Source: Heliorestis convoluta
Lineage (GTDB): Bacteria > Bacillota > Desulfitobacteriia > Heliobacteriales > Heliobacteriaceae
Direction of reading: 5' to 3'
Assembly (NCBI RefSeq): GCF_009649955.1
Contig: NZ_CP045875.1
Span: 1,779,501 to 1,843,500 of the forward strand
Length of the DNA: 64,000 nt
The notes beneath the pieces were generated by a model. It was not told the origin of the DNA. It was given only the letters and a program-made list of their open reading frames with translations, and did not search any database. Positions 1 through 64,000 of the stretch are shown here, piece by piece (the first letter of the stretch is position 1; every line of letters starts with the position of its first letter). The translations under genes and the position numbers were made by a program.

Positions 1-1
1 T

Positions 2-976
2 TTATTAAAACGCTCGAAAGAAACAGGCCTTGTCCGAGTTTATCCGATTGGTGCGATTACCAAGGGATTACAAGGACAAGAGTTGGCAGAAATGGCTGAC
101 ATGGCCTCTTGCGGTGCTATCGCTTTTTCCGATGATGGCAAGACCGTTGCTCGCAGCGATATTATGCGCCGAGCTCTTCAGTATTCCCAGATGTGTGAGC
201 GGTTGATCATTTGCCATTGTGAAGATGACGATCTCGTCCACGAAGGGGTAATGAATGAAGGCTACTGGTCTACCTTGCTAGGGCTTAAAGGCATACCTAC
301 TGTCGCCGAAGATATCATCGTGGCCCGCGATATTATGTTAGCAGAAGCTACCGGTGCATCGATTCATATTGCCCATGTGTCAACAGCCGGTGCTGTAGAA
401 ATCATCAAGCAGGCTAGAGCAAGAGGCGTTGATGTGACAGGTGAAGTTTGCCCTCATCATCTTGCCCTTACCGATGCAGCGGTGGAAGGATTCAACAGTG
501 CTACGAAAGTTAATCCACCCTTGCGGACGGAAAAAGATCGTCAGGCCTTGAAAAAAGGATTGCGTGATGGAACCTTGACGATTTTAGCAACCGATCATGC
601 CCCACATACTACGGAAGAAAAAGCACGTGAATATGCCTACACGCCTTTTGGTATCTCTGGCTTAGAAACAGCCTGGCCCATATACTGGCGTGAGTTAATA
701 GAAGATAAAGTTCTAACGGTAAACGAAATGGTAGCCGCATTAACAGTTCATCCAGCAGCGCGGTGCAACCTTCCGGGTGGCACTTTAGCAGTCGGCGCAC
801 CTGCCGATATAACAATCATTGATCCCCAGAGAGAAGAAACTGTCACCCTTGACGGTTGGGCTTCCCAAGGAAAAAACACACCTTTTCTTGGGTGGAAGCT
901 TCGCTCTTGGCCCATCTACACTCTTGTTGGTGGGCGCATTGTGATGAAGAATCGAGAAATTGTTGACGAATTGTAG
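2..976 (+). CDS. pyrC: Dihydroorotase, 5' end outside the window
   Basis: Dihydroorotase cyclises carbamoyl-aspartate to dihydroorotate in pyrimidine synthesis in the cytosol. The reading frame is open from base 2, so about the first 100 residues of a roughly 430-residue protein are missing and 324 are visible. Seen: a His-rich HIAHVS stretch, GEVCPHH (a metal-ligand region), and DHAPH near visible residue 198, which carries the catalytic Asp of the amidohydrolase fold. It ends with the family's usual tail of TPF-GW-L and a final beta-sandwich (VGGRIV). It is followed after 19 bases by carA, so it is part of a pyr operon. Confidence 0.96.
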   Translation, partial: LLKRSKETGLVRVYPIGAITKGLQGQELAEMADMASCGAIAFSDDGKTVARSDIMRRALQYSQMCERLIICHCEDDDLVHEGVMNEGYWSTLLGLKGIPTVAEDIIVARDIMLAEATGASIHIAHVSTAGAVEIIKQARARGVDVTGEVCPHHLALTDAAVEGFNSATKVNPPLRTEKDRQALKKGLRDGTLTILATDHAPHTTEEKAREYAYTPFGISGLETAWPIYWRELIEDKVLTVNEMVAALTVHPAARCNLPGGTLAVGAPADITIIDPQREETVTLDGWASQGKNTPFLGWKLRSWPIYTLVGGRIVMKNREIVDEL

Positions 977-995
977 ACTAATGGAGGGCATGGAC

Positions 996-2087
996 TTGAA
1001 AGGATACTTACTATTAGAAGATGGTTCTATCTGGGAAGGGAAAGCATTCGGAGCAACAGGACAGCAAACCGGTGAAGTCGTCTTCAATACTTCGATGACA
1101 GGATACCAGGAAGTGCTCACCGATCCTTCCTACTGTGGTCAAATTGTCGTGATGACTTATCCTTTGATTGGAAACTACGGTGTTAACAAAGATGACTTTC
1201 AGTCAAAGAAGCCTTCCTTACGTGGCTTCATCGTAAAAGAGTGGGCCCAAGAACCTTCTAACTGGAGATGTGAACAGCCTATCGATAGCTACTTGCGTCA
1301 GGAAGGGATTGTTGCTCTTGCTGAGATTGACACAAGAGCCTTAACTCGTAAAATTCGCAGTCATGGTGCACTGAAAGGTATCATTGTAAGCGGCCAAGAA
1401 GAGCTTAACATTCCTGCTCTTTTAGAACAAATAAAAGGTTCCCCCGCTATTTCTGAACAATCACTCGTTGAAGAAGTGACGACAAAAGAAGTCTATACCT
1501 TAAAGGGTGATGGCCCTCGTGTCCTAGTTATGGATTTTGGTGCCAAGCAAAGTATCATTTCTTCTCTTTACGAGCGCGGTTGTGAAGTTGTTGTAGTGCC
1601 AGCTACCACGTCAGTTGAAGACATAAAAGCATTGGACCCCGATGCAATTATGCTTTCCAACGGGCCGGGAGACCCTATGGCTGTTCCCTATGCCATTGAA
1701 ACAGTTCGTCAGCTCATTGGATACAAACCCATCTTTGCCATCTGCTTAGGACACCAGATCTTAGCTCTTTCATCGGGTGCCAAAAGCTACAAGTTACCTT
1801 TTGGCCATCGTGGTGGTAACCAGCCCGTTAAAGATTTATCAACAGGCCGCATCTATATTACAAGTCAAAACCACGGCTATGTGATTGATCAAGATACACT
1901 GCCTGAATACGTAGAAGTGACTCATATTAACATGAATGATAAATCCGTAGAAGGAATTCGCTTTAAGAATGCACCTGCTTTTTCAGTTCAATATCACCCT
2001 GAAGCAGGACCAGGACCCGGAGATTGCAACATGCTTTTTGATCAGTTCATAACAATGATTGACGAGAATCGTGAAAGGAAGGCCTAG
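996..2087 (+). CDS. carA: Carbamoyl-phosphate synthase small (glutaminase) subunit
   Basis: This subunit hydrolyses glutamine and passes ammonia to CarB for carbamoyl phosphate synthesis. The protein is 363 residues, normal for CarA. The N-terminal CPSase domain runs to about residue 180, then a class I glutamine amidotransferase domain with nucleophile Cys250 in ICLGHQ and His334/Glu336 in YHPE. I chose TTG at 996: GGAGGG at 983-988 sits 7 bases upstream and the product begins [10 protein letters not shown] as the family usually does. ATG 981 and 990 are in frame but too close to, or inside, that ribosome site. The stop lies one base before the carB ATG. Confidence 0.96.
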
Positions 2088-2088
2088 T

Positions 2089-5000
2089 ATGTCTGACAGA
2101 AAAGAATTGCGCAAAGTAATGGTAATTGGCTCTGGCCCTATCGTAATCGGGCAAGCCGCAGAATTTGACTATGCAGGGACACAGGCTTGTCGTGCGCTTA
2201 AAGAAGAAGGCTTTGAAGTTATTCTTGTCAACTCCAACCCAGCGACGATTATGACAGATGCCAACATTGCAGATCGGGTCTTCATTGAGCCATTGACACC
2301 TGATTTTGTGGAAAGAATCATACGACAAGAAAAACCAGATGGCTTGCTGCCAACACTGGGTGGACAAGTCGGTCTGAACGTAGCACGCATTCTTGCGGAA
2401 CGAGGTATCCTCGAAGAGCTGAACGTTCGTCTTTTAGGAACACCTTTGTCTGCCATTGAAAAAGCAGAAGATCGAGATCTTTTCAAGCAAATGATGGAAG
2501 AAATCGGCGAACCGGTTCCGCAATCAACGATTGTAGAGACCTTAGAAGATGCTGTCGCTTTTGCTGAAGAAGTAGGCTTTCCCTTAATTATCCGACCTGC
2601 CTACACCTTAGGTGGGACAGGCGGTGGAATTGCTAGTGATATGGAAGAATTCAAAGCAGTCGCTGTGCGTGGCTTAAAGCATTCTCCGATTAGCCAGATT
2701 CTTGTAGAACGCAGTGTAGCAGGTTGGAAAGAAATTGAGTTCGAAGTCATGCGCGACAGTGCTGACAACTGCATCACCATTTGTAGTATGGAAAACGTAG
2801 ATCCTGTGGGCATTCACACCGGTGATTCTATCGTTGTAGCGCCTACACAAACATTGTCGGATCGAGAATTCCAGATGCTTCGCGCTGCTTCTATTAAGAT
2901 TATTCGCTCACTAAAAATTGAAGGAGGCTGTAACGTACAGCTGGCCTTACATCCGGACTCTTTCGAATATATCGTCATTGAAGTGAATCCTCGTGTAAGC
3001 CGCTCTTCTGCTTTAGCCTCGAAAGCAACGGGATATCCGATAGCCAAAGTGGCGGCTAAAATCGCCATTGGTAAGACCCTTGATGAGATTCCCAATGCAG
3101 TTACCGGAAAAACCTACGCTTGCTTTGAACCAACCATCGATTATGTAGTCATGAAAATTCCTCGTTGGCCTTTTGATAAGTTCACAGGTGCTCACCGTCG
3201 TCTTGGCACACAGATGAAAGCGACAGGTGAAGTGATGGCCATTGAAAGAAATTTTGAAGCTGCTTTAATGAAAGCCATTCGTTCTTTAGAAATGGGTGTT
3301 GAAGGTCTCTATCAGAAAGGGTGGGACAAGCTTTCTGATGAAGATCTTACGAAAGCTCTCGTCGAAGCCGACGACCGTCGTTTGTTTGTCCTAGGCGAAG
3401 CTTTCCGTCGTGGTTGGACCGTTGCAAAAATCAACGAGATTACGGCGATAGATTTCTTCTTCCTCCACAAAATCAAAAATATTGTCACCATGGAAAATGA
3501 GTTAGCCACATATAAAGGCCAAACGGTAGAAGCCATTCCTCTAGACCTATTAACCAAAGCGAAAAAGATGGGCTTTGCCGATGCTGATCTGGCTCGAATT
3601 GTAGCTATCGACGAAGTAACGATTCGACAATATCGCCTGAATGAGAAGATTCAACCGGTCTATAAAATGGTTGATACTTGCGCCGCTGAGTTTGAAGCTG
3701 AAACGCCTTACTTCTACTCTAGCTATGAGAAAGAAGACGAAGCAAACGTTACGGACCGCCCCAAAGTGGTTGTACTTGGGTCTGGCCCCATTCGTATCGG
3801 TCAAGGTGTTGAGTTCGACTACTGCTCCGTTCATTCTCTCTGGGCCATTGCTGAAAGAGGTTACGAATCAATTATTATTAATAACAACCCAGAAACGGTA
3901 TCTACCGATTTCGATACAGCAGACCGCCTCTACTTCGAACCACTTCTCCCTGAAGATGTGATTCACATCTTGAACAAAGAAAAGCCTGAAGGTGTAATTG
4001 TACAGTTTGGTGGACAAACAGCCATTAACCTAGCAGCACCACTGGCTGAAGCAGGCTATAAGATTTTAGGGACATCTGTCGATGATATTGACCGTGCCGA
4101 AGACCGCGATCGCTTTGACCAAGTCTTGACGGAACTGGACATTGCAAAACCACCGGGAAAAACAGCTACATCTGTTGAAGGTGCCTTGGCTGTGGCCCGA
4201 GAAGTCGGTTATCCTGTACTTGTTCGTCCTTCTTATGTACTTGGCGGTCGAGCCATGGAAATCGTCTATAATGACGATGAACTGGTTGGCTATATGACAA
4301 CAGCTGTAGAAGTGAATCCCAAGCATCCTGTGCTTGTAGACAAATACATGATTGGAAAAGAAATCGAAGTTGATGCCATTGCCGATGGCGAAAGAGTGCT
4401 CATTCCTGGCATTATGGAACATGTCGAAAGAGCGGGCGTTCACTCCGGAGACTCTATCGCCGTCTATCCAGCGAACAACCTTTCCGAAAGAATTATTAAT
4501 ACAATTGTTGACTATACAACCAAGCTCGCTTTACACCTTAACGTTAGAGGCGTCTTGAACATTCAATATGTTCTCCATGACGATCAAGTCTATGTAATTG
4601 AAGTGAACCCCCGTTCTAGCCGTACAGTGCCTTATCTATCGAAAATTACCAATATTCCTATGATTAACATTGCGACGCGCATTATATTAGGCGAGACACT
4701 GGCGCAACAGGGTTATGAAGGCGGACTTGTACCACCACCACCTTACGTAGCTGTTAAAGTGCCTGTCTTCTCCTTCGGAAAATTGGTTGACGTTGAAACT
4801 TCCCTTGGACCTGAAATGAAGTCTACCGGGGAAGTGATGGGTGTCGATGCCAACTTCCACAAAGCTTTTTACAAAGCTTTAGTCGGTGGCGGCATGGACA
4901 TTCCAGAGAGTGGCACTGTTTTGGCGACCGTTGCTGATAAAGACAAAGATGAAGCTATCGCCATCCTCAAAGAATTCCACGAACTCGGATTCCCTATCAT

Positions 5001-5313
5001 CGCTACAGGCGGTACAGCAGAGGCTCTTCAAAAAGCTGGCGTACCTGTACAAGCTGTCAACAAGATTGGCGAAGGTTCACCCCATATTATTGACTTGATC
5101 AAAGAAGATAAGATTCAGCTCATTATCAACACCATGACAAGAGGAAAAGAACCGCAAAGAGACGGCTTTAAGATTCGCCGTGCTGCGGTAGAGCATTCCA
5201 TTCCTTGCTTAACTTCTTTAGATACAACTTCTGTTCTGTTACAAACGCTAAAGGAAATCCGCAAAGGCAATGATTTTGATATGATTCCTCTGCAAGAATA
5301 TTTGGCTCAATAG
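2089..5313 (+). CDS. carB: Carbamoyl-phosphate synthase large subunit
   Basis: CarB makes carbamoyl phosphate from ammonia, bicarbonate and two ATP, and feeds both arginine and pyrimidine synthesis. The 1074-residue length is the family standard. Two homologous ATP-grasp halves are visible. Each opens with a [11 protein letters not shown] or [11 protein letters not shown] nucleotide-site signature (about residues 10 and 560) and contains IEVNPR motifs. A C-terminal MGS-like domain follows residue 940. ATG 2089 was chosen because GAAAGGAAGG lies just upstream and [10 protein letters not shown] is a typical start; an in-frame ATG 30 bases earlier lies inside carA. It is translationally adjacent to carA. 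Confidence 0.97.
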
Positions 5314-5329
5314 GAAAGGCGGCGATTGG

Positions 5330-6151
5330 ATGCAGCCTCTAATCCATCAAGCCACTGTGCTGAACCATATAGAAGTAAAAAAAGATATTTTTCGAATTCA
5401 ACTCGTAGCACCTGAGCTGGCTCGCCGTTCTCGGCCGGGCCAGTTCCTCCAAGTTCGAGTTAGTGCTACTTACGATCCCTTGCTCCCTCGTCCCATTAGC
5501 CTTCATCATATTGATCCCCATGAAGGTACTGTTACTTTACTCTATCATCGGGTAGGAAGAGGAACAGCCCTCCTTGCACAGTGCAAAGCTGGTGAAAAGA
5601 TAGAGATCTGGGGTCCTTTGGGGCGTGGTTGGTCTTTACCTGGCGATAAGAACGTGCCTGCTCAATCGGTTGTTCCGATTTATGTGGCTGGTGGAATTGG
5701 AATTGCCCCACTTTTACCATTAGCAGAAGCTTGGTCCTCTGTAGGCAATCCTGGTATTTTGCTTTGTGGTGGACGTTGTGAAGAACAATTGGTTGCTGTC
5801 GATGATTTTAGAACAAGAGGTGTTTTCGTCGATCTGGCGACAGAAGATGGCTCTTGCGGTCACTATGGTCGAGTGACGGACCTATTCGATACCCTTCCTC
5901 TGCAAGGGCGCCAACCAATTCTATATACTTGTGGACCCATGGGAATGCTTAAAGCAATTCATGAACTGGCTACAGATAAAGGATGGCTTTGCCAAGTATC
6001 CCTAGAAGAGCGAATGGGCTGTGGTCTTGGTGCTTGTCTTTCCTGTGTCTGTAAGACAAAAGCAGAACAAGAAGGCAAAGTATGGACTCATAGCAAAATA
6101 TGTACGGACGGCCCCGTCTTCTGGAGCAAAGAGGTGATCTGGGATGGCTGA
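5330..6151 (+). CDS. pyrK: Dihydroorotate dehydrogenase 1B electron-transfer subunit
   Basis: PyrK carries FAD and a 2Fe-2S cluster and links the PyrD catalytic subunit to NAD+. The 273 residues show a ferredoxin-reductase fold: FAD-binding [10 protein letters not shown] and LPRPISLH near residue 40, the NAD-binding [12 protein letters not shown] near residue 120, and a C-terminal cysteine set in [12 protein letters not shown] plus a later Cys (KICTDG) for the cluster. ATG 5330 follows a GGAAAGG site in the carB-pyrK gap. The 3' end overlaps pyrD by 8 bases, which suggests translational coupling of the two subunits. Confidence 0.95.
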
Positions 6152-7055
6152 TCTAGCTGTAAATCTTGGCGGCCTAGCCATGAAAAATCCTGTAACAACG
6201 GCTTCAGGGACTTTCGGCTTTGGTGTTGAATTTGAGCCTTTTGTAGATTTGCGTCGCTTAGGTGCAATTGTGGTAAAAGGAACCACTTTAGAAGGGCGAG
6301 AAGGCAACGCCACACCGCGTATGGCTGAAACAGCAGCCGGAATGCTCAATGCCATAGGCTTGCAGAATCCTGGTATTGAAGCTTTTATTAAAAATCACTT
6401 GCCTCCTTTAGAGCCTCTTGGAACACCTGTTATTGTCAATATCAGCGGAAACACACTAGAAGAGTATGGAGATCTTACTGCAATTATTGACCAATGTGCA
6501 GGCATTGCAGCCATTGAAGTCAACATCTCTTGCCCCAATGTGAAGCAAGGTGGCATTCAGTTCGGAACTTCCCCTTGTATGGCTGCTGATGTGACAAAAA
6601 TGGTACGAAAGCATACCAATAAGCCTGTCATCGTGAAGCTTTCGCCGAATGTCACCGATATTACAGAAATGGCGAGAGCTGTGGAAGATGCCGGTGCTGA
6701 TGCAGTGGCCTTAATTAACACTCTCTTAGGTATGGCCATTGATGTGGAACGAAGACGACCTCAGTTGGCCAATACCTTTGGTGGTCTGTCGGGACCTGCT
6801 GTGAAGCCAGTGGCTTTACGAATGGTTTATCAAGTTTACAAAGCTGTATCTCTTCCTATCTTAGGGATGGGTGGCATTATGTCCTCGCGAGATGCCCTTG
6901 AATTTATCATGGCTGGTGCTACTGCTGTCGCTGTTGGTACAGCCAACTTTACCAACCCGCGAGCTACAATGGATATTGTGGAAGGAATTGAATCTTTTTG
7001 TGAGAGAGAAGGCCTCTCCTCTATCCAAGAATTAATTGGAGCGGCCCATACGTAA
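6144..7055 (+). CDS. pyrD: Dihydroorotate dehydrogenase class 1B catalytic subunit
   Basis: This FMN enzyme oxidises dihydroorotate to orotate and works with PyrK. The 303 residues are typical. Seen: [13 protein letters not shown] near the N-terminus, VNISCPNV (about residue 130, holding the catalytic Cys of class 1B enzymes), [17 protein letters not shown] and a late [13 protein letters not shown] phosphate-binding loop. It begins inside the pyrK 3' end. It is the last gene of the operon: a strong terminator starts 27 bases after the stop, so pyrF and pyrE, which often follow, must lie elsewhere if present. Confidence 0.96.
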
Positions 7056-7082
7056 CAAGGGAATATGACTATGACTGCGTAG

Positions 7083-7118
7083 AGCCCCCATAATCGATGG
7101 ATTTATGGGGGCTTTTTT
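7083..7118 (+). terminator. Intrinsic terminator of the pyr operon
   Basis: An 11-bp perfect stem (AGCCCCCATAA with TTATGGGGGCT) encloses a nine-base loop and is followed by a run of T. It lies 27 bases after pyrD on the same strand. Confidence 0.93.
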
Positions 7119-7129
7119 CCGTTTCTAAA

Positions 7130-7158
7130 TAAAAAAAACCTCCCTGTGTCAGGGAGGT
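7130..7158 (-). terminator. Intrinsic terminator of the MFS gene
   Basis: Read on the minus strand this is ACCTCCCTG, a three-base loop, CAGGGAGGT and eight T. It sits 40 bases past the stop of the convergent transporter gene. Confidence 0.92.
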
Positions 7159-7198
7159 AGATTCGTACCGTAAAAAGGCGAAGTAAGGAGTGTAGACT

Positions 7199-8416
7199 TT
7201 ACGCCAAGGCTTTCTTGCCCGAAGGCTCTTCAACAGGTGCTTTTAGCATGATAGAGAGGACTGTTGCAACGGCAGCCAAGGCTGCTGCAACAATGTATGC
7301 AACGGTGTAGGTGCCTGTAGAATCGACCATATAGCCAGCTAACATAGGACCGAAGACACCACCAACACCCCAACCAGTGAAAACAACACCATAGTTGGTA
7401 CCAAGGTTTTTCGTTCCATAGTAGTCTGCTGTTGTAGCAGGCACTAGAGCAATGGATGCACCATAGGCAAAACCAACAACAATGAGAGCTGCAGCAATCA
7501 TGTAGGGGGAGTCTAAGAAGTTAAGTACTCCTAAGACAATAGCAGCAGGTGCGAAAACAAAGGTCATCGTTTTGGTTCGACCTAATTTATCAGATAAAGC
7601 ACCAGACATTAAGCGACCGCCTGCATTGGCAATTGCAAGAATAGCGACAAGGATAAAGCCCCAGTTAGCGCCACTTAGACTCATAATTTTCGCAGCATGA
7701 CCAATTACCATTAAGCCAGACATGGCAATGCACGCAAATATAAACCAGAGATAGTAGAATTGAGGGGTTCGAGTCATTTCGCTAACACTGTACTGGCGGG
7801 CCTGCGCTGTGACAGCAGATGCGCCGGCACCAGGACTTGTACTTTCTTGTGCTGGTGGAGGAACAAGAAATTGAGCGAGTAGTACACTAACAACGGTAAA
7901 AGCAATACCAAGAATTAAGAATGATTGCTGGATACCATAGGTATTTAACAGGTATGATGCCAATGGAGAAGCGTAGACAGCAGCTCCACCAAAACCTGTA
8001 ACAACAATTCCTGTAATTAAGCCTTTCTTCTCTGGTGGGAACCATTTAATGGCTGCAGGCGTAGCAGCAGCATAGGCCAAACCAATCCCTGAACCAGTTA
8101 AAATTCCGAAAGAGAGCATAACCATTGTTGGTGAGGGATAGAGACTGGCAATGATCAATCCGATACCACAAAGAGCACCACCTACGGTCGCTACAATGCG
8201 AGCTCCATAACGGTCTTGCATACGACCGGCAGGCCACATCAACAAGGCAAACATAGCAATGGCCAAGGTGTAAGGCAGCGTGGCCTCTGTGTTTGTCCAT
8301 TGCAGCTTCTCGGTCAGTTCTTTGGCGAAAACACTCCAAGTATATAGGATACCGAGTGTAAGGTTAATCCCAAATCCAGCTAATACGACTAACCAGCCAC
8401 GATATGATGAATTCAT
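7199..8416 (-). CDS. MFS transporter, oxalate/formate antiporter type
   Basis: A 405-residue integral membrane carrier with about twelve hydrophobic segments. The N-terminus (GWLVVLAGFGINLTLGILYTWSVF) and the loop between the second and third segments (WPAGRMQDRYGAR) match the OxlT-like branch of the major facilitator superfamily, which exchanges small carboxylates; the substrate here is unknown. A polar central loop (about residues 190-215) divides the two six-helix halves. ATG 8416 is preceded by AGGAGG on the minus strand. The gene stands alone, with its own promoter candidate 260 bases upstream and its own terminator. Confidence 0.88.
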   Translation of the reverse strand: MNSSYRGWLVVLAGFGINLTLGILYTWSVFAKELTEKLQWTNTEATLPYTLAIAMFALLMWPAGRMQDRYGARIVATVGGALCGIGLIIASLYPSPTMVMLSFGILTGSGIGLAYAAATPAAIKWFPPEKKGLITGIVVTGFGGAAVYASPLASYLLNTYGIQQSFLILGIAFTVVSVLLAQFLVPPPAQESTSPGAGASAVTAQARQYSVSEMTRTPQFYYLWFIFACIAMSGLMVIGHAAKIMSLSGANWGFILVAILAIANAGGRLMSGALSDKLGRTKTMTFVFAPAAIVLGVLNFLDSPYMIAAALIVVGFAYGASIALVPATTADYYGTKNLGTNYGVVFTGWGVGGVFGPMLAGYMVDSTGTYTVAYIVAAALAAVATVLSIMLKAPVEEPSGKKALA

Positions 8417-8667
8417 TAGTTTCCTCCTTCATTGTTGCAACGGAGCACATCAATATGTTTTTGATAACATATTGAACGATCGAGCTTCTACAGCCATTGG
8501 TACATACGTTGCTTTCAGCGTTCTTGTTCTAAACTGCGAAAAAATGTTTTTAAAATGAAGACCCCATAACATGGCTGATAGCCCGAAGAAATTTTTATTT
8601 TTCTCTAGTTTTCCTTTGCGATTCTCTGTCTATGTTCTTGCTAACATTTTCCCTCCCTCGCCATAAC
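8417..8667 (-). other. Long 5' leader of the MFS gene
   Basis: About 250 bases separate the predicted transcription start from the ATG. Near the 3' end is an inverted repeat, CAATATGTT at 8451-8459 and AACATATTG at 8466-8474, which could be an RNA hairpin or an operator. No coding frame with a ribosome site was found here and I cannot match the leader to a known riboswitch. Confidence 0.4.
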
Positions 8668-8675
8668 CGTTTAAC

Positions 8676-8704
8676 ATTGTATAGGATCTGACAGAAAAGA
8701 ACAA
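8676..8704 (-). promoter_or_regulatory. Candidate promoter of the MFS gene
   Basis: On the minus strand TTGTTC, 17 bases, TACAAT. The spacing is ideal and the -10 box differs from consensus at one position. It lies just downstream of rqcH, reading away from it. Confidence 0.5.
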
Positions 8705-8770
8705 GTATTTACAAAAAATTTACGTAATTAAGATATTACACATTTTTTTGAACTTTCAAGTATATCACTG

Positions 8771-10567
8771 TTATCTTTGGAATGAGCCTTCTACAATGCT
8801 TTGAGGGTTAACCCAAAGGGTCTGTTGATGATCATAGATGACAAAGCCTGGCTTGGCACCTGTTGGCTTGCGTACATAACGACGTTCCGTATAATCGACA
8901 GGCACTTTTGCACTTTGACGACCTTGGCTATAGTAGGCTGCGTAGGTGGCTGCTTTTTCAAGAACAGATAAGGGTATTTCTCTACCATCACGTCGTGGAA
9001 TGAGCACGTGAGCGCCTGGTATATCTTTGGTGTGTAACCACAGGTCTTTATCTCGTGCTACTTTCATCGTTAGGTAGTCGTTTTGACGATTGTTGCGCCC
9101 TACCAAAATGGTCCAGCCTTCGGGATGAAGAATTGTCAGTGGTTCTGGAAGTGGGGCTGCTTTTTTGTCCTTTTGTCCTTTTTTCTTGTTTGAATGCTTT
9201 TTGGTACTTTTTTGTTCCTTTTCTCTCGGTAAGTAGCCTTCTTGAATTAGTTCTTGCTTGATTTCGAAAAGATCTTCTATTGTTTCACTTTGTTCTAATG
9301 TGGTCAGTACGGAACTAACATAGCGAAGATCGTCTTTTGTTTTTGTGAGCTGTTCTGTTGCTTGGAGGACTGTTGCCGTTGCTTTGTTATAACGGCTGTA
9401 AAAGGTTTGGGCATTTTCTGTCGCTGAAAGAGCGGGATCTAGGATAATGGTGTGACTTACTTCGGGCTTTTCTAGATCGGTGGCTACGAAAACTTCTTCA
9501 CCACCTTGTAGCTTGTACAAGTTGGTAAAGATAAGATCGCCCCAGGTACGACAGATTAGATCTTTTTTTGCTTCTTCAATATCTTGTTCTTGGCTTTTTT
9601 GCTTTCGTTGTAGCTTATCCCACTCGGCGGCAACTTTTTTTTGAAGGCTTTGACGAAAGATATTTCTTTTTTCTAGATCTACTTTGCCCAGATAAAAGCC
9701 ATCTACTGTTTCATTAAGGCTCCCTTTTTCTTCTTCATATACTTTGCTGAGATGATGAAGGGGCCAGGGAGAGAAAGTTTTTAAGGTTTCTCCTTCTCTG
9801 TATATCTTGCCTTTAATATCTTTTTCTTCAAAAATTTGCAGTAACTCTTGCAAAGCGATAATGATACGACGAAACTCATAGTTGCCGCAATGGCCTACTT
9901 TGATTTGCTCATCCAATTCAGCACGATAACAAATTTCTCGGGCTGTTTCTGGACTTAAGCCTGCGACATTTTCTTGCAGGCTTTTTTGTACCTTTTTATC
10001 GCCGTCTTTATAAAGAATTTGGGCTAGCTCTTCATCGGTTAAAGGATGGGGTGCTACTTTGTTTTGTGCTGGTGGTAAAAGGTACTGACGCCCTGGTAAA
10101 ACTTCGCGATGGCGACTGATGGCATGGCTATATCGTCGTACGCCATCAACGATTTGTCCTGTTTTTTTATCCAGTAGAATCAGGTTCGAGTGACGGCCCA
10201 TGATCTCTAGAATTAGTTTTTTCTCTGTTCGGCCTCCTAACTCGTCTTTGCCCTCTATGGTGATCATTACAATTCGTTCCCAAGGGATTTGCTCGATCTT
10301 TTGTATGCGTCCTCCTTCAAGATGCTTGCGTAATACCATGCAAAAAAGAGGTGGTTGCGCTGGATTTGCTTTGTTCACTTTGGTGAGGTGTAATCGAGCC
10401 GTCATCGCATGGGCCGATAGCAACAAACGCCAATTCTTGCTACCAGTTCTTCCTATAAGATGAACTTCTTCTGGTTCAGGTTGAACAATCCGATCAATTC
10501 GCCCTGACGGAAGGAGATCTTCCAATTCTTGAATAAGGGCCTGTAATGTGATTCCATCTAAAGCCAC
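8771..10567 (-). CDS. rqcH: Rqc2/NEMF-type ribosome quality control factor RqcH (FbpA/NFACT family)
   Basis: RqcH binds stalled 50S-peptidyl-tRNA complexes and recruits tRNA-Ala to add C-terminal alanine tails that mark the nascent chain for proteolysis. The protein has 598 residues, close to the family norm near 570. Order: NFACT-N domain from residue 1 (MALDGITLQALIQEL), helix-hairpin and coiled-coil region about 290-460, a Lys-rich linker, and the NFACT-R (DUF814) domain near 470-560 with GWTILVGRNNRQND and DLWLHTKDIPGAHV. The start is GTG 10567, with a TCCTCC complement (AGGAGG) correctly spaced upstream. It is divergent from the Ca2+ ATPase gene. Confidence 0.93.
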   Translation of the reverse strand: MALDGITLQALIQELEDLLPSGRIDRIVQPEPEEVHLIGRTGSKNWRLLLSAHAMTARLHLTKVNKANPAQPPLFCMVLRKHLEGGRIQKIEQIPWERIVMITIEGKDELGGRTEKKLILEIMGRHSNLILLDKKTGQIVDGVRRYSHAISRHREVLPGRQYLLPPAQNKVAPHPLTDEELAQILYKDGDKKVQKSLQENVAGLSPETAREICYRAELDEQIKVGHCGNYEFRRIIIALQELLQIFEEKDIKGKIYREGETLKTFSPWPLHHLSKVYEEEKGSLNETVDGFYLGKVDLEKRNIFRQSLQKKVAAEWDKLQRKQKSQEQDIEEAKKDLICRTWGDLIFTNLYKLQGGEEVFVATDLEKPEVSHTIILDPALSATENAQTFYSRYNKATATVLQATEQLTKTKDDLRYVSSVLTTLEQSETIEDLFEIKQELIQEGYLPREKEQKSTKKHSNKKKGQKDKKAAPLPEPLTILHPEGWTILVGRNNRQNDYLTMKVARDKDLWLHTKDIPGAHVLIPRRDGREIPLSVLEKAATYAAYYSQGRQSAKVPVDYTERRYVRKPTGAKPGFVIYDHQQTLWVNPQSIVEGSFQR

Positions 10568-10752
10568 CTTGTTTATCCTCCTTTTAAGTCACTTGATCAT
10601 ACCATGGTCTCTTTGGTAGGAGCAATTGAGAAATTGTATTGTTATAACTTCCTTTATTCGAGGGACTTCTCACTGGACACTATGCATGGAAAGCTTTTCC
10701 TGATCATAGTCATTAGACAAAGAGGTAAGGGCTCTAGTTGAGGAGGATGGTC

Positions 10753-13557
10753 ATGGAGAAAGATGGCAGCGTAGGAGGCCGGCCAACGCCGACGTCTTTA
10801 CGAGAAAAGTCATGGCATTCACGCAAGGTAGAAGAAGTGGTAGATTTTTTTGAAAGTGATCTGGTAGAAGGTCTAAAAGAGAAAGTTGTGAAAAACAGGA
10901 GAGCTTTAGTAGGTCCCAATCGAATTGCCGAAGCGATGAAAGAGCCGCTGTGGAAAAAGTTGATCCAGCAGTTTCAAGACTTTATGATACTTGTTCTACT
11001 CGGTGCTACAATTTTTTCTTTTTTCTTAGGTGAAACGATTGATGCCTTAACCATTCTAGCGATTGTGATCATGAATGCCATCCTAGGCTTTGTACAAGAA
11101 TATCGAGCAGAAAAGTCCTTAGAGGCATTAAAAAAATTAACCGCCCCGGAGGCAAAAGTTCTTCGTGACGGCCAGGTAAAGACGATTGCAGCAGAAGAGA
11201 TTGTGCCCGGCGATATTCTTTTCTTAGAATCCGGTGATCGCGTTCCTGCCGATCTTCGTTTAATTGAAGTGACAGAATTGAAAGTAGATGAAGCCGCTTT
11301 AACAGGTGAATCAATCGCTGTTCGTAAAGAATGTGGCTTTATCGATGAAGAGGAGACAAGCTTAGGGGATCGCTACAATATGGCTTTTTCAGGAACGATG
11401 GTAACACAAGGTCGGGGAAAAGGTATCGTTGTCGGAACGGCTATGGATACAGAGATGGGGCATATTGCACATTTAATAGAATCGGTAGATCAAGAAATGA
11501 CACCGCTACAAAGACGCTTAGAACAGCTAGGAAAAACTCTTGTGGCTCTTTGTCTTTTTGTTTGTACTCTTGTTGTGCTCATTGGCTTGTGGCAGGGAGA
11601 ACCTATCTATCGCATGCTTCTCGTAGGTGTCAGCCTTGCTGTAGCAGCCATTCCCGAAGGTTTACCAGCGATTGTCACGATCGCACTCGCCATTGGTGTA
11701 CAAAAAATGATCAAAAACCGAGCGATTATAAGAAAGCTTCCAGCTGTTGAGACCTTAGGTTGTGCTACCGTAATATGCTCTGACAAAACAGGCACGTTAA
11801 CCCAGAATGAGATGACCGTTCGTGAGATATTTTTGCCAGGTCCTATGGGTACTGTTATGGTAGAAGGACAAGGCTACGAGCCCATCGGCGCTTTTCGAGT
11901 TCGTGGAGAGATTTTGAAGAATAAGAAGCCTGTAACAGAGTTATTACAGGCAGCAACCCTTTGTAATAATGCTTATTTAAAATCGCCTCAACCATCTTTT
12001 TTGGGCGCGAAAAAGGGGACATGGCAAGGGCAAGGCGATCCAACAGAAGTTGCTTTAATGGTTTTAAGTGCTAAAGCAGGAATTTACCGTGAAAATGTAG
12101 AAAAAGAATATAGAAGAATCAAAGAGCTTCCTTTTGACTCCACTCGAAAAAGAATGGCTGTGATTGTAGAAGACCGCAGGAAGCGTTTTTTTTCTTACGT
12201 AAAAGGTGCACCGGAACAAGTTTTGCAACGCTGTGCTTCTGTACAAATGGAAGGGAAAAGGGAACTTTTAACGGACGAAGATAAAGACTCGCTTATGGCA
12301 ATAAGCGAGAAGATGGGGCAAAAAGCTCTACGTGTCCTTGCGCTGGCCTATCGACCTTTGCCGCCTATAGAGCATAACGAAGATGATGCTTCTAGGGCTG
12401 AAGAAAGCTTAATCTTTCTTGGCTTTGTAGGTATGATGGATCCACCAAGATCGGGTGTGCAAGAAGCGGTAAAAAGTTGTCAAAGAGCTGGGATCAAAAC
12501 GATTATGATTACAGGCGATCATCCTGTAACAGCCTTGGCCATTGCGAGAGAACTGCACATTGCCAAGGGATCAGAGGAAGTCGTCAAAGGCCATGAACTC
12601 GATCAGATGGGCCCTCGTGAGCTCGCAGAGCGAGTAGAAAGAACTGCTGTTTTCGCCAGGGTATCGCCAGCACACAAACTAAGGATCGTCCGGGCTTTCA
12701 AAGAACGAGGACATGTCGTTGCGATGACTGGCGATGGTGTGAATGATGCACCTGCTGTAAAGGAAGCAGATATTGGAATATCGATGGGGCGTACAGGCAC
12801 TGATGTTACCAAAGAAGCTTCTTCTATGGTCTTAGCCGACGATAATTTTGTTACCATTGCTGGAGCGGTGCGACAAGGTCGAGCTATCTATGACAACATA
12901 CGGAAGTTCATTCGCTATCTTTTATCTTGCAATACGGGAGAAGTTCTCGTCATGTTCTTAGCGAGCTTAATGGCCATGCCTTTGCCTTTGTTGCCTGTTC
13001 AATTGCTCTGGGTCAATCTCGTGACCGATGGCTTGCCAGCTATGGCTTTAGGGTTAGAAAAGGCTGAAAAGGATGTTATGGAGCGCTCGCCGCGCCATCC
13101 TCGAGAAAGCATCTTCTCGAGAGGCTTAGCGAAGAAGATTTTATTCTGGGGAACATACTGTGGCATTGCTACGCTCGCTGTTTTTGCTTACGGAATCTAC
13201 CTAGGTGATCTTGATTTAGCTCGAACGATGGCTTTTTGCACTTTAACCTTTTTTCAACTCTTTTATGTTTTTGAATGTCGTTCTGAAAGATATTCTATAT
13301 TTGAGCTCGGTTGGACAAGCAATCCTTACTTAATTGGTGCTGTCGCCTTGTCAGCGCTGATGCAAATTGCAGTCGTTTATGTTCCGCCGCTACAAGCCAT
13401 TTTTCAAACCGTTCCTCTAGAAGCGACCCACTGGTTGGTCATTCTATTTTTTGCAGGTGGATGGCTTTTCTTGGCAGGCCTCTGGCACTGGATAGCTCGA
13501 TCGAATCGCTCCTCCAAAGTGACCTGGTCGAGTCGTAAAGTAGACAATGAATTATAG
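10753..13557 (+). CDS. P-type Ca2+-transporting ATPase (SERCA/PMR1-like)
   Basis: A 934-residue P2A-type pump that probably exports Ca2+ at the cost of ATP. Seen in order: an N-terminal cation-ATPase domain; TM1-2; the actuator motif TGES; AAIPEGLPA in TM4, with the Glu used for Ca2+ coordination; the phosphorylation loop SDKTGTLT with Asp344; the nucleotide domain KGAPEQVLQRC; TGDHP; the hinge motif GDGVNDAPA; and six C-terminal membrane helices. I chose ATG 10753 because GGAGG ends 6 bases upstream; ATG 10747 is too close to it. It is followed after 34 bases by dapF, with no terminator between them. Confidence 0.93.
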   Translation: MEKDGSVGGRPTPTSLREKSWHSRKVEEVVDFFESDLVEGLKEKVVKNRRALVGPNRIAEAMKEPLWKKLIQQFQDFMILVLLGATIFSFFLGETIDALTILAIVIMNAILGFVQEYRAEKSLEALKKLTAPEAKVLRDGQVKTIAAEEIVPGDILFLESGDRVPADLRLIEVTELKVDEAALTGESIAVRKECGFIDEEETSLGDRYNMAFSGTMVTQGRGKGIVVGTAMDTEMGHIAHLIESVDQEMTPLQRRLEQLGKTLVALCLFVCTLVVLIGLWQGEPIYRMLLVGVSLAVAAIPEGLPAIVTIALAIGVQKMIKNRAIIRKLPAVETLGCATVICSDKTGTLTQNEMTVREIFLPGPMGTVMVEGQGYEPIGAFRVRGEILKNKKPVTELLQAATLCNNAYLKSPQPSFLGAKKGTWQGQGDPTEVALMVLSAKAGIYRENVEKEYRRIKELPFDSTRKRMAVIVEDRRKRFFSYVKGAPEQVLQRCASVQMEGKRELLTDEDKDSLMAISEKMGQKALRVLALAYRPLPPIEHNEDDASRAEESLIFLGFVGMMDPPRSGVQEAVKSCQRAGIKTIMITGDHPVTALAIARELHIAKGSEEVVKGHELDQMGPRELAERVERTAVFARVSPAHKLRIVRAFKERGHVVAMTGDGVNDAPAVKEADIGISMGRTGTDVTKEASSMVLADDNFVTIAGAVRQGRAIYDNIRKFIRYLLSCNTGEVLVMFLASLMAMPLPLLPVQLLWVNLVTDGLPAMALGLEKAEKDVMERSPRHPRESIFSRGLAKKILFWGTYCGIATLAVFAYGIYLGDLDLARTMAFCTLTFFQLFYVFECRSERYSIFELGWTSNPYLIGAVALSALMQIAVVYVPPLQAIFQTVPLEATHWLVILFFAGGWLFLAGLWHWIARSNRSSKVTWSSRKVDNEL

Positions 13558-13591
13558 TGTAAAAATATAGTAGAAAGGTGGTCCTTGCAGA

Positions 13592-14437
13592 ATGGAATTT
13601 GTAAAAATGCATGGACTGGGCAACGATTTTGTAATTGTCGATGCTAGAAAAAGTCCTTTGCTAGAACGGACAGATTGGGAAGATGTGGCCATAAAAGTCT
13701 GCGATCGTCATTATGGGGTTGGTGCCGATGGATTGATTCTGGTACTTCCATCGGAGATAGCCCACGTTGGATGGCGCATTCTGAATCCTGATGGTTCTGA
13801 ACCAGAAATGTGTGGTAACGGCATTCGTTGCTTTGCTCGCTATGTTTACGAAAGATCGATTGTTACAGATAAGGTAATTCAAGTTGAGACCTTAGCCGGT
13901 ATTATCGTGCCAGAGATTCAAGTTGAAAATGACCAAGTTGTCGGTGTCAAAGTTGATATGGGAGAACCTATTTTTGAACGCAGCAAAATCCCTATGACAG
14001 GAGAAGGGGATCAAGTTGTGGAAGAGGAAATCGATATTCAGGGAAACCCTGTCAAGATTACGGCTCTTTCCATGGGCAATCCCCATTGCCTGATCTACGT
14101 TGATAAGGTGGAAGAAGCACCTCTGACCGAATGGGGCCCTATCGTTGAAAAGCATCCTCTCTTTCCCAAGAAAACGAATGTGGAGTTCGTAGAAGTCGTT
14201 AATAAGAATGAAGTACGCATGCATGTCTGGGAAAGAGGGGCCGGTCCTACTTTGGCTTGTGGTACGGGCGCTTGCGCTACCATCGTGGGCTCTGTACTAC
14301 ATGGTTACACCGATCGTAAAGCAACGGTACATTTGCCTGGTGGAAGTTTAGCAATAGAATGGGACGAGAAAAGCAATAAAGTTTTTATGACAGGTCCTGC
14401 TGTAGAAGTCTTTCAAGGGACCTATCCTTTGAAATAA
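13592..14437 (+). CDS. dapF: Diaminopimelate epimerase
   Basis: DapF interconverts LL- and meso-diaminopimelate for lysine and peptidoglycan synthesis. The 281-residue length is standard. The two catalytic cysteines are visible: Cys74 in MCGNGIRC and Cys223 in ACGTGACA. The N-terminus KMHGLGNDFV is the family signature. ATG 13592 follows AAAGGTGG. A relic of an aminotransferase gene of the same pathway lies directly downstream (14439-14579), so dapF was probably once the first gene of a dapF-dapL pair. Confidence 0.96.
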   Translation: MEFVKMHGLGNDFVIVDARKSPLLERTDWEDVAIKVCDRHYGVGADGLILVLPSEIAHVGWRILNPDGSEPEMCGNGIRCFARYVYERSIVTDKVIQVETLAGIIVPEIQVENDQVVGVKVDMGEPIFERSKIPMTGEGDQVVEEEIDIQGNPVKITALSMGNPHCLIYVDKVEEAPLTEWGPIVEKHPLFPKKTNVEFVEVVNKNEVRMHVWERGAGPTLACGTGACATIVGSVLHGYTDRKATVHLPGGSLAIEWDEKSNKVFMTGPAVEVFQGTYPLK

Positions 14438-14438
14438 A

Positions 14439-14579
14439 TCATTCTATAGGGACAGGGTAGGAATCGGCTATAACGAATACGGGGAAGGCTATTTCCGAAT
14501 CGCTCTTACCGTTGAGAAAGAGTCGATTCGTGAAGCGCTGGCACGTACGAAAGAAGCGATTGGAACGATAGAATTTTAA
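14439..14579 (+). pseudogene. C-terminal relic of an LL-diaminopimelate aminotransferase gene
   Basis: The frame ending in TAA at 14577-14579 encodes GIGYNEYGEGYFRIALTV and a further 22 residues with no start codon; an in-frame TGA lies at 14430-14432 inside dapF. The segment matches the extreme C-terminus of class I/II aminotransferases of the DapL type, where a G-YGEGY-RIALT block precedes the last helix. Roughly the first 350 residues of such an enzyme are absent. Position right after dapF and before a terminator supports a deleted dapF-dapL operon. The match is from memory of the family. Confidence 0.72.
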
Positions 14580-14591
14580 ATTGCTTTGATC

Positions 14592-14616
14592 GAGGCCGGG
14601 GAAACCGGCCTCTTTT
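14592..14616 (+). terminator. Intrinsic terminator after the dapF region
   Basis: The perfect stem GAGGCCGG/CCGGCCTC has a five-base loop and a short T run. It ends the ATPase-dapF transcript. Confidence 0.88.
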
Positions 14617-14674
14617 CCATATTTATCCTAAGAGGCAGCTTCATGATAGAATACAAAAGAGGTGACCCGAAAGC

Positions 14675-15553
14675 ATGATAAAAAGCATGACCGGTTATGG
14701 TCGTGGAGGCGCTTCCGGTTCTGGTCAACAAGTGACAGTCGAAGTAAAAGCTGTGAACCATCGGTATTTAGAAGTGGTTGTACGAATCCCTAAAACCTAT
14801 CTAGCTCTTGAAGAAGGTATTAAGAAGCTCTATCAAAAAGGCTTGTCTCGCGGGAGAGTTGATGTTTTTGTCAACATAGAACAGCTTGGTGAGGGAAGTG
14901 GAAAGGTAAAGGTTGACAAGAAATTAGCGCTACAGTATTATCAATCTTTGAAAGAGTTGTCCGATGAACTAGGACTTTCGTCTGATTTGGGTGTCAATCA
15001 ATTAATACAGCTTCCTGAAGTGGTTTCTTTAACAGAAGCAGAAGAAGATCTGGAAGCACTTTCAGAATTAGCCATGCAAGCTTCTCAACAAGCCTTCCAA
15101 CAACTTTTGCGAATGCGAGAACAGGAAGGAAAGGCCCTGGCCGAAGACCTTCTAAAAAGACTAGACTATCTCAGGCAGTTGATAGAAGAGATCCAGAAAA
15201 GAGCACCTTTGCTTGTTGGTGAATATAAGAATAAGCTTCAGGAGCGGATTGCCGAGTATCTAGACCAAGTTCCTGTAGATGAGCAAAGGTTAGCCATGGA
15301 AGTGGCCTTGTTCGCCGATCGTGTTAGCCTAACAGAAGAACTGGTTCGTCTTAACAGTCATCTGGAGCAATTTGAAAAAGCATTAAAACTACAAGAACCA
15401 GTTGGGCGAAAGCTTGACTTTATTGTTCAAGAGATGAACCGAGAAATTAATACTATCGGTTCAAAGGCCAATGATCTGGAAATATCACGACAGGTTGTTA
15501 ATTTCAAAAGTGAACTAGAGAAGATTAGAGAACAAGTACAGAACGTGGAATAA
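14675..15553 (+). CDS. YicC-family endoribonuclease
   Basis: YicC-family proteins are Mg2+/Mn2+-dependent endoribonucleases acting in RNA decay. The 292-residue protein opens with the signature MIKSMTGYGRG and VEVKAVNHRYLEV (YicC-N domain, to about residue 160). It ends in the DUF1732 domain with KLDFIVQEMNREINTIGSKAND, the most conserved part of the family. A coiled-coil-rich middle links the two. ATG 14675 follows AAGAGGTGA. It heads the yicC-remA-gmk-rpoZ-coaBC run that is common in Firmicutes. Confidence 0.94.
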   Translation: MIKSMTGYGRGGASGSGQQVTVEVKAVNHRYLEVVVRIPKTYLALEEGIKKLYQKGLSRGRVDVFVNIEQLGEGSGKVKVDKKLALQYYQSLKELSDELGLSSDLGVNQLIQLPEVVSLTEAEEDLEALSELAMQASQQAFQQLLRMREQEGKALAEDLLKRLDYLRQLIEEIQKRAPLLVGEYKNKLQERIAEYLDQVPVDEQRLAMEVALFADRVSLTEELVRLNSHLEQFEKALKLQEPVGRKLDFIVQEMNREINTIGSKANDLEISRQVVNFKSELEKIREQVQNVE

Positions 15554-15658
15554 GTTATGAAGAAAGTTCTGATAGGAGCAACTGAGTTAGGCACATAGAA
15601 GATTTTTCGCACTGCGTTGCAGACAATTATCGCGATACTGACTTAGGGGGATAAGGCT

Positions 15659-15934
15659 GTGGATATAAAACTGATCAATATCGGTTTTGGTAACATTGTA
15701 TCGGCCAATCGGATTGTGGCAATTGTAAGTCCTGAGTCGGCACCGATTAAGCGAATTATCCAAGAAGCAAGAGATCGGGGCATGTTAATTGATGCTACTT
15801 ATGGTAGACGTACACGGGCTGTGATTATTGTAGATAGCGATCATGTCATTTTATCAGCAGTACAACCTGAAACGGTAGCTCATCGACTTTCAGTTAAGGA
15901 GTCGGGCCAACATGGAGAGGATGGAAACGAATAG
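15659..15934 (+). CDS. remA: RemA/DUF370-family DNA-binding regulator
   Basis: RemA is a small DNA-binding protein that activates matrix operons in Bacillus; its targets here are unknown. The 91-residue protein starts at GTG 15659 after a GGGGGAT ribosome site and reads [22 protein letters not shown], the hallmark of the family. [22 protein letters not shown] follows and contains the conserved basic patch. The tail past residue 80 is extra and acidic. It overlaps gmk by 23 bases. Confidence 0.93.
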
Positions 15935-16544
15935 AGGTGCAGAAATCCTTGATTCTTGGTTAGCTCGTTTGAATCGAGGCGTACTTATCGTTATTTCTGG
16001 ACCTTCTGGTGCTGGAAAAGGGACGCTCTGTCGTCTCTTATTAGAAAAAGAAAAAGATATCAAGCTCTCCGTATCTGCAACTACCCGGTTGCCTAGAGCG
16101 GGAGAGGTAGAAGGTACCCATTATTTTTTCATGAAAAAGGCAGATTTTATCCAGCAGATCAATGAAAATGCTTTTTTAGAATGGGCACAAGTGTACGATA
16201 ATTATTATGGAACGCCACGAAAACAAGTGGAAGAATTTCTAAGTCAGGGGAAAAATGTTCTTTTAGAAATCGATATTCAAGGAGCTTTACAAGTCAAAAA
16301 GCACTATCAAGAAGCAGCACTTATCTTTATAGCACCGCCATCACTGGAAGAACTGGCAAAACGTATTTATGGTAGAGGCACCGATAGTAAAGAAGTGATT
16401 CAAAAACGCTTGCGCTTGGCTTCTGAAGAACTTGAGTATATTGACAAGTATGATTACTGCATAATTAATGATGAGGTTGAGCGAGCGACAGAACGTTTGC
16501 AAGCCATTGTGGCTGCAGAGCGGAGTCGAATCTATCGATCATAA
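15912..16544 (+). CDS. gmk: Guanylate kinase
   Basis: Gmk phosphorylates GMP to GDP with ATP. The P-loop GPSGAGKGT lies at about residues 30-38, followed by the GMP-binding signature [21 protein letters not shown]. The length of 210 residues is near normal. ATG 15912 has AAGGAG 9 bases upstream. An in-frame ATG at 15921 and a TTG giving [11 protein letters not shown] (the usual family start) are alternatives, so the first 20 or so residues are uncertain. The start lies inside remA. Confidence 0.95.
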
Positions 16545-16579
16545 GCTACTTTTTTCCATATAGAGGAGGCCTTGCGAAA

Positions 16580-16789
16580 ATGAACCAACCATCTCTCGAT
16601 CGTTTGATGGAGAAAGTGGACAGCAAATATGCTCTTGTCGTTTTAGCGGCCAAAAGAGCTCGCGTTTTGACAGAAAAAAAAGAAACATTGTCAGAGCAAG
16701 ATAAAGCCACAAAATCCGTGACGTTGGCATTGCAAGAAATTGTAGAAGGTAAAGTAAAGTATGAACAACCGAAGGGCGGCCTTAAATAA
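16580..16789 (+). CDS. rpoZ: RNA polymerase omega subunit
   Basis: Omega supports assembly of RNA polymerase around beta prime. The 69-residue product contains LMEKVDSKYALVVLAAKRAR, the conserved N-terminal helix pair, and ALQEIVEGKVKYE at the end. ATG 16580 follows AGAGGAGG. Its position between gmk and coaBC is the classical one. Confidence 0.95.
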   Translation: MNQPSLDRLMEKVDSKYALVVLAAKRARVLTEKKETLSEQDKATKSVTLALQEIVEGKVKYEQPKGGLK

Positions 16790-16791
16790 CC

Positions 16792-18003
16792 TTGAACAAT
16801 CAATGCTTGCAAGGGAAAAAGATTATTGTCGCCGTGACAGGTGGGATTGCGGCCTACAAAGCTTGCGATCTGGTCAGTCGTCTAGTCAAAGCAGGTAGCC
16901 AGGTCCAAGTGATTATGACAACTTCGGCCATGAAGTTTGTAGCGCCTCTAACCTTTCAGACCTTGTCTCGGAATCCAGTTATTACGGATATGTTCGAAGA
17001 ACCGAAGGAATGGAAAGTAGCGCATGTGTCTGTCGCAGAAGCGGCAGACCTTTTCGTCGTTGCTCCTGCTACAGCCAATCTCATTGGTAAGTTACGGGCA
17101 GGTATTGCCGACGACTTTTTGACGACCACTTTACTGGCTACGAAAGCGCCAACTTTGTTGGCCCCTGCCATGAATGTCAATATGTACGATCATCGAGCTG
17201 TACAAGAGAATTTACAAGTTCTCCGCGCACGGGGCATACTGTTTGTAGAGCCTGGCGAAGGCCTCTTGGCTTGTGGCGTCGTTGGTAAAGGTCGACTGGC
17301 TGAGGTAGACCAAATTATGGCGAAGATTCAAGAAATTATGGCGCCAAAAGAGATACTAAAAGGAAAAAAAGTGCTCGTAACGGCTGGCGGTACAAGAGAA
17401 GCCATTGATCCGGTTCGCTATCTCACCAATCGCTCATCAGGCAAAATGGGCTATGCAATGGCAGAAACGGCTGTAGCCATGGGTGCTCAAGTCATTCTAG
17501 TTTCAGCACCTACGAATTTACAAAATCCACCAGGGGTTCGCAAAATTGCCGTAGAAAGTGCGCAAGAGATGCGAGAAGCCGTCCTGGATCTTTATGACAA
17601 CGTTGATATTGTGATTAAAGCAGCCGCCGTGGCTGACTATCGACCTGCACAAGAACAGAAACAGAAAATAAAGAAAAAAGACGAGACCTTGTCGCTAGAA
17701 TTGGTAAAAAATCCTGATATTTTGGCGGAATTGGGTCGGCACAAAAAGCATCAATGCCTTGTTGGTTTCGCAGCAGAAACTCATAACTTGGAAAAATACG
17801 CAAAAAACAAAGTTTTCTCCAAAAACTTAGACTTTCTTGTTGCCAATGATGTAACAGCACCGGGTGCTGGCTTTTCTGTAGATACCAATATTGTCACTCT
17901 TTTTGACAAGCACGGTCAAAGAGAAGACTTTCCGATTATGACAAAAAAAGAAGTAGCGCAAGAGATATGGAAACGAATTGCACAGTCTTGGCATAAACAA
18001 TAG
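16792..18003 (+). CDS. coaBC: Bifunctional phosphopantothenoylcysteine decarboxylase/synthetase
   Basis: CoaBC carries out two steps of coenzyme A synthesis: CTP-dependent ligation of cysteine to phosphopantothenate, then FMN-dependent decarboxylation. The 403 residues split into an N-terminal CoaC flavoprotein half (VAVTGGIAAYKA at residues 12-23; PAMNVNMY, the substrate clamp) and a C-terminal CoaB half (VLVTAGGTREAIDPVRYLTN; NRSSGKMG; KAAAVADYRP). TTG 16792 is two bases after rpoZ. TTG 16807 is an alternative giving MQGKKIIVAVTGG; neither has a strong ribosome site. Confidence 0.94.
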   Translation: MNNQCLQGKKIIVAVTGGIAAYKACDLVSRLVKAGSQVQVIMTTSAMKFVAPLTFQTLSRNPVITDMFEEPKEWKVAHVSVAEAADLFVVAPATANLIGKLRAGIADDFLTTTLLATKAPTLLAPAMNVNMYDHRAVQENLQVLRARGILFVEPGEGLLACGVVGKGRLAEVDQIMAKIQEIMAPKEILKGKKVLVTAGGTREAIDPVRYLTNRSSGKMGYAMAETAVAMGAQVILVSAPTNLQNPPGVRKIAVESAQEMREAVLDLYDNVDIVIKAAAVADYRPAQEQKQKIKKKDETLSLELVKNPDILAELGRHKKHQCLVGFAAETHNLEKYAKNKVFSKNLDFLVANDVTAPGAGFSVDTNIVTLFDKHGQREDFPIMTKKEVAQEIWKRIAQSWHKQ

Positions 18004-18113
18004 TAAAAGAGAACTCTTGAATTTCGTGGCTTTCCTTGTTAATCTAGGAAAGTGTAGATTTATACAACATTATATCGAAAGATGGCGATGAGCCATTGAA
18101 GGAGGAGCGTATA

Positions 18114-19307
18114 TTGAGTCGTCGGCGTTTATTTACTTCAGAGTCTGTAACAGAAGGCCATCCTGATAAAGTGGCGGATCAGATTTCTGATGCCGTTTTA
18201 GATGCTATTTTTGCACAAGATCCCATGGCTCGAGTGGCGTGCGAAACATCGGTAACGACAGGACTTGTTCTCGTGGCTGGGGAAATAACAACACAATGTT
18301 ATGTAGATATTCCCAAAGTGGTTCGTCAAACCATACGTGAAATTGGCTATACTCGTGCGAAATTTGGTTTTGACTGCGAAACCTGCGCCGTACTCACTTC
18401 CATCGATGAGCAATCTCCTGACATTGCGATGGGTGTAGATACAGCTTTAGAAGACCGTGGCAGAGAGATGAGCGACTCCGAAATTGAGTCCATCGGAGCG
18501 GGCGACCAAGGCATGATGTTTGGTTATGCAACCAATGAGACACCTGAATTAATGCCTATGCCAGTCTCCTTATCCCATAAGCTTTCACGTCGCCTTGCTG
18601 AAGTGCGTAAGACGGGAGAATTGGAATACTTACGTCCAGATGGTAAAACACAGGTGACCGTTGAATATGAAGGCAATAAGCCTGTTCGAGTTGATACTAT
18701 CGTTATTTCTACCCAACATTCACCAGAAGTAACACTGGAGACGATTAAAAGAGATCTTTTTGAGCGTGTGATTGCGCCAATTATTCCTGGTGAATTGCTC
18801 GATGATCAGACAAGATACTTTATTAACCCCACAGGTCGCTTTGTTATCGGTGGTCCCCAAGGTGATGCCGGTCTCACTGGACGGAAGATTATTGTTGATA
18901 CCTATGGTGGTATGGCTCGTCACGGTGGTGGCGCTTTCTCAGGGAAAGATCCCACGAAAGTTGACCGCTCTGCAGCCTATGCGGCTCGTCATGTGGCGAA
19001 AAACATTGTTGCAGCAGGCTTAGCGGACCGCTGCGAGATTCAGATTGCTTATGCCATTGGCGTTGCGCAACCTGTATCCGTCATGGTTGATACTTTCGGA
19101 ACGGCGAAAGTGGATGAAGCCAAAATCGAAGAGTGGGTTAAAGAAGTCTTCGACCTTCGTCCTGCAGGCATTATCAAAGCCCTTGACCTGAGAAGACCTA
19201 TTTATCGTCAGACAGCGGCTTACGGTCACTTTGGACGTACGGACGTTGATCTTCCTTGGGAGAGACTTGATAAAGTAGAAGATTTGAAGAGACTCGCGAG
19301 TCTGTAG
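18114..19307 (+). CDS. metK: S-adenosylmethionine synthetase
   Basis: MetK makes S-adenosylmethionine from methionine and ATP. The 397-residue protein shows [13 protein letters not shown] near the N-terminus, [12 protein letters not shown] (the ATP-site hexapeptide region) and [19 protein letters not shown] (P-loop-like motif). TTG 18114 was chosen because GGAGGAG ends 6 bases upstream and the product starts [11 protein letters not shown], as in related enzymes. An earlier in-frame TTG (18096) lies upstream of that ribosome site. The upstream gap is only 110 bases and holds no SAM riboswitch that I can see. Confidence 0.95.
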
Positions 19308-19393
19308 TCTGGTCTTCATTGTTTTAGAACGAAAAGTTGATTTTCATCAATACTGTGCCCGACTGGTTATGACGGGTTTGTAAAGATAGTGGC

Positions 19394-19422
19394 AAAGCCT
19401 GGAGCCTATGCTCTGGGCTTTT
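19394..19422 (+). terminator. Probable terminator after metK
   Basis: AAAGCC and GGAGC pair with GCTC and GGGCTTT around a four-base CTAT loop, with small mismatches, and a short T run follows. It ends the yicC-metK run. Confidence 0.65.
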
Positions 19423-19456
19423 CTATGCTTTCAGGACATTCACTTTGCTATCTTCT

Positions 19457-19486
19457 TTGGCTTAAAAGGTAAAGTTTTGTTATAAT
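19457..19486 (+). promoter_or_regulatory. Candidate promoter of the priA operon
   Basis: TTGGCT, 18 bases, TATAAT. A perfect -10 box stands between the metK terminator and priA. The predicted transcription start is near 19493. Confidence 0.6.
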
Positions 19487-19495
19487 GATGATGGA

Positions 19496-21799
19496 TTGCC
19501 TTTTCAGTTGGAGGTGGCTATTTCGGAAAAGGACTTCGTCAATAGAGGGTACGCCCAGGTTATTGTTGATAGCACCCATAAAAATTTAGATCGTCCTTTT
19601 TATTATCTCATTCCGGAAGAAATGAGAGCCACCGTAGCACCAGGCATGGAAGTATACGTGCCTTTTCAACGCCGACTTCTTCGCGGTTGGATTATGGCGA
19701 TCGAAGAGACATTGCCTCTTGATTTATATGAGAAGAGCTTACTCAAGATTGAAGCTCTGAATGAACAATATAAGCTAGAAAACGACTTATTATCTCTTGT
19801 GCCCTACCTGTCAGGAAAACTTCTTTGTTCTCAAGCGGATATCTTACGCTCCCTGGCACCAGTAGGTGTGCAGAGAAAAGCACAGACTTGGATTGTTCTA
19901 CCAGAAAAATTATCAAAAGAAGAGCTCTATGCTTGGCAAGGCCTTGATCCTGATAGCGCTGCACTACTAGCCCGTCTTAATAGAGCGCCAGGGCAAAAGA
20001 TCAAGAAAAAAACTTTGTTAGCACAGCAAGAAGAAGGCCCTGTGCGGGCGCTTCAAAGATTGCTAAAAGATGGACTGGTCCTGGAAAAAAATGTATTGGC
20101 AGACAGAAAAGAAAGTAAAAGAATAGAGAAGCCCTCTACAGAGATAGAAACAAGCGAGGGGAAAATACTTACAGAGGAACAACAAGCTGCTCTTCGCAGA
20201 ATTATAGAAAAGATTGAAGAAAGAATTTTTGCAGTTTTTTTACTCCATGGTGTTACAGGCAGTGGTAAGACTGAAGTATATATTGAAGCAGCCAAGAAAG
20301 TGTTAGCTCGTAAGCAAAAGGTTCTTTACCTTGTTCCTGAAATTTCCTTAACGCCACAAACAGGTCGCCGATTGGGTGAGCGATTCGGTCGCTCTAACGT
20401 TGTTGTTTTACACAGTGCTTTACCGGAAGCAGAACGACGACAGCACTGGCAACGAATTGCCTCTGGTGAAATAGATATTGTTATTGGAGCTCGCTCGGCT
20501 GTCTTTGCGCCTTTACCGAATCTAGGTCTTGTGATTGTTGATGAAGAACACGAACCTTCCTATCGACAAGAAAAAGATCCAAAGTATCATGGGCGAGACG
20601 TAGCCATTCAAAGAGCGATTTACCATCAAGCTACCGTTTTGCTAGGTTCAGCAACGCCTTCGCTGGAAAGTTACGAAAAAGCCAAAAGAGGAATCTACGA
20701 GCTTATAGAATTAAAAAAGCGTGCTTTCGGACAGTCCATGCCCCCTGTCCATATTATTGACATGCGCCAAGAGTTAGCAGAAGGCCACAGAGGTATGCTA
20801 TCTCGACCTTTGCGTCAAGCCATTGAAGAACGATTGCAGCGGCAAGAGCAGGTAATCTTATACTTGAATCGACGAGGTTTTTCCACTTTCGTTCTTTGCC
20901 GTGACTGTGGCTATACAGTGCAGTGTTCTCGGTGCTCTATTTCGATGGTCTATCACCGTACCGGGGAAAAATTACACTGTCATTATTGTCAACAAAAAGA
21001 AGTTGTTCCGACCTTTTGTCCACAGTGCAAAAGCAAGTCCATTCGCTTTTTTGGGACAGGAACGCAAAAAATTGAAGCAGAACTAAGAGAGCTCTACCCT
21101 AGCGTTCCTGTTTTGCGAATCGATCGAGATGTGGCACAGCAAAAAGGCATGGAAGAAGTATTAGAACAATTTTCTCGTGGCGAAGCGCCGATTCTTATTG
21201 GGACACAAATGATTGCCAAAGGATTAGACTTTCCCCAAGTTACCCTTGTAGGTGTATTGGCCGCCGACGCGTCTCTCTATGTATCGGAATTTCGAGCTTC
21301 CGAAAGAACCTTTCAGTTGCTTTCTCAAGTAGCCGGTCGAGCCGGTCGAGCTCAAAAAGCAGGAGAAGTCATCTTACAAAGTTATTGTCCTGAGCATTAC
21401 TGTCTACAAGCTGTTAAAGAGCATGACTATCTCTCTTTTTATTACCGAGAGTTAGAGATTCGGAATAAGCTTGTCTATCCACCTTATTCCCAGCTTGCGC
21501 AAATCCTTTTTACAGGATTGAAAGACGAAGAAGTGCTTCAAGTGGCCCAATATTGGACAGATCTATTGAAAAAGATCAGTGCTAGGGAAAAGATTCAACT
21601 TGATGTCTGGGGTCCGGCGCCTGCTTCGATTCATCGCGTGGAAGAGAAGTTTCGTTGGACCGTGACAGCTCGCCAAGATCATCGTCATAGTGCAGAGCCT
21701 TTGCGGCATTTATTGCGGTTGGTTCAGACCACGTACCGAGAAGGTCAGAAGGGGAAGGCTGCTGTGGCTGTAAGCCTTTCTATCGATGGAACCGATTAG
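19496..21799 (+). CDS. priA: Primosomal replication restart helicase
   Basis: PriA is a 3'-5' helicase that reloads the replisome at stalled forks. Order: N-terminal 3'-BD (YAQVIVDSTHKNLDRPFYYLIP), winged helix, Walker A GVTGSGKTEVY (about residue 255), DEEH box (VDEEHEPSYRQEKDPKYHGRD), zinc module with four CxxC-type pairs near residues 470-515, and motif V/VI (IGTQMIAKGLDFP; LLSQVAGRAGRA). The start is uncertain. TTG 19496 is the longest frame but would be almost leaderless if the TATAAT at 19481 is used. GGAGGT at 19510-19515 would instead serve an ATT codon at 19520. Confidence 0.93.
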   Translation: MPFQLEVAISEKDFVNRGYAQVIVDSTHKNLDRPFYYLIPEEMRATVAPGMEVYVPFQRRLLRGWIMAIEETLPLDLYEKSLLKIEALNEQYKLENDLLSLVPYLSGKLLCSQADILRSLAPVGVQRKAQTWIVLPEKLSKEELYAWQGLDPDSAALLARLNRAPGQKIKKKTLLAQQEEGPVRALQRLLKDGLVLEKNVLADRKESKRIEKPSTEIETSEGKILTEEQQAALRRIIEKIEERIFAVFLLHGVTGSGKTEVYIEAAKKVLARKQKVLYLVPEISLTPQTGRRLGERFGRSNVVVLHSALPEAERRQHWQRIASGEIDIVIGARSAVFAPLPNLGLVIVDEEHEPSYRQEKDPKYHGRDVAIQRAIYHQATVLLGSATPSLESYEKAKRGIYELIELKKRAFGQSMPPVHIIDMRQELAEGHRGMLSRPLRQAIEERLQRQEQVILYLNRRGFSTFVLCRDCGYTVQCSRCSISMVYHRTGEKLHCHYCQQKEVVPTFCPQCKSKSIRFFGTGTQKIEAELRELYPSVPVLRIDRDVAQQKGMEEVLEQFSRGEAPILIGTQMIAKGLDFPQVTLVGVLAADASLYVSEFRASERTFQLLSQVAGRAGRAQKAGEVILQSYCPEHYCLQAVKEHDYLSFYYRELEIRNKLVYPPYSQLAQILFTGLKDEEVLQVAQYWTDLLKKISAREKIQLDVWGPAPASIHRVEEKFRWTVTARQDHRHSAEPLRHLLRLVQTTYREGQKGKAAVAVSLSIDGTD

Positions 21800-21830
21800 A
21801 AATGTCCATTTTATGTAAGGAGGAAATATT

Positions 21831-22298
21831 TTGGCTGTCTATGAAATACTAACGGTAGGTCATCCAGCTCTTCGTGAGAAAGCAAGAGAGGTAACAAAGT
21901 TTAATGAGAATCTAGGTCGTCTGCTTGATAATATGGTAGAAACAATGGTAGCGGCCAATGGTGTTGGTTTGGCGGCACCACAAATAGGCATTGGTAAGCG
22001 TGTCGTCGTCATTGATGTCGGTCAGGGGCCCATTGAACTGGTAAACCCTGTTCTGGTGGAATATAAAGGCACTATTCAGGAGGTAGAAGGCTGTCTTTCC
22101 GTGCCTGATTATACCGAGGAAGTGCAGCGCCATGGTTGGGTGAAGGTAAAAGCCCAAGATCGCCAGGGCCAAGAGTTTTTTATCGAAGGGACAGAGCTTT
22201 TGAGTCGAGCTCTACAGCATGAGATTGATCATCTTGATGGAGTTCTTTTTATTGATCGGGTTCAATCCAATCCTTTGCGGGACAGACGGGAGAGATAG
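21831..22298 (+). CDS. def: Peptide deformylase
   Basis: Def removes the formyl group from nascent proteins; it is paired functionally with fmt next door. The 155-residue product carries all three metal/active-site motifs: GVGLAAPQ (about residue 43), EGCLSVP (Cys metal ligand) and QHEIDHLDG (two His ligands and the catalytic Glu). The start is TTG 21831, preceded by AAGGAGG. Confidence 0.96.
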   Translation: MAVYEILTVGHPALREKAREVTKFNENLGRLLDNMVETMVAANGVGLAAPQIGIGKRVVVIDVGQGPIELVNPVLVEYKGTIQEVEGCLSVPDYTEEVQRHGWVKVKAQDRQGQEFFIEGTELLSRALQHEIDHLDGVLFIDRVQSNPLRDRRER

Positions 22299-22301
22299 TG
22301 A

Positions 22302-23243
22302 ATGCGCATTGTTTTTATGGGGACGCCAGATTTTGCTGTTCCGTCTTTGCGTGCTCTTGTGGAGGCGGGCTTTGAGGTGCCCTTTGTGGTGTCACGGCCG
22401 GACCGACCTCGGGGGAGAGGGCAGCAGAAAAGTGCCAGTCCTGTGAAAATAGCTGCCCAGGAATTAGGAATTCCTGTATACCATCCTGTGAAACTCGATG
22501 ATTCTTTTATTGAGCAGTTGAAAGAACAGAAGATTGATCTTGGTGTTGTCGTGGCTTTTGGTCGCATTTTACCGCTTCCTCTTTTAGAATCGTTGCCACT
22601 AGGTTGGGTCAACGTCCATGCTTCCTTATTGCCAGCCTATCGTGGGGCGGCACCGATTCATCGAGCAGTCATAGCTGGTGAAAAGGAAACAGGTATTACA
22701 ACCATGGTAATGAGTGAAGGCCTTGACGAAGGCGACATGTTGTTGCAAGAAAAGATTGCGATCCATCCTGATGATACGGTGGGGCATGTTCATGACAAGT
22801 TGGCCCTTGTTGGTGCTGACTTGCTTGTGAAAACGCTGCAAAAGTGGGAGCAAGGAGAATTAAAAAGGATTCCTCAGAATCATGAGGAGGCTACATATGC
22901 TTCCATGCTTCATCGAGAAGATGAAAAGATCCAATGGCATTATAATGCAGAAACCATTCACAACCAAGTGCGTGGCCTAACACCTTGGCCGGGTGCATAT
23001 ATGGAGGACCAGGGCAAAGTTGTGAAAGTGGTGAAAGGTAGACTGCGCATAGAAGGGCTTCATCTTGCGACAGAAGAGGGTCAACTTGGTGAAATTGTTG
23101 CCATTGACGGAGATGAAGTGGCTATTGCAACGGGAAAAGGACTTTATTGGCTGCAAGAGCTTCGTCCTTCAGGAAGTAAAACCATGACGGCCAGTGCCTA
23201 TGTTCGCGGGAGAAGGATCTCAAAAGGTTATTGTTTCACCTAG
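22302..23243 (+). CDS. fmt: Methionyl-tRNA formyltransferase
   Basis: Fmt formylates initiator Met-tRNA using 10-formyl-tetrahydrofolate. The 313-residue protein starts MRIVFMGTPDFAVPSL; SLLPAYRGAAPIHRAVIAGE near residue 110 includes the catalytic region. A C-terminal OB-fold tRNA-binding domain starts about residue 205 (VRGLTPWPGAY). ATG 22302 begins three bases after the def stop, inside the def-fmt pair. Confidence 0.96.
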   Translation: MRIVFMGTPDFAVPSLRALVEAGFEVPFVVSRPDRPRGRGQQKSASPVKIAAQELGIPVYHPVKLDDSFIEQLKEQKIDLGVVVAFGRILPLPLLESLPLGWVNVHASLLPAYRGAAPIHRAVIAGEKETGITTMVMSEGLDEGDMLLQEKIAIHPDDTVGHVHDKLALVGADLLVKTLQKWEQGELKRIPQNHEEATYASMLHREDEKIQWHYNAETIHNQVRGLTPWPGAYMEDQGKVVKVVKGRLRIEGLHLATEEGQLGEIVAIDGDEVAIATGKGLYWLQELRPSGSKTMTASAYVRGRRISKGYCFT

Positions 23244-23280
23244 ACTTTTTAGCCATCATTGCCAGGAGAGGTGAAGAAGG

Positions 23281-24111
23281 ATGCATATACGTAAAAGATT
23301 GTTTATTGGCTTAATGGTTGTAAGCTTTGTCACCGTGCTGTTCCTTCTATTAGTTGGCTGGTACACCATTAACTATCAAGAGCATTTATGGAATCAGGCC
23401 TTGATTGGTTTGGTGGGCCTTGTTTTTCTGGGCCTTATCTTAATCATTGCTTTTGGAATTGGCGCTATGATCTTCTCCATATGGCAAGATAGAGCAATAC
23501 CGCAACTGTATCGATGGACTCGCATGGCTACGAATGTTTTATTCCCTTTGGCACTGGTCCTGGCTAAAATACTAGGTATCTCTTCGGACCGATTAAAAAG
23601 CAGTTTTATTGAAGTAAGCAATCAACTCATCCGAACAAGAGACTTTCAAGTGGAACCGGAACGAGTGATGATCCTAGGGCCTCATTGTTTACAGAAAACA
23701 AGTTGTCCCCATAAGATTACTCTCGATATTAACAACTGCAAAGAATGCGGCGGCTGCCCCATAGATGGTTTGAAGCGGTTGTCCAATCGCTATGGTGTCG
23801 TCTTGACCATTGCTTCCGGAGGAACTTGGGCTCGCAAAATGATTCTGGAAAATAGACCAAAAGCCATTGTCGCTGTAGCTTGTGAAAGAGACCTTACAAG
23901 TGGCATTCAAGATATCGATCGAATTCCCGTTATTGGCGTTTTAAACGACCGGCCGGAAGGGCCCTGCTGTAATACCCGCGTCGATTTAGATAGAGTTGAA
24001 CAAGCCATTCGCTTTTTTATTTATGGCGATAGAGCGAGTTGGACGCTAGATAGTTCGCCTACTTCGGAAAGAATGCTTAAAAAAAGGACGACCAGTAAAA
24101 TTATTAGCTAG
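23281..24111 (+). CDS. DUF116 membrane-anchored cysteine-rich protein
   Basis: Function unknown. The 276-residue protein has two N-terminal membrane segments (about residues 8-28 and 40-65), then a cytosolic DUF116 domain. That domain has a conserved cysteine set: LGPHCLQKTSCPHK, NNCKECGGCPIDGL and the later VACERDL and EGPCCNTRVD. The pattern suggests metal or Fe-S binding (inference). DUF116 genes sit between fmt and rsmB in several Clostridia, as here. ATG 23281 follows GGAGAGGTGAAG. Confidence 0.85.
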   Translation: MHIRKRLFIGLMVVSFVTVLFLLLVGWYTINYQEHLWNQALIGLVGLVFLGLILIIAFGIGAMIFSIWQDRAIPQLYRWTRMATNVLFPLALVLAKILGISSDRLKSSFIEVSNQLIRTRDFQVEPERVMILGPHCLQKTSCPHKITLDINNCKECGGCPIDGLKRLSNRYGVVLTIASGGTWARKMILENRPKAIVAVACERDLTSGIQDIDRIPVIGVLNDRPEGPCCNTRVDLDRVEQAIRFFIYGDRASWTLDSSPTSERMLKKRTTSKIIS

Positions 24112-24121
24112 AGGTGTGTCG

Positions 24122-25474
24122 ATGAAAGAATCTGCTCGACAATGGGCCTACCAGGTGCTTGCGGCTGTAGAAGAAAGACAGGCTTATGCCAATTTGCAAT
24201 TGTCTCATGTATTAAACAAAAGCAATCTGGCCAGGATGGATCGAGCCTTTGTTACAGAGCTTGTTCTCGGCGTATTGCGACGACAAAATGCCTTAGACTT
24301 TGCGATCAATTGCTTTTTAGACAGGCCTGGCAAATTGCCTAAAGAAATTCGTCGTCTCCTTCGACTTGGTTTTTACCAAGTTCTTTTTCTCGATCGCGTT
24401 CCCGATGCTGTGGCCAGCAATGAAACGGTAGAGCAAGCCAAAGGACTGGCCAAAGGAAAGTTTGTCTCTCTTGTCAATGGTGTTTTACGGCAACTGGTCA
24501 GAAAAAGAGAAATTCCCTGGCCTAGCTGGGATAAAAACCCCATCGACTATCTTGTTGTGGTTGAATCCCATCCTCAATGGCTTGTAGAACGATGGGTCAA
24601 ACAATATGGCCTCGAAAAGGCAAGAGCTATCTGTGAATGGAATAATAAGCCTGCGACGGTAACGCTACGAACCAATCTATTGCGTAGGGACCGGAAAAGA
24701 CTCTTAGAGGACTTTGCAAAAGAGGATGTAGAAGCCAACGCTTCTCCCTTTTCTCCCCAAGGCATTACACTAAAGGGCTCTTCGGCCATTACAGCTTTGC
24801 CTGGTTTTTTAGAAGGTCTATTTACAGTACAAGACGAAAGCTCCATGGTTATAGCGCCGATTGTGGCGCCCCAAGAAGGTGAAATTATTGTTGATGCTTG
24901 TGCAGCACCCGGTGGCAAAACGACACACTTGGCCGAGTTATCAAATGATAAAGCTATCATACATGCTTGGGATATTCATCCTCACAAAATGGGCCTGATT
25001 CGTCAGAATTGCGAACGTCTGGGTGTAAAGAGCGTCAAAATAAAAGCCATCGATGCTCAGAAACCACCGGAGGAATTAATAGGCAAAGTGGATCGAATCC
25101 TGGTCGATGCACCTTGTAGCGGTTTGGGCGTTTTAAGAAGAAAGCCAGAATTACGTTATCGTCTTACAGAGAAAGATATCGATTCCTTGCGTAACCTGCA
25201 ATCCAAAATATTAGATGGTCTGGCACCTCTTCTTAAGCCGGGTGGAACCCTTGTCTATTCCACTTGTACCATCGAACCGGAAGAAAATTTTCAACAGGTC
25301 AAAGATTTTTTGCAACGACATCAAGAGTTTGAAAGAGACGAATTGATGCCCTATCTGCCGCCTTTGGAATTTTCAGAAGAAGAAAAGCGTCAAATTGAGA
25401 AAGGCTTCTGGCAGATATTGCCTTATCGATACCATTCTGATGGCTTTTTTGTAGCTCGTCTAAGGAGGAAGTAG
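24122..25474 (+). CDS. rsmB: 16S rRNA m5C967 methyltransferase
   Basis: RsmB methylates C967 of 16S rRNA with SAM. The 450-residue protein has an N-terminal NusB-like domain (about residues 5-130), then a Rossmann methyltransferase with VDACAAPGGKTTHLAEL (SAM site), VDAPCSGLGVLRRKPE (first catalytic Cys) and YSTCTIEPEEN (second catalytic Cys). ATG 24122 is five bases after GAGGTG; GTG 24116 is an alternative inside that site. It overlaps or abuts both neighbours in the operon. Confidence 0.95.
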   Translation: MKESARQWAYQVLAAVEERQAYANLQLSHVLNKSNLARMDRAFVTELVLGVLRRQNALDFAINCFLDRPGKLPKEIRRLLRLGFYQVLFLDRVPDAVASNETVEQAKGLAKGKFVSLVNGVLRQLVRKREIPWPSWDKNPIDYLVVVESHPQWLVERWVKQYGLEKARAICEWNNKPATVTLRTNLLRRDRKRLLEDFAKEDVEANASPFSPQGITLKGSSAITALPGFLEGLFTVQDESSMVIAPIVAPQEGEIIVDACAAPGGKTTHLAELSNDKAIIHAWDIHPHKMGLIRQNCERLGVKSVKIKAIDAQKPPEELIGKVDRILVDAPCSGLGVLRRKPELRYRLTEKDIDSLRNLQSKILDGLAPLLKPGGTLVYSTCTIEPEENFQQVKDFLQRHQEFERDELMPYLPPLEFSEEEKRQIEKGFWQILPYRYHSDGFFVARLRRK

Positions 25475-25477
25475 ACC

Positions 25478-26554
25478 ATGGTCTCATCGATGCCCCCTTT
25501 GCGAGGGTTGCTACCGGAAGAAATTGGCTCTTATATACAACAATGGGGTCATAAGCCCTATCGCGGCAAACAAATCTTTACTTGGATCCAATCGCAAGCT
25601 GTCCAGAGGGCCGATGAAATGACCGATCTGCCCAAAGGGTTACGACAAGAGATAGAAGAAAGAAAGTTGCTGCAGCCTCTGCGGAGGAAAGCAAAGCAGA
25701 TCTCGCGAGATGGTACAGAAAAATATCTATGGGAACTTGGAGACGGTGAATGCATCGAAACAGTGTGCATGCCCTATGAGCGACGACAAAGTCGTCAAAG
25801 GGTTACGCTTTGCCTTTCAACACAGGTTGGTTGCCCTTTAGGCTGTAAATTTTGTGCAACGGGTCAACAAGGATTTACTCGCAACCTGACAGCAGCAGAA
25901 ATTCTAGGGCAGGTCTTAGATATTACCTACGAAAAGCGTCTGGAAAAGCAGGACTTTAAGGTAACCAATATTGTCTTTATGGGCATGGGAGAACCAATGC
26001 TCAACTATGATGAAGTGAAAAAAGCCATTGCCCTCCTTACCCATCCCCAAGGACAAGCCATTGGTCAACGCCGCATCACTGTGTCTACAGCAGGTGTTGT
26101 CCCGGGGATAGAGCGATTTGCTGAAGAAGGATGGGAAGTTAACTTGGCTCTTTCACTTCATACCATCGATCCAGCTTTACGCAGCACTTGGATGCCTGTC
26201 AATGACCGCTATCCTTTAAAGGAAGTTCTAGAAGCTTGTAAAAGATACTGGGAGAAAACAAGACGACGTCTATCTGTCGAATATGCTCTCATTGCAGGTG
26301 TCAACGATAGCCTCGAAGATGCTCAAAAATTGGCAAAAACCTTTCATCAATGGCCTGTTCATCTCAACATTATTCCTGTTAACCCCGTGCAATCGAGCGG
26401 TGCCCTCCGACCGGCCAAAGAATCATTACAAAAATTCACGCAGGAATTACAACGACGGGGCCTTGAAGCAGTCGTTAGGGAAGAACGAGGTACCGATATT
26501 GATGCTGCTTGCGGCCAACTACGCAGTCAAAAGCAAAATAAGAAGGAGGGATGA
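25478..26554 (+). CDS. rlmN: Dual-specificity 23S rRNA A2503/tRNA A37 C2-methyltransferase
   Basis: RlmN is a radical SAM enzyme that methylates C2 of A2503 in 23S rRNA and A37 in some tRNAs. Radical SAM cysteines Cys119, Cys123 and Cys126 are visible in GCPLGCKFCATG. Other motifs are MGMGEPMLNYD, RRITVSTAGVVPGI, LALSLH and a C-terminal DIDAACGQL bearing the resolving Cys. The 358 residues are standard. Its TGA overlaps a start-like ATG of the next gene. Confidence 0.96.
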   Translation: MVSSMPPLRGLLPEEIGSYIQQWGHKPYRGKQIFTWIQSQAVQRADEMTDLPKGLRQEIEERKLLQPLRRKAKQISRDGTEKYLWELGDGECIETVCMPYERRQSRQRVTLCLSTQVGCPLGCKFCATGQQGFTRNLTAAEILGQVLDITYEKRLEKQDFKVTNIVFMGMGEPMLNYDEVKKAIALLTHPQGQAIGQRRITVSTAGVVPGIERFAEEGWEVNLALSLHTIDPALRSTWMPVNDRYPLKEVLEACKRYWEKTRRRLSVEYALIAGVNDSLEDAQKLAKTFHQWPVHLNIIPVNPVQSSGALRPAKESLQKFTQELQRRGLEAVVREERGTDIDAACGQLRSQKQNKKEG

Positions 26555-26556
26555 AG

Positions 26557-27321
26557 ATGAAATGTCCCGTACAATCGATCGTCCGAACGGATGTAGGGCG
26601 CGTTCGAAAGACTAACGAAGATAGTTATCTCATTGATTGTGACGATGGACTTTTCGTCGTTGCCGATGGGATGGGCGGTCATGAAGCCGGTGAGGTAGCC
26701 AGTGCGCTGGCTGTTAAAGCAATTGCCTCATACTGGCAAGAAGAAAGAGAAAAGGCAAAAGGGATTCACGAATTGGAAATAGCTTGTCAAAAAGCGAATT
26801 ATCAAATCTATCAAGAGTCTCAAAAAAATCCAAAGCTATCAGGAATGGGTACAACAGTAACAGCACTTTTTGTATCTCAAGGATCGCTTATGATTGCCCA
26901 TGTCGGTGACAGTCGAGCTTACAAAATGAGTCTGGGAAAGCTGCATCAGTTGACACTGGATCACTCCTTTGTAGAAGAAATGGTTCGCCAAGGTAAGATT
27001 ACGAAAGAAGAAGCCCAAGCCCATCCCCAAAGAAATGTCATTACCAGAGCCTTAGGGACCCATGCAGAAGTGAAAGTTGATCTGATAGAAGAAAAATGGG
27101 CTTATGAAGATCTCGTTCTTTTATGTACAGATGGACTTACGAATCTCGTTACAGAACAGGAAATTGAAGAAGTTTTTAAAATCATGGTTCAACCTTTTCA
27201 AAGAGATGTCTTAGAAAAAAGTGCCGATCGACTGATGGAGCTTGTACTAGAACGAGGCGGCCACGACAACGTCACCTTTCTAATCCTTTGGCATGAGGAT
27301 CAGGAAGGATGGTCGCAATGA
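26557..27321 (+). CDS. PP2C-family Ser/Thr protein phosphatase (Stp/PrpC)
   Basis: This soluble metal-dependent phosphatase opposes the adjacent PASTA kinase. The 254 residues show TDVGRVRKTNEDSY, VVADGMGGHEAGE (metal-binding Asp), HVGDSRAYK, TDGLTNLV and GGHDNVTFLIL, all PP2C motifs in order. ATG 26557 has AAGGAGGG six bases upstream; ATG 26551 abuts it and is less likely. Its ATGA overlap with the kinase start indicates coupling. Confidence 0.94.
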   Translation: MKCPVQSIVRTDVGRVRKTNEDSYLIDCDDGLFVVADGMGGHEAGEVASALAVKAIASYWQEEREKAKGIHELEIACQKANYQIYQESQKNPKLSGMGTTVTALFVSQGSLMIAHVGDSRAYKMSLGKLHQLTLDHSFVEEMVRQGKITKEEAQAHPQRNVITRALGTHAEVKVDLIEEKWAYEDLVLLCTDGLTNLVTEQEIEEVFKIMVQPFQRDVLEKSADRLMELVLERGGHDNVTFLILWHEDQEGWSQ

Positions 27322-29222
27322 AAGGGCGCTTATTTGGAAACCGCTACGAAATCGTAGAATATCTTGGTGGCGGTGGCATGGCCCAAGTCTATAAATCCTG
27401 GGATCGACTTCTAGAAAGAGCTGTTACCATTAAGTTCTTACGAGAAGGCTTAACGAATGACGAAGAATTCGTTCGTCGTTTTCGAAGGGAAGCACAAGCC
27501 ATTGCTTCTTTATCCCACCCCAACATTGTAAACGTCTATGATGTGGGAAGAGAAGGCGAGACAGATTACATAGTGATGGAATATATCGACGGACCGACTT
27601 TGAAAGAAGTGATTCGTCGTCGGGGGCCCTTGCCTCCCGTAGAAGCTGTGAACCTGGCACGCCAAATATGTGATGCTTTAGAACATGCCCATGAGAACAA
27701 GATCATTCATCGAGATATTAAACCGCACAATATTTTACTAACCAATTCAGGCCGAGTGAAAGTAACAGACTTTGGCATCGCCCGCTCTACCACACAAAAT
27801 ACCATGACCATGGATCGAACCATTGTAGGTTCTGTTCACTATCTTTCGCCCGAACAAGCCCGTGGACTTCCTGTGGATGAAAAATCAGATATCTACTCTC
27901 TCGGCGTTGTCTTATACGAATTGCTTACCGGTCGAGTCCCCTTTCAAGGTGAGACGCCCATTGCTGTTGCTTTGCAACAAATTCAAGAACAACCACAGGC
28001 CCTATCAGAGATTCAAGAAGAAGTTCCCCAGGCATTAGAAGAAATTGTACTTCGTGCTTTAGAAAAAAGTGCAGAGCGCCGGTACAACAATGCCAGAGCA
28101 TTGCGAGAAGACTTGGAGCATGTTTTTACTGGCACTATAGTAGGACGACTGCCTCTTGACGATGATAGCCCTACCATGCGATTGGATCTTCCAATTCCAC
28201 TAGAAAAAGATCGAGTCAGTGAGAGCAATAAAACGCCTCAGACAGAGCAAAAAGCCAAAAAAGTTCAAGAAGAGTCTTCTTCCCCCGTGAACTGGAAAGT
28301 GCTCCTTTCTTCTTTGCTACTCCTTGCTCTCATTGCTTTCGCCAGTTCTTTTGCCTGGCAGCGCTATATGAATGTACCAGAGGTTATGTTACCTCGCGTC
28401 GTAGGCATGCACTATAGGGAAGCCATTGAGGCCATACAAAAAGAAGGGCTACAAGTACAAGTAGAGGCAGTTCATCATCGTGAAGTTGCTCGAGATCTCG
28501 TCATTAGCCAAGATCCTGAAGGCAATCGTATGGTCAAGCAAACAAGAGAAGTGCGCCTAACCGTTAGCCAGGGACCCAAGCTACATCCCGTTCCTCCTGT
28601 GACAGGCATGACAGAGCGTGAAGCAATTCTTCGATTGCAAGAAGCAGATTTTGCTTATGAAATTACAGAGGAGTATAGCGAGCGGGGTGCTGTTGGCACT
28701 GTCTTATCACAAAGACCGGCCGCCAATACAGAGCAACCTGCAGGCACGGTCATTGAGCTGAGAATAAGCAAAGGACCACAAAGACAGGGTCTTATGCCAG
28801 CACTGATTGGTTTATCTGCAGAAGAAGCCAAAACGCTGTTAAAACCTCTTGAAGTTCAGATCGAGCAACAAGAAGAAAAAAGCGATCGTCATGATGCAGG
28901 CACTGTATTATCACAAGATCCTTCCGCAAACAGTAGAGTTGATAAAGGTGCTACGGTAAGGATTACAATTAGTACGATGGCTGAAGTTCAGATACAAGAG
29001 CAAGAACAGAAAAAAGTAACACCTATCACTTTGTTAATTCCCGAAGAATCTTCTGAAGCGCCTGTACGGATTCTGCTGATCCAAGGAGAACAAACAAAAG
29101 AAGTATACGCAGGGACACACAAAGGCGGAGATACAGTCAGCCAACAGGTAGAATATACAGGTCAAGCAACGATTCAAGGCTTTATTAACGGTGAAAAAGT
29201 ATTAGAGCGAAAAGTAGAATAG
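27318..29222 (+). CDS. PASTA-domain Ser/Thr protein kinase (PrkC/Stk)
   Basis: A membrane kinase that senses peptidoglycan fragments and phosphorylates growth and translation factors. Kinase domain about residues 10-270: GGGGMAQVYK, catalytic Lys in VTIKFL, HRDIKPHNILL, DFGIAR, and the activation-segment block SVHYLSPEQARG. A single membrane helix lies near 326-347. Three PASTA repeats follow between about 350 and 560, then a tail of about 75 residues with unknown role. ATG 27318 fits AGGAAGG; ATG 27309 abuts it. It overlaps the phosphatase stop by four bases. Confidence 0.95.
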   Translation: MKGRLFGNRYEIVEYLGGGGMAQVYKSWDRLLERAVTIKFLREGLTNDEEFVRRFRREAQAIASLSHPNIVNVYDVGREGETDYIVMEYIDGPTLKEVIRRRGPLPPVEAVNLARQICDALEHAHENKIIHRDIKPHNILLTNSGRVKVTDFGIARSTTQNTMTMDRTIVGSVHYLSPEQARGLPVDEKSDIYSLGVVLYELLTGRVPFQGETPIAVALQQIQEQPQALSEIQEEVPQALEEIVLRALEKSAERRYNNARALREDLEHVFTGTIVGRLPLDDDSPTMRLDLPIPLEKDRVSESNKTPQTEQKAKKVQEESSSPVNWKVLLSSLLLLALIAFASSFAWQRYMNVPEVMLPRVVGMHYREAIEAIQKEGLQVQVEAVHHREVARDLVISQDPEGNRMVKQTREVRLTVSQGPKLHPVPPVTGMTEREAILRLQEADFAYEITEEYSERGAVGTVLSQRPAANTEQPAGTVIELRISKGPQRQGLMPALIGLSAEEAKTLLKPLEVQIEQQEEKSDRHDAGTVLSQDPSANSRVDKGATVRITISTMAEVQIQEQEQKKVTPITLLIPEESSEAPVRILLIQGEQTKEVYAGTHKGGDTVSQQVEYTGQATIQGFINGEKVLERKVE

Positions 29223-29257
29223 ACGAAAAGCGAAGTGGCATCGCAAGGAGGGTATCT

Positions 29258-30169
29258 GTGAATTCAAAAGGAAAAGAAGGTACGATCATTAAAGGCTATT
29301 CTGGCTTTTATTACGTCTTAGCAGAAGAGACCCTGTTTACTTGCTCTTTACGTGGTAAGTTTCGGCAAAAAGAGAAGGGACAAACTTTTTTACCAGGCGA
29401 TCGGGTTATAATAAGCTCTTTTGATGATCAAAAAGGCGCTATTGAGGAAGTTCTTCCAAGAAAAAATGAACTATTACGACCGACGATTGCCAATGTAGAT
29501 CAAGCTTTGCTTGTCTTTTCGCTCACTTCACCCAATCCAGACTTTACCTTGATCGATCGCTTGCTTCTTTTCACGTACCTAGAACAGATTGAGCCAGTAC
29601 TTATCTGGACCAAAGGCGATCTGGCCACTGAAGAAGGTATCACAAAAGCACAAGAGCGCTTTATTCCTACAAAAGTAAAGCAAATCGTCGTTTCAACGAA
29701 AACAATGGAAGGCATTGATGGGGTAAAAGCAATCTTAAAAGAAAAGATTACCGTTCTAGCAGGCCCTTCCGGTGTAGGAAAATCTACCTTACTCAATGCC
29801 ATAGAGCCCGGTTTGGCCTTAAAGACAGGTGAAGTGAGCAAAAAGACAGGTCGTGGCAAGCATACAACGCGACATGTGGAATTATTGCGACTCTCTTTCG
29901 GCGCCTTGGTAGCTGATACGCCAGGCTTTTCTACTTTGCAAGTGCCAGATATCAAGGGAACTGATCTGGCACAGCTTTTTCCTGACATGGCCGAATATGC
30001 AGGACGATGTCGCTTTACAAGTTGTCTACACCGTACAGAGCCAGACTGTGCCGTGCGAGAAGCGCTTGAACAAGCCTTGATTCATCCTAGAAGATATGAG
30101 AATTACCTTTTGATTCTAGAAGAAGTTATGGAAAAAGATCGCCGCAAAGGGAAAGGAAGAAAAGAATGA
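29258..30169 (+). CDS. rsgA: Ribosome small subunit assembly GTPase RsgA
   Basis: RsgA is a circularly permuted GTPase that checks late 30S maturation. The 303 residues show an N-terminal OB fold, then G4-like WTKGDL, G1 GPSGVGKST at about 169-177, the switch region GRGKHTTRH, G3 DTPGFST, and a C-terminal zinc knuckle CRFTSCLHRTEPDC. The start is GTG 29258 after AAGGAGGG. It follows the kinase as in many Firmicutes and overlaps rpe by four bases (ATGA). Confidence 0.95.
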   Translation: MNSKGKEGTIIKGYSGFYYVLAEETLFTCSLRGKFRQKEKGQTFLPGDRVIISSFDDQKGAIEEVLPRKNELLRPTIANVDQALLVFSLTSPNPDFTLIDRLLLFTYLEQIEPVLIWTKGDLATEEGITKAQERFIPTKVKQIVVSTKTMEGIDGVKAILKEKITVLAGPSGVGKSTLLNAIEPGLALKTGEVSKKTGRGKHTTRHVELLRLSFGALVADTPGFSTLQVPDIKGTDLAQLFPDMAEYAGRCRFTSCLHRTEPDCAVREALEQALIHPRRYENYLLILEEVMEKDRRKGKGRKE

Positions 30170-30837
30170 GCATTAAAATTGCACCATCCATATTATCAGC
30201 AGACTTTTCTCAACTCGGTCAACAAGTGGCAGAAGTAGAAAAAGGTGGTGCCGAATATCTTCATATTGATGTGATGGACGGGCACTTTGTACCCAATATA
30301 ACGATTGGTTCTCTTGTGGTCGCTTCTTTACGGCCGAAAAGCAAAATGTTTTTTGATGTTCATCTTATGATTGAGTCTCCAGATCTTTATATCTCTGACT
30401 TTGTTCAAGCAGGCGCCGATCTGATTACGGTGCATCAGGAAGCAACCAAACATTTACATCGAACCATTTCTTTTATTAAAGAAAAAGGTGTAAAAGCCGG
30501 AGTGTCTATTAATCCAGCAACGCCTTGGCAAAGTCTAGAGTATGTATTGCCGATGGTCGATCTGGTTCTTGTTATGTCTGTCAATCCCGGTTTTGGCGGT
30601 CAACAATTTATCTCTTCTTCTTTATCAAAGATTAAGGCCTTGGCCCAATATCGGAAAGAGCACCAATTGGACTTTGAGATACAAGTTGACGGTGGCATCA
30701 ACCGAACCAATGCGCCTCTTGTCGTGCAAGCTGGTGCTGATGTACTCGTAGCAGGATCCGCCATTTTTGGTGCTAAAGATATTCAGCAAGAAGTTGTTGC
30801 TTTACGGAAACAAGGAGAAGCAGGACAAACGGAATAG
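30166..30837 (+). CDS. rpe: Ribulose-phosphate 3-epimerase
   Basis: Rpe interconverts ribulose-5-P and xylulose-5-P in the pentose phosphate pathway. The 223-residue TIM barrel begins IAPSILSADFSQLGQQV; HIDVMDGHFVPN carries metal-binding His and Asp residues; VDLVLVMSVNPGFGGQQF and QVDGGINRTNAP are standard. ATG 30166 overlaps the rsgA stop. It is the last gene of the run before the riboflavin promoter. Confidence 0.95.
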   Translation: MSIKIAPSILSADFSQLGQQVAEVEKGGAEYLHIDVMDGHFVPNITIGSLVVASLRPKSKMFFDVHLMIESPDLYISDFVQAGADLITVHQEATKHLHRTISFIKEKGVKAGVSINPATPWQSLEYVLPMVDLVLVMSVNPGFGGQQFISSSLSKIKALAQYRKEHQLDFEIQVDGGINRTNAPLVVQAGADVLVAGSAIFGAKDIQQEVVALRKQGEAGQTE

Positions 30838-30869
30838 GCTGTGAAACTTTAGGTTTATTGATACAATGA

Positions 30870-30898
30870 TTGACTGAATCCGAAGAAAAGGATATAAT
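30870..30898 (+). promoter_or_regulatory. Promoter of the riboflavin operon
   Basis: TTGACT, 17 bases, TATAAT: a near-consensus sigma-A promoter about 50 bases before the FMN aptamer. Confidence 0.85.
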
Positions 30899-30947
30899 TG
30901 CTATCAGTAATCGTGATAATTAAAGAAACTATCCAATTAAATAGTAA

Positions 30948-31068
30948 AGTTTCCTTCGGGGGTGGGTGTAATTCCCTACCGGCGGTATAGCCCGCGAGCT
31001 CTTTCCTAAAGAGCAGATTCGGTGAGATTCCGAAGCCGACAGTATAGTCTGGATGAGAGAGGGAAAGG
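30948..31068 (+). ncRNA. FMN riboswitch (RFN element)
   Basis: The aptamer core is plainly visible: GGGTGTAATTCCCTACCGGC, GGCGGTATAGCCCGCGAGC, GGTGAGATTCCGAAGCCGAC and AGTATAGTCTGGATGAGAGA, in the canonical order. The closing stem P1 is TTTCC near 30950 with GGAAA near 31062. It binds FMN and, with the terminator downstream, should turn off ribD-ribE-ribBA-ribH when FMN is plentiful. Confidence 0.95.
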
Positions 31069-31123
31069 TTATGCTTTTTTTGCTTTTTTATAAGCAGGAT
31101 CAGCGAAGTCTGTTGCATTCAGA

Positions 31124-31156
31124 AACCTCGGGGAAAGATAGCCTCGAGGTTTTTTA
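31124..31156 (+). terminator. Riboswitch-controlled terminator
   Basis: AACCTCG pairs with CGAGGTT around a 13-15 base loop and is followed by TTTTTT. It lies between the FMN aptamer and ribD, the expected place for the expression platform. Confidence 0.82.
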
Positions 31157-31184
31157 TTTGTCAATGGCTAAAAGGTAGGAAACA

Positions 31185-32333
31185 ATGAAGGAACAAAAAT
31201 TTATGGAAAGAGCCCTTCAGTTGGCTCTGAAAGCAAAAGGCAACACAAGCCCCAATCCACTTGTCGGTGCCGTTCTTGTCAAAGAAGGTACTATCATTGG
31301 TGAAGGCTATCATCGAAAAGCAGGAACAGCCCATGCAGAGGTAGTGGCTCTCCAAGAAGCAGGTCAAGAGGCGGTAGATGCTACCCTTTACGTTACTTTA
31401 GAGCCTTGTAGTCACTTTGGGCGAACGGCGCCTTGTACAGACGCCATTATTGCAGCCGGTGTCAAAAGTGTCAGCATGGCCATGTTAGATCCCAATCCGC
31501 AAGTGGCTGGGAAAGGCTTGGACAAGCTAAAGCAACAAGGCATTGATGTGCATGTTGGGTTGATGGCCCAAGAAGCAGCTCGAATCAATCAACCTTTTCT
31601 TACCTGGATCACTGCGAAGCGCCCACAAGTGCTAGCCAAATGGGCGATGACTTTAGATGGCAAAATCGCAACTGTTCAGGGTGATAGTAAATGGATCTCT
31701 TCGCCGGCAAGTCGACAGCAGGTGCACCAGTGGCGGCAAGAAAGAGATGCCATTCTTGTAGGCATAGGTACGGTTCTTGCCGACGATCCAGAGCTAACAA
31801 CGCGTATCGCAGATTTTGATCTGACTTTTCCGCGGCAAGAGCAGAAACATCCACTACGAGTTATTTTAGACAGCCAGGCTCGCACCCCTTTACAAGCTAG
31901 GCTTTTACATGGACCAGGGAAAACCCTGATTGCTGTTACAGACAAGGCGCCTGTGGAAAGAATAAAAGCTTTAGAAGAAAAAGGTGCTGAAGTATGGATC
32001 TGCCCTTTTGATGAAGCTGGCAAAATCGACGTAGCCTATCTGCTACAGCGACTCGGTAGAGCAGGCATTACCTCTCTCCTTGTTGAAGGGGGCGCAGCGG
32101 TACATGGCGCTTTTTTTCAAGCCAAAATGGTCGATCAACTGGCTGTTTTTATTGCGCCGAAAATCGTGGGCGGTGCCCAGGCACCTTCACCTGTGGGCGG
32201 TATGGGCCTTGAGCAAATGGCCCAGGCCTGGCAATTGTCACAGTGGCAAGGCCGACGGTCCGGTGAAGACTGGCTACTTGAAGGAACGCTACAGGAGGTG
32301 GGCCCTTGTTTACCGGAATCGTTGAAGAGCTAG
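31185..32333 (+). CDS. ribD: Bifunctional riboflavin deaminase/reductase
   Basis: RibD performs the second and third steps from GTP to riboflavin: pyrimidine deamination and NADPH-dependent side-chain reduction. The 382 residues comprise a cytidine-deaminase-like half with zinc ligands His50, Cys75 and Cys84 and catalytic Glu52 (HAE and PCxxxxxxxxC), and a reductase half from about residue 145 (VLAKWAMTLDGKIA; VEGGAAVHGAF). ATG 31185 starts 29 bases after the riboswitch terminator and follows AAAGGTAGG. The 3' end overlaps ribE by 28 bases. Confidence 0.96.
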   Translation: MKEQKFMERALQLALKAKGNTSPNPLVGAVLVKEGTIIGEGYHRKAGTAHAEVVALQEAGQEAVDATLYVTLEPCSHFGRTAPCTDAIIAAGVKSVSMAMLDPNPQVAGKGLDKLKQQGIDVHVGLMAQEAARINQPFLTWITAKRPQVLAKWAMTLDGKIATVQGDSKWISSPASRQQVHQWRQERDAILVGIGTVLADDPELTTRIADFDLTFPRQEQKHPLRVILDSQARTPLQARLLHGPGKTLIAVTDKAPVERIKALEEKGAEVWICPFDEAGKIDVAYLLQRLGRAGITSLLVEGGAAVHGAFFQAKMVDQLAVFIAPKIVGGAQAPSPVGGMGLEQMAQAWQLSQWQGRRSGEDWLLEGTLQEVGPCLPESLKS

Positions 32334-32971
32334 GGAAGATACGAGATATTCGCAAAGGACCTCGTTCCGCTCAACTCGTAGTAGAAGCCCAAAAAGTACT
32401 TACAGACGTTAAACTAGGCGATTCTATCGCTGTCAACGGCGTCTGCTTGACAGTCGTCGAATTTACAAAAGATTATTTTGTGGCTGACATTATGGATGAA
32501 ACATTACAGCGCACCGCTTTGGCCCAGGTCTATAGAGGTAGCTATGTCAACTTGGAGCGTGCTCTGCGGATGGGCGACCGCCTCGGTGGTCATATTGTCT
32601 CTGGCCATGTTGATGAAGTAGGCACAATAAAGGGCCAGAAAAAAGTTGACATTGCTGTCATTACAGAAATTGCTTGTTCACCAGCATTGCTTCGATATGT
32701 GATTCCGAAAGGCTCTATCGCCATTGATGGTATAAGCCTCACTGTTGTGGAAGTTTTAGATCAATCTTTTACCGTTTCTCTGATCCCGCATACGGCCGGT
32801 GAAACGACTTTGGGCATAAAGAAAAAAGGGGACCTTGTGAATCTAGAAGGGGATATGCTAGTGAAATACGTAGAGCGGCTCTTGTCTGTTCCAAGTCCCC
32901 TTGATTCGAGTAAGAGAAAAGCTGGGGCGGGTAAGCTAACGAAAGAGTTTTTGATGGAGCAGGGGTATTAG
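32306..32971 (+). CDS. ribE: Riboflavin synthase alpha subunit
   Basis: RibE dismutates two 6,7-dimethyl-8-ribityllumazine molecules to riboflavin. Its two tandem lumazine-binding repeats are clear: MFTGIVEELGKI and SIAVNGVCLTVVE in the first, GGHIVSGHVDEVG, SIAIDGISLTVVE and IPHTAGETTLG in the second. The 221 residues are normal. The start is TTG 32306, preceded by CAGGAGGTG within the ribD 3' end, so translation is coupled. Confidence 0.95.
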   Translation: MFTGIVEELGKIRDIRKGPRSAQLVVEAQKVLTDVKLGDSIAVNGVCLTVVEFTKDYFVADIMDETLQRTALAQVYRGSYVNLERALRMGDRLGGHIVSGHVDEVGTIKGQKKVDIAVITEIACSPALLRYVIPKGSIAIDGISLTVVEVLDQSFTVSLIPHTAGETTLGIKKKGDLVNLEGDMLVKYVERLLSVPSPLDSSKRKAGAGKLTKEFLMEQGY

Positions 32972-33019
32972 AAAGGCTCATCGTCGATGGCTCTTAATTA
33001 TTATAGAGGAGTGATTCCT

Positions 33020-34225
33020 TTGCCTTTTCATCGTATAGAAGAAGCAATTGCTGATATAGAAGCTGGTAAAATGGTGATTGTCGTAGATGATCAAGATCGA
33101 GAAAATGAAGGCGATCTTTTAATGGCTGCCGAGAAAGCAACGCCAGAAGCGGTTAACTTTATGGCGACCTATGGCAAAGGCTTAATCTGTGTACCTATGT
33201 CAGGGGAACGCCTAGACAGCTTAGAACTGTATCCCATGGTTCAAAATAATACCGACCGAATGGAGACGGCTTTTACAGTCTCTGTCGATGCTTCTACTTG
33301 CACAACCGGTATTTCAGCCTTTGAAAGAGCCCAGACCATTCAAGCCTTACTGGATCCGAAGACAAGACCGGCTGATCTTCGGAAGCCTGGCCATATCTTT
33401 CCTTTACGAGCTCGCGATGGTGGTGTCTTAACAAGAGCAGGCCATACTGAAGCGGCCGTTGATCTAGCGCAAATGGCAGGCCTCTATCCAGCCGGCGTTA
33501 TCTGCGAAATCATGGCCGATGATGGGACAATGGCTCGTGTGCCCGCGTTGATTGAGTTTGCAGAAAAACATAATCTTAAGTTGATCACCATTGCTGATCT
33601 GATTGAGTATCGTCGCAAGAAAGAAAAGTTAATTCGCAAAGTAGAGACCATTCAATTGCCCACAAAGTACGGCGATTTCCAGGCAGTTGCTTATGAGAGT
33701 CTTCTCGACAAAGATTGCCACTTGGCCATTGTCAAAGGCGATCTATCGGATCAAGAAGAGGGCCTACTCGTCCGTGTTCACTCAGAGTGTTTAACGGGCG
33801 ATGTGTTAGGTTCCAAACGATGCGACTGTGGCGATCAATTAGCGGCTGCCCTTTGCAGAATTGAAGAAGAAGGCCGGGGAATTGTCCTTTATATGCGTCA
33901 AGAAGGACGAGGGATTGGCCTGGTCAATAAAATTCGAGCTTACAAACTACAAGATCTAGGTGCTGATACGGTACAAGCCAATGAAATGCTAGGTTTTCCA
34001 GCTGACTTGCGAGACTATGGCATCGGTGCACAAATTCTCGTTGATCTCGGGGTGAAAAAGATTCGACTGATGACGAACAATCCTCGCAAGATCAAAGGCT
34101 TAGAAGGTTATGGTCTGTCGATTGTGGAACGAGTGCCCATCGTGGCAGGTTGTGCGCCTGAAAATGAGCGATACTTGCATACCAAAGAAGAAAAGCTGGG
34201 TCATATGCTTTTTGAACAGTCCTAG
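33020..34225 (+). CDS. ribBA: Bifunctional DHBP synthase/GTP cyclohydrolase II
   Basis: RibBA makes both riboflavin precursors: 3,4-dihydroxy-2-butanone-4-P from ribulose-5-P, and the pyrimidine from GTP. RibB half (to about residue 200): [24 protein letters not shown]. RibA half: [24 protein letters not shown]-type zinc site with three Cys, and [10 protein letters not shown] chose TTG 33020: GAGGAG lies eight bases upstream and [10 protein letters not shown] is the usual N-terminus, giving 401 residues; an ATG at 32987 would add 11 residues without a good ribosome site. Confidence 0.95.
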
Positions 34226-34259
34226 TACAGGCAAAATAGGAAAGGCGGTTATAAAGATT

Positions 34260-34733
34260 ATGGAAATCAAAAAATCTTATGAAGGTCATCTCTTAGGTGA
34301 AGGTTTAGAGTTTGCCATTGTAGTGAGCCGTTTTAATGATTTTATTACGAGTAAACTATTATCAGGTGCTCTTGATGCACTTTATCGTCATGGTGTGGCG
34401 AAAGAAAATATATCGGTAACTTGGGTGCCTGGCGCTTTTGAAATTCCTTTGGCTGCGAAAAAGTTGGCTGAGAAAAAGAATCATGCTGTGATCTGCTTAG
34501 GTGCTGTCATTCGCGGTTCTACACCTCATTTTGACTATGTCTGCAGTGAAGTGGCCAAAGGGGTAGCACAAGTGAATATGCAGACAGGCAAGCCTACTAT
34601 CTTTGGTGTGATCACCGTTGATTCTATTGAGCAAGCCATTGAAAGAGCTGGCACGAAAGCCGGTAATAAAGGGTGGGAAGCAGCCATGTCTGCTTTAGAA
34701 ATGGCCAATCTTATGGCCGCCTTGGACGAGTAG
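34260..34733 (+). CDS. ribH: 6,7-dimethyl-8-ribityllumazine synthase
   Basis: RibH condenses the two RibBA branch products into lumazine. The 157 residues are standard and contain VVSRFND (substrate site), [27 protein letters not shown] with the catalytic His, and [31 protein letters not shown] 34260 follows AGGAAAGGCGG; the frame opens earlier, inside ribBA, with no ribosome site. It completes the FMN-regulated riboflavin set. Confidence 0.96.
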
Positions 34734-34751
34734 CCGATTGAGGGAATAATG

Positions 34752-35651
34752 ATGAGTAAAGTGCCTGCCATTGTATCGATACAAAGTATGGTTGCGCAAG
34801 GTTTTGTCGGCAACGGTGCTGTCGTAGCTGGCATGTTACACTGTGCTGTTCAACCCTTGCCGATTCCAACGGTATATTACGGTGCTCACGGTGCCATTCG
34901 TCCTCGACGAGGCGGGGAAGTACCAGCGACATTGTTTTATCAGCTTTTGAAAGCTTTAGAAAATCGAGAAATTGATTTTCTGCTCAGTGGTTTCTTAGGA
35001 TCGCCTCGTCAAGGAGAGATTCTAGCCAAGTGGTTAGAGCATAGAAAAGATTTGCCCTATCTCCTTGACCCTGTTCTTGGCGACGATCCACAAGGTCTTT
35101 ATGTCTCGCCTGAAGTGGTTGAAGTGGTTCGAGAAAAGCTTTTACCGCGAGCCGACTATATTACACCGAACCCTTTTGAGTTGATGGTTTTAGCAGAAAA
35201 TGAAACGGCACCTTTACCAGAAGAAGCTGCGCCGAGAGATTGTGCGACTCTTTTTCAAGGAGCTCAAAAATTGCTGGCCCAAGGACCGAGTTGGGTCATT
35301 GTGACCAGCTGGCGGAAAGATAGAAACGAGCAGACCCTGTACAATCTTCTTTTGCATCGAGAAGGCGCTTGGGAAGTTGCAGTGAAGGCAGTGCCGAAAA
35401 AAGCTTTCGGGACGGGCGATCTTTTTGCTGCGATTCTTGCTTCTGCTCTTTCTAGAAGTTTTTCAGTGAGACAAGCTGGCGCAGCCGCTGCACTGGCTGT
35501 AGCGCAGTCTTTGCAAATCGCAGCTTTACAAAATGCCGACACAGTCATTCCGGTTGGGCTACGAACCGATCTTTTTGATGAAACGAATTATGAACAATAC
35601 GGTATCTCCGTTACACCGTTGGGAAAGGAAGCGTATAGTACAGATGGATGA
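34752..35651 (+). CDS. Pyridoxal/pyridoxine kinase-like protein (PfkB/ribokinase fold)
   Basis: This likely phosphorylates a B6 vitamer; a related hydroxymethylpyrimidine-type role is possible. The 299 residues show SIQSMVAQGFVGNGAVV at the start, matching the PdxK/PdxY SIQS-GHVGN block, LLDPVLGDDPQGLYVSPE, RADYITPNPFELMVLA, and the catalytic FGTGDLFAAI. Its placement 18 bases after ribH means it is probably co-transcribed with the riboflavin genes, joining two cofactor routes. ATG 34752 is seven bases after GAGGG; ATG 34749 is a close alternative. Confidence 0.8.
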   Translation: MSKVPAIVSIQSMVAQGFVGNGAVVAGMLHCAVQPLPIPTVYYGAHGAIRPRRGGEVPATLFYQLLKALENREIDFLLSGFLGSPRQGEILAKWLEHRKDLPYLLDPVLGDDPQGLYVSPEVVEVVREKLLPRADYITPNPFELMVLAENETAPLPEEAAPRDCATLFQGAQKLLAQGPSWVIVTSWRKDRNEQTLYNLLLHREGAWEVAVKAVPKKAFGTGDLFAAILASALSRSFSVRQAGAAAALAVAQSLQIAALQNADTVIPVGLRTDLFDETNYEQYGISVTPLGKEAYSTDG

Positions 35652-36531
35652 TCAGTTGATCTGGGCCACCGATCAAGAAGGGCAAATTCGCTTAATTGCA
35701 GCGAGAACGACAGACTTGGTGCGAGAAGCGCAACGTCGTCACAATAGCTGGCCCACAGCAACAGCAGCACTTGGTAGAACGATGACGGCTGCCCTATTAA
35801 TTGGAGCGATGCAAAAAGGCGATGAAAAGATTACCTTGCGCATTCTTGGTGACGGTCCCTTAGGCGCTGTAGTAGCGCAAAGCAACGGTCAAGGCCAAGT
35901 TCGCGGTTATGTACAGAATCCTGACCTCGACTGGCCTTCTAAATCACCGGAAAAGCTTGATGTAGGTGGTGCCGTTGGTTCTACCGGTCATCTTCATGTG
36001 ACACGCGATCTAGGACTGAAAGAAAGTTATACCGGTTCGGCGCCTCTAGTCAGTGGAGAAATAGCCGAAGACTTAACCCATTATTTTGCTACATCAGAGC
36101 AAACACCCTCCGCCGTTGCGCTGGGTGTGCTGGTGAACGAAGATGGCTCAGTTCAAGCAGCGGGCGGTTATATATTGCAGCTATTGCCCGGTGTAAGTGA
36201 AGAAAGAATTGAAGATATAGAGAAGCAGATTCAAGCTTTAGGTCCTATTAGTCACTTTTTCGCCAGTGGCAAAGATCTCGCCGATCTGGTGGAACCGCTT
36301 TTGCCAGGTCATGAGAAAAAAGTGTTGGCTGTGAAAAAGCCTGCTTTTTATTGCCACTGCGATCGAGAGCGCTTAACGGTAATGTTGAAGAGCTTAGGTG
36401 CCCAAGAGCTCGCTCAGATGCGGGAAGAGCAAGGCGGCGCTGAAGTGGTTTGTCATTTTTGCAGTGAGCGTTTTTGGTTTTCGGCGGAAGATTTGACGGC
36501 TTTGGAGCGGGAAGTTAGCGGGTTGGAGTAG
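35644..36531 (+). CDS. hslO: Redox-regulated chaperone Hsp33
   Basis: Hsp33 is a holdase turned on by oxidation and zinc release. The 295 residues include RRHNSWPTATAALGRTMTAA, VSGEIAEDLTHYF, and the C-terminal zinc centre YCHCDRERL and VCHFCSERF, that is CxC and CxxC. ATG 35644 overlaps the stop of the kinase gene by eight bases; the frame is open farther upstream but only ATG 35644 gives the family's MDDQLIWAT-like start. Possible last gene of the riboflavin transcript. Confidence 0.94.
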   Translation: MDDQLIWATDQEGQIRLIAARTTDLVREAQRRHNSWPTATAALGRTMTAALLIGAMQKGDEKITLRILGDGPLGAVVAQSNGQGQVRGYVQNPDLDWPSKSPEKLDVGGAVGSTGHLHVTRDLGLKESYTGSAPLVSGEIAEDLTHYFATSEQTPSAVALGVLVNEDGSVQAAGGYILQLLPGVSEERIEDIEKQIQALGPISHFFASGKDLADLVEPLLPGHEKKVLAVKKPAFYCHCDRERLTVMLKSLGAQELAQMREEQGGAEVVCHFCSERFWFSAEDLTALEREVSGLE

Positions 36532-36584
36532 CAAAACTTGTTCAAGAAGCCAAATAGCTGGAGGCAGGGGGAAAACTTCTAATG

Positions 36585-38126
36585 CTACATTTGTACTGTC
36601 ACATCGATTCCCCAAACTGCGATGACAATGCCGTCTTGATTTTTTATGGGCCAGGATAAGGTAACACACCAGTTGCGAGTGATAGCTGAAACATAAGGAC
36701 TGGAAATATAGTGACGACCTTTCATAGCTTCTTGCCACCAGGGTCGTTGTTGAGCGTTAGTAAGCGCGGCAGGTGGTAGGGAGACGATGAAAGTACCGTT
36801 ATTTCGGGTGCTATATACAGCTTCCACTTGTGAACAAGTACTTTTGATATCTTCAGCCAAACGGAGATGAAGAGCTGGTTCTAATATGTTTTCATTGGCT
36901 TTTTCAAAAGCTTTTTCAAGCTTTTCTTGAATTGGGGCTTTTATATTCTCTAGACTGACGTTATTTTCATCGAGCATCTGAACATTATCAGTAACTTCTG
37001 TTAATACATTAACTTCGCGATGTAATACGCTACCTAACTGACTAAGTTGTTGTAAAAGGATTTGTTGTTGTTCCACATTACGGGCAATCTCTGTTACACC
37101 TGTTGAAGCATGACTAAATAGTTCAACCGTTCTATGCATACTTTCGCTTGTCTGAGAAATTATTTCTACCTGTTTTTGTTGAGATGCAACAGCTTGATGA
37201 ATGCTTTGATCGGTTTTGTCAATGGCTTGAACGAAACTGTCAAACTTTTGTGTGATGGCAGAAGTAGCTACCAAGCCTTGCTGTACCGCTTCCATACCTT
37301 TTTCCGAAAATTGAACGAGTTTAGCAATGGCTTGTCGAATTTCACCTAAGGTCTGATTGGTATTGCGAACAGCCTGCGCAGATTGCTCAGCAAGAACCTG
37401 TACTTCACCAGCTACAACGGCAAACCCAGCGCCTGCTTTACCAGCACGGGCTGCTTCTATGGATGCATTAAGTGCTAAGAGCTGTGTTTGAGCGGAAATG
37501 TTGCCAATCGTGGCTGTGATTTGATCGATTTGAGAAGCCAACTGTTCCAGTTGCTTTAGTACCTCGTTTGTCTCAGAAGTATGCCTACCAATACTGGTCA
37601 TTCGTTCTTGCACTATGATAGAAGCTTCTTGACCTTCTTTCGTCAAGGTTCGATTGGTTTTACTTTGCCCATAGATATGATCCATGATGGAAGAAACTAC
37701 TTTAGATGCTTCAATTGTTTTCTCTAAGGCTTTATCAGCTGAAAGCAACGTATCAGATGCCTCCTGGGTCATTGTATCGATTTGACTAGCGTTGCTTGTT
37801 AATCGTTGATTTCCTTTTTCCACATCTTCCAAATCAACACGTAACTGTTCGGCCACACCTGCAACAGGACCGGCCGTTGCGTTTACATCTAAAATCTGAC
37901 GTTGCCAGAAGTGAAAAGCATCATGCAAAGCTTGTGCTGAAGGGGATATTGCTACTGGTAAGTTCTTTTTCCTTAAGTCACCTTTCGCGAGCGCTTGTAG
38001 TGCTGTTAATAGCTGTGGTTCTTTCTGTTGCTTTCGCTTCATTATATTCATTCCTACAACGATAGAACCGATACCGATTGCTACTACCAAAAAAGTGAAA
38101 GCCATAAAAAAAGTATCGATTTCCAT
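36585..38126 (-). CDS. Methyl-accepting chemotaxis protein with C-terminal Cache-like sensor
   Basis: A 513-residue chemoreceptor. One N-terminal membrane helix (residues 7-26) is followed directly by a coiled-coil signalling domain with the kinase-contact tip (SAQTQLLALNASIEAARAGKAGAGFAVVAGEVQVLAEQS). There is no periplasmic loop. The last about 110 residues look like a Cache/PDC sensor fragment (GTFIVSLPPAA, PWWQEAMKGRHYISSPYVSA, VTLSWPI, VIAVWGIDVTVQ), placed after the signalling domain and so presumably cytosolic. ATG 38126 follows AGGAGG. The leader contains a terminator-like hairpin just before the ribosome site. Confidence 0.88.
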   Translation of the reverse strand: MEIDTFFMAFTFLVVAIGIGSIVVGMNIMKRKQQKEPQLLTALQALAKGDLRKKNLPVAISPSAQALHDAFHFWQRQILDVNATAGPVAGVAEQLRVDLEDVEKGNQRLTSNASQIDTMTQEASDTLLSADKALEKTIEASKVVSSIMDHIYGQSKTNRTLTKEGQEASIIVQERMTSIGRHTSETNEVLKQLEQLASQIDQITATIGNISAQTQLLALNASIEAARAGKAGAGFAVVAGEVQVLAEQSAQAVRNTNQTLGEIRQAIAKLVQFSEKGMEAVQQGLVATSAITQKFDSFVQAIDKTDQSIHQAVASQQKQVEIISQTSESMHRTVELFSHASTGVTEIARNVEQQQILLQQLSQLGSVLHREVNVLTEVTDNVQMLDENNVSLENIKAPIQEKLEKAFEKANENILEPALHLRLAEDIKSTCSQVEAVYSTRNNGTFIVSLPPAALTNAQQRPWWQEAMKGRHYISSPYVSAITRNWCVTLSWPIKNQDGIVIAVWGIDVTVQM

Positions 38127-38140
38127 ATTTTATACCTCCT

Positions 38141-38182
38141 CAAAAAAAAAGAGAGACCTGATGAATTGCCATCAGACCTCTT
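38141..38182 (-). promoter_or_regulatory. Terminator-like hairpin in the chemoreceptor leader
   Basis: On the minus strand a five-pair lower stem (one pair a wobble), a 2x2 internal loop, a six-pair upper stem (CTGATG/CATCAG) and about nine or ten T precede the AGGAGG site of the chemoreceptor. This is the layout of an attenuator, but no aptamer-sized sequence lies between it and the promoter. Confidence 0.55.
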
Positions 38183-38199
38183 CGTCCTAAACGCTTATG

Positions 38200-38228
38200 A
38201 TTTTAGCAAAGTTTTGAAAATAAATCAA
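38200..38228 (-). promoter_or_regulatory. Promoter of the chemoreceptor gene
   Basis: On the minus strand TTGATT, 17 bases, TAAAAT. It interleaves with a plus-strand promoter at 38214-38242. Confidence 0.6.
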
Positions 38229-38242
38229 TACTAGCCAATAAT
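38214..38242 (+). promoter_or_regulatory. Promoter of a candidate small RNA
   Basis: TTGAAA, 17 bases, AATAAT; each box differs from consensus at one position. Its -35 box lies within the spacer of the minus-strand chemoreceptor promoter, so the two should compete. Confidence 0.5.
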
Positions 38243-38248
38243 GCCTTA

Positions 38249-38340
38249 TCAGAAATAGCCAAATTATTTGCATCATTTATGTAACCGTTTTTTGATAGGG
38301 AGAACACAGAGCTAGGCCTTAATGCAGGCCTGGCTTTTTT
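38249..38340 (+). ncRNA. Candidate small RNA, about 90 nt
   Basis: A plausible promoter (38214-38242) and a strong terminator (38310-38340) bracket this segment, and no coding frame with a ribosome site lies in it. It could be a free small RNA or an attenuated leader of the GntR/ABC operon, which however has its own promoter farther on. No known RNA family was recognised. Confidence 0.4.
38310..38340 (+). terminator. Strong plus-strand terminator with no upstream gene
   Basis: AGCTAGGCCT pairs with AGGCCTGGCT (one wobble) around a six-base loop and six T follow. The nearest plus-strand gene upstream ends at 36531 and a minus-strand gene intervenes. Confidence 0.85.
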
Positions 38341-38376
38341 CAATGTCAATTTCCAGAAGCAATGACAAATTGCCTA

Positions 38377-38405
38377 TTGAATCTTTCAGCAAGAACTGCT
38401 ACACT
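38377..38405 (+). promoter_or_regulatory. Promoter of the GntR/ABC operon
   Basis: TTGAAT, 17 bases, TACACT, placed immediately before the operator palindrome. Confidence 0.6.
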
Positions 38406-38408
38406 CTA

Positions 38409-38433
38409 ACTGTACCACGTGTATTAGTACAGT
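38409..38433 (+). promoter_or_regulatory. Operator palindrome of the GntR/ABC operon
   Basis: ACTGTAC, 11 bases, GTACAGT: a perfect 7-bp inverted repeat that spans the expected transcription start. YtrA-type GntR proteins repress their own operons from sites of this kind, so this is the likely binding site of the first gene's product. Confidence 0.7.
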
Positions 38434-38451
38434 CGACACGAGGGGGCGAAT

Positions 38452-38862
38452 ATGATTGAATTAGATTTGCGCAGTGGCTTGCCCATCTTTGAGCAATTGG
38501 TAAATAACTTCAAAGAATTAATCGTTCGTGAAGTTTTAAAGCCTGATGAACAACTGCCTTCCGTCCGCACATTAGCCAGTCAATTAACAGTCAATCCCAA
38601 CACCATTCAGAAAGCCTACAAAGAACTAGAACGGCAAGGCTTTATTTATTCCGTGAAGGGGAAAGGGAGCTTTGTAGCACCTATCAAAGACCAGGTTAAT
38701 CGTGAAAAGCTAGAAGTGCTCAAAAAAGAGCTGCAAAAGATTACAGTGGAAGCGATGTATCTGGGCTTGTCCCAAGAGGAGATCTGTCGATGGGTTACAG
38801 AGGCAGCGAATCATCGAGGTCACGGGGAAAGCAAGCGAAGTCAGGGGGAAAGCAATGATTGA
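38452..38862 (+). CDS. GntR-family regulator, YtrA subfamily
   Basis: A 136-residue repressor. The winged helix-turn-helix covers residues 10-75 (GLPIFEQLVNNFKELIV, LPSVRTLASQLTVNPNTIQKAYKELE). The short C-terminal tail of about 55 residues is the YtrA type, which lacks a large effector domain. It likely controls the ABC transporter encoded behind it through the palindrome at 38409. ATG 38452 follows GAGGGGG. It overlaps the ATPase gene by eight bases. Confidence 0.92.
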   Translation: MIELDLRSGLPIFEQLVNNFKELIVREVLKPDEQLPSVRTLASQLTVNPNTIQKAYKELERQGFIYSVKGKGSFVAPIKDQVNREKLEVLKKELQKITVEAMYLGLSQEEICRWVTEAANHRGHGESKRSQGESND

Positions 38863-39757
38863 AGCAACCGGAGTCAGTAAATCTTTTGGATCGCTAGAAG
38901 CGTTAAAAAAAGCATCATTAAAAGTCGATAAAGGCTCTGTCTATGGCATCGTAGGATCCAACGGAGCTGGTAAAACGACGTTGTTAAAAATATTGGCTGG
39001 CATTTATCAACAAGATCAAGGCGAAGTGCGCATAGGCGGAGAAGGGGTATTTGAAAACGTCAAAGTAAAAGAAAAAATTCAATTCATTCCTGATGTACTG
39101 TACTTTTTCGCTCAACATAGCATTGAAGATATGGCCCAGTACTACAGAATGATTTACCCCACTTGGAACGAAGAGCGCTACCAACTGCTCTTCAATGTAT
39201 TCCAAATCGATAGAAAGAAAAAAGTAACGAGTCTCTCCAAGGGCATGCAGCGTCAAGTCGCTTTCTGGTTGGCCCTTTCAACGATGCCAGAAATCTTAAT
39301 CCTAGATGAACCCTTAGACGGTCTCGATCCTGTCATGCGCAAAAAAGTAAAAAAGCTGATCATTGACGATATTGTTGAGCGGGAACTAACGGTACTGATC
39401 TCCTCCCATAACCTCAGGGAATTAGAGGACCTATGCGACCATATCGGCATCCTTCATCAGGGCGATTTGTTCCTACAAAGAGAGCTCGATGATCTGAAGA
39501 AAGAAATACATAAAGTCCAGATTGCCTTTCAAGGAGACCTCCCTGACGGAATCATGGATCAAGAAGGGATTCTCTACCATGAAAAGCGGGGCAGTGTGAG
39601 CCTTTTCGTTGTAAGGGGCGAGCAGCAAGAGATATTGCAGCATTTTCAACAATTTCAGCCTTTGCTCCTCGATCTACTCCCGTTGACTTTAGATGAGATT
39701 TTCATTTACGAGATGGGAGGTATGGGCTATGTTGTTGAAGAACTTGTGGCCGAATAA
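38855..39757 (+). CDS. ABC transporter ATP-binding protein (YtrB-like)
   Basis: A 300-residue ABC ATPase. Walker A GSNGAGKTT near residue 35, signature LSKGMQRQVA near 128, Walker B ILILDEPLDGLDP and the switch His in SSHN are all present. The C-terminal about 80 residues form a regulatory extension. It pairs with the permease starting inside its 3' end. In ytr-type operons the pump is linked to cell-wall antibiotic response; the substrate here is not known. Confidence 0.92.
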   Translation: MIEATGVSKSFGSLEALKKASLKVDKGSVYGIVGSNGAGKTTLLKILAGIYQQDQGEVRIGGEGVFENVKVKEKIQFIPDVLYFFAQHSIEDMAQYYRMIYPTWNEERYQLLFNVFQIDRKKKVTSLSKGMQRQVAFWLALSTMPEILILDEPLDGLDPVMRKKVKKLIIDDIVERELTVLISSHNLRELEDLCDHIGILHQGDLFLQRELDDLKKEIHKVQIAFQGDLPDGIMDQEGILYHEKRGSVSLFVVRGEQQEILQHFQQFQPLLLDLLPLTLDEIFIYEMGGMGYVVEELVAE

Positions 39758-41768
39758 AGGGATCATTCTCAACGATTTGAAGCGCTTTAACTGGATCGGA
39801 ATTATCTACACTCTTTTGCTCTTTTTCGCTATACCTTTACAGATCATCATGCATCTCAATAAGCTAGAAGAACGTATACACTATCTCTCCAATCCTTTTC
39901 AGCCTCTTTTTTATTTTCAAGGAGAAATAGTAAAATTCTTTATTCTAATCATACCGGTTCTAACAGCTATCTTTTTATTGCGCTATCTTCAGGAAAAGCG
40001 TTCTGTTGATATGGTTCACGCTTTGCCGTTAACAAGAGTGACTCTGTACACCAGTCATGTCGTAGCTGGTACTTTGCTCTTGGTGGTGCCCGTACTTCTA
40101 ACAGGCTTGCTATCTTGGATCACCCTGTCTGCTTACAACCTCGAAACTTACTATGCTCTTATCGATATTGTGCAGTGGGCCGGCACGATCATCTTGCTAA
40201 GTCTAACCATCTTTCTCTTTGCTCTTTTTGTGGGTATGGTCACAGGCACTTCTGTTGCCCAAGGTGTGCTCACCTACATTACCTTGTTTCTACCTGTCGG
40301 CCTAACGGTATTACTTCTGTCTAATGTAGAACACTTGCTATATGGGTTTCAAGCACAATACTATATGCAAGACGGCAGAATGTTAGAGTACTTTACGCCA
40401 TTTGTTCGCCTTTTTGAGTTGCGGGACGGAAATATGTTAGGTACTGCAGAGATTGTGGCCTATCTCTTGGCCATGGTGATTCTATTTGTGCTTACCATCT
40501 TGGCTTACAACAAAAGGAAGTCAGAAGCAGCCACACAAGCCATCGCCTTTGACTTTCTGAAGCCCATCTTCAAATATGGCGTCACTTTTTGCACCATGCT
40601 TCTGGGCGGTTTGTACTTTTGGGATATTCAAAATGATTTTCGCTGGGCAATTTTCGGTTATATCGTTGGTTCCTTATTCGGATACATCGTCGCTGAGATC
40701 ATCCTGCAGAAATCGCTCAAGGTTTTGGCAAGCCTCAAAAATTATCTTGTCTATCTATTGATTATGGCTGCTTTGCTCGCTGGACTTGAAGCAGATATCT
40801 TTGGATATGAAAGGAAAGTTCCTCCGGTGGATCAAGTAGAGCAGCTCTACATTGGAGAAGGCGGTTATTTCACCTATGTTCGCTGGAGAGATGGTGCCGA
40901 AGAACAAAGCTTCATTACGAAGAAAGAAAACATTGAAAAAGTGGTACAACTTCATGAAGCAATTATAAAAAACAAAGAGGACAATCAGAACAAACAGTCT
41001 TATTACAACTTGACTTTTGCCTATCAATTAAAAAATGGCCAAACCCTCTACCGAGAGTATGCAATTCCGAAAGAAGAGTATGAGCAATACCAAAAGCCTA
41101 TTTATGAAGCGATTGAATACAAACAGATGCATTTTGCTATTTTCAACGTTGATGAGCAAGAGCTTGAGAAGATTGTCTTCGAACCCCAGGGTCTTTCTAG
41201 AACAGTCCTTATTACTGAACCAGCTCATATTCATGAAGTAGTAACTATTCTGCGTCAGGAAACAGAAAGAGAATCTTATGAGCAAATGAAAGACGAAATC
41301 CAACCTTGGGCTTATATTAAACTCTGGCGTCTCGTTGATGTAACTTCTCCAGAGATGACCTATCGGTACGGCGTCGATATGACGTTCCAAATTGATGGCA
41401 AAGAGTCTTACGAAGTCATGCATTTAAGCTGGAAGAAACACTATCATGAATTAGAACAATGGCTTCGAGAAAAGGGCTACTGGCAAGACGCCCGCATTCT
41501 ACCAGAAGATATCGCCTATGCCAGAGTCGTGAAAATAGGAAAGGAACGGGATTGGGTTGATCCGAAGCTGCTTCCAGGGATTGATATTTCTAAGCAAGAT
41601 GAACTGGAAGTATGCCTGCAACAACTACTAGGGCGACCTCAGACTGCGGAAAGTCAGAATGAAAGTTATCGAATTGCTTTTTATAACAGGAACGATGAAG
41701 CCATACTGAGCGGCTTTTTGGAGCCGCAAAGCGTGCCTTTCCTGAGGGAGCACTTTTCTACTCAATAA
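39729..41768 (+). CDS. ABC transporter permease with large C-terminal domain
   Basis: A 679-residue membrane protein. About six to eight helices lie in residues 15-350, typical of ABC-2-type permeases. Residues about 365-679 form a hydrophilic domain resembling the DUF6449-type region found in Ytr-like permeases (from memory). ATG 39729 follows GGGAGGT and overlaps the ATPase gene by 29 bases; an upstream frame opening is inside that gene. Ends before a bidirectional terminator. Confidence 0.85.
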   Translation: MLLKNLWPNKGIILNDLKRFNWIGIIYTLLLFFAIPLQIIMHLNKLEERIHYLSNPFQPLFYFQGEIVKFFILIIPVLTAIFLLRYLQEKRSVDMVHALPLTRVTLYTSHVVAGTLLLVVPVLLTGLLSWITLSAYNLETYYALIDIVQWAGTIILLSLTIFLFALFVGMVTGTSVAQGVLTYITLFLPVGLTVLLLSNVEHLLYGFQAQYYMQDGRMLEYFTPFVRLFELRDGNMLGTAEIVAYLLAMVILFVLTILAYNKRKSEAATQAIAFDFLKPIFKYGVTFCTMLLGGLYFWDIQNDFRWAIFGYIVGSLFGYIVAEIILQKSLKVLASLKNYLVYLLIMAALLAGLEADIFGYERKVPPVDQVEQLYIGEGGYFTYVRWRDGAEEQSFITKKENIEKVVQLHEAIIKNKEDNQNKQSYYNLTFAYQLKNGQTLYREYAIPKEEYEQYQKPIYEAIEYKQMHFAIFNVDEQELEKIVFEPQGLSRTVLITEPAHIHEVVTILRQETERESYEQMKDEIQPWAYIKLWRLVDVTSPEMTYRYGVDMTFQIDGKESYEVMHLSWKKHYHELEQWLREKGYWQDARILPEDIAYARVVKIGKERDWVDPKLLPGIDISKQDELEVCLQQLLGRPQTAESQNESYRIAFYNRNDEAILSGFLEPQSVPFLREHFSTQ

Positions 41769-41820
41769 TCTAAATATGATTATGGCAAAAAGTCTATTGT
41801 AGCCTTTTAACATACTACAA

Positions 41821-41859
41821 AAAACCAGCCTCATGTTGCTGAGCAACCGGGCTGGTTTT
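41821..41859. terminator. Bidirectional terminator between convergent genes
   Basis: AAAACCAGCC pairs with GGCTGGTTTT around a 19-base loop. A and T runs at the stem ends suit both the permease (plus) and the TPP enzyme (minus). Confidence 0.85.
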
Positions 41860-41872
41860 GCTTTATAATAAA

Positions 41873-43522
41873 TTAAACTTTTGTGCCTGGTGGTATGGGA
41901 TTGGCTGTATCTACATCGATCAGAGTCGGCTCTGGAGAATGCAATGCTTCATGAAGTGCTTGCTGCAAAGCTTCTTCATTGTCAACGCGGTAGGCTTGCC
42001 AACGGCAAGAACGAGCCATGGCAGCAAAATCAGGTGGCTCGAAAGCATTGCCGAGGGGTATTAAAGAACCGACTCGCATGCGATTTTCTTCTGTGGCCAA
42101 TGTTTTGTTGCGAAAAAGGACAACTTTCACGGGAAGATTTTCTTGCCGTGCTGTTACCATTTCACCACAACTCATTAAGAAACCACCGTCACCGATCAAA
42201 GCAACCACTTGCTTGTGGGGCATCAAGCTTTTGGCTGTTATAGCATAGGGTAAGGCAGATCCCATAGAGCGCCATTTGCCGGAGACGAGAATTCGTTGTT
42301 CTCTGGCCAAAAAGTTGCGCGCAAACCAGAGCGTGTGATCGCCCACGTCGACAGCAACCAAGGCTTGTGGATCAATTTTTTCAGATAAAATTTCCATGAT
42401 CCGCTGTGGCAGGAGGGGAGAAGGCGTAACCTGATCAAGATTCTGGTGCTCCTTCGTTGCAGGGTTGGCATAACTTGTATAGCGACTTAGCCAGGCTGAT
42501 TTGGCGGCTTCGATGCTATTACGCCAGCTTTGGCGATCTTTTTTGGGCAGTCGTGATAACAACTTGCTTAAGATTGCTTCACCATCACCAGCGACCGCAT
42601 AAAGAAGATCTGTGGCGCCACCTAGGTTATCAGCTCGACAATCGATTTGGACTACAGGAAGCTTAGAAGGCACAGAACCACTAGGCCACCAGGTCGCACC
42701 AATTTTAAGACATAAGTCAGCTTGATATAATATTTCAGCCGAGCTTTCTCGGCCTGCTTTACCAAGAGCGCCTACAACGAGAGGATGATGATGAGAAATC
42801 ACACCCGTTGCTGGCAAGGTATGAATGACAGCAGCTTCATAATGTTCTGCAAAGCGTCGCAAAAGATCACCATAAGCAAGGGTCCCTTGACCGGCCAGTA
42901 TTACGGGCTTTTCCGCTTGCTGCAATAGCGGCAAAAGACCATCGATGACTTCTTCTTCACTTCTACTGGGTGTTAGAAGATAGGGCTCTGATGAACGAAC
43001 TTTGCCTTTACAAGGTGCTGGAAAAAGATTTTTAGGAATCGAGAGATGACTGACGCCTTGTCGTGCTAGAGCTGTCCTTACGCTATAGACTGTCATAGGC
43101 AAAATGGCATCAGGCGCTGTAAGCTGGGCACTGTACTCGGCAACTGGATTCATCATACCTACCAAATCAATATATTGTTTGTGCCATGTACCCACGTAGA
43201 AGGATTCAACTTGTCCTGTTATGGCAAGAACAGGGACATTGTCAGCGGCTCCATCTGCCAGACCATTGATTAGATGACCGGCACCTGGCCCAGCCGTGGC
43301 GGTGCAAACGCCGATTTGCCCCGTCAATTTAGCATGCGCTACAGCCATAAAAGCAGCTGCTTCTTCATGGCGCGTAGGAAAAAAACGAATGCCATCGAAT
43401 CGTGCCAATTCGTCGAGTAAATAGATAATTCCATCGCCAGGAACCCCATAAATGGTTCGTACACCGTAAGCATGAAGCTGTTCTAAAAGCCAGCGAGCGA
43501 CTGTTTTTTCTTCCTTTACCAT
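41873..43522 (-). CDS. Thiamine-pyrophosphate enzyme, acetolactate synthase/pyruvate oxidase type
   Basis: A 549-residue TPP enzyme. Order: N-terminal Pyr domain with VPGDGIIYLLDEL and the catalytic Glu in PTRHEEAAAFMA; central domain (about 195-330); C-terminal PP domain with the TPP/Mg2+ motif GDGGFLMSCGEM and a later RN about 28 residues after the GDG. It is closest in style to PoxB/pyruvate oxidase-like proteins, but the exact reaction (acetolactate, pyruvate oxidation or decarboxylation) cannot be told here. ATG 43522 follows AGGAAGG. It stands alone and no small acetolactate synthase subunit is next to it. Confidence 0.83.
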   Translation of the reverse strand: MVKEEKTVARWLLEQLHAYGVRTIYGVPGDGIIYLLDELARFDGIRFFPTRHEEAAAFMAVAHAKLTGQIGVCTATAGPGAGHLINGLADGAADNVPVLAITGQVESFYVGTWHKQYIDLVGMMNPVAEYSAQLTAPDAILPMTVYSVRTALARQGVSHLSIPKNLFPAPCKGKVRSSEPYLLTPSRSEEEVIDGLLPLLQQAEKPVILAGQGTLAYGDLLRRFAEHYEAAVIHTLPATGVISHHHPLVVGALGKAGRESSAEILYQADLCLKIGATWWPSGSVPSKLPVVQIDCRADNLGGATDLLYAVAGDGEAILSKLLSRLPKKDRQSWRNSIEAAKSAWLSRYTSYANPATKEHQNLDQVTPSPLLPQRIMEILSEKIDPQALVAVDVGDHTLWFARNFLAREQRILVSGKWRSMGSALPYAITAKSLMPHKQVVALIGDGGFLMSCGEMVTARQENLPVKVVLFRNKTLATEENRMRVGSLIPLGNAFEPPDFAAMARSCRWQAYRVDNEEALQQALHEALHSPEPTLIDVDTANPIPPGTKV

Positions 43523-43731
43523 GCCGATTTCCTTCCTGTTTTTTGATGATTGCCTTTATTTTTTCTATCTTGCTTGAAAATAATAAGGGCTCCTAGGAAG
43601 TAAAAAGGCGAAAAGAGCGTTTATTTTTTAGTTGTTACAAAAACGCTACAATTTCTCGAGCTGCTGGTGGCATCGGTGGGAACATAAAAAAAGCCCCTGA
43701 AGATATTCGAAAGGTGTGGAAAAAGGAACGA

Positions 43732-44802
43732 ATGAAAAAAGCTTATAAAGTTTTGGTGATCAATCCAGGTGCCACATCAACCAAGATAGCTCTTTACGAA
43801 GACGAAAAAGTGTTGCTATCTGATAATATTCGACACGCTACCGAAGATCTCAGTGCTTATAAAGAGGTAATCGAACAGTTACCCTATCGTTTACAACTGA
43901 TTCTAGACAGACTCAGTAAGGGCAAGATTGCGATGTCTTCTATCGATGCTGTCGTTGGTCGCGGTGGCTTGCTAAAGCCTTTGCAAGGTGGCACCTATCG
44001 AGTGAACGCAAAGATGCTGCAAGATCTAAAGCAAGCATTGCGAGGGGAGCATGCTTCGAATCTAGGTGCTCTCCTAGCCTATCATATGGCTCTACCACTA
44101 AAGAAAGAAGCCTACATTGTCGATCCTGTGTCTGTCGACGAGTTAAATCCATTGGCTCGCCTTTCCGGATGGCCGGAACTCCCTCGCACAAGCTTAAGTC
44201 ACGTCTTAAACAGCAAAGCAGTGGCTCGGAAAGTAGCCGCCGCAAAAGGTAAAAAGTATGAAGAAATGCAATTGATTGTTGTGCACTTGGGCACGGGTAT
44301 TTCCGTATCGGCTCATCAAAAAGGCCAAATCATTGATGTTAACAATGCTATGGAGGAAGGTCCTTTTTCCATCGATCGAACCGGTACTTTGCCAGCGCGC
44401 GCACTGGTTCAGTTATGTTACAGTGGAAAGTATGAAGAAAAAGATTTGTTAGCGAAAATGTCTCGTTCAGCGGGCCTGTTTGCCTATCTAGGCACCAAAG
44501 ATTTGCAAGAAGTCGAGAGAAGGATCATCGATGGTGATGAAGAAGCCGAATTGGTTTTTAAGTCAATGCTTTATCAAACTGCCAAAGAAATTGGCGCCAT
44601 GGCCACTGTCTTATCGGGACAAGTAGAAGCCATTGTTTTCACAGGTGGCATGGCTCACTCAGACTTGGTAATTCAAACATTGAGAGAAAGAGTTTCATTT
44701 ATTGCTCCAACCGTTGTCTATGCAGGCGAAATGGAAATGGAAGCCTTGGCTTTTGGTGCTTTGAGAGTGTTACGGGGGGAAGAAGAAGCGTTGGTATATT
44801 GA
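43732..44802 (+). CDS. buk: Butyrate kinase
   Basis: Butyrate kinase makes ATP and butyrate from butyryl-P, or works in reverse on branched acids. The 356 residues of the acetokinase fold contain VINPGATSTKIALYEDE (N-terminal nucleotide motif), GRGGLLKPLQGGTY, VVHLGTGISVSAH, DVNNAMEEGPFSIDRTGTLP and FTGGMAHSD. ATG 43732 is six bases after AAAAGGA; an in-frame GTG at 43714 is not supported by a ribosome site. No phosphotransbutyrylase gene is adjacent. A chemoreceptor relic begins at its stop codon. Confidence 0.93.
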   Translation: MKKAYKVLVINPGATSTKIALYEDEKVLLSDNIRHATEDLSAYKEVIEQLPYRLQLILDRLSKGKIAMSSIDAVVGRGGLLKPLQGGTYRVNAKMLQDLKQALRGEHASNLGALLAYHMALPLKKEAYIVDPVSVDELNPLARLSGWPELPRTSLSHVLNSKAVARKVAAAKGKKYEEMQLIVVHLGTGISVSAHQKGQIIDVNNAMEEGPFSIDRTGTLPARALVQLCYSGKYEEKDLLAKMSRSAGLFAYLGTKDLQEVERRIIDGDEEAELVFKSMLYQTAKEIGAMATVLSGQVEAIVFTGGMAHSDLVIQTLRERVSFIAPTVVYAGEMEMEALAFGALRVLRGEEEALVY

Positions 44803-45227
44803 GGAGTTGGAGAGCCAAAGAATCATCGGAAGAAGTTCGTCGTATTGTTGCAGATATACGCAAGGAAATCACGGCTGTTACGGAAGAAGCACAAGCAGGC
44901 ATCCAAGAAGTTGAAGTCGGTAATGTCGTCGTTCAAAGAGCACGGCAGTCCTTCGCTTCTATTGAAAACAATAGCCAGGTCTTATCAGAAGCGATTGGAA
45001 AAGTGGCTTCTGCAGTTCGTATGATGACACAAAAAGGCGACGATATTGTGAAAAACTTTTTAACTATCGATGAAATTGCCCGTAAAAACTCCGAAGATAG
45101 TCAGACTTCGGCTGTATCTATGGAAGAACAACGCGCCTTAATGGAAGAATTAGCAGCAAGTGCTGATACATTGAAAGAAATTGCTCAAATCTTAGAAGAT
45201 AAAGCAAAGCAATTTCGTTTGACCTAA
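44799..45227 (+). pseudogene. C-terminal relic of a methyl-accepting chemotaxis protein
   Basis: The frame encodes 142 residues beginning AKESSEEVRRIVADIRKEI after a few odd residues and ending EIAQILEDKAKQFRLT. This is the descending helix and methylation region of a chemoreceptor signalling domain. The sensor, membrane helix and kinase-contact tip are all missing. It starts at the TGA of butyrate kinase with no ribosome site of its own, so a deletion or rearrangement has joined it here. It is not closely similar to the intact receptor at 36.6-38.1 kb. Confidence 0.7.
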
Positions 45228-45339
45228 AAAACTCGGACTTTCCACAGGATGCTTAAGAAATGAGTCATGGGAGCCGCAGAGATTCGTCGAAAATAGAAAA
45301 AAGAGAATGCCTATAAAAAAGTTTAGTATCGAATAGAGA

Positions 45340-45367
45340 TTGAGAGATCTATCTTGTGTGCTATAAT
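45340..45367 (+). promoter_or_regulatory. Promoter of the stalk-domain protein gene
   Basis: TTGAGA, 16 bases, TATAAT, about 45 bases before the start codon. Confidence 0.65.
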
Positions 45368-45411
45368 GTGGTTGTCTTACCACGATTCATTAATAAAAGG
45401 GAGGAATAAGG

Positions 45412-46035
45412 GTGCTCAAATCAAGAATCTTCTATCTCATTCTAGGCATTCTGATCGGCTCTATGTTATTTGCTACAGTTACAATGGCAGCACCACAAAT
45501 AAGGCTTATTGTGAATGGAACAGACATAACGGACCAATTTGACTACAAGCCGATGCTTATTAATGAGCGTACTTACGTTCCAGCAAGACCTCTAGCAGAA
45601 GCGCTTGGAGCCACTGTAACCTGGGATTCATCTAGAAATGCTGTCATCGTCAATACCGGTGCTTATCAACAACCGAATGAAACGGCATCTTCCAATCAAT
45701 TTACCGGTATTTGGTCTTATGAGAACGAGGAGCAAGGCTGGGGATTGGCACTAGATATCTCCAGATTTGAGGACACCATACTCGGAAATCATGCAGCCTA
45801 CGCTTATTTTGGTAACCGACTCGATATTGGCTATGATGTATCCATTTATGGAGATTTTGTCTCTTCCAATCAAGTGGTTGTTCTTTGGGACAGTGGTTAT
45901 GGTGATGTATCTGGAACGGCTACCTTAACCTTTAATAACGATGGCTCGTTATATTGGGAAATCAATGATGTCTTCCAGACAGGTGATTTTTCGGAATACT
46001 ACATTCCTCAAAAGGCTTTGCTAATTCGCAATTAG
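45412..46035 (+). CDS. Secreted protein with copper-amine-oxidase-N-like stalk domain
   Basis: A 207-residue exported protein. A signal peptide (residues 1-26, ending ATVTMAA) precedes a copper amine oxidase N-terminal-like domain (about 29-85: IRLIVNGTDITD, INERTYVPARPLAEALGATVTWD), widespread in Clostridia as a cell-surface stalk. After a short linker comes a beta-rich domain of unknown function (about 95-207, with many Gly, Tyr and Asp). The start is GTG 45412 after GGGAGG. Single gene with its own promoter and terminator. Confidence 0.85.
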   Translation: MLKSRIFYLILGILIGSMLFATVTMAAPQIRLIVNGTDITDQFDYKPMLINERTYVPARPLAEALGATVTWDSSRNAVIVNTGAYQQPNETASSNQFTGIWSYENEEQGWGLALDISRFEDTILGNHAAYAYFGNRLDIGYDVSIYGDFVSSNQVVVLWDSGYGDVSGTATLTFNNDGSLYWEINDVFQTGDFSEYYIPQKALLIRN

Positions 46036-46085
46036 GAGGGTGGCGGGGGAACCTTTCGCGTGGCATACTCTCTTTCATAAAGATC

Positions 46086-46121
46086 AAGGCGATTGTTTTA
46101 GCGTAAAACAATCGCCTTTTT
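46086..46121 (+). terminator. Terminator of the stalk-domain protein gene
   Basis: A 15-bp stem (AAGGCGATTGTTTTA with its complement), a GCG loop and T residues. It also stands about 70 bases beyond the end of the minus-strand Cys-rich gene. Confidence 0.88.
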
Positions 46122-46131
46122 GTGCTTGCTT

Positions 46132-46175
46132 GAGCCATGGTGCATAAGATGGCAAGCAAAACGTCCCCTTGGCTC
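46132..46175. repeat. REP-like element carrying CAAGCAAAACGTCCCC
   Basis: GAGCCA at 46132 and TGGCTC at 46170 form an inverted repeat around CAAGCAAAACGTCCCC (46153-46168). The 16-base core recurs with one change at 62368-62383. Such short GC-rich elements are typical of REP sequences. Confidence 0.45.
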
Positions 46176-46191
46176 GGTAATGGTGATAACC

Positions 46192-46371
46192 TTAGTCTTC
46201 ACAGTCTTCACAAGTATCTACAAATTCCAGTGGACAAACTTCAGGACTTTCGGCATCGGGATCATCCGAAATTTTACAGCCTACATAACCTTTGTGTACT
46301 GTCATATGTTCGCATGTTAGACAATCGACGGAGAGTGGGCATTCGCAGATAGCACATGTTATTTCAGGCAT
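46192..46371 (-). CDS. Small cysteine-rich protein, 59 residues
   Basis: This frame was found by eye. It reads MPEITCAICECPLSVDCLTC at its start and ends VDTCEDCED, with nine Cys, giving a CxxC, CxxxxxCxxC and a terminal CxxC. The pattern suggests a zinc- or Fe-S-binding mini-protein (inference); no family is recognised. ATG 46371 is preceded by AAGGAGAT at good spacing. It lies behind the M28 peptidase on the same strand and a decayed copy of its first third survives at 49238-49306, which supports it as a real gene. Confidence 0.72.
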   Translation of the reverse strand: MPEITCAICECPLSVDCLTCEHMTVHKGYVGCKISDDPDAESPEVCPLEFVDTCEDCED

Positions 46372-46457
46372 CGTTTATCTCCTTTCCTTTTACTTTGTTG
46401 AAAACTATAGACGTTAATAAATATTCTTGTGTTAATGACTGATATTCTAATTTCTTC

Positions 46458-46488
46458 AAGACTGACCTGTGGGAGGTCAGTCTTTTTT
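46458..46488 (+). terminator. Hairpin between the peptidase and the Cys-rich gene
   Basis: AAGACTGACC, seven bases, GGTCAGTCTT and six T on the plus strand. No plus-strand gene precedes it. A second copy is at 49312-49343. Confidence 0.6.
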
Positions 46489-46510
46489 ATGCTCGCCAGG
46501 CATGGGTTGT

Positions 46511-47422
46511 CTATGTCTTATCGATTTCTTGCATTACCGCAGAAAAGCCCGATACAACTTGAGCCATTTTTTCATAATCTAAGGTTTCAAGGGTATCTCT
46601 TAAAGTATGATAATGCGGGTTGCGGTAAAAGGCTGTATCGGTAATCATCACAGCCCGATAACCTTCTTCCCAAAATGACCAGTGATCGGATAAATCCATA
46701 TCCATCAATGGGCCATGAGGGATGATTTGACGATTGGTAATCATCGGTACAGTTGATTTCTGATTAAATGCAGCATCCATGCGCTCTAAATAAGCAATTT
46801 CATTGGAATTTCCGATTGCAGCAATGAAGTTGCTATCACTTGGGGCTATCGTGCTTAAGATACCATCCAAATCACCGAAGTGACTCCAGTTAGGCGGTTG
46901 ATCCGTATAATAGCCAATCATTTCAAAGATAATGGCTAGTTTAATCTTTTCATTCCGTTGGCGAGCCTTTTGAGCGTAAACAAAACTGCCCATATAAGGA
47001 GACTTAAAAAAGGGGGGCTCTTCATTGGTAAAAGCAATAAATTTAACAGTTTTCTGTAAAGGAACATTTTTCAACAGTCGTGCCAATTCGAGCATACCAG
47101 CGATACCGCTGGCATTATCATCTGCACCGGGGCTATCTCCACAGGAATCATAATGAGCTCCCACAATGACAACCTCATCGGGTGTGGCTATCCCTGGTTT
47201 TATGGCAATAATGTTGCGATAAGACAGCGGACTTCCTATGGGAGCATCCTTACGAGAGATTTCAAATTCCTGAATCTGAACCTCATATCCCATTGAAGCA
47301 AGTTCTTCATGAATATAATCAGCAGCCTGCTCTAATCCGTTGTAATAGCTGTAATTTCTTGGCCCGATCTCAGCGGCCAACTTTTCTACATGCTTTTTTA
47401 AGTTGAAACAAAGTGACTCCAT
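46511..47422 (-). CDS. M28-family zinc metallopeptidase
   Basis: A 303-residue co-catalytic zinc aminopeptidase-like protein without a signal peptide. Seen: VGAHYDSCGDSPGADDNASG (His and Asp metal ligands), AFTNEEPPFF (catalytic Glu and ligand Glu), EMIGYY (ligand Asp replaced or shifted) and a late His in NPHYHTLRDT. ATG 47422 has AGGAGG seven bases upstream; GTG 47425 is a less likely start. It lies 23 bases behind the phosphatase gene on the same strand. It is absent from the decayed duplicate of this operon near 49.3 kb. Confidence 0.88.
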   Translation of the reverse strand: MESLCFNLKKHVEKLAAEIGPRNYSYYNGLEQAADYIHEELASMGYEVQIQEFEISRKDAPIGSPLSYRNIIAIKPGIATPDEVVIVGAHYDSCGDSPGADDNASGIAGMLELARLLKNVPLQKTVKFIAFTNEEPPFFKSPYMGSFVYAQKARQRNEKIKLAIIFEMIGYYTDQPPNWSHFGDLDGILSTIAPSDSNFIAAIGNSNEIAYLERMDAAFNQKSTVPMITNRQIIPHGPLMDMDLSDHWSFWEEGYRAVMITDTAFYRNPHYHTLRDTLETLDYEKMAQVVSGFSAVMQEIDKT

Positions 47423-47444
47423 CACCGCACCTCCTAAATTTCAT

Positions 47445-47879
47445 TTACATATGGTTTTTGTTTTGATTAGAACCTTTTATCCACTGAATAATTGATTGGA
47501 ATCTACGATCTGGGCAAACAATGGATCGAATGCTTTTCAGTCTTCTATAGGCTTTTTCATAACCCATTTCTTCAGCCATGAGCCATAAGGCCAATGTTGC
47601 AGAACGAGATATTCCCATATGGCAGCTAATCAATATTTTCTTGTTTTGTCTTCTTGCAGTATCGATAATTAATTTGGCAATGGGGTATATTTTTTTAGCA
47701 GCTTTTTCATCACCATCTAAAAAAGGCATTCTAATTACGACTACATTTTCTGGAATTTTAATAAATAGATTATCAATGTCTTCATCTCGAAAATCGATCC
47801 AAATATCGACTCTATCAATTATGCTTTCTACTTCTTCTTCGCCACCTAAATATAACCAGGGGAAAATTTTCGTGGCCAT
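47445..47879 (-). CDS. Dual-specificity (DSP) protein phosphatase
   Basis: A 144-residue compact DSP. The catalytic loop is SCHMGISRSAT, a CX5R motif with Cys and Arg intact, and the general-acid Asp is likely in FLDGDEKAA. The N-terminus ATKIFPWLYLGGEEEVE is typical of small DSPs, and the C-terminus has the YRRLKSIRSIVCP helix. ATG 47879 has AGGAGG upstream; TTG 47885 is too near the site. First gene of an operon (phosphatase, peptidase, Cys-rich protein) driven by the palindromic promoter at 48003-48051. Confidence 0.87.
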   Translation of the reverse strand: MATKIFPWLYLGGEEEVESIIDRVDIWIDFRDEDIDNLFIKIPENVVVIRMPFLDGDEKAAKKIYPIAKLIIDTARRQNKKILISCHMGISRSATLALWLMAEEMGYEKAYRRLKSIRSIVCPDRRFQSIIQWIKGSNQNKNHM

Positions 47880-48002
47880 ATACAATCATCCTCCTATTCG
47901 TTTCATTAGAAATTTATAGAACAAAGGTTGTAGTTATTCAAGGTAACATGGCATTTTTAATACTTGACTTTATTCAATTTTCAAAGAACATCTTGCATAA
48001 CC

Positions 48003-48051
48003 ATTATATTACAGACAGAAAAAGAAAACATGTCACGGGGTGACATGTTTT
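48003..48051 (-). promoter_or_regulatory. Palindromic promoter A (phosphatase operon)
   Basis: Minus strand: AAAACATGTCAC, three bases, GTGACATGTTTT (a perfect 12-3-12 inverted repeat, 48025-48051), then TATAAT at 48003-48008. From the end of GTGACATGT to TATAAT is exactly 19 bases. There is no recognisable -35 box. The leader shares TTCTTTGA, AATTGAATAAA with promoter C. Confidence 0.8.
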
Positions 48052-48249
48052 GAAATAAGTATGTGGAGGGTTTAAAGAAGTCAGTCTTATGAAAAAGAAA
48101 GATATCTACTGAAAGAAGTTAATTTTGAGTTGTAATCAGCTCTCATAGCATAGTTTAAATTAAGAATGACCTTTATGCTAAGAACCATATGGGACCACTC
48201 TTATATACAGAACAACTAAAGAAGTGAAGTATTTTCATTAAATGTTTAC

Positions 48250-49014
48250 TTAGCGCATACGAGGTGGAGACATTATTTTATAAAGAAATATACCAATTAA
48301 AAAGTTATAGTTACTATTCCAAAGATCTGATACCTTTGGATCATTCCAACCATCTCTTCCTATTTCATATATAATATTTTTCAATAGAAGATTAAGTCTT
48401 AAACTACCAGTGCCAGGTAAAGAAAAAGGAGAGTCACTTTCGTTTCGTGAACTAATAATACCAAGTTCATATAAAAAATATAACAAATGAGCTCTATTAT
48501 AAATAGGTAGAAACTTCTTTGGATGGTAGAGATAAGCTATTTTACCTTTAAGTAAATACTTATTTGAAAGTAAATTATTTGAACTAAGTGCTCTTAATGT
48601 GTTACCATCGCAGACGTCAATTAGTTCAATGATGTCATTCCTTAATTTATTCCAAGCATCATCTAAAGAAGCAAAACGTTGATTATATATATATTTTTGC
48701 TGGTTTCTATTGTATACGACTGTAAAGTTTCTTGCATCAATAAAAAGACTTCTTGTGCTACCTAGTTTTTCCAATTCAAATACTACCCAATAAATAAACG
48801 AATTCCTTTCAAAATAAGCATATTGCTCAACAGTCATAGAACATAAAGATTCACGAGGAAACTTCCTGTAAAATTCTGCTTTTTTTCGTAAAATATCACG
48901 AAGTTCGTCCTGTTTACTTTGTACATTTATATATTCGAAAAGAAATTCTTCCATCTTATTTTTAAATTCAAGTCTTACATTCTCATCTAACTTTCTTTGT
49001 AATTCATTAATCAT
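48250..49014 (-). CDS. McrB-N-like domain protein, AT-rich, no ATPase domain
   Basis: A 254-residue hypothetical protein, clearly richer in A and T than its neighbours. The run FPRESLCSMTVEQYAYFERNSFIYWVVFELEKLGS and the later KGKIAYLYHPKKFLPIYN resemble the domain found N-terminal to the AAA module in McrB-type restriction proteins (from memory; unconfirmed). No Walker motifs exist, so it would be an orphan specificity-like part. ATG 49014 is preceded by GGGGCTGTTTTAGAGG. The context (between the two copies of the phosphatase block) suggests acquisition. Confidence 0.55.
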   Translation of the reverse strand: MINELQRKLDENVRLEFKNKMEEFLFEYINVQSKQDELRDILRKKAEFYRKFPRESLCSMTVEQYAYFERNSFIYWVVFELEKLGSTRSLFIDARNFTVVYNRNQQKYIYNQRFASLDDAWNKLRNDIIELIDVCDGNTLRALSSNNLLSNKYLLKGKIAYLYHPKKFLPIYNRAHLLYFLYELGIISSRNESDSPFSLPGTGSLRLNLLLKNIIYEIGRDGWNDPKVSDLWNSNYNFLIGIFLYKIMSPPRMR

Positions 49015-49237
49015 GACCTCTAAAACAGCCCCTTTCCTTCACTTTAATACAATTTTTTAAACACCTAGTCCGAATTTATCAACAGAAATAAAGGATCAAT
49101 CAAAAAGGAAGAAATTTGGAAGCATCAGCCTGCGTACCCGTGAAGTAGGTACCTAGGTTAATTGGGGGGGGCAAGCGCAGGTGGCAAAAAATTACTATAG
49201 ACGAATTCTATTATGATTAAGGAAGCCTTTACTGTGG

Positions 49238-49306
49238 TTATAAGACAACTGTCATATGTTCGCATGTTAAGCAATCAACTGAGAGTGGATAATCGCAGAT
49301 AGCACA
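49238..49306 (-). pseudogene. Relic of the Cys-rich small-protein gene
   Basis: Translates to CAICDYPLSVDCLTCEHMTV, then a stop at 49238-49240. This matches residues 6-25 of the 59-residue protein at 46192-46371 with two differences. The start codon and ribosome site are missing, as is the last half. Confidence 0.75.
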
Positions 49307-49311
49307 TTTTT

Positions 49312-49343
49312 AAGACTGACTTGTGAGAGGTCAGTCTTTTTTT
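49312..49343 (+). terminator. Second copy of the AAGACTGAC hairpin
   Basis: AAGACTGAC pairs with GTCAGTCTT and seven T follow. It corresponds to the hairpin at 46458-46488 and is part of the duplicated block. Confidence 0.65.
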
Positions 49344-49376
49344 AGTGCGCCTGACATGCATTGTCTATATCATCTG

Positions 49377-49573
49377 TTTTGATTAGAAGCTATTATAGAT
49401 TGAATAATTGATCGAAATCTACGATCTGGGCAAACAATGGAACGTATGCTTTTCAGTTTTTCATAGGCTTTTTCATAACCTATTTCTTCGCCATAAGCCA
49501 TAAGGCCAATGTTGCTGAGCGAGCTATTTTCCATATGACAGCTTATTAATATTTTTTCATGTTGCCTTCTTGC
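49377..49573 (-). pseudogene. Relic of the DSP phosphatase gene (C-terminal third)
   Basis: Frame reads ARRQHEKILISCHM and continues to YEKLKSIRSIVCPDRRF and SNQNR, parallel to the intact phosphatase. The catalytic CX5R loop is broken (CHMENSSLS, no Arg), and the N-terminal two thirds are gone. Nucleotide similarity stops at about 49573, inside the 3' end of the helicase gene. Confidence 0.78.
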
Positions 49574-52500
49574 TTCAATTCTTCCTCCGTAAAGCATATC
49601 ATCGCTCCAACGATAGGCATATGAATCCATGCTTCATAGACGGAACAACCTGTTGCTTTATAAAGAGCCTCGGCGTAAATCCGAAGTTGTGGTAGATGCT
49701 GTATACCGTGGGATAACCATTTTGATTCTTTGCCTGGAAAGGTTTTATGATCTATAATCACCCATCCCTTGGGTGTACGAAGTAACAAATCAACCCATCC
49801 TGTTGCCTTTTGCAAACCTTGGCGCAAATGAACAGGGTATTCACGATGTCTTTCGAGAATTTCTGGGTAATGCTGCGACAGGAAATGTTCTAGCTGGTCG
49901 GTAGCTTGTATTAATGAATCTTCTGACAGCCCATAGATTTCATATCTTTGTAGAAGTGCTTGAGCCATTGCCTGTCTCTCGGTCTTCGATTTTGCGGGAT
50001 TATCTGCAGCTAAAAATGCATGAACCATTTCACCGAGAACTGCCATGTCTGGTTTACCTGATAGTGGGAGGCGATTATCCATGCTATGTATTTTAGATAA
50101 GTTTATGTCGATATTTTTTTGTGCTTGGGGGCCGCTCTCGCTATCATTCAGATTTGGATCAAATTTTTGTTCACTGGGATTAAAACGTGCAGGTAATAAT
50201 ACTCTACTTTCTTCTCTTTTTCCTACATAAAATACTTCTGTCTCTACCGTGGATGCTACAGCTTCTTCTGATGGTACAATAGATAAAAGTCGTACTTTAC
50301 AAGGAAAGGATTTGTCATTCACTTGAATTATCCCATCAGCACCTTCTAGAGCAGATGGATCCTCATCTTCATGGACAATAGCGATTTTTTCAATTACTTC
50401 TTGTCCGTCCTTGGCGGTTAATTCTTTAAGCCAATAAGCTTTGGAGAAATCACGGGTTGCCAATACAAGGTAATCTCGTGCCCGCGTCATACCAACATAG
50501 AGTATTCGTTGGTTTTCATCGAGAAGCAACTGTTTTTTTCTTAGTAGTTCAGGTGCCTTTTCTACATGCCCGTCTAGTGCAACGTTTGTAGATTGTTTAC
50601 TGTACGGCCAAGGCCAATAATAAAGACATCGACCATTAAGAGGAGCATCTATCTTATAAGGCATTCTACTAACTGCTGTTACTTGATTAAATACCGGTGG
50701 CGGACCTTGCCTTTGTGACGATCTCTCTAATGAATTCAAAATAACAAAAGACCATTCCAATCCTTTCGCTTTATGATAAGTTAAGACACGAATTGCTTTG
50801 TGATCAGTTGATTCTCCCATGCGGTTTAAATCTTTGTTCGTTTTTACATTTTGAAGATACATAAGAAAGCCAATCGTTGTTGCAGCTGTACCATTGGTTT
50901 CTGAAACTTCTTCATATTGTAAAGCTAAAGAACGGAGTGCATCCAAGTTTGCTAAGCGTTGATCACTTTGACCCCATCGCAATGAAACTTCATCAACTTT
51001 TGCAATTACGATAGCTAAGTCTAAAACTTCTGATGGGCTCATTTGTGCAATTTTTTCTCGAGCTATATACAATTCTTGGACAATAGGCTCATTACCTGTA
51101 ATAGCTACTTGTTTTTCTCTTGGAATCCAATTGGATAACCAGGCTCCTTCTCTCCAATGATCTGATGAAAAATGTATGATTTCAGTGAGAGCCAGGGTGT
51201 CATTTTTGTCAACCAAATAGCGCATAGATGCAATTGCATACACAACTTCTGGCGTAGACAACAAGCCACTTTCTCCGACGGTCGCTGAAATACCTATTTT
51301 GGAAAGAGCTTCAGCTACTATCGAACAGTCCTCATTCGATCTACAGAGAATGGCTATATCGCCTGGTTGCAGTGAACGAAGTTGGCGAGTTTTTTTATCT
51401 TCAATTAAGTATTTTTCTTTTTGATGTAGGACATTTTGCACGCCTATAGCTAAGAAAGCCGCATCTTTTTCTTTACTGCCTCTAGTTTTGCCTGGGTATT
51501 GGTAAGACCATGTTTCTATGGAAACTCTTTGCTTCTCATTGTCAACACGCTTTGGATCTAATTTGATTTTATCTTCTGATATCCCTTTCGCTTTAAAAAC
51601 AGGAACAAAGAGGGCATTTACAAACTGGACAAGAGATTCCCTCGAACGATAGGAAGCATCTAGTACTTCTATATTCACATCTTCAATACTGTCCATAGCT
51701 TTTTTCATCAGTTCTGGGTCAGTCCCTCGAAAACCATATACGGCTTGTTTAACATCTCCAACCCAAGTGGCTTTCTTTGCAATTTCAAGAAGTTGCATAT
51801 TCAGAGCAATTTGTAGCGGACTAGAGTCTTGGAATTCATCGACAAAGACTTCAGAAATTCTATCTTGTAATACTTCTAGATTATCTTTGTTTTTCAGTAA
51901 AGTAAGAGCCAATGATTCTTGATCAGTAAAGTCAATCCATCCACGTTTGCTTTTTTCGTTGGAATATATCTCCATTGCTTCTGCTGCGCAATGAAATAAA
52001 GCAAAGATACATTCTTTCATATCTTGATGCAATCTCGGATGACGATCATGAAGGGAAGCTGCTGCAACAATCGGTGATATAGCATCTCGACTTCTTGCCC
52101 CAGGACTTAATTTGCTTAATTTAGCCCAATTATACCAAGATAAGGATTCATAGCGACTCCATTCTCTCAGCGTTTTATCAATTGTATCAATGACCTCTTC
52201 AGTAGCCTTAGTTGTATCTCCTTCAGGAAGCTTGGGTCTGACCATTCTCAAAGCCGAACGTAATCTTTCATCCATTTGCTCAGGACTTTCTGATGCACTT
52301 GGCAGCCAAGGAGTCATAATGCTCCAGGAGTAATCGGCGCATTTTTTTACATCTCTTGGATCTAATCCATTTTGACGGGCCAGTTCAATGATTCGTAATA
52401 TTTTTTGACGCCAATCGTCTTGACCAAGTCGAAAGAATACCTGCTTGTAATCATGGTAGTATCTATCGATTACTTCAGCAGCAATGTTGTTAAATAATGT

Positions 52501-52824
52501 AGAAGACTCTGTTTCTGCCAATACCTTTTGCACCGGTGATAAGCCCATCTCTAGTGCAAACTCGCGCAACAGTCGTCCAAATACGCTGTTCATCGTTCCA
52601 ACGTAACCATCTAAAATCCTTGTAGCTGACTTGTTGTCTCCTGATTCTAGAAGCTTAAGGCGAACCCTTTCAATCAACTCATCGGCTGCCTTGGTTGTAA
52701 AAGTAGTTGCCACAATATTTTCTGGAGGGATACCACTTTGAATCGCTTGTAATATCTCGTCAGACAACCGAGAAGTTTTTCCTGCGCCTGCTCCAGCACT
52801 TAATATTTTCAGCTTTTCACTCAT
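49546..52824 (-). CDS. AddA-like helicase/nuclease
   Basis: A 1092-residue UvrD-type helicase with a C-terminal PD-(D/E)XK nuclease, likely the motor of a double-strand-break resection complex. Seen: Walker A SAGAGAGKTS near the N-terminus, FVDEFQDSSPLQIAL (motif II), VLTYHKAKGLEWSFVIL, LYVGMTRARDYL (motif VI), and GWVDLLLRTPKGWVIIDHKT (nuclease Asp and D-x-K). ATG 52824 has AGGAGG eight bases upstream; a longer frame starts inside the preceding gene. The last nine or so codons lie in phosphatase-derived DNA. Confidence 0.88.
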   Translation of the reverse strand: MSEKLKILSAGAGAGKTSRLSDEILQAIQSGIPPENIVATTFTTKAADELIERVRLKLLESGDNKSATRILDGYVGTMNSVFGRLLREFALEMGLSPVQKVLAETESSTLFNNIAAEVIDRYYHDYKQVFFRLGQDDWRQKILRIIELARQNGLDPRDVKKCADYSWSIMTPWLPSASESPEQMDERLRSALRMVRPKLPEGDTTKATEEVIDTIDKTLREWSRYESLSWYNWAKLSKLSPGARSRDAISPIVAAASLHDRHPRLHQDMKECIFALFHCAAEAMEIYSNEKSKRGWIDFTDQESLALTLLKNKDNLEVLQDRISEVFVDEFQDSSPLQIALNMQLLEIAKKATWVGDVKQAVYGFRGTDPELMKKAMDSIEDVNIEVLDASYRSRESLVQFVNALFVPVFKAKGISEDKIKLDPKRVDNEKQRVSIETWSYQYPGKTRGSKEKDAAFLAIGVQNVLHQKEKYLIEDKKTRQLRSLQPGDIAILCRSNEDCSIVAEALSKIGISATVGESGLLSTPEVVYAIASMRYLVDKNDTLALTEIIHFSSDHWREGAWLSNWIPREKQVAITGNEPIVQELYIAREKIAQMSPSEVLDLAIVIAKVDEVSLRWGQSDQRLANLDALRSLALQYEEVSETNGTAATTIGFLMYLQNVKTNKDLNRMGESTDHKAIRVLTYHKAKGLEWSFVILNSLERSSQRQGPPPVFNQVTAVSRMPYKIDAPLNGRCLYYWPWPYSKQSTNVALDGHVEKAPELLRKKQLLLDENQRILYVGMTRARDYLVLATRDFSKAYWLKELTAKDGQEVIEKIAIVHEDEDPSALEGADGIIQVNDKSFPCKVRLLSIVPSEEAVASTVETEVFYVGKREESRVLLPARFNPSEQKFDPNLNDSESGPQAQKNIDINLSKIHSMDNRLPLSGKPDMAVLGEMVHAFLAADNPAKSKTERQAMAQALLQRYEIYGLSEDSLIQATDQLEHFLSQHYPEILERHREYPVHLRQGLQKATGWVDLLLRTPKGWVIIDHKTFPGKESKWLSHGIQHLPQLRIYAEALYKATGCSVYEAWIHMPIVGAMICFTEEELKQEGNMKKY

Positions 52825-54176
52825 TGGTCCAACCTCCTTGAGCCACAAAGATTTTGATAGTCGCAATAATCACAGGATGGTTCTATAAGGGGTGTAAAGG
52901 TGTTGTCATGTTCCGCAGTTGTTGCTATTCCTGAAGCAATTACAGTTCCTTGTGAAAGTTGGGACCAAACGTCATTTACTGATTTACGTATTGTCATAAT
53001 GGAATCAAGCAATGAAGGGCCATCAACATGGTAGTCGGAGGGGATATCCTCATGAGGTCGAGAGAAAAATTCACCACCCCGTAACATAAAATAAGCTACA
53101 GGTAGTTCTTCTGTCTCTTTATCAGATAAAAGCCAATGATAGAGAGACAATTGGACAGAGAGCTTGGACAAACGTTCTTTGTACTTTTTTGGTTTTCCTG
53201 ACCATTTTGCGTCAATCAGTATTTTCTTACCTGTTGCCGTTTCTCCAATAAGATCGAGAGTGCCTTTAAATTGGACTGTTTCAGACCACTTTTTTTGTAG
53301 ACTGATTTCCGTATTATGAATTCGAATACCTGCGTTACGTAAAAGGGCAAAAAACTGTGCCATTGAATTTTGCAAGTGAAAACGCATATCGTTTCTTTTT
53401 ATACCATTGTGTAACTCTAATAAGGGTGCTGCTAACAAGGGAGACCATTCATCAAAGAGTTCTCCTGTGCGTTTGCTTACTTCATCTTCTTTCCAAGTCG
53501 ATTTTTCCGTAATCAATATTTCTAAAATTTTATGACCGATTTTTCCGAGAATAAGAGACTCATGTGGTATAGAAAGTGCATTTCCTGCTCTTACTTTTGC
53601 TACATAACGAAGGGTCCAACTCAATGGACAAGATACTAAACGTTCAAAACTCGTAGCTGATTCTACTTCCTGAGGTAATACTGAATTTGCTGAAATTTCC
53701 CAATTTCGAATCGGAGCGGGGATATTACGACCCGTTAATACTTCTCTTGAAAAAGATATTTCACCAAGAGTAAAATTTTGATTTTTACGTAATTCTGATG
53801 CCGTGATTGTAAATTTGCTTTCCAAAGAATGATCCTTTGCCATGGCGTGACGAATTTCATCCCAAAAAGGGTGTATTGGAATTTCTTTTCCTTTCACTTT
53901 GGCAGGCACAAAGAGAATTAATCTTCTGTTGGCAAATTTTGCAGCACGGTGCCAAGAAGCAGCTTCTCTCTGGCGCACTACATGCTCATCGATAAGGAAA
54001 AGGCCTTGCTGGTGAAGCCACGAGCGCTCTTTCGATGTCCAAGTCCTAATAGGGGGTCCGGACATGTTTTTATGAAAGCCCCACCAGAGAATGGTATCTG
54101 CTTTGCCCCAGATTTGGCCTGGATGATGAACCATTTGCCATGAAGAAGCTTCTTGAAACGTAATCTGATAACCTAG
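52821..54176 (-). pseudogene. AddB-like nuclease, C-terminal part (downstream of a frameshift)
   Basis: The frame encodes about 450 residues, opening LGYQITFQEASSWQMVHHPG and continuing through PD-(D/E)XK residues FKGTLDLIGETATGKKILIDAKW. The iron-sulphur cysteines of AddB-type nucleases are visible: one in SFERLVSCPLSWTLRY and three in CDYCDYQNLC near the end. An ATG at 54134 gives 437 residues, but it has no ribosome site. The N-terminal part lies in another frame (54070-55530). It overlaps the AddA-like start by four bases. Confidence 0.75.
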
Positions 54177-55530
54177 ACCCTTCTCCCATAACAGAGTCCA
54201 ATATTCTTGTCACTTGTAAACGAGAAACAGAGTTTTCGCCGAGTGTTTTAACGCCTTCTATGACTTCTTTTGCATACTCCATGACATGGTGATAGATAGA
54301 TTCATTGGTGAAAAGGCTCTGGTTCATGGCCCATTGACTGACTTTCTGACATATCTGGATTAATTTTTCAAGTGGAATTCCTTCGTGCACGTCGTAATAA
54401 TCATGATTTATCCATAAAGTAAGCTTCTCGTCTAAACTTTTACGGCGCTTTTGGATCTCAGATGGCTCAAGTTCCTGCGAAAGCCATAGCTCTTCATATT
54501 CCTTTGTACCGTCCTCAAGGGCTTGCACCCATTGCGGACCGCCAATACCAGGTGTATCTGCTAAGACTCTCGCTAATTTATATCGAATGCGCCCAGGGAC
54601 TGGTGAAGATGGAATCGTTAATAATTCCATCACTCTTTCAATTCGTAGGGGCTTCCAATAGGTATCAATGGTAAGGGGTAAGACTTGAAGAACTGATCGC
54701 CATTTGGACAATCCATCGACACCAGGAGCTGGAAGACCGCGACGATGTAGATATTCGTCAAGGAATAAAGAACCATTCCCTTTGATTAGAATAGTTTTTT
54801 CTGAGCCTTTTTCTTGCAACCAGCTTGTTAAAAAGTCTGCTCCATCCCATTCCTGTTCGGACCGTATTAGAAGTAAGCTACCATCGCCACGAGCCTCTCC
54901 AGTAGGGGCTTCGCCCGCTAAAATTTTTTGAAGAAGGGATAAGTCTGAAAGTGGCTTTTCTTCTTCTTTTTCCTTAAGAACATCTTCTTTTAGGACTTTT
55001 ACACCAAGGCGTTTTACCTCATTTATCAAACTGATAGACCAAGGATCCCATAAAGTTTCGTCTTTATCTACAATTGTAATCCTATCAATCGGCAAGTGGT
55101 CTTCTTTTTGTAATGTAGCTAGCAATGCGCGGACTCTATCTGGAAAACCCTTTTTGCCATCCTTATTGGCACGTTCTAACTGAGCTAGAGTATCAATCCA
55201 TATACCTCCACCTACATGGATCGTGGGATCCCAACCTGCCAAGACCAACTCATCACGACGGCGTAACAATTCTTTTGCTGTATTCCATGAATCTGTTTCA
55301 AAAGACTTAGAAAAGGGCATATTGCCTGTATCGTGCTGGCGTATCAACGCCTGCCATTCTGCAATTCGTAGATTTTCTGATACTTTCGGTGAAGTTAGAC
55401 CTAACTGCGTTTCTAATACCCCAATGAAGCCTTTAAAACCTGTTACGAATGTACCTACTGATGCGTCTCTATAACCCAGTGCATCAGGGTAAGCGACAGA
55501 ATCTAGCCAATGACCAAGGATTATATGCAA
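54070..55530 (-). pseudogene. AddB-like protein, N-terminal part (upstream of a frameshift)
   Basis: Start TTG 55530, with GGAGGG seven bases upstream. The 486-residue frame begins MHIILGHWLDSV and covers the inactive helicase-like region of an AddB-type subunit (LLQKILAGEAPTGEAR, DFLTSWLQEK, GLPAPGVDGLSKW). Homologous sequence continues in the +1 frame after MGEG. Removing one base at 54177 would give MGEGLGYQITFQEASSW, a smooth join. No Walker A motif is seen, unlike Bacillus AddB. The break may be a true mutation, a sequencing error or, less likely, recoding. Confidence 0.75.
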
Positions 55531-55775
55531 TCGCGTGCCCTCCTTTTTTGATGATATGACTGCTATACGTACAATTACTAAGGTGTTGTGGTTGTTGTTT
55601 TATTGTAAATCATTGATGACAAATAACTTCTATGAAAAAATATTTAATCCTTCTAATGGATGGATTATTATGGCTAAATCTGAGAACTCGATGACTGATG
55701 AAACATTCACATTGGGGAAGTGTTGGACCATGGTAAATATTATTTACGCTTTGTTATAATAGTGCAAAAGATCAA

Positions 55776-55809
55776 AATGAGCACAAGTCTACATAGACTT
55801 GTGCTCATT
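55776..55809 (-). terminator. Terminator of the 69-residue Cys-rich gene
   Basis: A 15-bp perfect stem, AATGAGCACAAGTCT with AGACTTGTGCTCATT, a four-base loop and a short T run on the minus strand, 13 bases after the gene's stop. Confidence 0.85.
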
Positions 55810-55822
55810 TACGAATCTTGTA

Positions 55823-56032
55823 TTACCATTCATCAGAGCGGAAAACTTCCCAAGCGGAACAACTACTTCCTCCAGCCATCATATTTCCACGAAAACTGTT
55901 CCTAGGCCCATTGCATCGTCCTTGTTCGTCTGCTTCAACAGTAAAATGACTGGCCGAAAAGTCGATTTCTCTTTGGCCTGACCAATAACGACAAGAAGCA
56001 CAAACTTGTTGGTTTTTTCCCCAAGTAACCAT
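55823..56032 (-). CDS. Small Cys-rich protein, 69 residues
   Basis: Four cysteines at 11, 14, 40 and 58 in a CASCRYWSGQRE, RCNGP, SSCSAWEVF pattern suggest a small zinc-finger or metal-binding protein; function unknown. ATG 56032 has GAGAGGGGT eight bases upstream. It has its own terminator (55776-55809) and its own promoter at 56105-56150, which belongs to the shared palindromic class. This strongly supports it as a real gene despite its size. Confidence 0.78.
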   Translation of the reverse strand: MVTWGKNQQVCASCRYWSGQREIDFSASHFTVEADEQGRCNGPRNSFRGNMMAGGSSCSAWEVFRSDEW

Positions 56033-56104
56033 ATGCGCTTACCCCTCTCTTCTTTAAGAAATGATTTTTCATGAAATCTTCTAACTAAAAAAGGAACCAT
56101 CATT

Positions 56105-56150
56105 ATTTTAACAGATTACTCCAGAGAAAACGTGTCACCTTAAGACGTGT
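56105..56150 (-). promoter_or_regulatory. Palindromic promoter B (69-residue Cys-rich gene)
   Basis: Minus strand: ACACGTCTT, three bases, GTGACACGT, 19 bases, TAAAAT. The left half is degenerate (7 of 9 bases match ACATGTCAC) and the right half has one change from the other sites, but the spacing matches exactly. Confidence 0.65.
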
Positions 56151-57746
56151 CTATTCACGAAAGCCAACTCTTTTTCGACTTAACCGACTTTCAAGCTCCA
56201 TTAATGCGGCATCAACATGCTCTTTTTCGATGATGATTTGTGAATTTGTTGTCATATTCTTCGTGATTTCAACTTGATGATTGATAGCATTTTTTAAGAT
56301 CATCGTTGACAATTCTATGGCCATTGCACCTGTTAAAGTAAGATTCTCTGGTAATACGCTTTCAAAAGAAGGAAAATGTCGTTCAAAACTACCGAGTTTG
56401 CGATGAAGCAGTTGGGCAATGTTGTTGACGCATAATTCACCCATATAGATTCGAGCATCAATCCGACCCGGACGTTCGACAATGGCTTTCTCTACTCTTT
56501 CAAGGCGGTTTGTTGTTAGAATAACGAGTACACCATCATTTTCTTCCAAGCCGTCCAAATGACTCATCAATGTAGCTAAGGTATATCCATTGCCGTGAAA
56601 GGTTTCTCTATCTACAGCATACAAATCAACATCTTCAAGAATGATAATGCAAGGTCTTCCTAAGCGAGCCAACCGGAAGATGCGGTCAATATCTTTGGTG
56701 TTAGTCACATCACCAGCCTTAACCCAGATGACCGTTTCTTTCATGGTGCTAACCAATATTTTACTTAACATGGTTTTGCCTGTGCCAGGTGGACCGTGTA
56801 GAACAACACCACGTTTAAAGGGCAAGCCAGCACGGCGATAGATTTCTTCCATATTAAAAAAATGAAAAATCTCTTTCTCAATTTGCTGCCTCGTTGTGGA
56901 TTCTAAGACAATGTCATCTAGAGTAACTTTCTCGGCCAAGCGAATGATTTTTTGATCGCCTGTAAATTTTCCGCCTTTGATATCGCCACCTTCAAAAAGC
57001 ATTTTTTCAAAGCGATAATCAAAAAGGTTCTGGATGGACTCAATGTCTTGAGTTCGTGCAAAAACAGATATACTATGCTCGACGTGACGTCCATTGTTTT
57101 GTTTGGTAATGCCCACAGCAAAGACGAGACCGTTTTTTTCATAAATTTTATAGCTGTTCATGGCAATATAACGATGAACATCTTCTGTGACTTCCACACG
57201 ATGACGTTCGGGACGTTCAAAGCGATCGTGATGAAATTCGGCTTTTCCACGATAGGAAAATGATTCGAACAAGCTATCAATCGCTTCGCCAACTGTAATG
57301 AGCAGATTGTCTGACAAATACATAACTCTTAATCGTGTTGCTTCACCAAGGTAGTCTAACAAATGCTCCATTGAAATAAATTCATGGGGCATTTCTGCTT
57401 TCATAACATGATAAATTTCTAGAATCATCTTTTTAACTTCTTCTTCATGTCGGTCAGGGTAGGAGAGGAGAAGTCGACTTTTATGTGTGAGAGACCGTTC
57501 CGTACCAGCGCCGATGATAAAATGAAAGATAACTTGATTCCCTTTTGTCATTTTTCCTTTTAATGTATGAGGTATCAGGATTTTTTTCTGCATCATTAAT
57601 TCGCTTCGTGCCGGTTCAAAGGAGCAATGAAGTTGATGATGCAAGGCTAGCCTGTTTAAGGTACTTTCTATAATGGTCATTTCATAGTCCGTCAAGGGGA
57701 GAATTACTTCCTTGAATTGTGTTGACTCTTTGCGTAGTGCTTTCAA
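56151..57746 (-). CDS. AAA+ ATPase of the FtsH/Bcs1-like type with unknown N-terminal domain
   Basis: A 531-residue protein. The N-terminal about 280 residues match nothing I recognise. The AAA module shows Walker A GPPGTGKT at about 318-325, Walker B CIIILEDVDL near 355, sensor-1 VLVILTTNR and the arginine-finger-type ERPGRIDARI, with a helical lid ending near 480. No transmembrane helix or protease motif is present, so it is probably a remodelling ATPase. TTG 57746 has GGAGGTG eight bases upstream. The promoter is palindromic promoter C. A single gene. Confidence 0.85.
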   Translation of the reverse strand: MKALRKESTQFKEVILPLTDYEMTIIESTLNRLALHHQLHCSFEPARSELMMQKKILIPHTLKGKMTKGNQVIFHFIIGAGTERSLTHKSRLLLSYPDRHEEEVKKMILEIYHVMKAEMPHEFISMEHLLDYLGEATRLRVMYLSDNLLITVGEAIDSLFESFSYRGKAEFHHDRFERPERHRVEVTEDVHRYIAMNSYKIYEKNGLVFAVGITKQNNGRHVEHSISVFARTQDIESIQNLFDYRFEKMLFEGGDIKGGKFTGDQKIIRLAEKVTLDDIVLESTTRQQIEKEIFHFFNMEEIYRRAGLPFKRGVVLHGPPGTGKTMLSKILVSTMKETVIWVKAGDVTNTKDIDRIFRLARLGRPCIIILEDVDLYAVDRETFHGNGYTLATLMSHLDGLEENDGVLVILTTNRLERVEKAIVERPGRIDARIYMGELCVNNIAQLLHRKLGSFERHFPSFESVLPENLTLTGAMAIELSTMILKNAINHQVEITKNMTTNSQIIIEKEHVDAALMELESRLSRKRVGFRE

Positions 57747-57800
57747 TTAAAACACCTCCAAAAAATTTTATTCAATTATCAAAGAAGATTTTCTGTAATC

Positions 57801-57849
57801 AGTATAAGACAGACAGAAAAAGAAAACATGTCACGTGGTGACATGTTTT
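57801..57849 (-). promoter_or_regulatory. Palindromic promoter C (AAA ATPase)
   Basis: Minus strand: AAAACATGTCAC, three bases, GTGACATGTTTT (57823-57849), then TATACT at 57801-57806, with exactly 19 bases from GTGACATGT to the -10 box. The 12-base arms are identical to promoter A and the spacer begins TTTCTTTTTCTGTCTGT in both. Confidence 0.8.
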
Positions 57850-57937
57850 AAAATCGTGTTTAGAGGAAAATATTAAGTAGATAACAAATTATTAGAATCT
57901 GAACTTCCGAATTATTCATGGATATGTTATGATAACA

Positions 57938-57998
57938 CTAACAAAGCCGTTCTTATGCTAGTAAAAAAGTAGAAGTAGAGACGGCTTTTTTGTTAGTC
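57938..57998 (+). terminator. Weak terminator-like inverted repeat, plus strand
   Basis: CTAACAAA and GCCGT pair with ACGGC and TTTTTTGTTAG around a 30-base loop. There is no plus-strand gene before it. The 430 bases between 57747 and 58179 otherwise hold promoter C and the terminator at 58128. Confidence 0.4.
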
Positions 57999-58127
57999 AA
58001 GATATTTTAAAAAATATAAAAGAATTGCAAAAAGATAGTTGATCCTGCCGTTTTACATTTGTTGGTTCTGCATTGTGGCTTTGTGTATTTATAAACTTAA
58101 AACTTAGTGAATCATATTATACAAAGT

Positions 58128-58181
58128 AAAAATCCCATTGCGTCCTATTTAAATTTAATTAAATAGCGCAATGGGATTTTT
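58128..58181. terminator. Strong bidirectional terminator of the AT-rich cassette
   Basis: A 15-bp perfect outer stem, AAAAATCCCATTGCG with CGCAATGGGATTTTT, with a further inner CTATTTAA/TTAAATAG stem. It overlaps the stop codon of the 350-residue gene. Confidence 0.9.
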
Positions 58182-59232
58182 ACTTTATTAATGCAGGTTC
58201 TTTTATCCAAACTCCAAGATAACAACCTTGCTCAAATACTGTTGAAACAATTAATTGCCAAAACTTTTTTGTTAATGTAATATCATCTTCCTTTGAATCT
58301 ATATGATTTTTGAAAGCTTCTAAGATAGTTATTCCATTATAATTAAAATTAGGAGTATTAATTGGTTTCAGATTAATTTTTAAAAAGTGTCCAAAAATAT
58401 TCTCAGTTAAAATAATTTTACCAAAAGAACATTTTTCCGTGTCAGTATTAAATGCTTGACAAGGAACAAAGCTAAACATTTCATTCACGGGGTTATCATA
58501 AGTAGCTCCTTTGTAAATAATAAATTTTTTTTCAGTATCTGTTATAAAATATTGTCCATTTTTTTTATTTAATCTTTCAAAAATTTTTTCTAAAACTACA
58601 TTTTTAAATATTTGATATTTTTCATCACTAAATTTATTAAATTGAGGATAATCACTTTTGTTGATGTGTATAGTATTATCTCCAACAACAAAAACAGTAT
58701 CTAGTTCCATGTAAACTGTTTCTTTGTTAAAAACTTTACCAGGGGTACCAAACAAAATAATATCACCTTTTTGAAGTCGAATCATTTCTCCGCGTTGTTT
58801 GCAATTAGTATAGAAAAAATTATCTCCAAAAACATATGGATCTGTATTTTGAAGATAAACACCTGATTCTTTTTTTATCTTATATACATGATGTAAATAT
58901 TTTGGGCGCTTAGAATTCCGTATAATACTAATGATATTATCTTTTATACTATCATTAGTATAATTAATAGTCTCGAAAGTAGTAGCAGGTTCCCATTCAC
59001 CCCAAAAAGTGATATCTCCTAATAAAGGTGGTTTGTTTAACGAAGAAATATATTTTCCATAGGCCTTCATAAATTTTCTATAATGCTCACCATCATTCCA
59101 AGGCATATATCTATTATTTATTGCTTGGGATAAATTAAAAGTATGATAATCATTATTGCTTTTTTCCTTCATTGGAATAAAATTTTTTAAATGTTCACCA
59201 CCACTATGACCAAACAATACAATTCTAGGCAA
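58180..59232 (-). CDS. AT-rich hypothetical protein, 350 residues
   Basis: Not recognised. The protein starts MPRIVLFGHSGGEHLKNFIP and includes DITFWGEWEPATTFE and a basic, Tyr-rich middle (YLHHVYKIKKESGVYLQ). Two cysteines occur in TNCKQRGE and VPCQAF. It has no membrane segment. Start TTG 59232, with GGAGGTG nine bases upstream. It begins three bases after the stop of the 256-residue gene. Both genes are far richer in A and T than the rest of the window, pointing to a foreign source. Confidence 0.68.
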   Translation of the reverse strand: MPRIVLFGHSGGEHLKNFIPMKEKSNNDYHTFNLSQAINNRYMPWNDGEHYRKFMKAYGKYISSLNKPPLLGDITFWGEWEPATTFETINYTNDSIKDNIISIIRNSKRPKYLHHVYKIKKESGVYLQNTDPYVFGDNFFYTNCKQRGEMIRLQKGDIILFGTPGKVFNKETVYMELDTVFVVGDNTIHINKSDYPQFNKFSDEKYQIFKNVVLEKIFERLNKKNGQYFITDTEKKFIIYKGATYDNPVNEMFSFVPCQAFNTDTEKCSFGKIILTENIFGHFLKINLKPINTPNFNYNGITILEAFKNHIDSKEDDITLTKKFWQLIVSTVFEQGCYLGVWIKEPALIK

Positions 59233-59235
59233 GAC

Positions 59236-60006
59236 TCAATACACCTCCATCTTTCTTAAGGAATCTTGAATAAATTCATTTGTCATAGCACCAAAAGGTG
59301 TTCCTCTCATATTTCTACCATTATAAATATAAATATCATTATATTTATACTTTCTAACAAAGCCGTTACTTTGATTTTCAAAAGATACGACAGCATCTTC
59401 TTTCGATCTTATATTAAATAGTGACTTTAAACTGCTAGAACTAATTGAGGCCATAATAATACTAGGATTTAAATATTCTATAAGATCGTTTAACAATGGT
59501 TGAAAATCTTCTATTAAGCTATCCTTAATACTATTATTAATCTTTCCCCATTTTTCTTGTGTTGCTAACGGACATAAATCTATATGTAATGCATAATTTG
59601 AGTACCTATAATCACCTGTTTTACCACCATACGTTGAATTAATATAATTTAAAGGTGTTTCTAATCTGCGAAACCAACTATTATATGGTTCATCTTCAAA
59701 ATATTTATTTAATGTCTCAACATATATTAATTTATCTTCATTACTTAGACTATTTTTAAAGTATATCTCGGCACCTCTCTTAAAGCGAATAAAACTATAT
59801 GGATCATCTTTATTTAGTTTAAACTCGTCATTAGATGGATTAATAGCTAAAGTAACTACTTTTTTATGACTATTTTTATATTTCGAATAATTTCCAAACC
59901 ATAAAATTGGGATACTTGGTTTCACTATAAAAGCGTTATCCTTACCCCTATATTTTACATATAAATACCAACTTTTTTCAATTATTGAATTCAATTGACT
60001 GTCCAC
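59236..60006 (-). CDS. AT-rich hypothetical protein, 256 residues, possibly UDG-fold-like
   Basis: Function unknown. The blocks VVTLAINPSNDEF, DPYSFIRFKRG, EPYNSWFRRLETPLNYINS and ALHIDLCPLATQEKWGKI look like a family with a uracil-DNA-glycosylase-like N-x-N-P-S and a later D-L-C motif (weak recall, low certainty). The product has no signal peptide or membrane helix. ATG 60006 follows GAGGAGGAAT. It sits between the WYL regulator and the 350-residue protein in one minus-strand operon. Confidence 0.65.
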   Translation of the reverse strand: MDSQLNSIIEKSWYLYVKYRGKDNAFIVKPSIPILWFGNYSKYKNSHKKVVTLAINPSNDEFKLNKDDPYSFIRFKRGAEIYFKNSLSNEDKLIYVETLNKYFEDEPYNSWFRRLETPLNYINSTYGGKTGDYRYSNYALHIDLCPLATQEKWGKINNSIKDSLIEDFQPLLNDLIEYLNPSIIMASISSSSLKSLFNIRSKEDAVVSFENQSNGFVRKYKYNDIYIYNGRNMRGTPFGAMTNEFIQDSLRKMEVY

Positions 60007-60027
60007 AAAATTCCTCCTCTTTACTAA

Positions 60028-61050
60028 CTACTCCCTATACTTACCCGCCATAGCCTCAGCAATTTCTCTCAATCGCTCTCGAAAAGACAGCGGTTCCAAC
60101 ACTTCAATGAGAGCTCCCCAGCGCAGAACCCAACTGATCATACCTTCCCAGGTATCTACGTTAAAAGTTGCAGTAACGGAACCATCGATGTTATCTTCCA
60201 GTTGTTGCGAATGATGGTACTGAATATTACGAAGATCTTCAGCAGCCGTACCTTCTGCATGGATTCGAACAGTTATTGTTTTTCCAGAGCGGTTTATCAT
60301 GGCTGACCAAGTATTTTCCAAATGCTGAACCAGTGAAAAATTTTCAGGATAGACAAAAGGCTCGTTGGATACTTCTAAATCTTTCATACGATCGAGTCGA
60401 AAAATCCGCTCTTCTTTTTTGTTCAGACAATAAGCAACAAGATACCATCGTTCGTCTCGATTAAAAAGTCCCAGGGGATGAATTCGTCTTATTCTATTGT
60501 TATAGCGAATTCTCATGATGAGCTCTTGTCCCAGTGCTTTTGTGCAGAGATCTAATTTTGAGGAAATATCACTGCTATTTTTTTGTTGAGGCTCAAAGTA
60601 TAGAATTCGTTTTTTCATTTTTTCCGTGTACTCATTAAACTTTTGAATTTGCAAAAGATGATAAAGCATCCAGCCATTTTCATTTCGTTCTTGACTTTTG
60701 GCCATCGGTCTTTTTTCCATTCTTTCAAGCATTAAAGAAAGCCAGAATAAGCGTTGTTCATTCATGTGAGCAAGAAAAGGTGGCTCTAAAAGAAATCGGC
60801 GAGGATTACTCTTAGATTGACGTCCCGGACCGGGTGAATGGAAAGTTACACCTGCTTCTTCTGATATTTCTTTAAGTTCTTTAATCATACGTTGAACTTG
60901 TCTTGAATCGACTTGACAGTTCTCATCAAAAAAATCTTCAAATGTCATGCCGCCTTCCGGAAAGCTATGAAACAGTTGAAACATCATTCTCGCCATCCGC
61001 TTACTTGGTGAATCCTTAAGCCGGCCTCTTTTTTGTTTTGCTTGATCCAT
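60028..61050 (-). CDS. WYL-domain transcriptional regulator
   Basis: A 340-residue DNA-binding protein. An N-terminal winged helix-turn-helix (about residues 10-75, SKRMARMMFQLFHSFPEGGM and QVQRMIKELKEIS) precedes a WYL domain near 180-260, with RWYLVAYCLNKKEERIFRLDR as the signature, and a WCX-like tail. WYL proteins bind ligands such as nucleotides or ssDNA and often control defence or DNA-damage genes. ATG 61050 has GGGAGG upstream; a longer frame to 61065 runs through that site. It is the second gene of its operon and a candidate regulator of promoters A-D. Confidence 0.88.
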   Translation of the reverse strand: MDQAKQKRGRLKDSPSKRMARMMFQLFHSFPEGGMTFEDFFDENCQVDSRQVQRMIKELKEISEEAGVTFHSPGPGRQSKSNPRRFLLEPPFLAHMNEQRLFWLSLMLERMEKRPMAKSQERNENGWMLYHLLQIQKFNEYTEKMKKRILYFEPQQKNSSDISSKLDLCTKALGQELIMRIRYNNRIRRIHPLGLFNRDERWYLVAYCLNKKEERIFRLDRMKDLEVSNEPFVYPENFSLVQHLENTWSAMINRSGKTITVRIHAEGTAAEDLRNIQYHHSQQLEDNIDGSVTATFNVDTWEGMISWVLRWGALIEVLEPLSFRERLREIAEAMAGKYRE

Positions 61051-61116
61051 CTTGACCTCCCTCAAAAAGTACGGAAGACTTTTTACACAGTATGGCTTTG
61101 TACAATAGGGAGAGAA

Positions 61117-62280
61117 TTATGTAATGTTCGGTATTGTCAATGCAAAAGCTTTTCCTTGGGCAAGATGCTCTGGCTTTATAGAAGGCCATTCGTAACGATG
61201 GCCAAGGCCTGAGATATCTACTAAACTTCTGCATTGCATCGGAAAGATTTGTTCTGGCTTCTTCATCAATAGGGGTAACCACTCGGCCAAGGGCAAAGCC
61301 AATAAAGTATCTTGATTTTTACAAAAGTTTATCTCTTTGAGATTTGTTAAGTTATCTCCCGTCATCACAATAATGACGGGAAAAGAGCTTCCGTCTTTCA
61401 ACATAAGAAATCCAAAAGTCCGAAGGGATAAGATTTTTCCTTTGCTTTCTTCTTTACAGATGATAGGATTTTTTCTTTTTTTGAATAAAAAATCACGTGC
61501 AGATTTTTCATCAGGACAGGAAGCAATACTACTTGGCGATGAAAATAGATGTCTCTTTTTTTCTTCAAATCCCCAGTGTAAAAAGTAGGAATCATAGTTG
61601 CTTCTCATCTGATGAAAGCCTGGGAATAGGATTTGACTCATCTGAGCTTTGACTTCGCCATCTTGAAGTTCAGCAATCAATTCAGTGATAGGCTTTTGGC
61701 GATATAACTCAGATAAGCTGATTAAACCGTGAAACGCCTGCTGCTTAATTGCCTCAAGATTTTCTTGATTTGATACATCGCTTCCTCCAACATGAGGGTT
61801 TATAGAAGAACTACTCTCTAAAAGTTGCTCTTCTTCAAGGGAGCCTATTTCATCAAAAAAACCTTCTAACCCACCCTCTGGTCCGATGGCTTTTGCGTAT
61901 TTCACAGCCAAGTCCTCAACATAGTCATAGGCAACATCTAAATTGCATGATGGACATAGCGGTGGACGATGGTTCTCACCCATCGGATAGTGGACCGTTG
62001 GTTCCTTACAAACAGAACAATGGTAACTATAATGATCAAGCAGATAGTTGCCCCAAAAAATAAAGGGATGTTCACTGTGTTTTGCTTTCTCAACAATAGA
62101 GATGTAAGTAGGATCTGACATAGTAGTAACAGCGACGGTAGAGCGGTCTTCTAATAGCAGAATTCGGTCGGGAGAGCTCTCTCGCTTTTTGGAATGATAG
62201 ATAAGCAAGCTATAGACAGACCCATTGCGTTCTACTTTGCTAATAGATTTTCCAGGAATCAACCAGGAGAAATAAGCCAA
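61117..62280 (-). CDS. Zinc-ribbon-containing hypothetical protein, 387 residues
   Basis: Not recognised. It has an N-terminal beta-rich region (MAYFSWLIPGKSISKVERNG), a zinc-ribbon-type CSVCKEP with CPSC about 25 residues later (near residues 87 and 109), an acidic, Ser-rich linker (about 145-170), then a C-terminal half with GFLMLKDGSSFPVIIVMTG. Start TTG 62280, with AAGGAGGGGG upstream. It is the first gene of the operon with the WYL regulator and the AT-rich pair. Confidence 0.7.
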   Translation of the reverse strand: MAYFSWLIPGKSISKVERNGSVYSLLIYHSKKRESSPDRILLLEDRSTVAVTTMSDPTYISIVEKAKHSEHPFIFWGNYLLDHYSYHCSVCKEPTVHYPMGENHRPPLCPSCNLDVAYDYVEDLAVKYAKAIGPEGGLEGFFDEIGSLEEEQLLESSSSINPHVGGSDVSNQENLEAIKQQAFHGLISLSELYRQKPITELIAELQDGEVKAQMSQILFPGFHQMRSNYDSYFLHWGFEEKKRHLFSSPSSIASCPDEKSARDFLFKKRKNPIICKEESKGKILSLRTFGFLMLKDGSSFPVIIVMTGDNLTNLKEINFCKNQDTLLALPLAEWLPLLMKKPEQIFPMQCRSLVDISGLGHRYEWPSIKPEHLAQGKAFALTIPNIT

Positions 62281-62331
62281 AAAACCCCCTCCTTATTAAA
62301 AGTAACTTACTTTTTTAGTTAACCAGCCATG

Positions 62332-62383
62332 CTCTGTTGGACACAACCAGAGATGAAAAATGGGTGACAAGCGAAACGTCCCC
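62332..62383. repeat. Hairpin plus REP core CAAGCGAAACGTCCCC
   Basis: CTCTGTTG pairs with CAACCAGAG (one bulge), followed by CAAGCGAAACGTCCCC at 62368-62383, which matches 46153-46168 at 15 of 16 bases. It lies in the leader of the 62280 gene. Confidence 0.45.
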
Positions 62384-62427
62384 GTGCTACATGACCGAAA
62401 CTCAGTCACAACCAGCAAGATGTACCT

Positions 62428-62542
62428 GGGTCAGGCGTTATGACTTCCTGGAGAGAGGACTTCAGACCTCAGCCATCGGCAGCTTGCTGCCGCTCATGGC
62501 GTGGGATGAGTCCGTTCGGAAGGAAATCATAACGCCTGACCC
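62428..62542. repeat. 115-bp structured inverted-repeat element
   Basis: GGGTCAGGCGTTATGA (62428-62443) and its perfect complement (62527-62542) form a 16-bp outer stem. Inside it CTTCC/GGAAG, GCCAT/ATGGC and CGGCAGC/GCTGCCG pair in a nested, clover-like fold. It is far richer in G and C than its surroundings. GGGTCAG ends are typical of REP elements mobilised by REP-associated tyrosine transposases (RAYT). No transposase is encoded nearby. Confidence 0.65.
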
Positions 62543-62631
62543 CACCACAGGGTAGCTATTTTCGTGTTAGCTTTACAAGTCCAACGCACTCTTTTCCGCA
62601 TTATACCATCAAAGATATTGCTTACGGAACC

Positions 62632-62677
62632 ATTATATAACAAATAGACATAGGAAACATGTCACAGTATGACAGCG
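62632..62677 (-). promoter_or_regulatory. Palindromic promoter D (zinc-ribbon/WYL operon)
   Basis: Minus strand: CGCTGTCAT, three bases, GTGACATGT, exactly 19 bases, TATAAT at 62632-62637. The GTGACATGT half is perfect; the left half is partly degenerate. It drives a leader of about 345 bases into the 62280 gene, passing through the inverted-repeat element. A second TATAAT lies at 62600-62605 on the same strand. Confidence 0.7.
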
Positions 62678-62799
62678 TTTCACTTTCTCATAAATTTTTC
62701 AATAAAAATTAATTTCTTAGCAGGAATACCTTGAACAAAGTCGAACTTGTACAAAGTCAAAGAAACATATACAGCCGAGATCATTTCGTAGGGGGCTCT

Positions 62800-63159
62800 A
62801 TGAATCAACTAGGCCATTTCAAGCAACAAATTCAGACCATCAATAATAAAACGAACATGGAAATCTTTCAAACTGGATTGCTGTGGCAGAAAGTAGAAGT
62901 TATTGATGATGCTATCCTTCTAATTACTCGCAACAAAAGAGTGCCTGCACTACAAGCTTTAGATCAAAAAGATAGAATAACGACTCGACTGATTGATCAG
63001 GCCTTATTAGAAGAATATAAAGAAAGGCTCAAAAAAGCCTTGGTTGAACAATTAGGGATTGATTTTGTAACAATCTTCAAAGACTATGATCCTGATACAG
63101 AAATATCGGTCACAATTATTATAAAAAAAGGGAAATTAACTCAAAACCTCAGAGGTTGA
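62800..63159 (+). CDS. DUF2294-family protein
   Basis: Function unknown. The 119-residue product reads MNQLGHFKQQIQTINNKTN, then WQKVEVIDDAILLITRNKRVPALQALDQ and a long helix ending IDFVTIFKDYDPDTEISVTII, which matches the small DUF2294 fold by recall. I chose ATG 62800, four bases after AGGGGG; an earlier in-frame TTG (62731) lacks a good site. Single gene followed by a terminator. Confidence 0.7.
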   Translation: MNQLGHFKQQIQTINNKTNMEIFQTGLLWQKVEVIDDAILLITRNKRVPALQALDQKDRITTRLIDQALLEEYKERLKKALVEQLGIDFVTIFKDYDPDTEISVTIIIKKGKLTQNLRG

Positions 63160-63181
63160 GGGAGCTATTATAGAGCCCAAT

Positions 63182-63244
63182 AAAGCCGCTGGAACAAGAT
63201 AAGTATTGTTTTTTTCAATACTTATTATTGTGCTGGCGGTTTTT
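63182..63244 (+). terminator. Terminator of the DUF2294 gene
   Basis: A long stem: AAAGCCGCT with GGCGGTTTT outside and ATAAGTATTG with CAATACTTAT inside, followed by a T-rich run. Confidence 0.8.
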
Positions 63245-63270
63245 ACTTTTTTTATCTTGCAAACTACAGG

Positions 63271-63372
63271 GAAAGGAGGTGGTATTGACGGTTATTGGAC
63301 AATCAGGCTGGAACAGCTTTATGTGATGTAATGGTTATTACATTTCACATCTTGTTCTTGTGGTTTTTTTTA
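63271..63372 (+). promoter_or_regulatory. Possible attenuator leader before ridA
   Basis: A near-perfect ribosome site, AAAGGAGGTGG, lies at 63272-63282 before a 13-codon frame (TTG 63285 to TGA 63326). It is followed by TGTGATGTAAT-ggtt-ATTACA and TCACA (a hairpin at 63322-63349). An alternative CACA/TGTG hairpin ending in eight T (63363 on) shares the TCACA strand. The layout suggests two exclusive structures, but the second stem is weak. Confidence 0.4.
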
Positions 63373-63427
63373 CTATTCATTCATCACCCAAGTAAATATA
63401 TTTATAAAAAAAAGGAGAACTCAACAA

Positions 63428-63892
63428 ATGAACTATGAAGCAAAATTAAAAACTTTAGGATTAGAATTGCCGGAGGCCCCTAAGCCTGTTGCTGCCTATA
63501 TTCCAGCTGTAAAAATTGGTGACTATGTATATACATCTGGACAGATTCCACTCTTGAACGGCGAGTTGAAGTACAAAGGCAAAGTAGGATCTGACATTAC
63601 TGAAGAAGAGGCCTATCAAGCTGCCAAGTTATGTGCTTTAAATTGTTTAAGCGTAATCAAGTCTCTGATTGGCACGCTTGATAACATTGAGCAAATTGTC
63701 AAGCTCACTGGATTTGTTGCCAGCAGTGCTGACTATAATATGCAGCCGAAAGTAATCAATGGCGCTTCGGAACTATTGGGAGAAGTATTTGGCGAAAAAG
63801 GATTCCATGCTCGATCGGCTGTTGGTGTCAACGAGTTACCACTGAATGCAACGTGCGAAGTTGAGATGATCGTGAAAATTAAAGCAGACTAA
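63428..63892 (+). CDS. RidA/YjgF-family enamine/imine deaminase-like protein
   Basis: A 154-residue trimeric RidA-fold protein. RidA proteins hydrolyse reactive enamines made by PLP enzymes. Seen: AYIPAVKIGDYVYTSGQIPL at residues 23-42, LCALNCLSVIKS, LTGFVASSADYN, FGEKGFHARSAVGVNELPLNATCEVEMI. The canonical arginine of the substrate site is in HARSAVGV. Length of about 154 places it in the RidA-2-like longer group. ATG 63428 follows AAAGGAGA. No catabolic partner is visible in the window. Confidence 0.9.
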   Translation: MNYEAKLKTLGLELPEAPKPVAAYIPAVKIGDYVYTSGQIPLLNGELKYKGKVGSDITEEEAYQAAKLCALNCLSVIKSLIGTLDNIEQIVKLTGFVASSADYNMQPKVINGASELLGEVFGEKGFHARSAVGVNELPLNATCEVEMIVKIKAD

Positions 63893-64000
63893 CTAAGGAT
63901 CTAGCAAGATAATCAAAGTTTGATTTCGCTGCAGAAAGTCCTTTTTAGCTTTTTGCAGCAGAATCAAGATTCAACGAAGAACAATGAATCAACGAACCAT
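63893..64000. other. Window end, no gene seen
   Basis: Only a short imperfect hairpin (GCTGCAGAAAG with CTTTTTGCAGC, 63930-63962) without a clear T run. No start codon with a ribosome site. Confidence 0.5.

What the first reader, a model, noticed from the sequence alone, without database searches (positions are those of the whole stretch)
58180..62280. WYL-linked operon with an AT-rich two-gene cassette
Four minus-strand genes (zinc-ribbon protein, WYL regulator, 256-residue and 350-residue proteins) are tightly packed, with a three-base gap between the last two. These two are strikingly A/T-rich. WYL regulators frequently control anti-phage defence genes. The 256-residue protein has a weak uracil-DNA-glycosylase-like look. 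A new DNA-targeting defence or DNA-repair cassette is a fair hypothesis, but function is not shown by the sequence.
Basis: inference. Interest (0 to 1): 0.72.

Follow-up and report, generated by a model that had tools for sequence, protein, structure and literature searches.

The report
Brig3–BapA-like anti-phage DNA glycosylase pair
Two unusually A/T-rich genes behind a WYL-type regulator encode a predicted enzyme that cuts chemically modified bases out of invading virus DNA and a partner that probably strips sugars masking those bases; it is a distant relative of the Brig3–BapA defence described in 2026, and the search shows such pairs in at least six bacterial phyla.

Summary
In detail: four packed minus-strand genes, the last two (256 and 350 aa, 3 bases apart) at 27% GC against a 43% window mean, closed by a 20-bp-stem terminator. 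The uracil-DNA-glycosylase guess is right in fold: AlphaFold2 pLDDT 88.9, Z 11.6 to Sulfolobus family-4 UDG. More specifically, the 256-aa family carries the published 5hmC pocket of Brig3 (F..NPSxxE..YxxWF..HxD); one homologue has all 11 pocket residues at a single numbering offset, while 402 control proteins reach at most 5. The 350-aa protein, unknown to Pfam, NCBIfam, PADLOC and PHROGs, has a weak but exclusive ASCH/EVE-type fold match; BapA, the sugar-removing partner of Brig3, was likened to the same ZmASCH structure. The two genes are adjacent in 19 of 55 genomes that hold the 350-aa family (six phyla), once fused, and their divergence correlates. Best reading: a Brig3–BapA-like defence cassette recently acquired into a WYL-regulated island. 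The 350-aa family is wider than the pair and sometimes sits beside PD-(D/E)XK nucleases, suggesting a reusable unmasking module.

The parts
59236..60006 (-). Brig3-like DNA glycosylase (256 aa, GTG start); pocket F37, N56-P57-S58-x-x-E61, Y108, W111-F112, H141-x-D143
   Evidence: AF2 pLDDT 88.9; VIA Z 11.6 to 4zbx family-4 UDG; pocket conserved in 15 aligned sequences
58180..59232 (-). BapA-like protein (350 aa, TTG start), ASCH/EVE-type fold, invariant H9, W45, H50, R52, W77, E79, E81, Q128-N129-x-D131-P132, C144, F161-G162, D178
   Evidence: AF2 pLDDT 79.7, pTM 0.86; all 15 VIA rows are ASCH/EVE/PUA-type; 43-member alignment
60028..61065 (-). WYL-WCX transcriptional regulator (likely start ATG 61050)
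   Evidence: Pfam WYL 7e-16, WCX 6e-16; solved WYL relatives
61117..62280 (-). Protein with a CxxC...CxxC zinc-ribbon-like stretch; first gene of the operon, no relative in 40 related genomes or in plasmids
   Evidence: Pfam Zn_ribbon_8 E 0.011, below cut-off
58123..58186 (.). Intrinsic terminator closing the cassette: 20-bp perfect inverted repeat, 24-nt loop
   Evidence: (I13), sequence
62298..62314 (.). Perfect palindrome AAAAGTAA-C-TTACTTTT, 17 nt before the first start codon; candidate operator, unproven
   Evidence: only copy in the window, but 9 such palindromes of any sequence occur in 64 kb

Best explanation
The AT-rich pair is a Brig3-BapA-like anti-phage cassette. The 256-aa protein flips a 5-modified pyrimidine (5-hydroxymethylcytosine or a similar base) out of invading phage DNA into an aromatic pocket and cuts its glycosidic bond; the resulting abasic sites block phage replication. 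The 350-aa ASCH/EVE-like protein acts first on sugar-masked bases, also by base flipping, and hydrolyses the sugar through the invariant D131, exposing the substrate of the first enzyme. Host DNA is spared because it lacks the modified base. The upstream WYL protein probably controls the operon. Shown here: genes, predicted folds, pocket residues, conserved pairing, atypical AT-rich composition, island setting. Inferred: recent acquisition, substrate, sugar removal, regulation, phage protection.
For: UDG fold: top hit 4zbx/4zby Z 11.6, 172 residues, rmsd 3.4; all 50 listed rows are UDG-superfamily; the same archaeal UDG was Brig1's best match (PMC11078745). Pocket: Brig3's published F31, N50-P51-S52-R53-x-E55, Y97, W100-F101, H125, D127 align to window F37, N56-P57-S58-N59-x-E61, Y108, W111-F112, H141, D143; homologue L019 has all 11 at offset +1 and 13 of 21 named residues, next best offset 4; 402 control proteins reach at most 5. 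E61/D143 are Brig3-type, not the Q/Q of Brig1. Partner: ASCH/EVE-type only; BapA modelled as ASCH-like and compared with ZmASCH, D101 essential; D131-equivalent invariant in 43/43 and numbered 95-107 in nine members. Pairing: adjacent, same strand, in 19 of 55 loci, 15 in Brig3-then-BapA order, mostly with short overlaps as in the preprint, one fused; a whole-genome scan of 40 further holders found no unlinked copy; Mantel r 0.71, 0 of 10,000 permutations. Setting: WYL, PD-T4-1-like gene, AAA gene, helicase-nuclease genes; L052 pair follows HmaABC, L009 pair overlaps a PRTase-CE ATPase gene. The host has a separate canonical UNG.
Against: No direct sequence comparison with Brig3 or BapA: record PX942695 is not held. 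The partner's fold match is weak (Z at most 4.5, Foldseek E 0.38) and could reflect a common barrel. R53 of Brig3 is N59 here. BapA D101 = D131 is by position only. No enzymatic or phage data; modified phages of this host are unknown. 36 of 55 loci of the 350-aa family lack the glycosylase.
Confidence: 0.8

Rival explanations
1. The 350-aa protein is a modified-base reader (as in McrB N-terminal or EVE domains), not a sugar hydrolase: it binds modified phage DNA and recruits or licenses the glycosylase.
For: Fold rows include THYN1 bound to 5mC DNA and McrB domains bound to m5C DNA; fusion in L031 and operonic coupling; the family also sits beside PD-(D/E)XK nucleases, e.g. PDDEXK_4 in L020, which a reader would suit.
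Against: Sixteen-odd near-invariant polar and aromatic residues, including several acids, look catalytic; BapA showed glucose release and did not form a stable complex with Brig3.
Confidence: 0.2
2. A DNA-repair cassette for host lesions (uracil or oxidised pyrimidines), not defence.
For: UDG fold; Brig1 and Brig3 keep residual uracil activity.
Against: Patchy presence (1 of 299 genomes of the phylum, the window's own), AT-rich composition, island setting, prophage copy L059; the host has canonical UNG; fails the Pfam UDG cut-off.
Confidence: 0.06
3. Same mechanism but aimed at other hypermodified bases, such as 5-hydroxymethyluracil derivatives found in phages of Gram-positive hosts (a variant of the best explanation, not exclusive of it).
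For: Window host appears to be a Bacillota-type organism (inference from gene content); the pocket glutamate contacts the 5-hydroxymethyl group, which 5hmC and 5hmU share (general knowledge).
Against: No substrate data; the pocket is otherwise that of Brig3.
Confidence: 0.35

Closest known systems
Brig3-BapA (PMC13160076, preprint, February 2026)
   Same: Two-gene order, overlapping or touching ORFs; UDG-fold enzyme with F, NPSxxE, YxxWF, HxD pocket; ASCH-like partner with an essential Asp
   Different: From one soil DNA clone, with no WYL or zinc-ribbon gene mentioned in the main text sections read; here AT-rich, behind a WYL operon, and at most 40% identical to the nearest homologues found
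Brig1 (PMC11078745)
   Same: UDG-fold defence glycosylase, same archaeal UDG as best structural match
   Different: Pocket Q81/W122/Q147 and found in a different operon; window has E61/W111/D143
ASCH/EVE (PUA-like) domains, McrB N-terminal domain
   Same: Fold type and, for EVE and McrB, modified-base binding
   Different: No Pfam match; 350 aa, family-specific invariant motifs (WGEWE, QNTDP)
BrxR/CapW-type WYL regulators (PMC9122601, PMC9122588)
   Same: WYL-WCX regulator at the head of a defence operon
   Different: HTH not recognised by Pfam here; operator unproven

Membership tests
Brig3-BapA | UDG-superfamily fold of the first protein | tested here: met
   Z 11.6 to 4zbx, all listed rows UDG-type
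Brig3-BapA | Brig3 pocket residues (F31, N50, P51, S52, R53, E55, Y97, W100, F101, H125, D127) | tested here: met
   10 of 11 in the window protein, R53 being N59; 11 of 11 in L019
Brig3-BapA | Adjacent downstream gene for an ASCH-like protein | tested here: inconclusive
   Adjacent gene present, 3-base gap; its ASCH/EVE-type match is exclusive but weak, Z 4.5
Brig3-BapA | BapA catalytic Asp (D101) | tested here: inconclusive
   Invariant Asp in QNTDP, numbered 100 and 101 in L006 and L013, but BapA sequence not available
Brig3-BapA | Sequence homology to Brig3 and BapA themselves | not testable with these tools
   PX942695 not held; no relative among solved structures
Brig3-BapA | 5hmC excision and glucose release | not testable with these tools
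   needs purified proteins
Brig1 | Gln81 and Gln147 in the pocket | tested here: not met
   E61 and D143, invariant in all 15
Canonical UDG (PF03167) | Pfam gathering score | tested here: not met
   No match in the window protein; best E 0.16 in one homologue
ASCH/EVE domain families | Pfam model match | tested here: not met
   None in 43 members
ASCH/EVE domain families | PUA-like fold | tested here: inconclusive
   Z 4.5 at best, but all 15 rows of this type
BrxR/CapW WYL regulators | WYL plus WCX domains | tested here: met
BrxR/CapW WYL regulators | Binding to an inverted repeat upstream of the operon | not testable with these tools
   candidate palindrome only

The most novel reading that the evidence does not exclude
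The 350-aa family is a general unmasking or modified-base module, spread over a dozen phyla, that is repeatedly recombined with different DNA-destroying effectors: Brig3-like glycosylases in one form, PD-(D/E)XK nucleases in another, and fused to the glycosylase in Peribacillus. Bacteria would thus hold a modular answer to phage hypermodified DNA that no catalogue searched here lists.
Probability: 0.4. Interest if true: 0.72.

Novelty: new member of a known kind. Interest (0 to 1): 0.58.

Why it matters
Brig3-BapA was reported from one soil DNA clone whose island matched no deposited sequence. Placing a Brig3-BapA-like pair in a sequenced genome with its own WYL operon, and in 19 other genomes of six phyla, gives testable hosts, a residue signature to annotate them, and evidence that the partner protein family is far wider than the pair. 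The defence and protein-family catalogues used here detect neither protein.

Tried and rejected
Single-sequence Pfam, NCBIfam, PADLOC, PHROGs and PDB sequence searches of the pair: nothing above noise. Single-sequence scans of viral contigs and phages: none; the family was reached through a Synechocystis plasmid remnant and the resulting two-row alignment. Profiles against PDB sequences: nothing, so no recognisable Brig3 entry is in that copy. Empty-site comparison with same-genus and same-family genomes failed, as flanking genes had no usable matches. WYL or zinc-ribbon gene as a constant part of the cassette: rejected, not adjacent in homologous loci. A first gene caller missed four adjacent glycosylase genes (L024, L038, L051, L055); a stop-to-stop frame scan corrected this. 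One origin of the pairing: not supported; on the 350-aa tree the label changes at least 13 times, not clearly fewer than in shuffles, though the tree is weakly resolved.

Full report
Observation. The four minus-strand genes are at the stated places. The WYL-WCX regulator is certain; the zinc ribbon is weak by profile but shows two CxxC motifs. The 256- and 350-aa genes lie 3 bases apart, each with a ribosome-binding site, and end in a terminator with a 20-bp perfect stem at 58123-58186. Their GC (27.1% and 26.5%) is the lowest in the window, which fits recent acquisition into an operon of ordinary composition.

Neither protein is known to the libraries. A Synechocystis plasmid remnant matched the 350-aa protein; a two-row alignment then found 55 loci in the species-level genome collection, from about a dozen phyla by record title, and one viral contig. 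Frame-by-frame profile search of all loci found the 256-aa family directly beside the 350-aa family in 19 of the 55, on the same strand: Chloroflexota, Actinomycetota, Bacillota, Acidobacteriota, Bacteroidota and Armatimonadota. In 15 the glycosylase gene comes first, in most of those measured overlapping its partner by 4 to 11 bases; in Peribacillus saganii (L031) both form one reading frame. A whole-genome scan of the 40 holders without a first-pass hit found four glycosylase genes, and all lie beside the 350-aa gene; none was unlinked. Distances within the two families correlate across 16 pairs (Mantel r 0.71, none of 10,000 permutations as high), though shared ancestry of hosts contributes.

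The 256-aa protein. AlphaFold2 on 15 sequences gave pLDDT 88.9. The best structural matches are family-4 uracil-DNA glycosylases (4zbx, Z 11.6, rmsd 3.4 over 172 residues), followed by UdgX, SMUG1 and TDG. Brig1, an anti-phage glycosylase, had the same best match. Across the alignment F37, N56, P57, S58, E61, W111, F112, H141 and D143 are invariant, and Y108 is Tyr or Phe. The crystal structure of Brig3 names F31, N50, P51, S52, R53, E55, Y97, W100, F101, H125 and D127 in or next to its 5hmC pocket, with the same spacing within each block. Homologue L019 matches all eleven at one offset; 402 other proteins of the same loci match at most five. The host's own UNG elsewhere in the genome has the ordinary GQDPYH and HPSPLS motifs, so this is not its repair enzyme.

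The 350-aa protein. AlphaFold2 on 43 sequences gave pLDDT 79.7, pTM 0.86. Foldseek's top rows are ZmASCH (E 0.38, not significant by itself), and every row of the second look is an ASCH, EVE or related domain (Z 2.0 to 4.5), among them domains solved with 5mC DNA. BapA was described as ASCH-like, compared with ZmASCH, and needs D101. In the present family the only invariant Asp near that number is that of the QNTDP motif (D131 here, 95-107 in nine members). This agreement across fold, number and gene order is why BapA is the best reading, but it is not a sequence test.

Setting. Around the operon lie a PD-T4-1-like gene, a AAA ATPase gene with IetA-like profile scores, a UvrD/PD-(D/E)XK helicase gene and a PD-(D/E)XK partner. 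Elsewhere the pair follows HmaABC in L052 and overlaps a PRTase-CE ATPase gene in L009. A prophage contig carries the glycosylase beside a DNA methyltransferase gene (L059), and a Leptospira plasmid beside a thymidylate-synthase homologue (L060).

Beyond the pair. 36 of 55 loci of the 350-aa family have no glycosylase gene. Four have a PD-(D/E)XK-type gene next door: L020 by Pfam, L041, L025 and L044 by reading of the sequence only (no Pfam match). On the family tree the glycosylase linkage changes at least 13 times, not clearly fewer than in shuffles. Both suggest a module that is gained, lost and recombined.

Mechanism and confidence. The glycosylase step is well supported (about 0.9 for a modified-base DNA glycosylase), the sugar-removal step moderately (about 0.7 to 0.8), the exact base is open (5hmC, 5hmU or a derivative), and control by the WYL protein is an inference from position and from known WYL regulators of defence genes (PMC9122601, PMC9122588). 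Defence as the purpose follows from Brig1 and Brig3 and from the neighbourhoods; it was not tested.

Noticed in passing
47969-48056 and 57767-57854: An 88-nt upstream block, 86% identical, each with CATGTCAC-N3-GTGACATG; the palindrome occurs only twice in the genome, before a dual-specificity phosphatase gene and the AAA ATPase gene. Possibly operators of an island regulator; a decayed third copy lies at 62598-62685.
   Followed up: partly
52821-55530: A PD-(D/E)XK AddB-like gene is split into two overlapping frames (486 and 437 aa), while a relative at 66% identity in a genome of the same family has one 918-aa frame: frameshift or sequencing error.
   Followed up: partly
48250-49014: Another AT-rich gene (28.8% GC) with a PD-T4-1 profile match (E 3.9e-15), lying between partly duplicated stretches 46298-47656 and 49248-49572.
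   Followed up: no
49546-52866: UvrD helicase with C-terminal PDDEXK_1; its 68% identical homologue in L081 lies near repeats that look like a CRISPR array (by eye).
   Followed up: no
L059 6482-8717: Prophage carrying a ParB-like/DNA methyltransferase gene followed by a Brig3-like glycosylase gene close to terminase.
   Followed up: no
L060 4943-7504: Leptospira plasmid operon: thymidylate synthase homologue, Brig3-like glycosylase, 262-aa protein of unknown function.
   Followed up: partly
L020, L041, L025, L044: BapA-like genes next to PD-(D/E)XK nuclease-like genes (Pfam for L020 only), without a glycosylase gene.
   Followed up: partly
L005, L016, L033, L040: In several Bacteroidales the BapA-like gene sits directly before genes for long secreted leucine-rich (BspA-like) proteins (family by eye); meaning unknown.
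   Followed up: no
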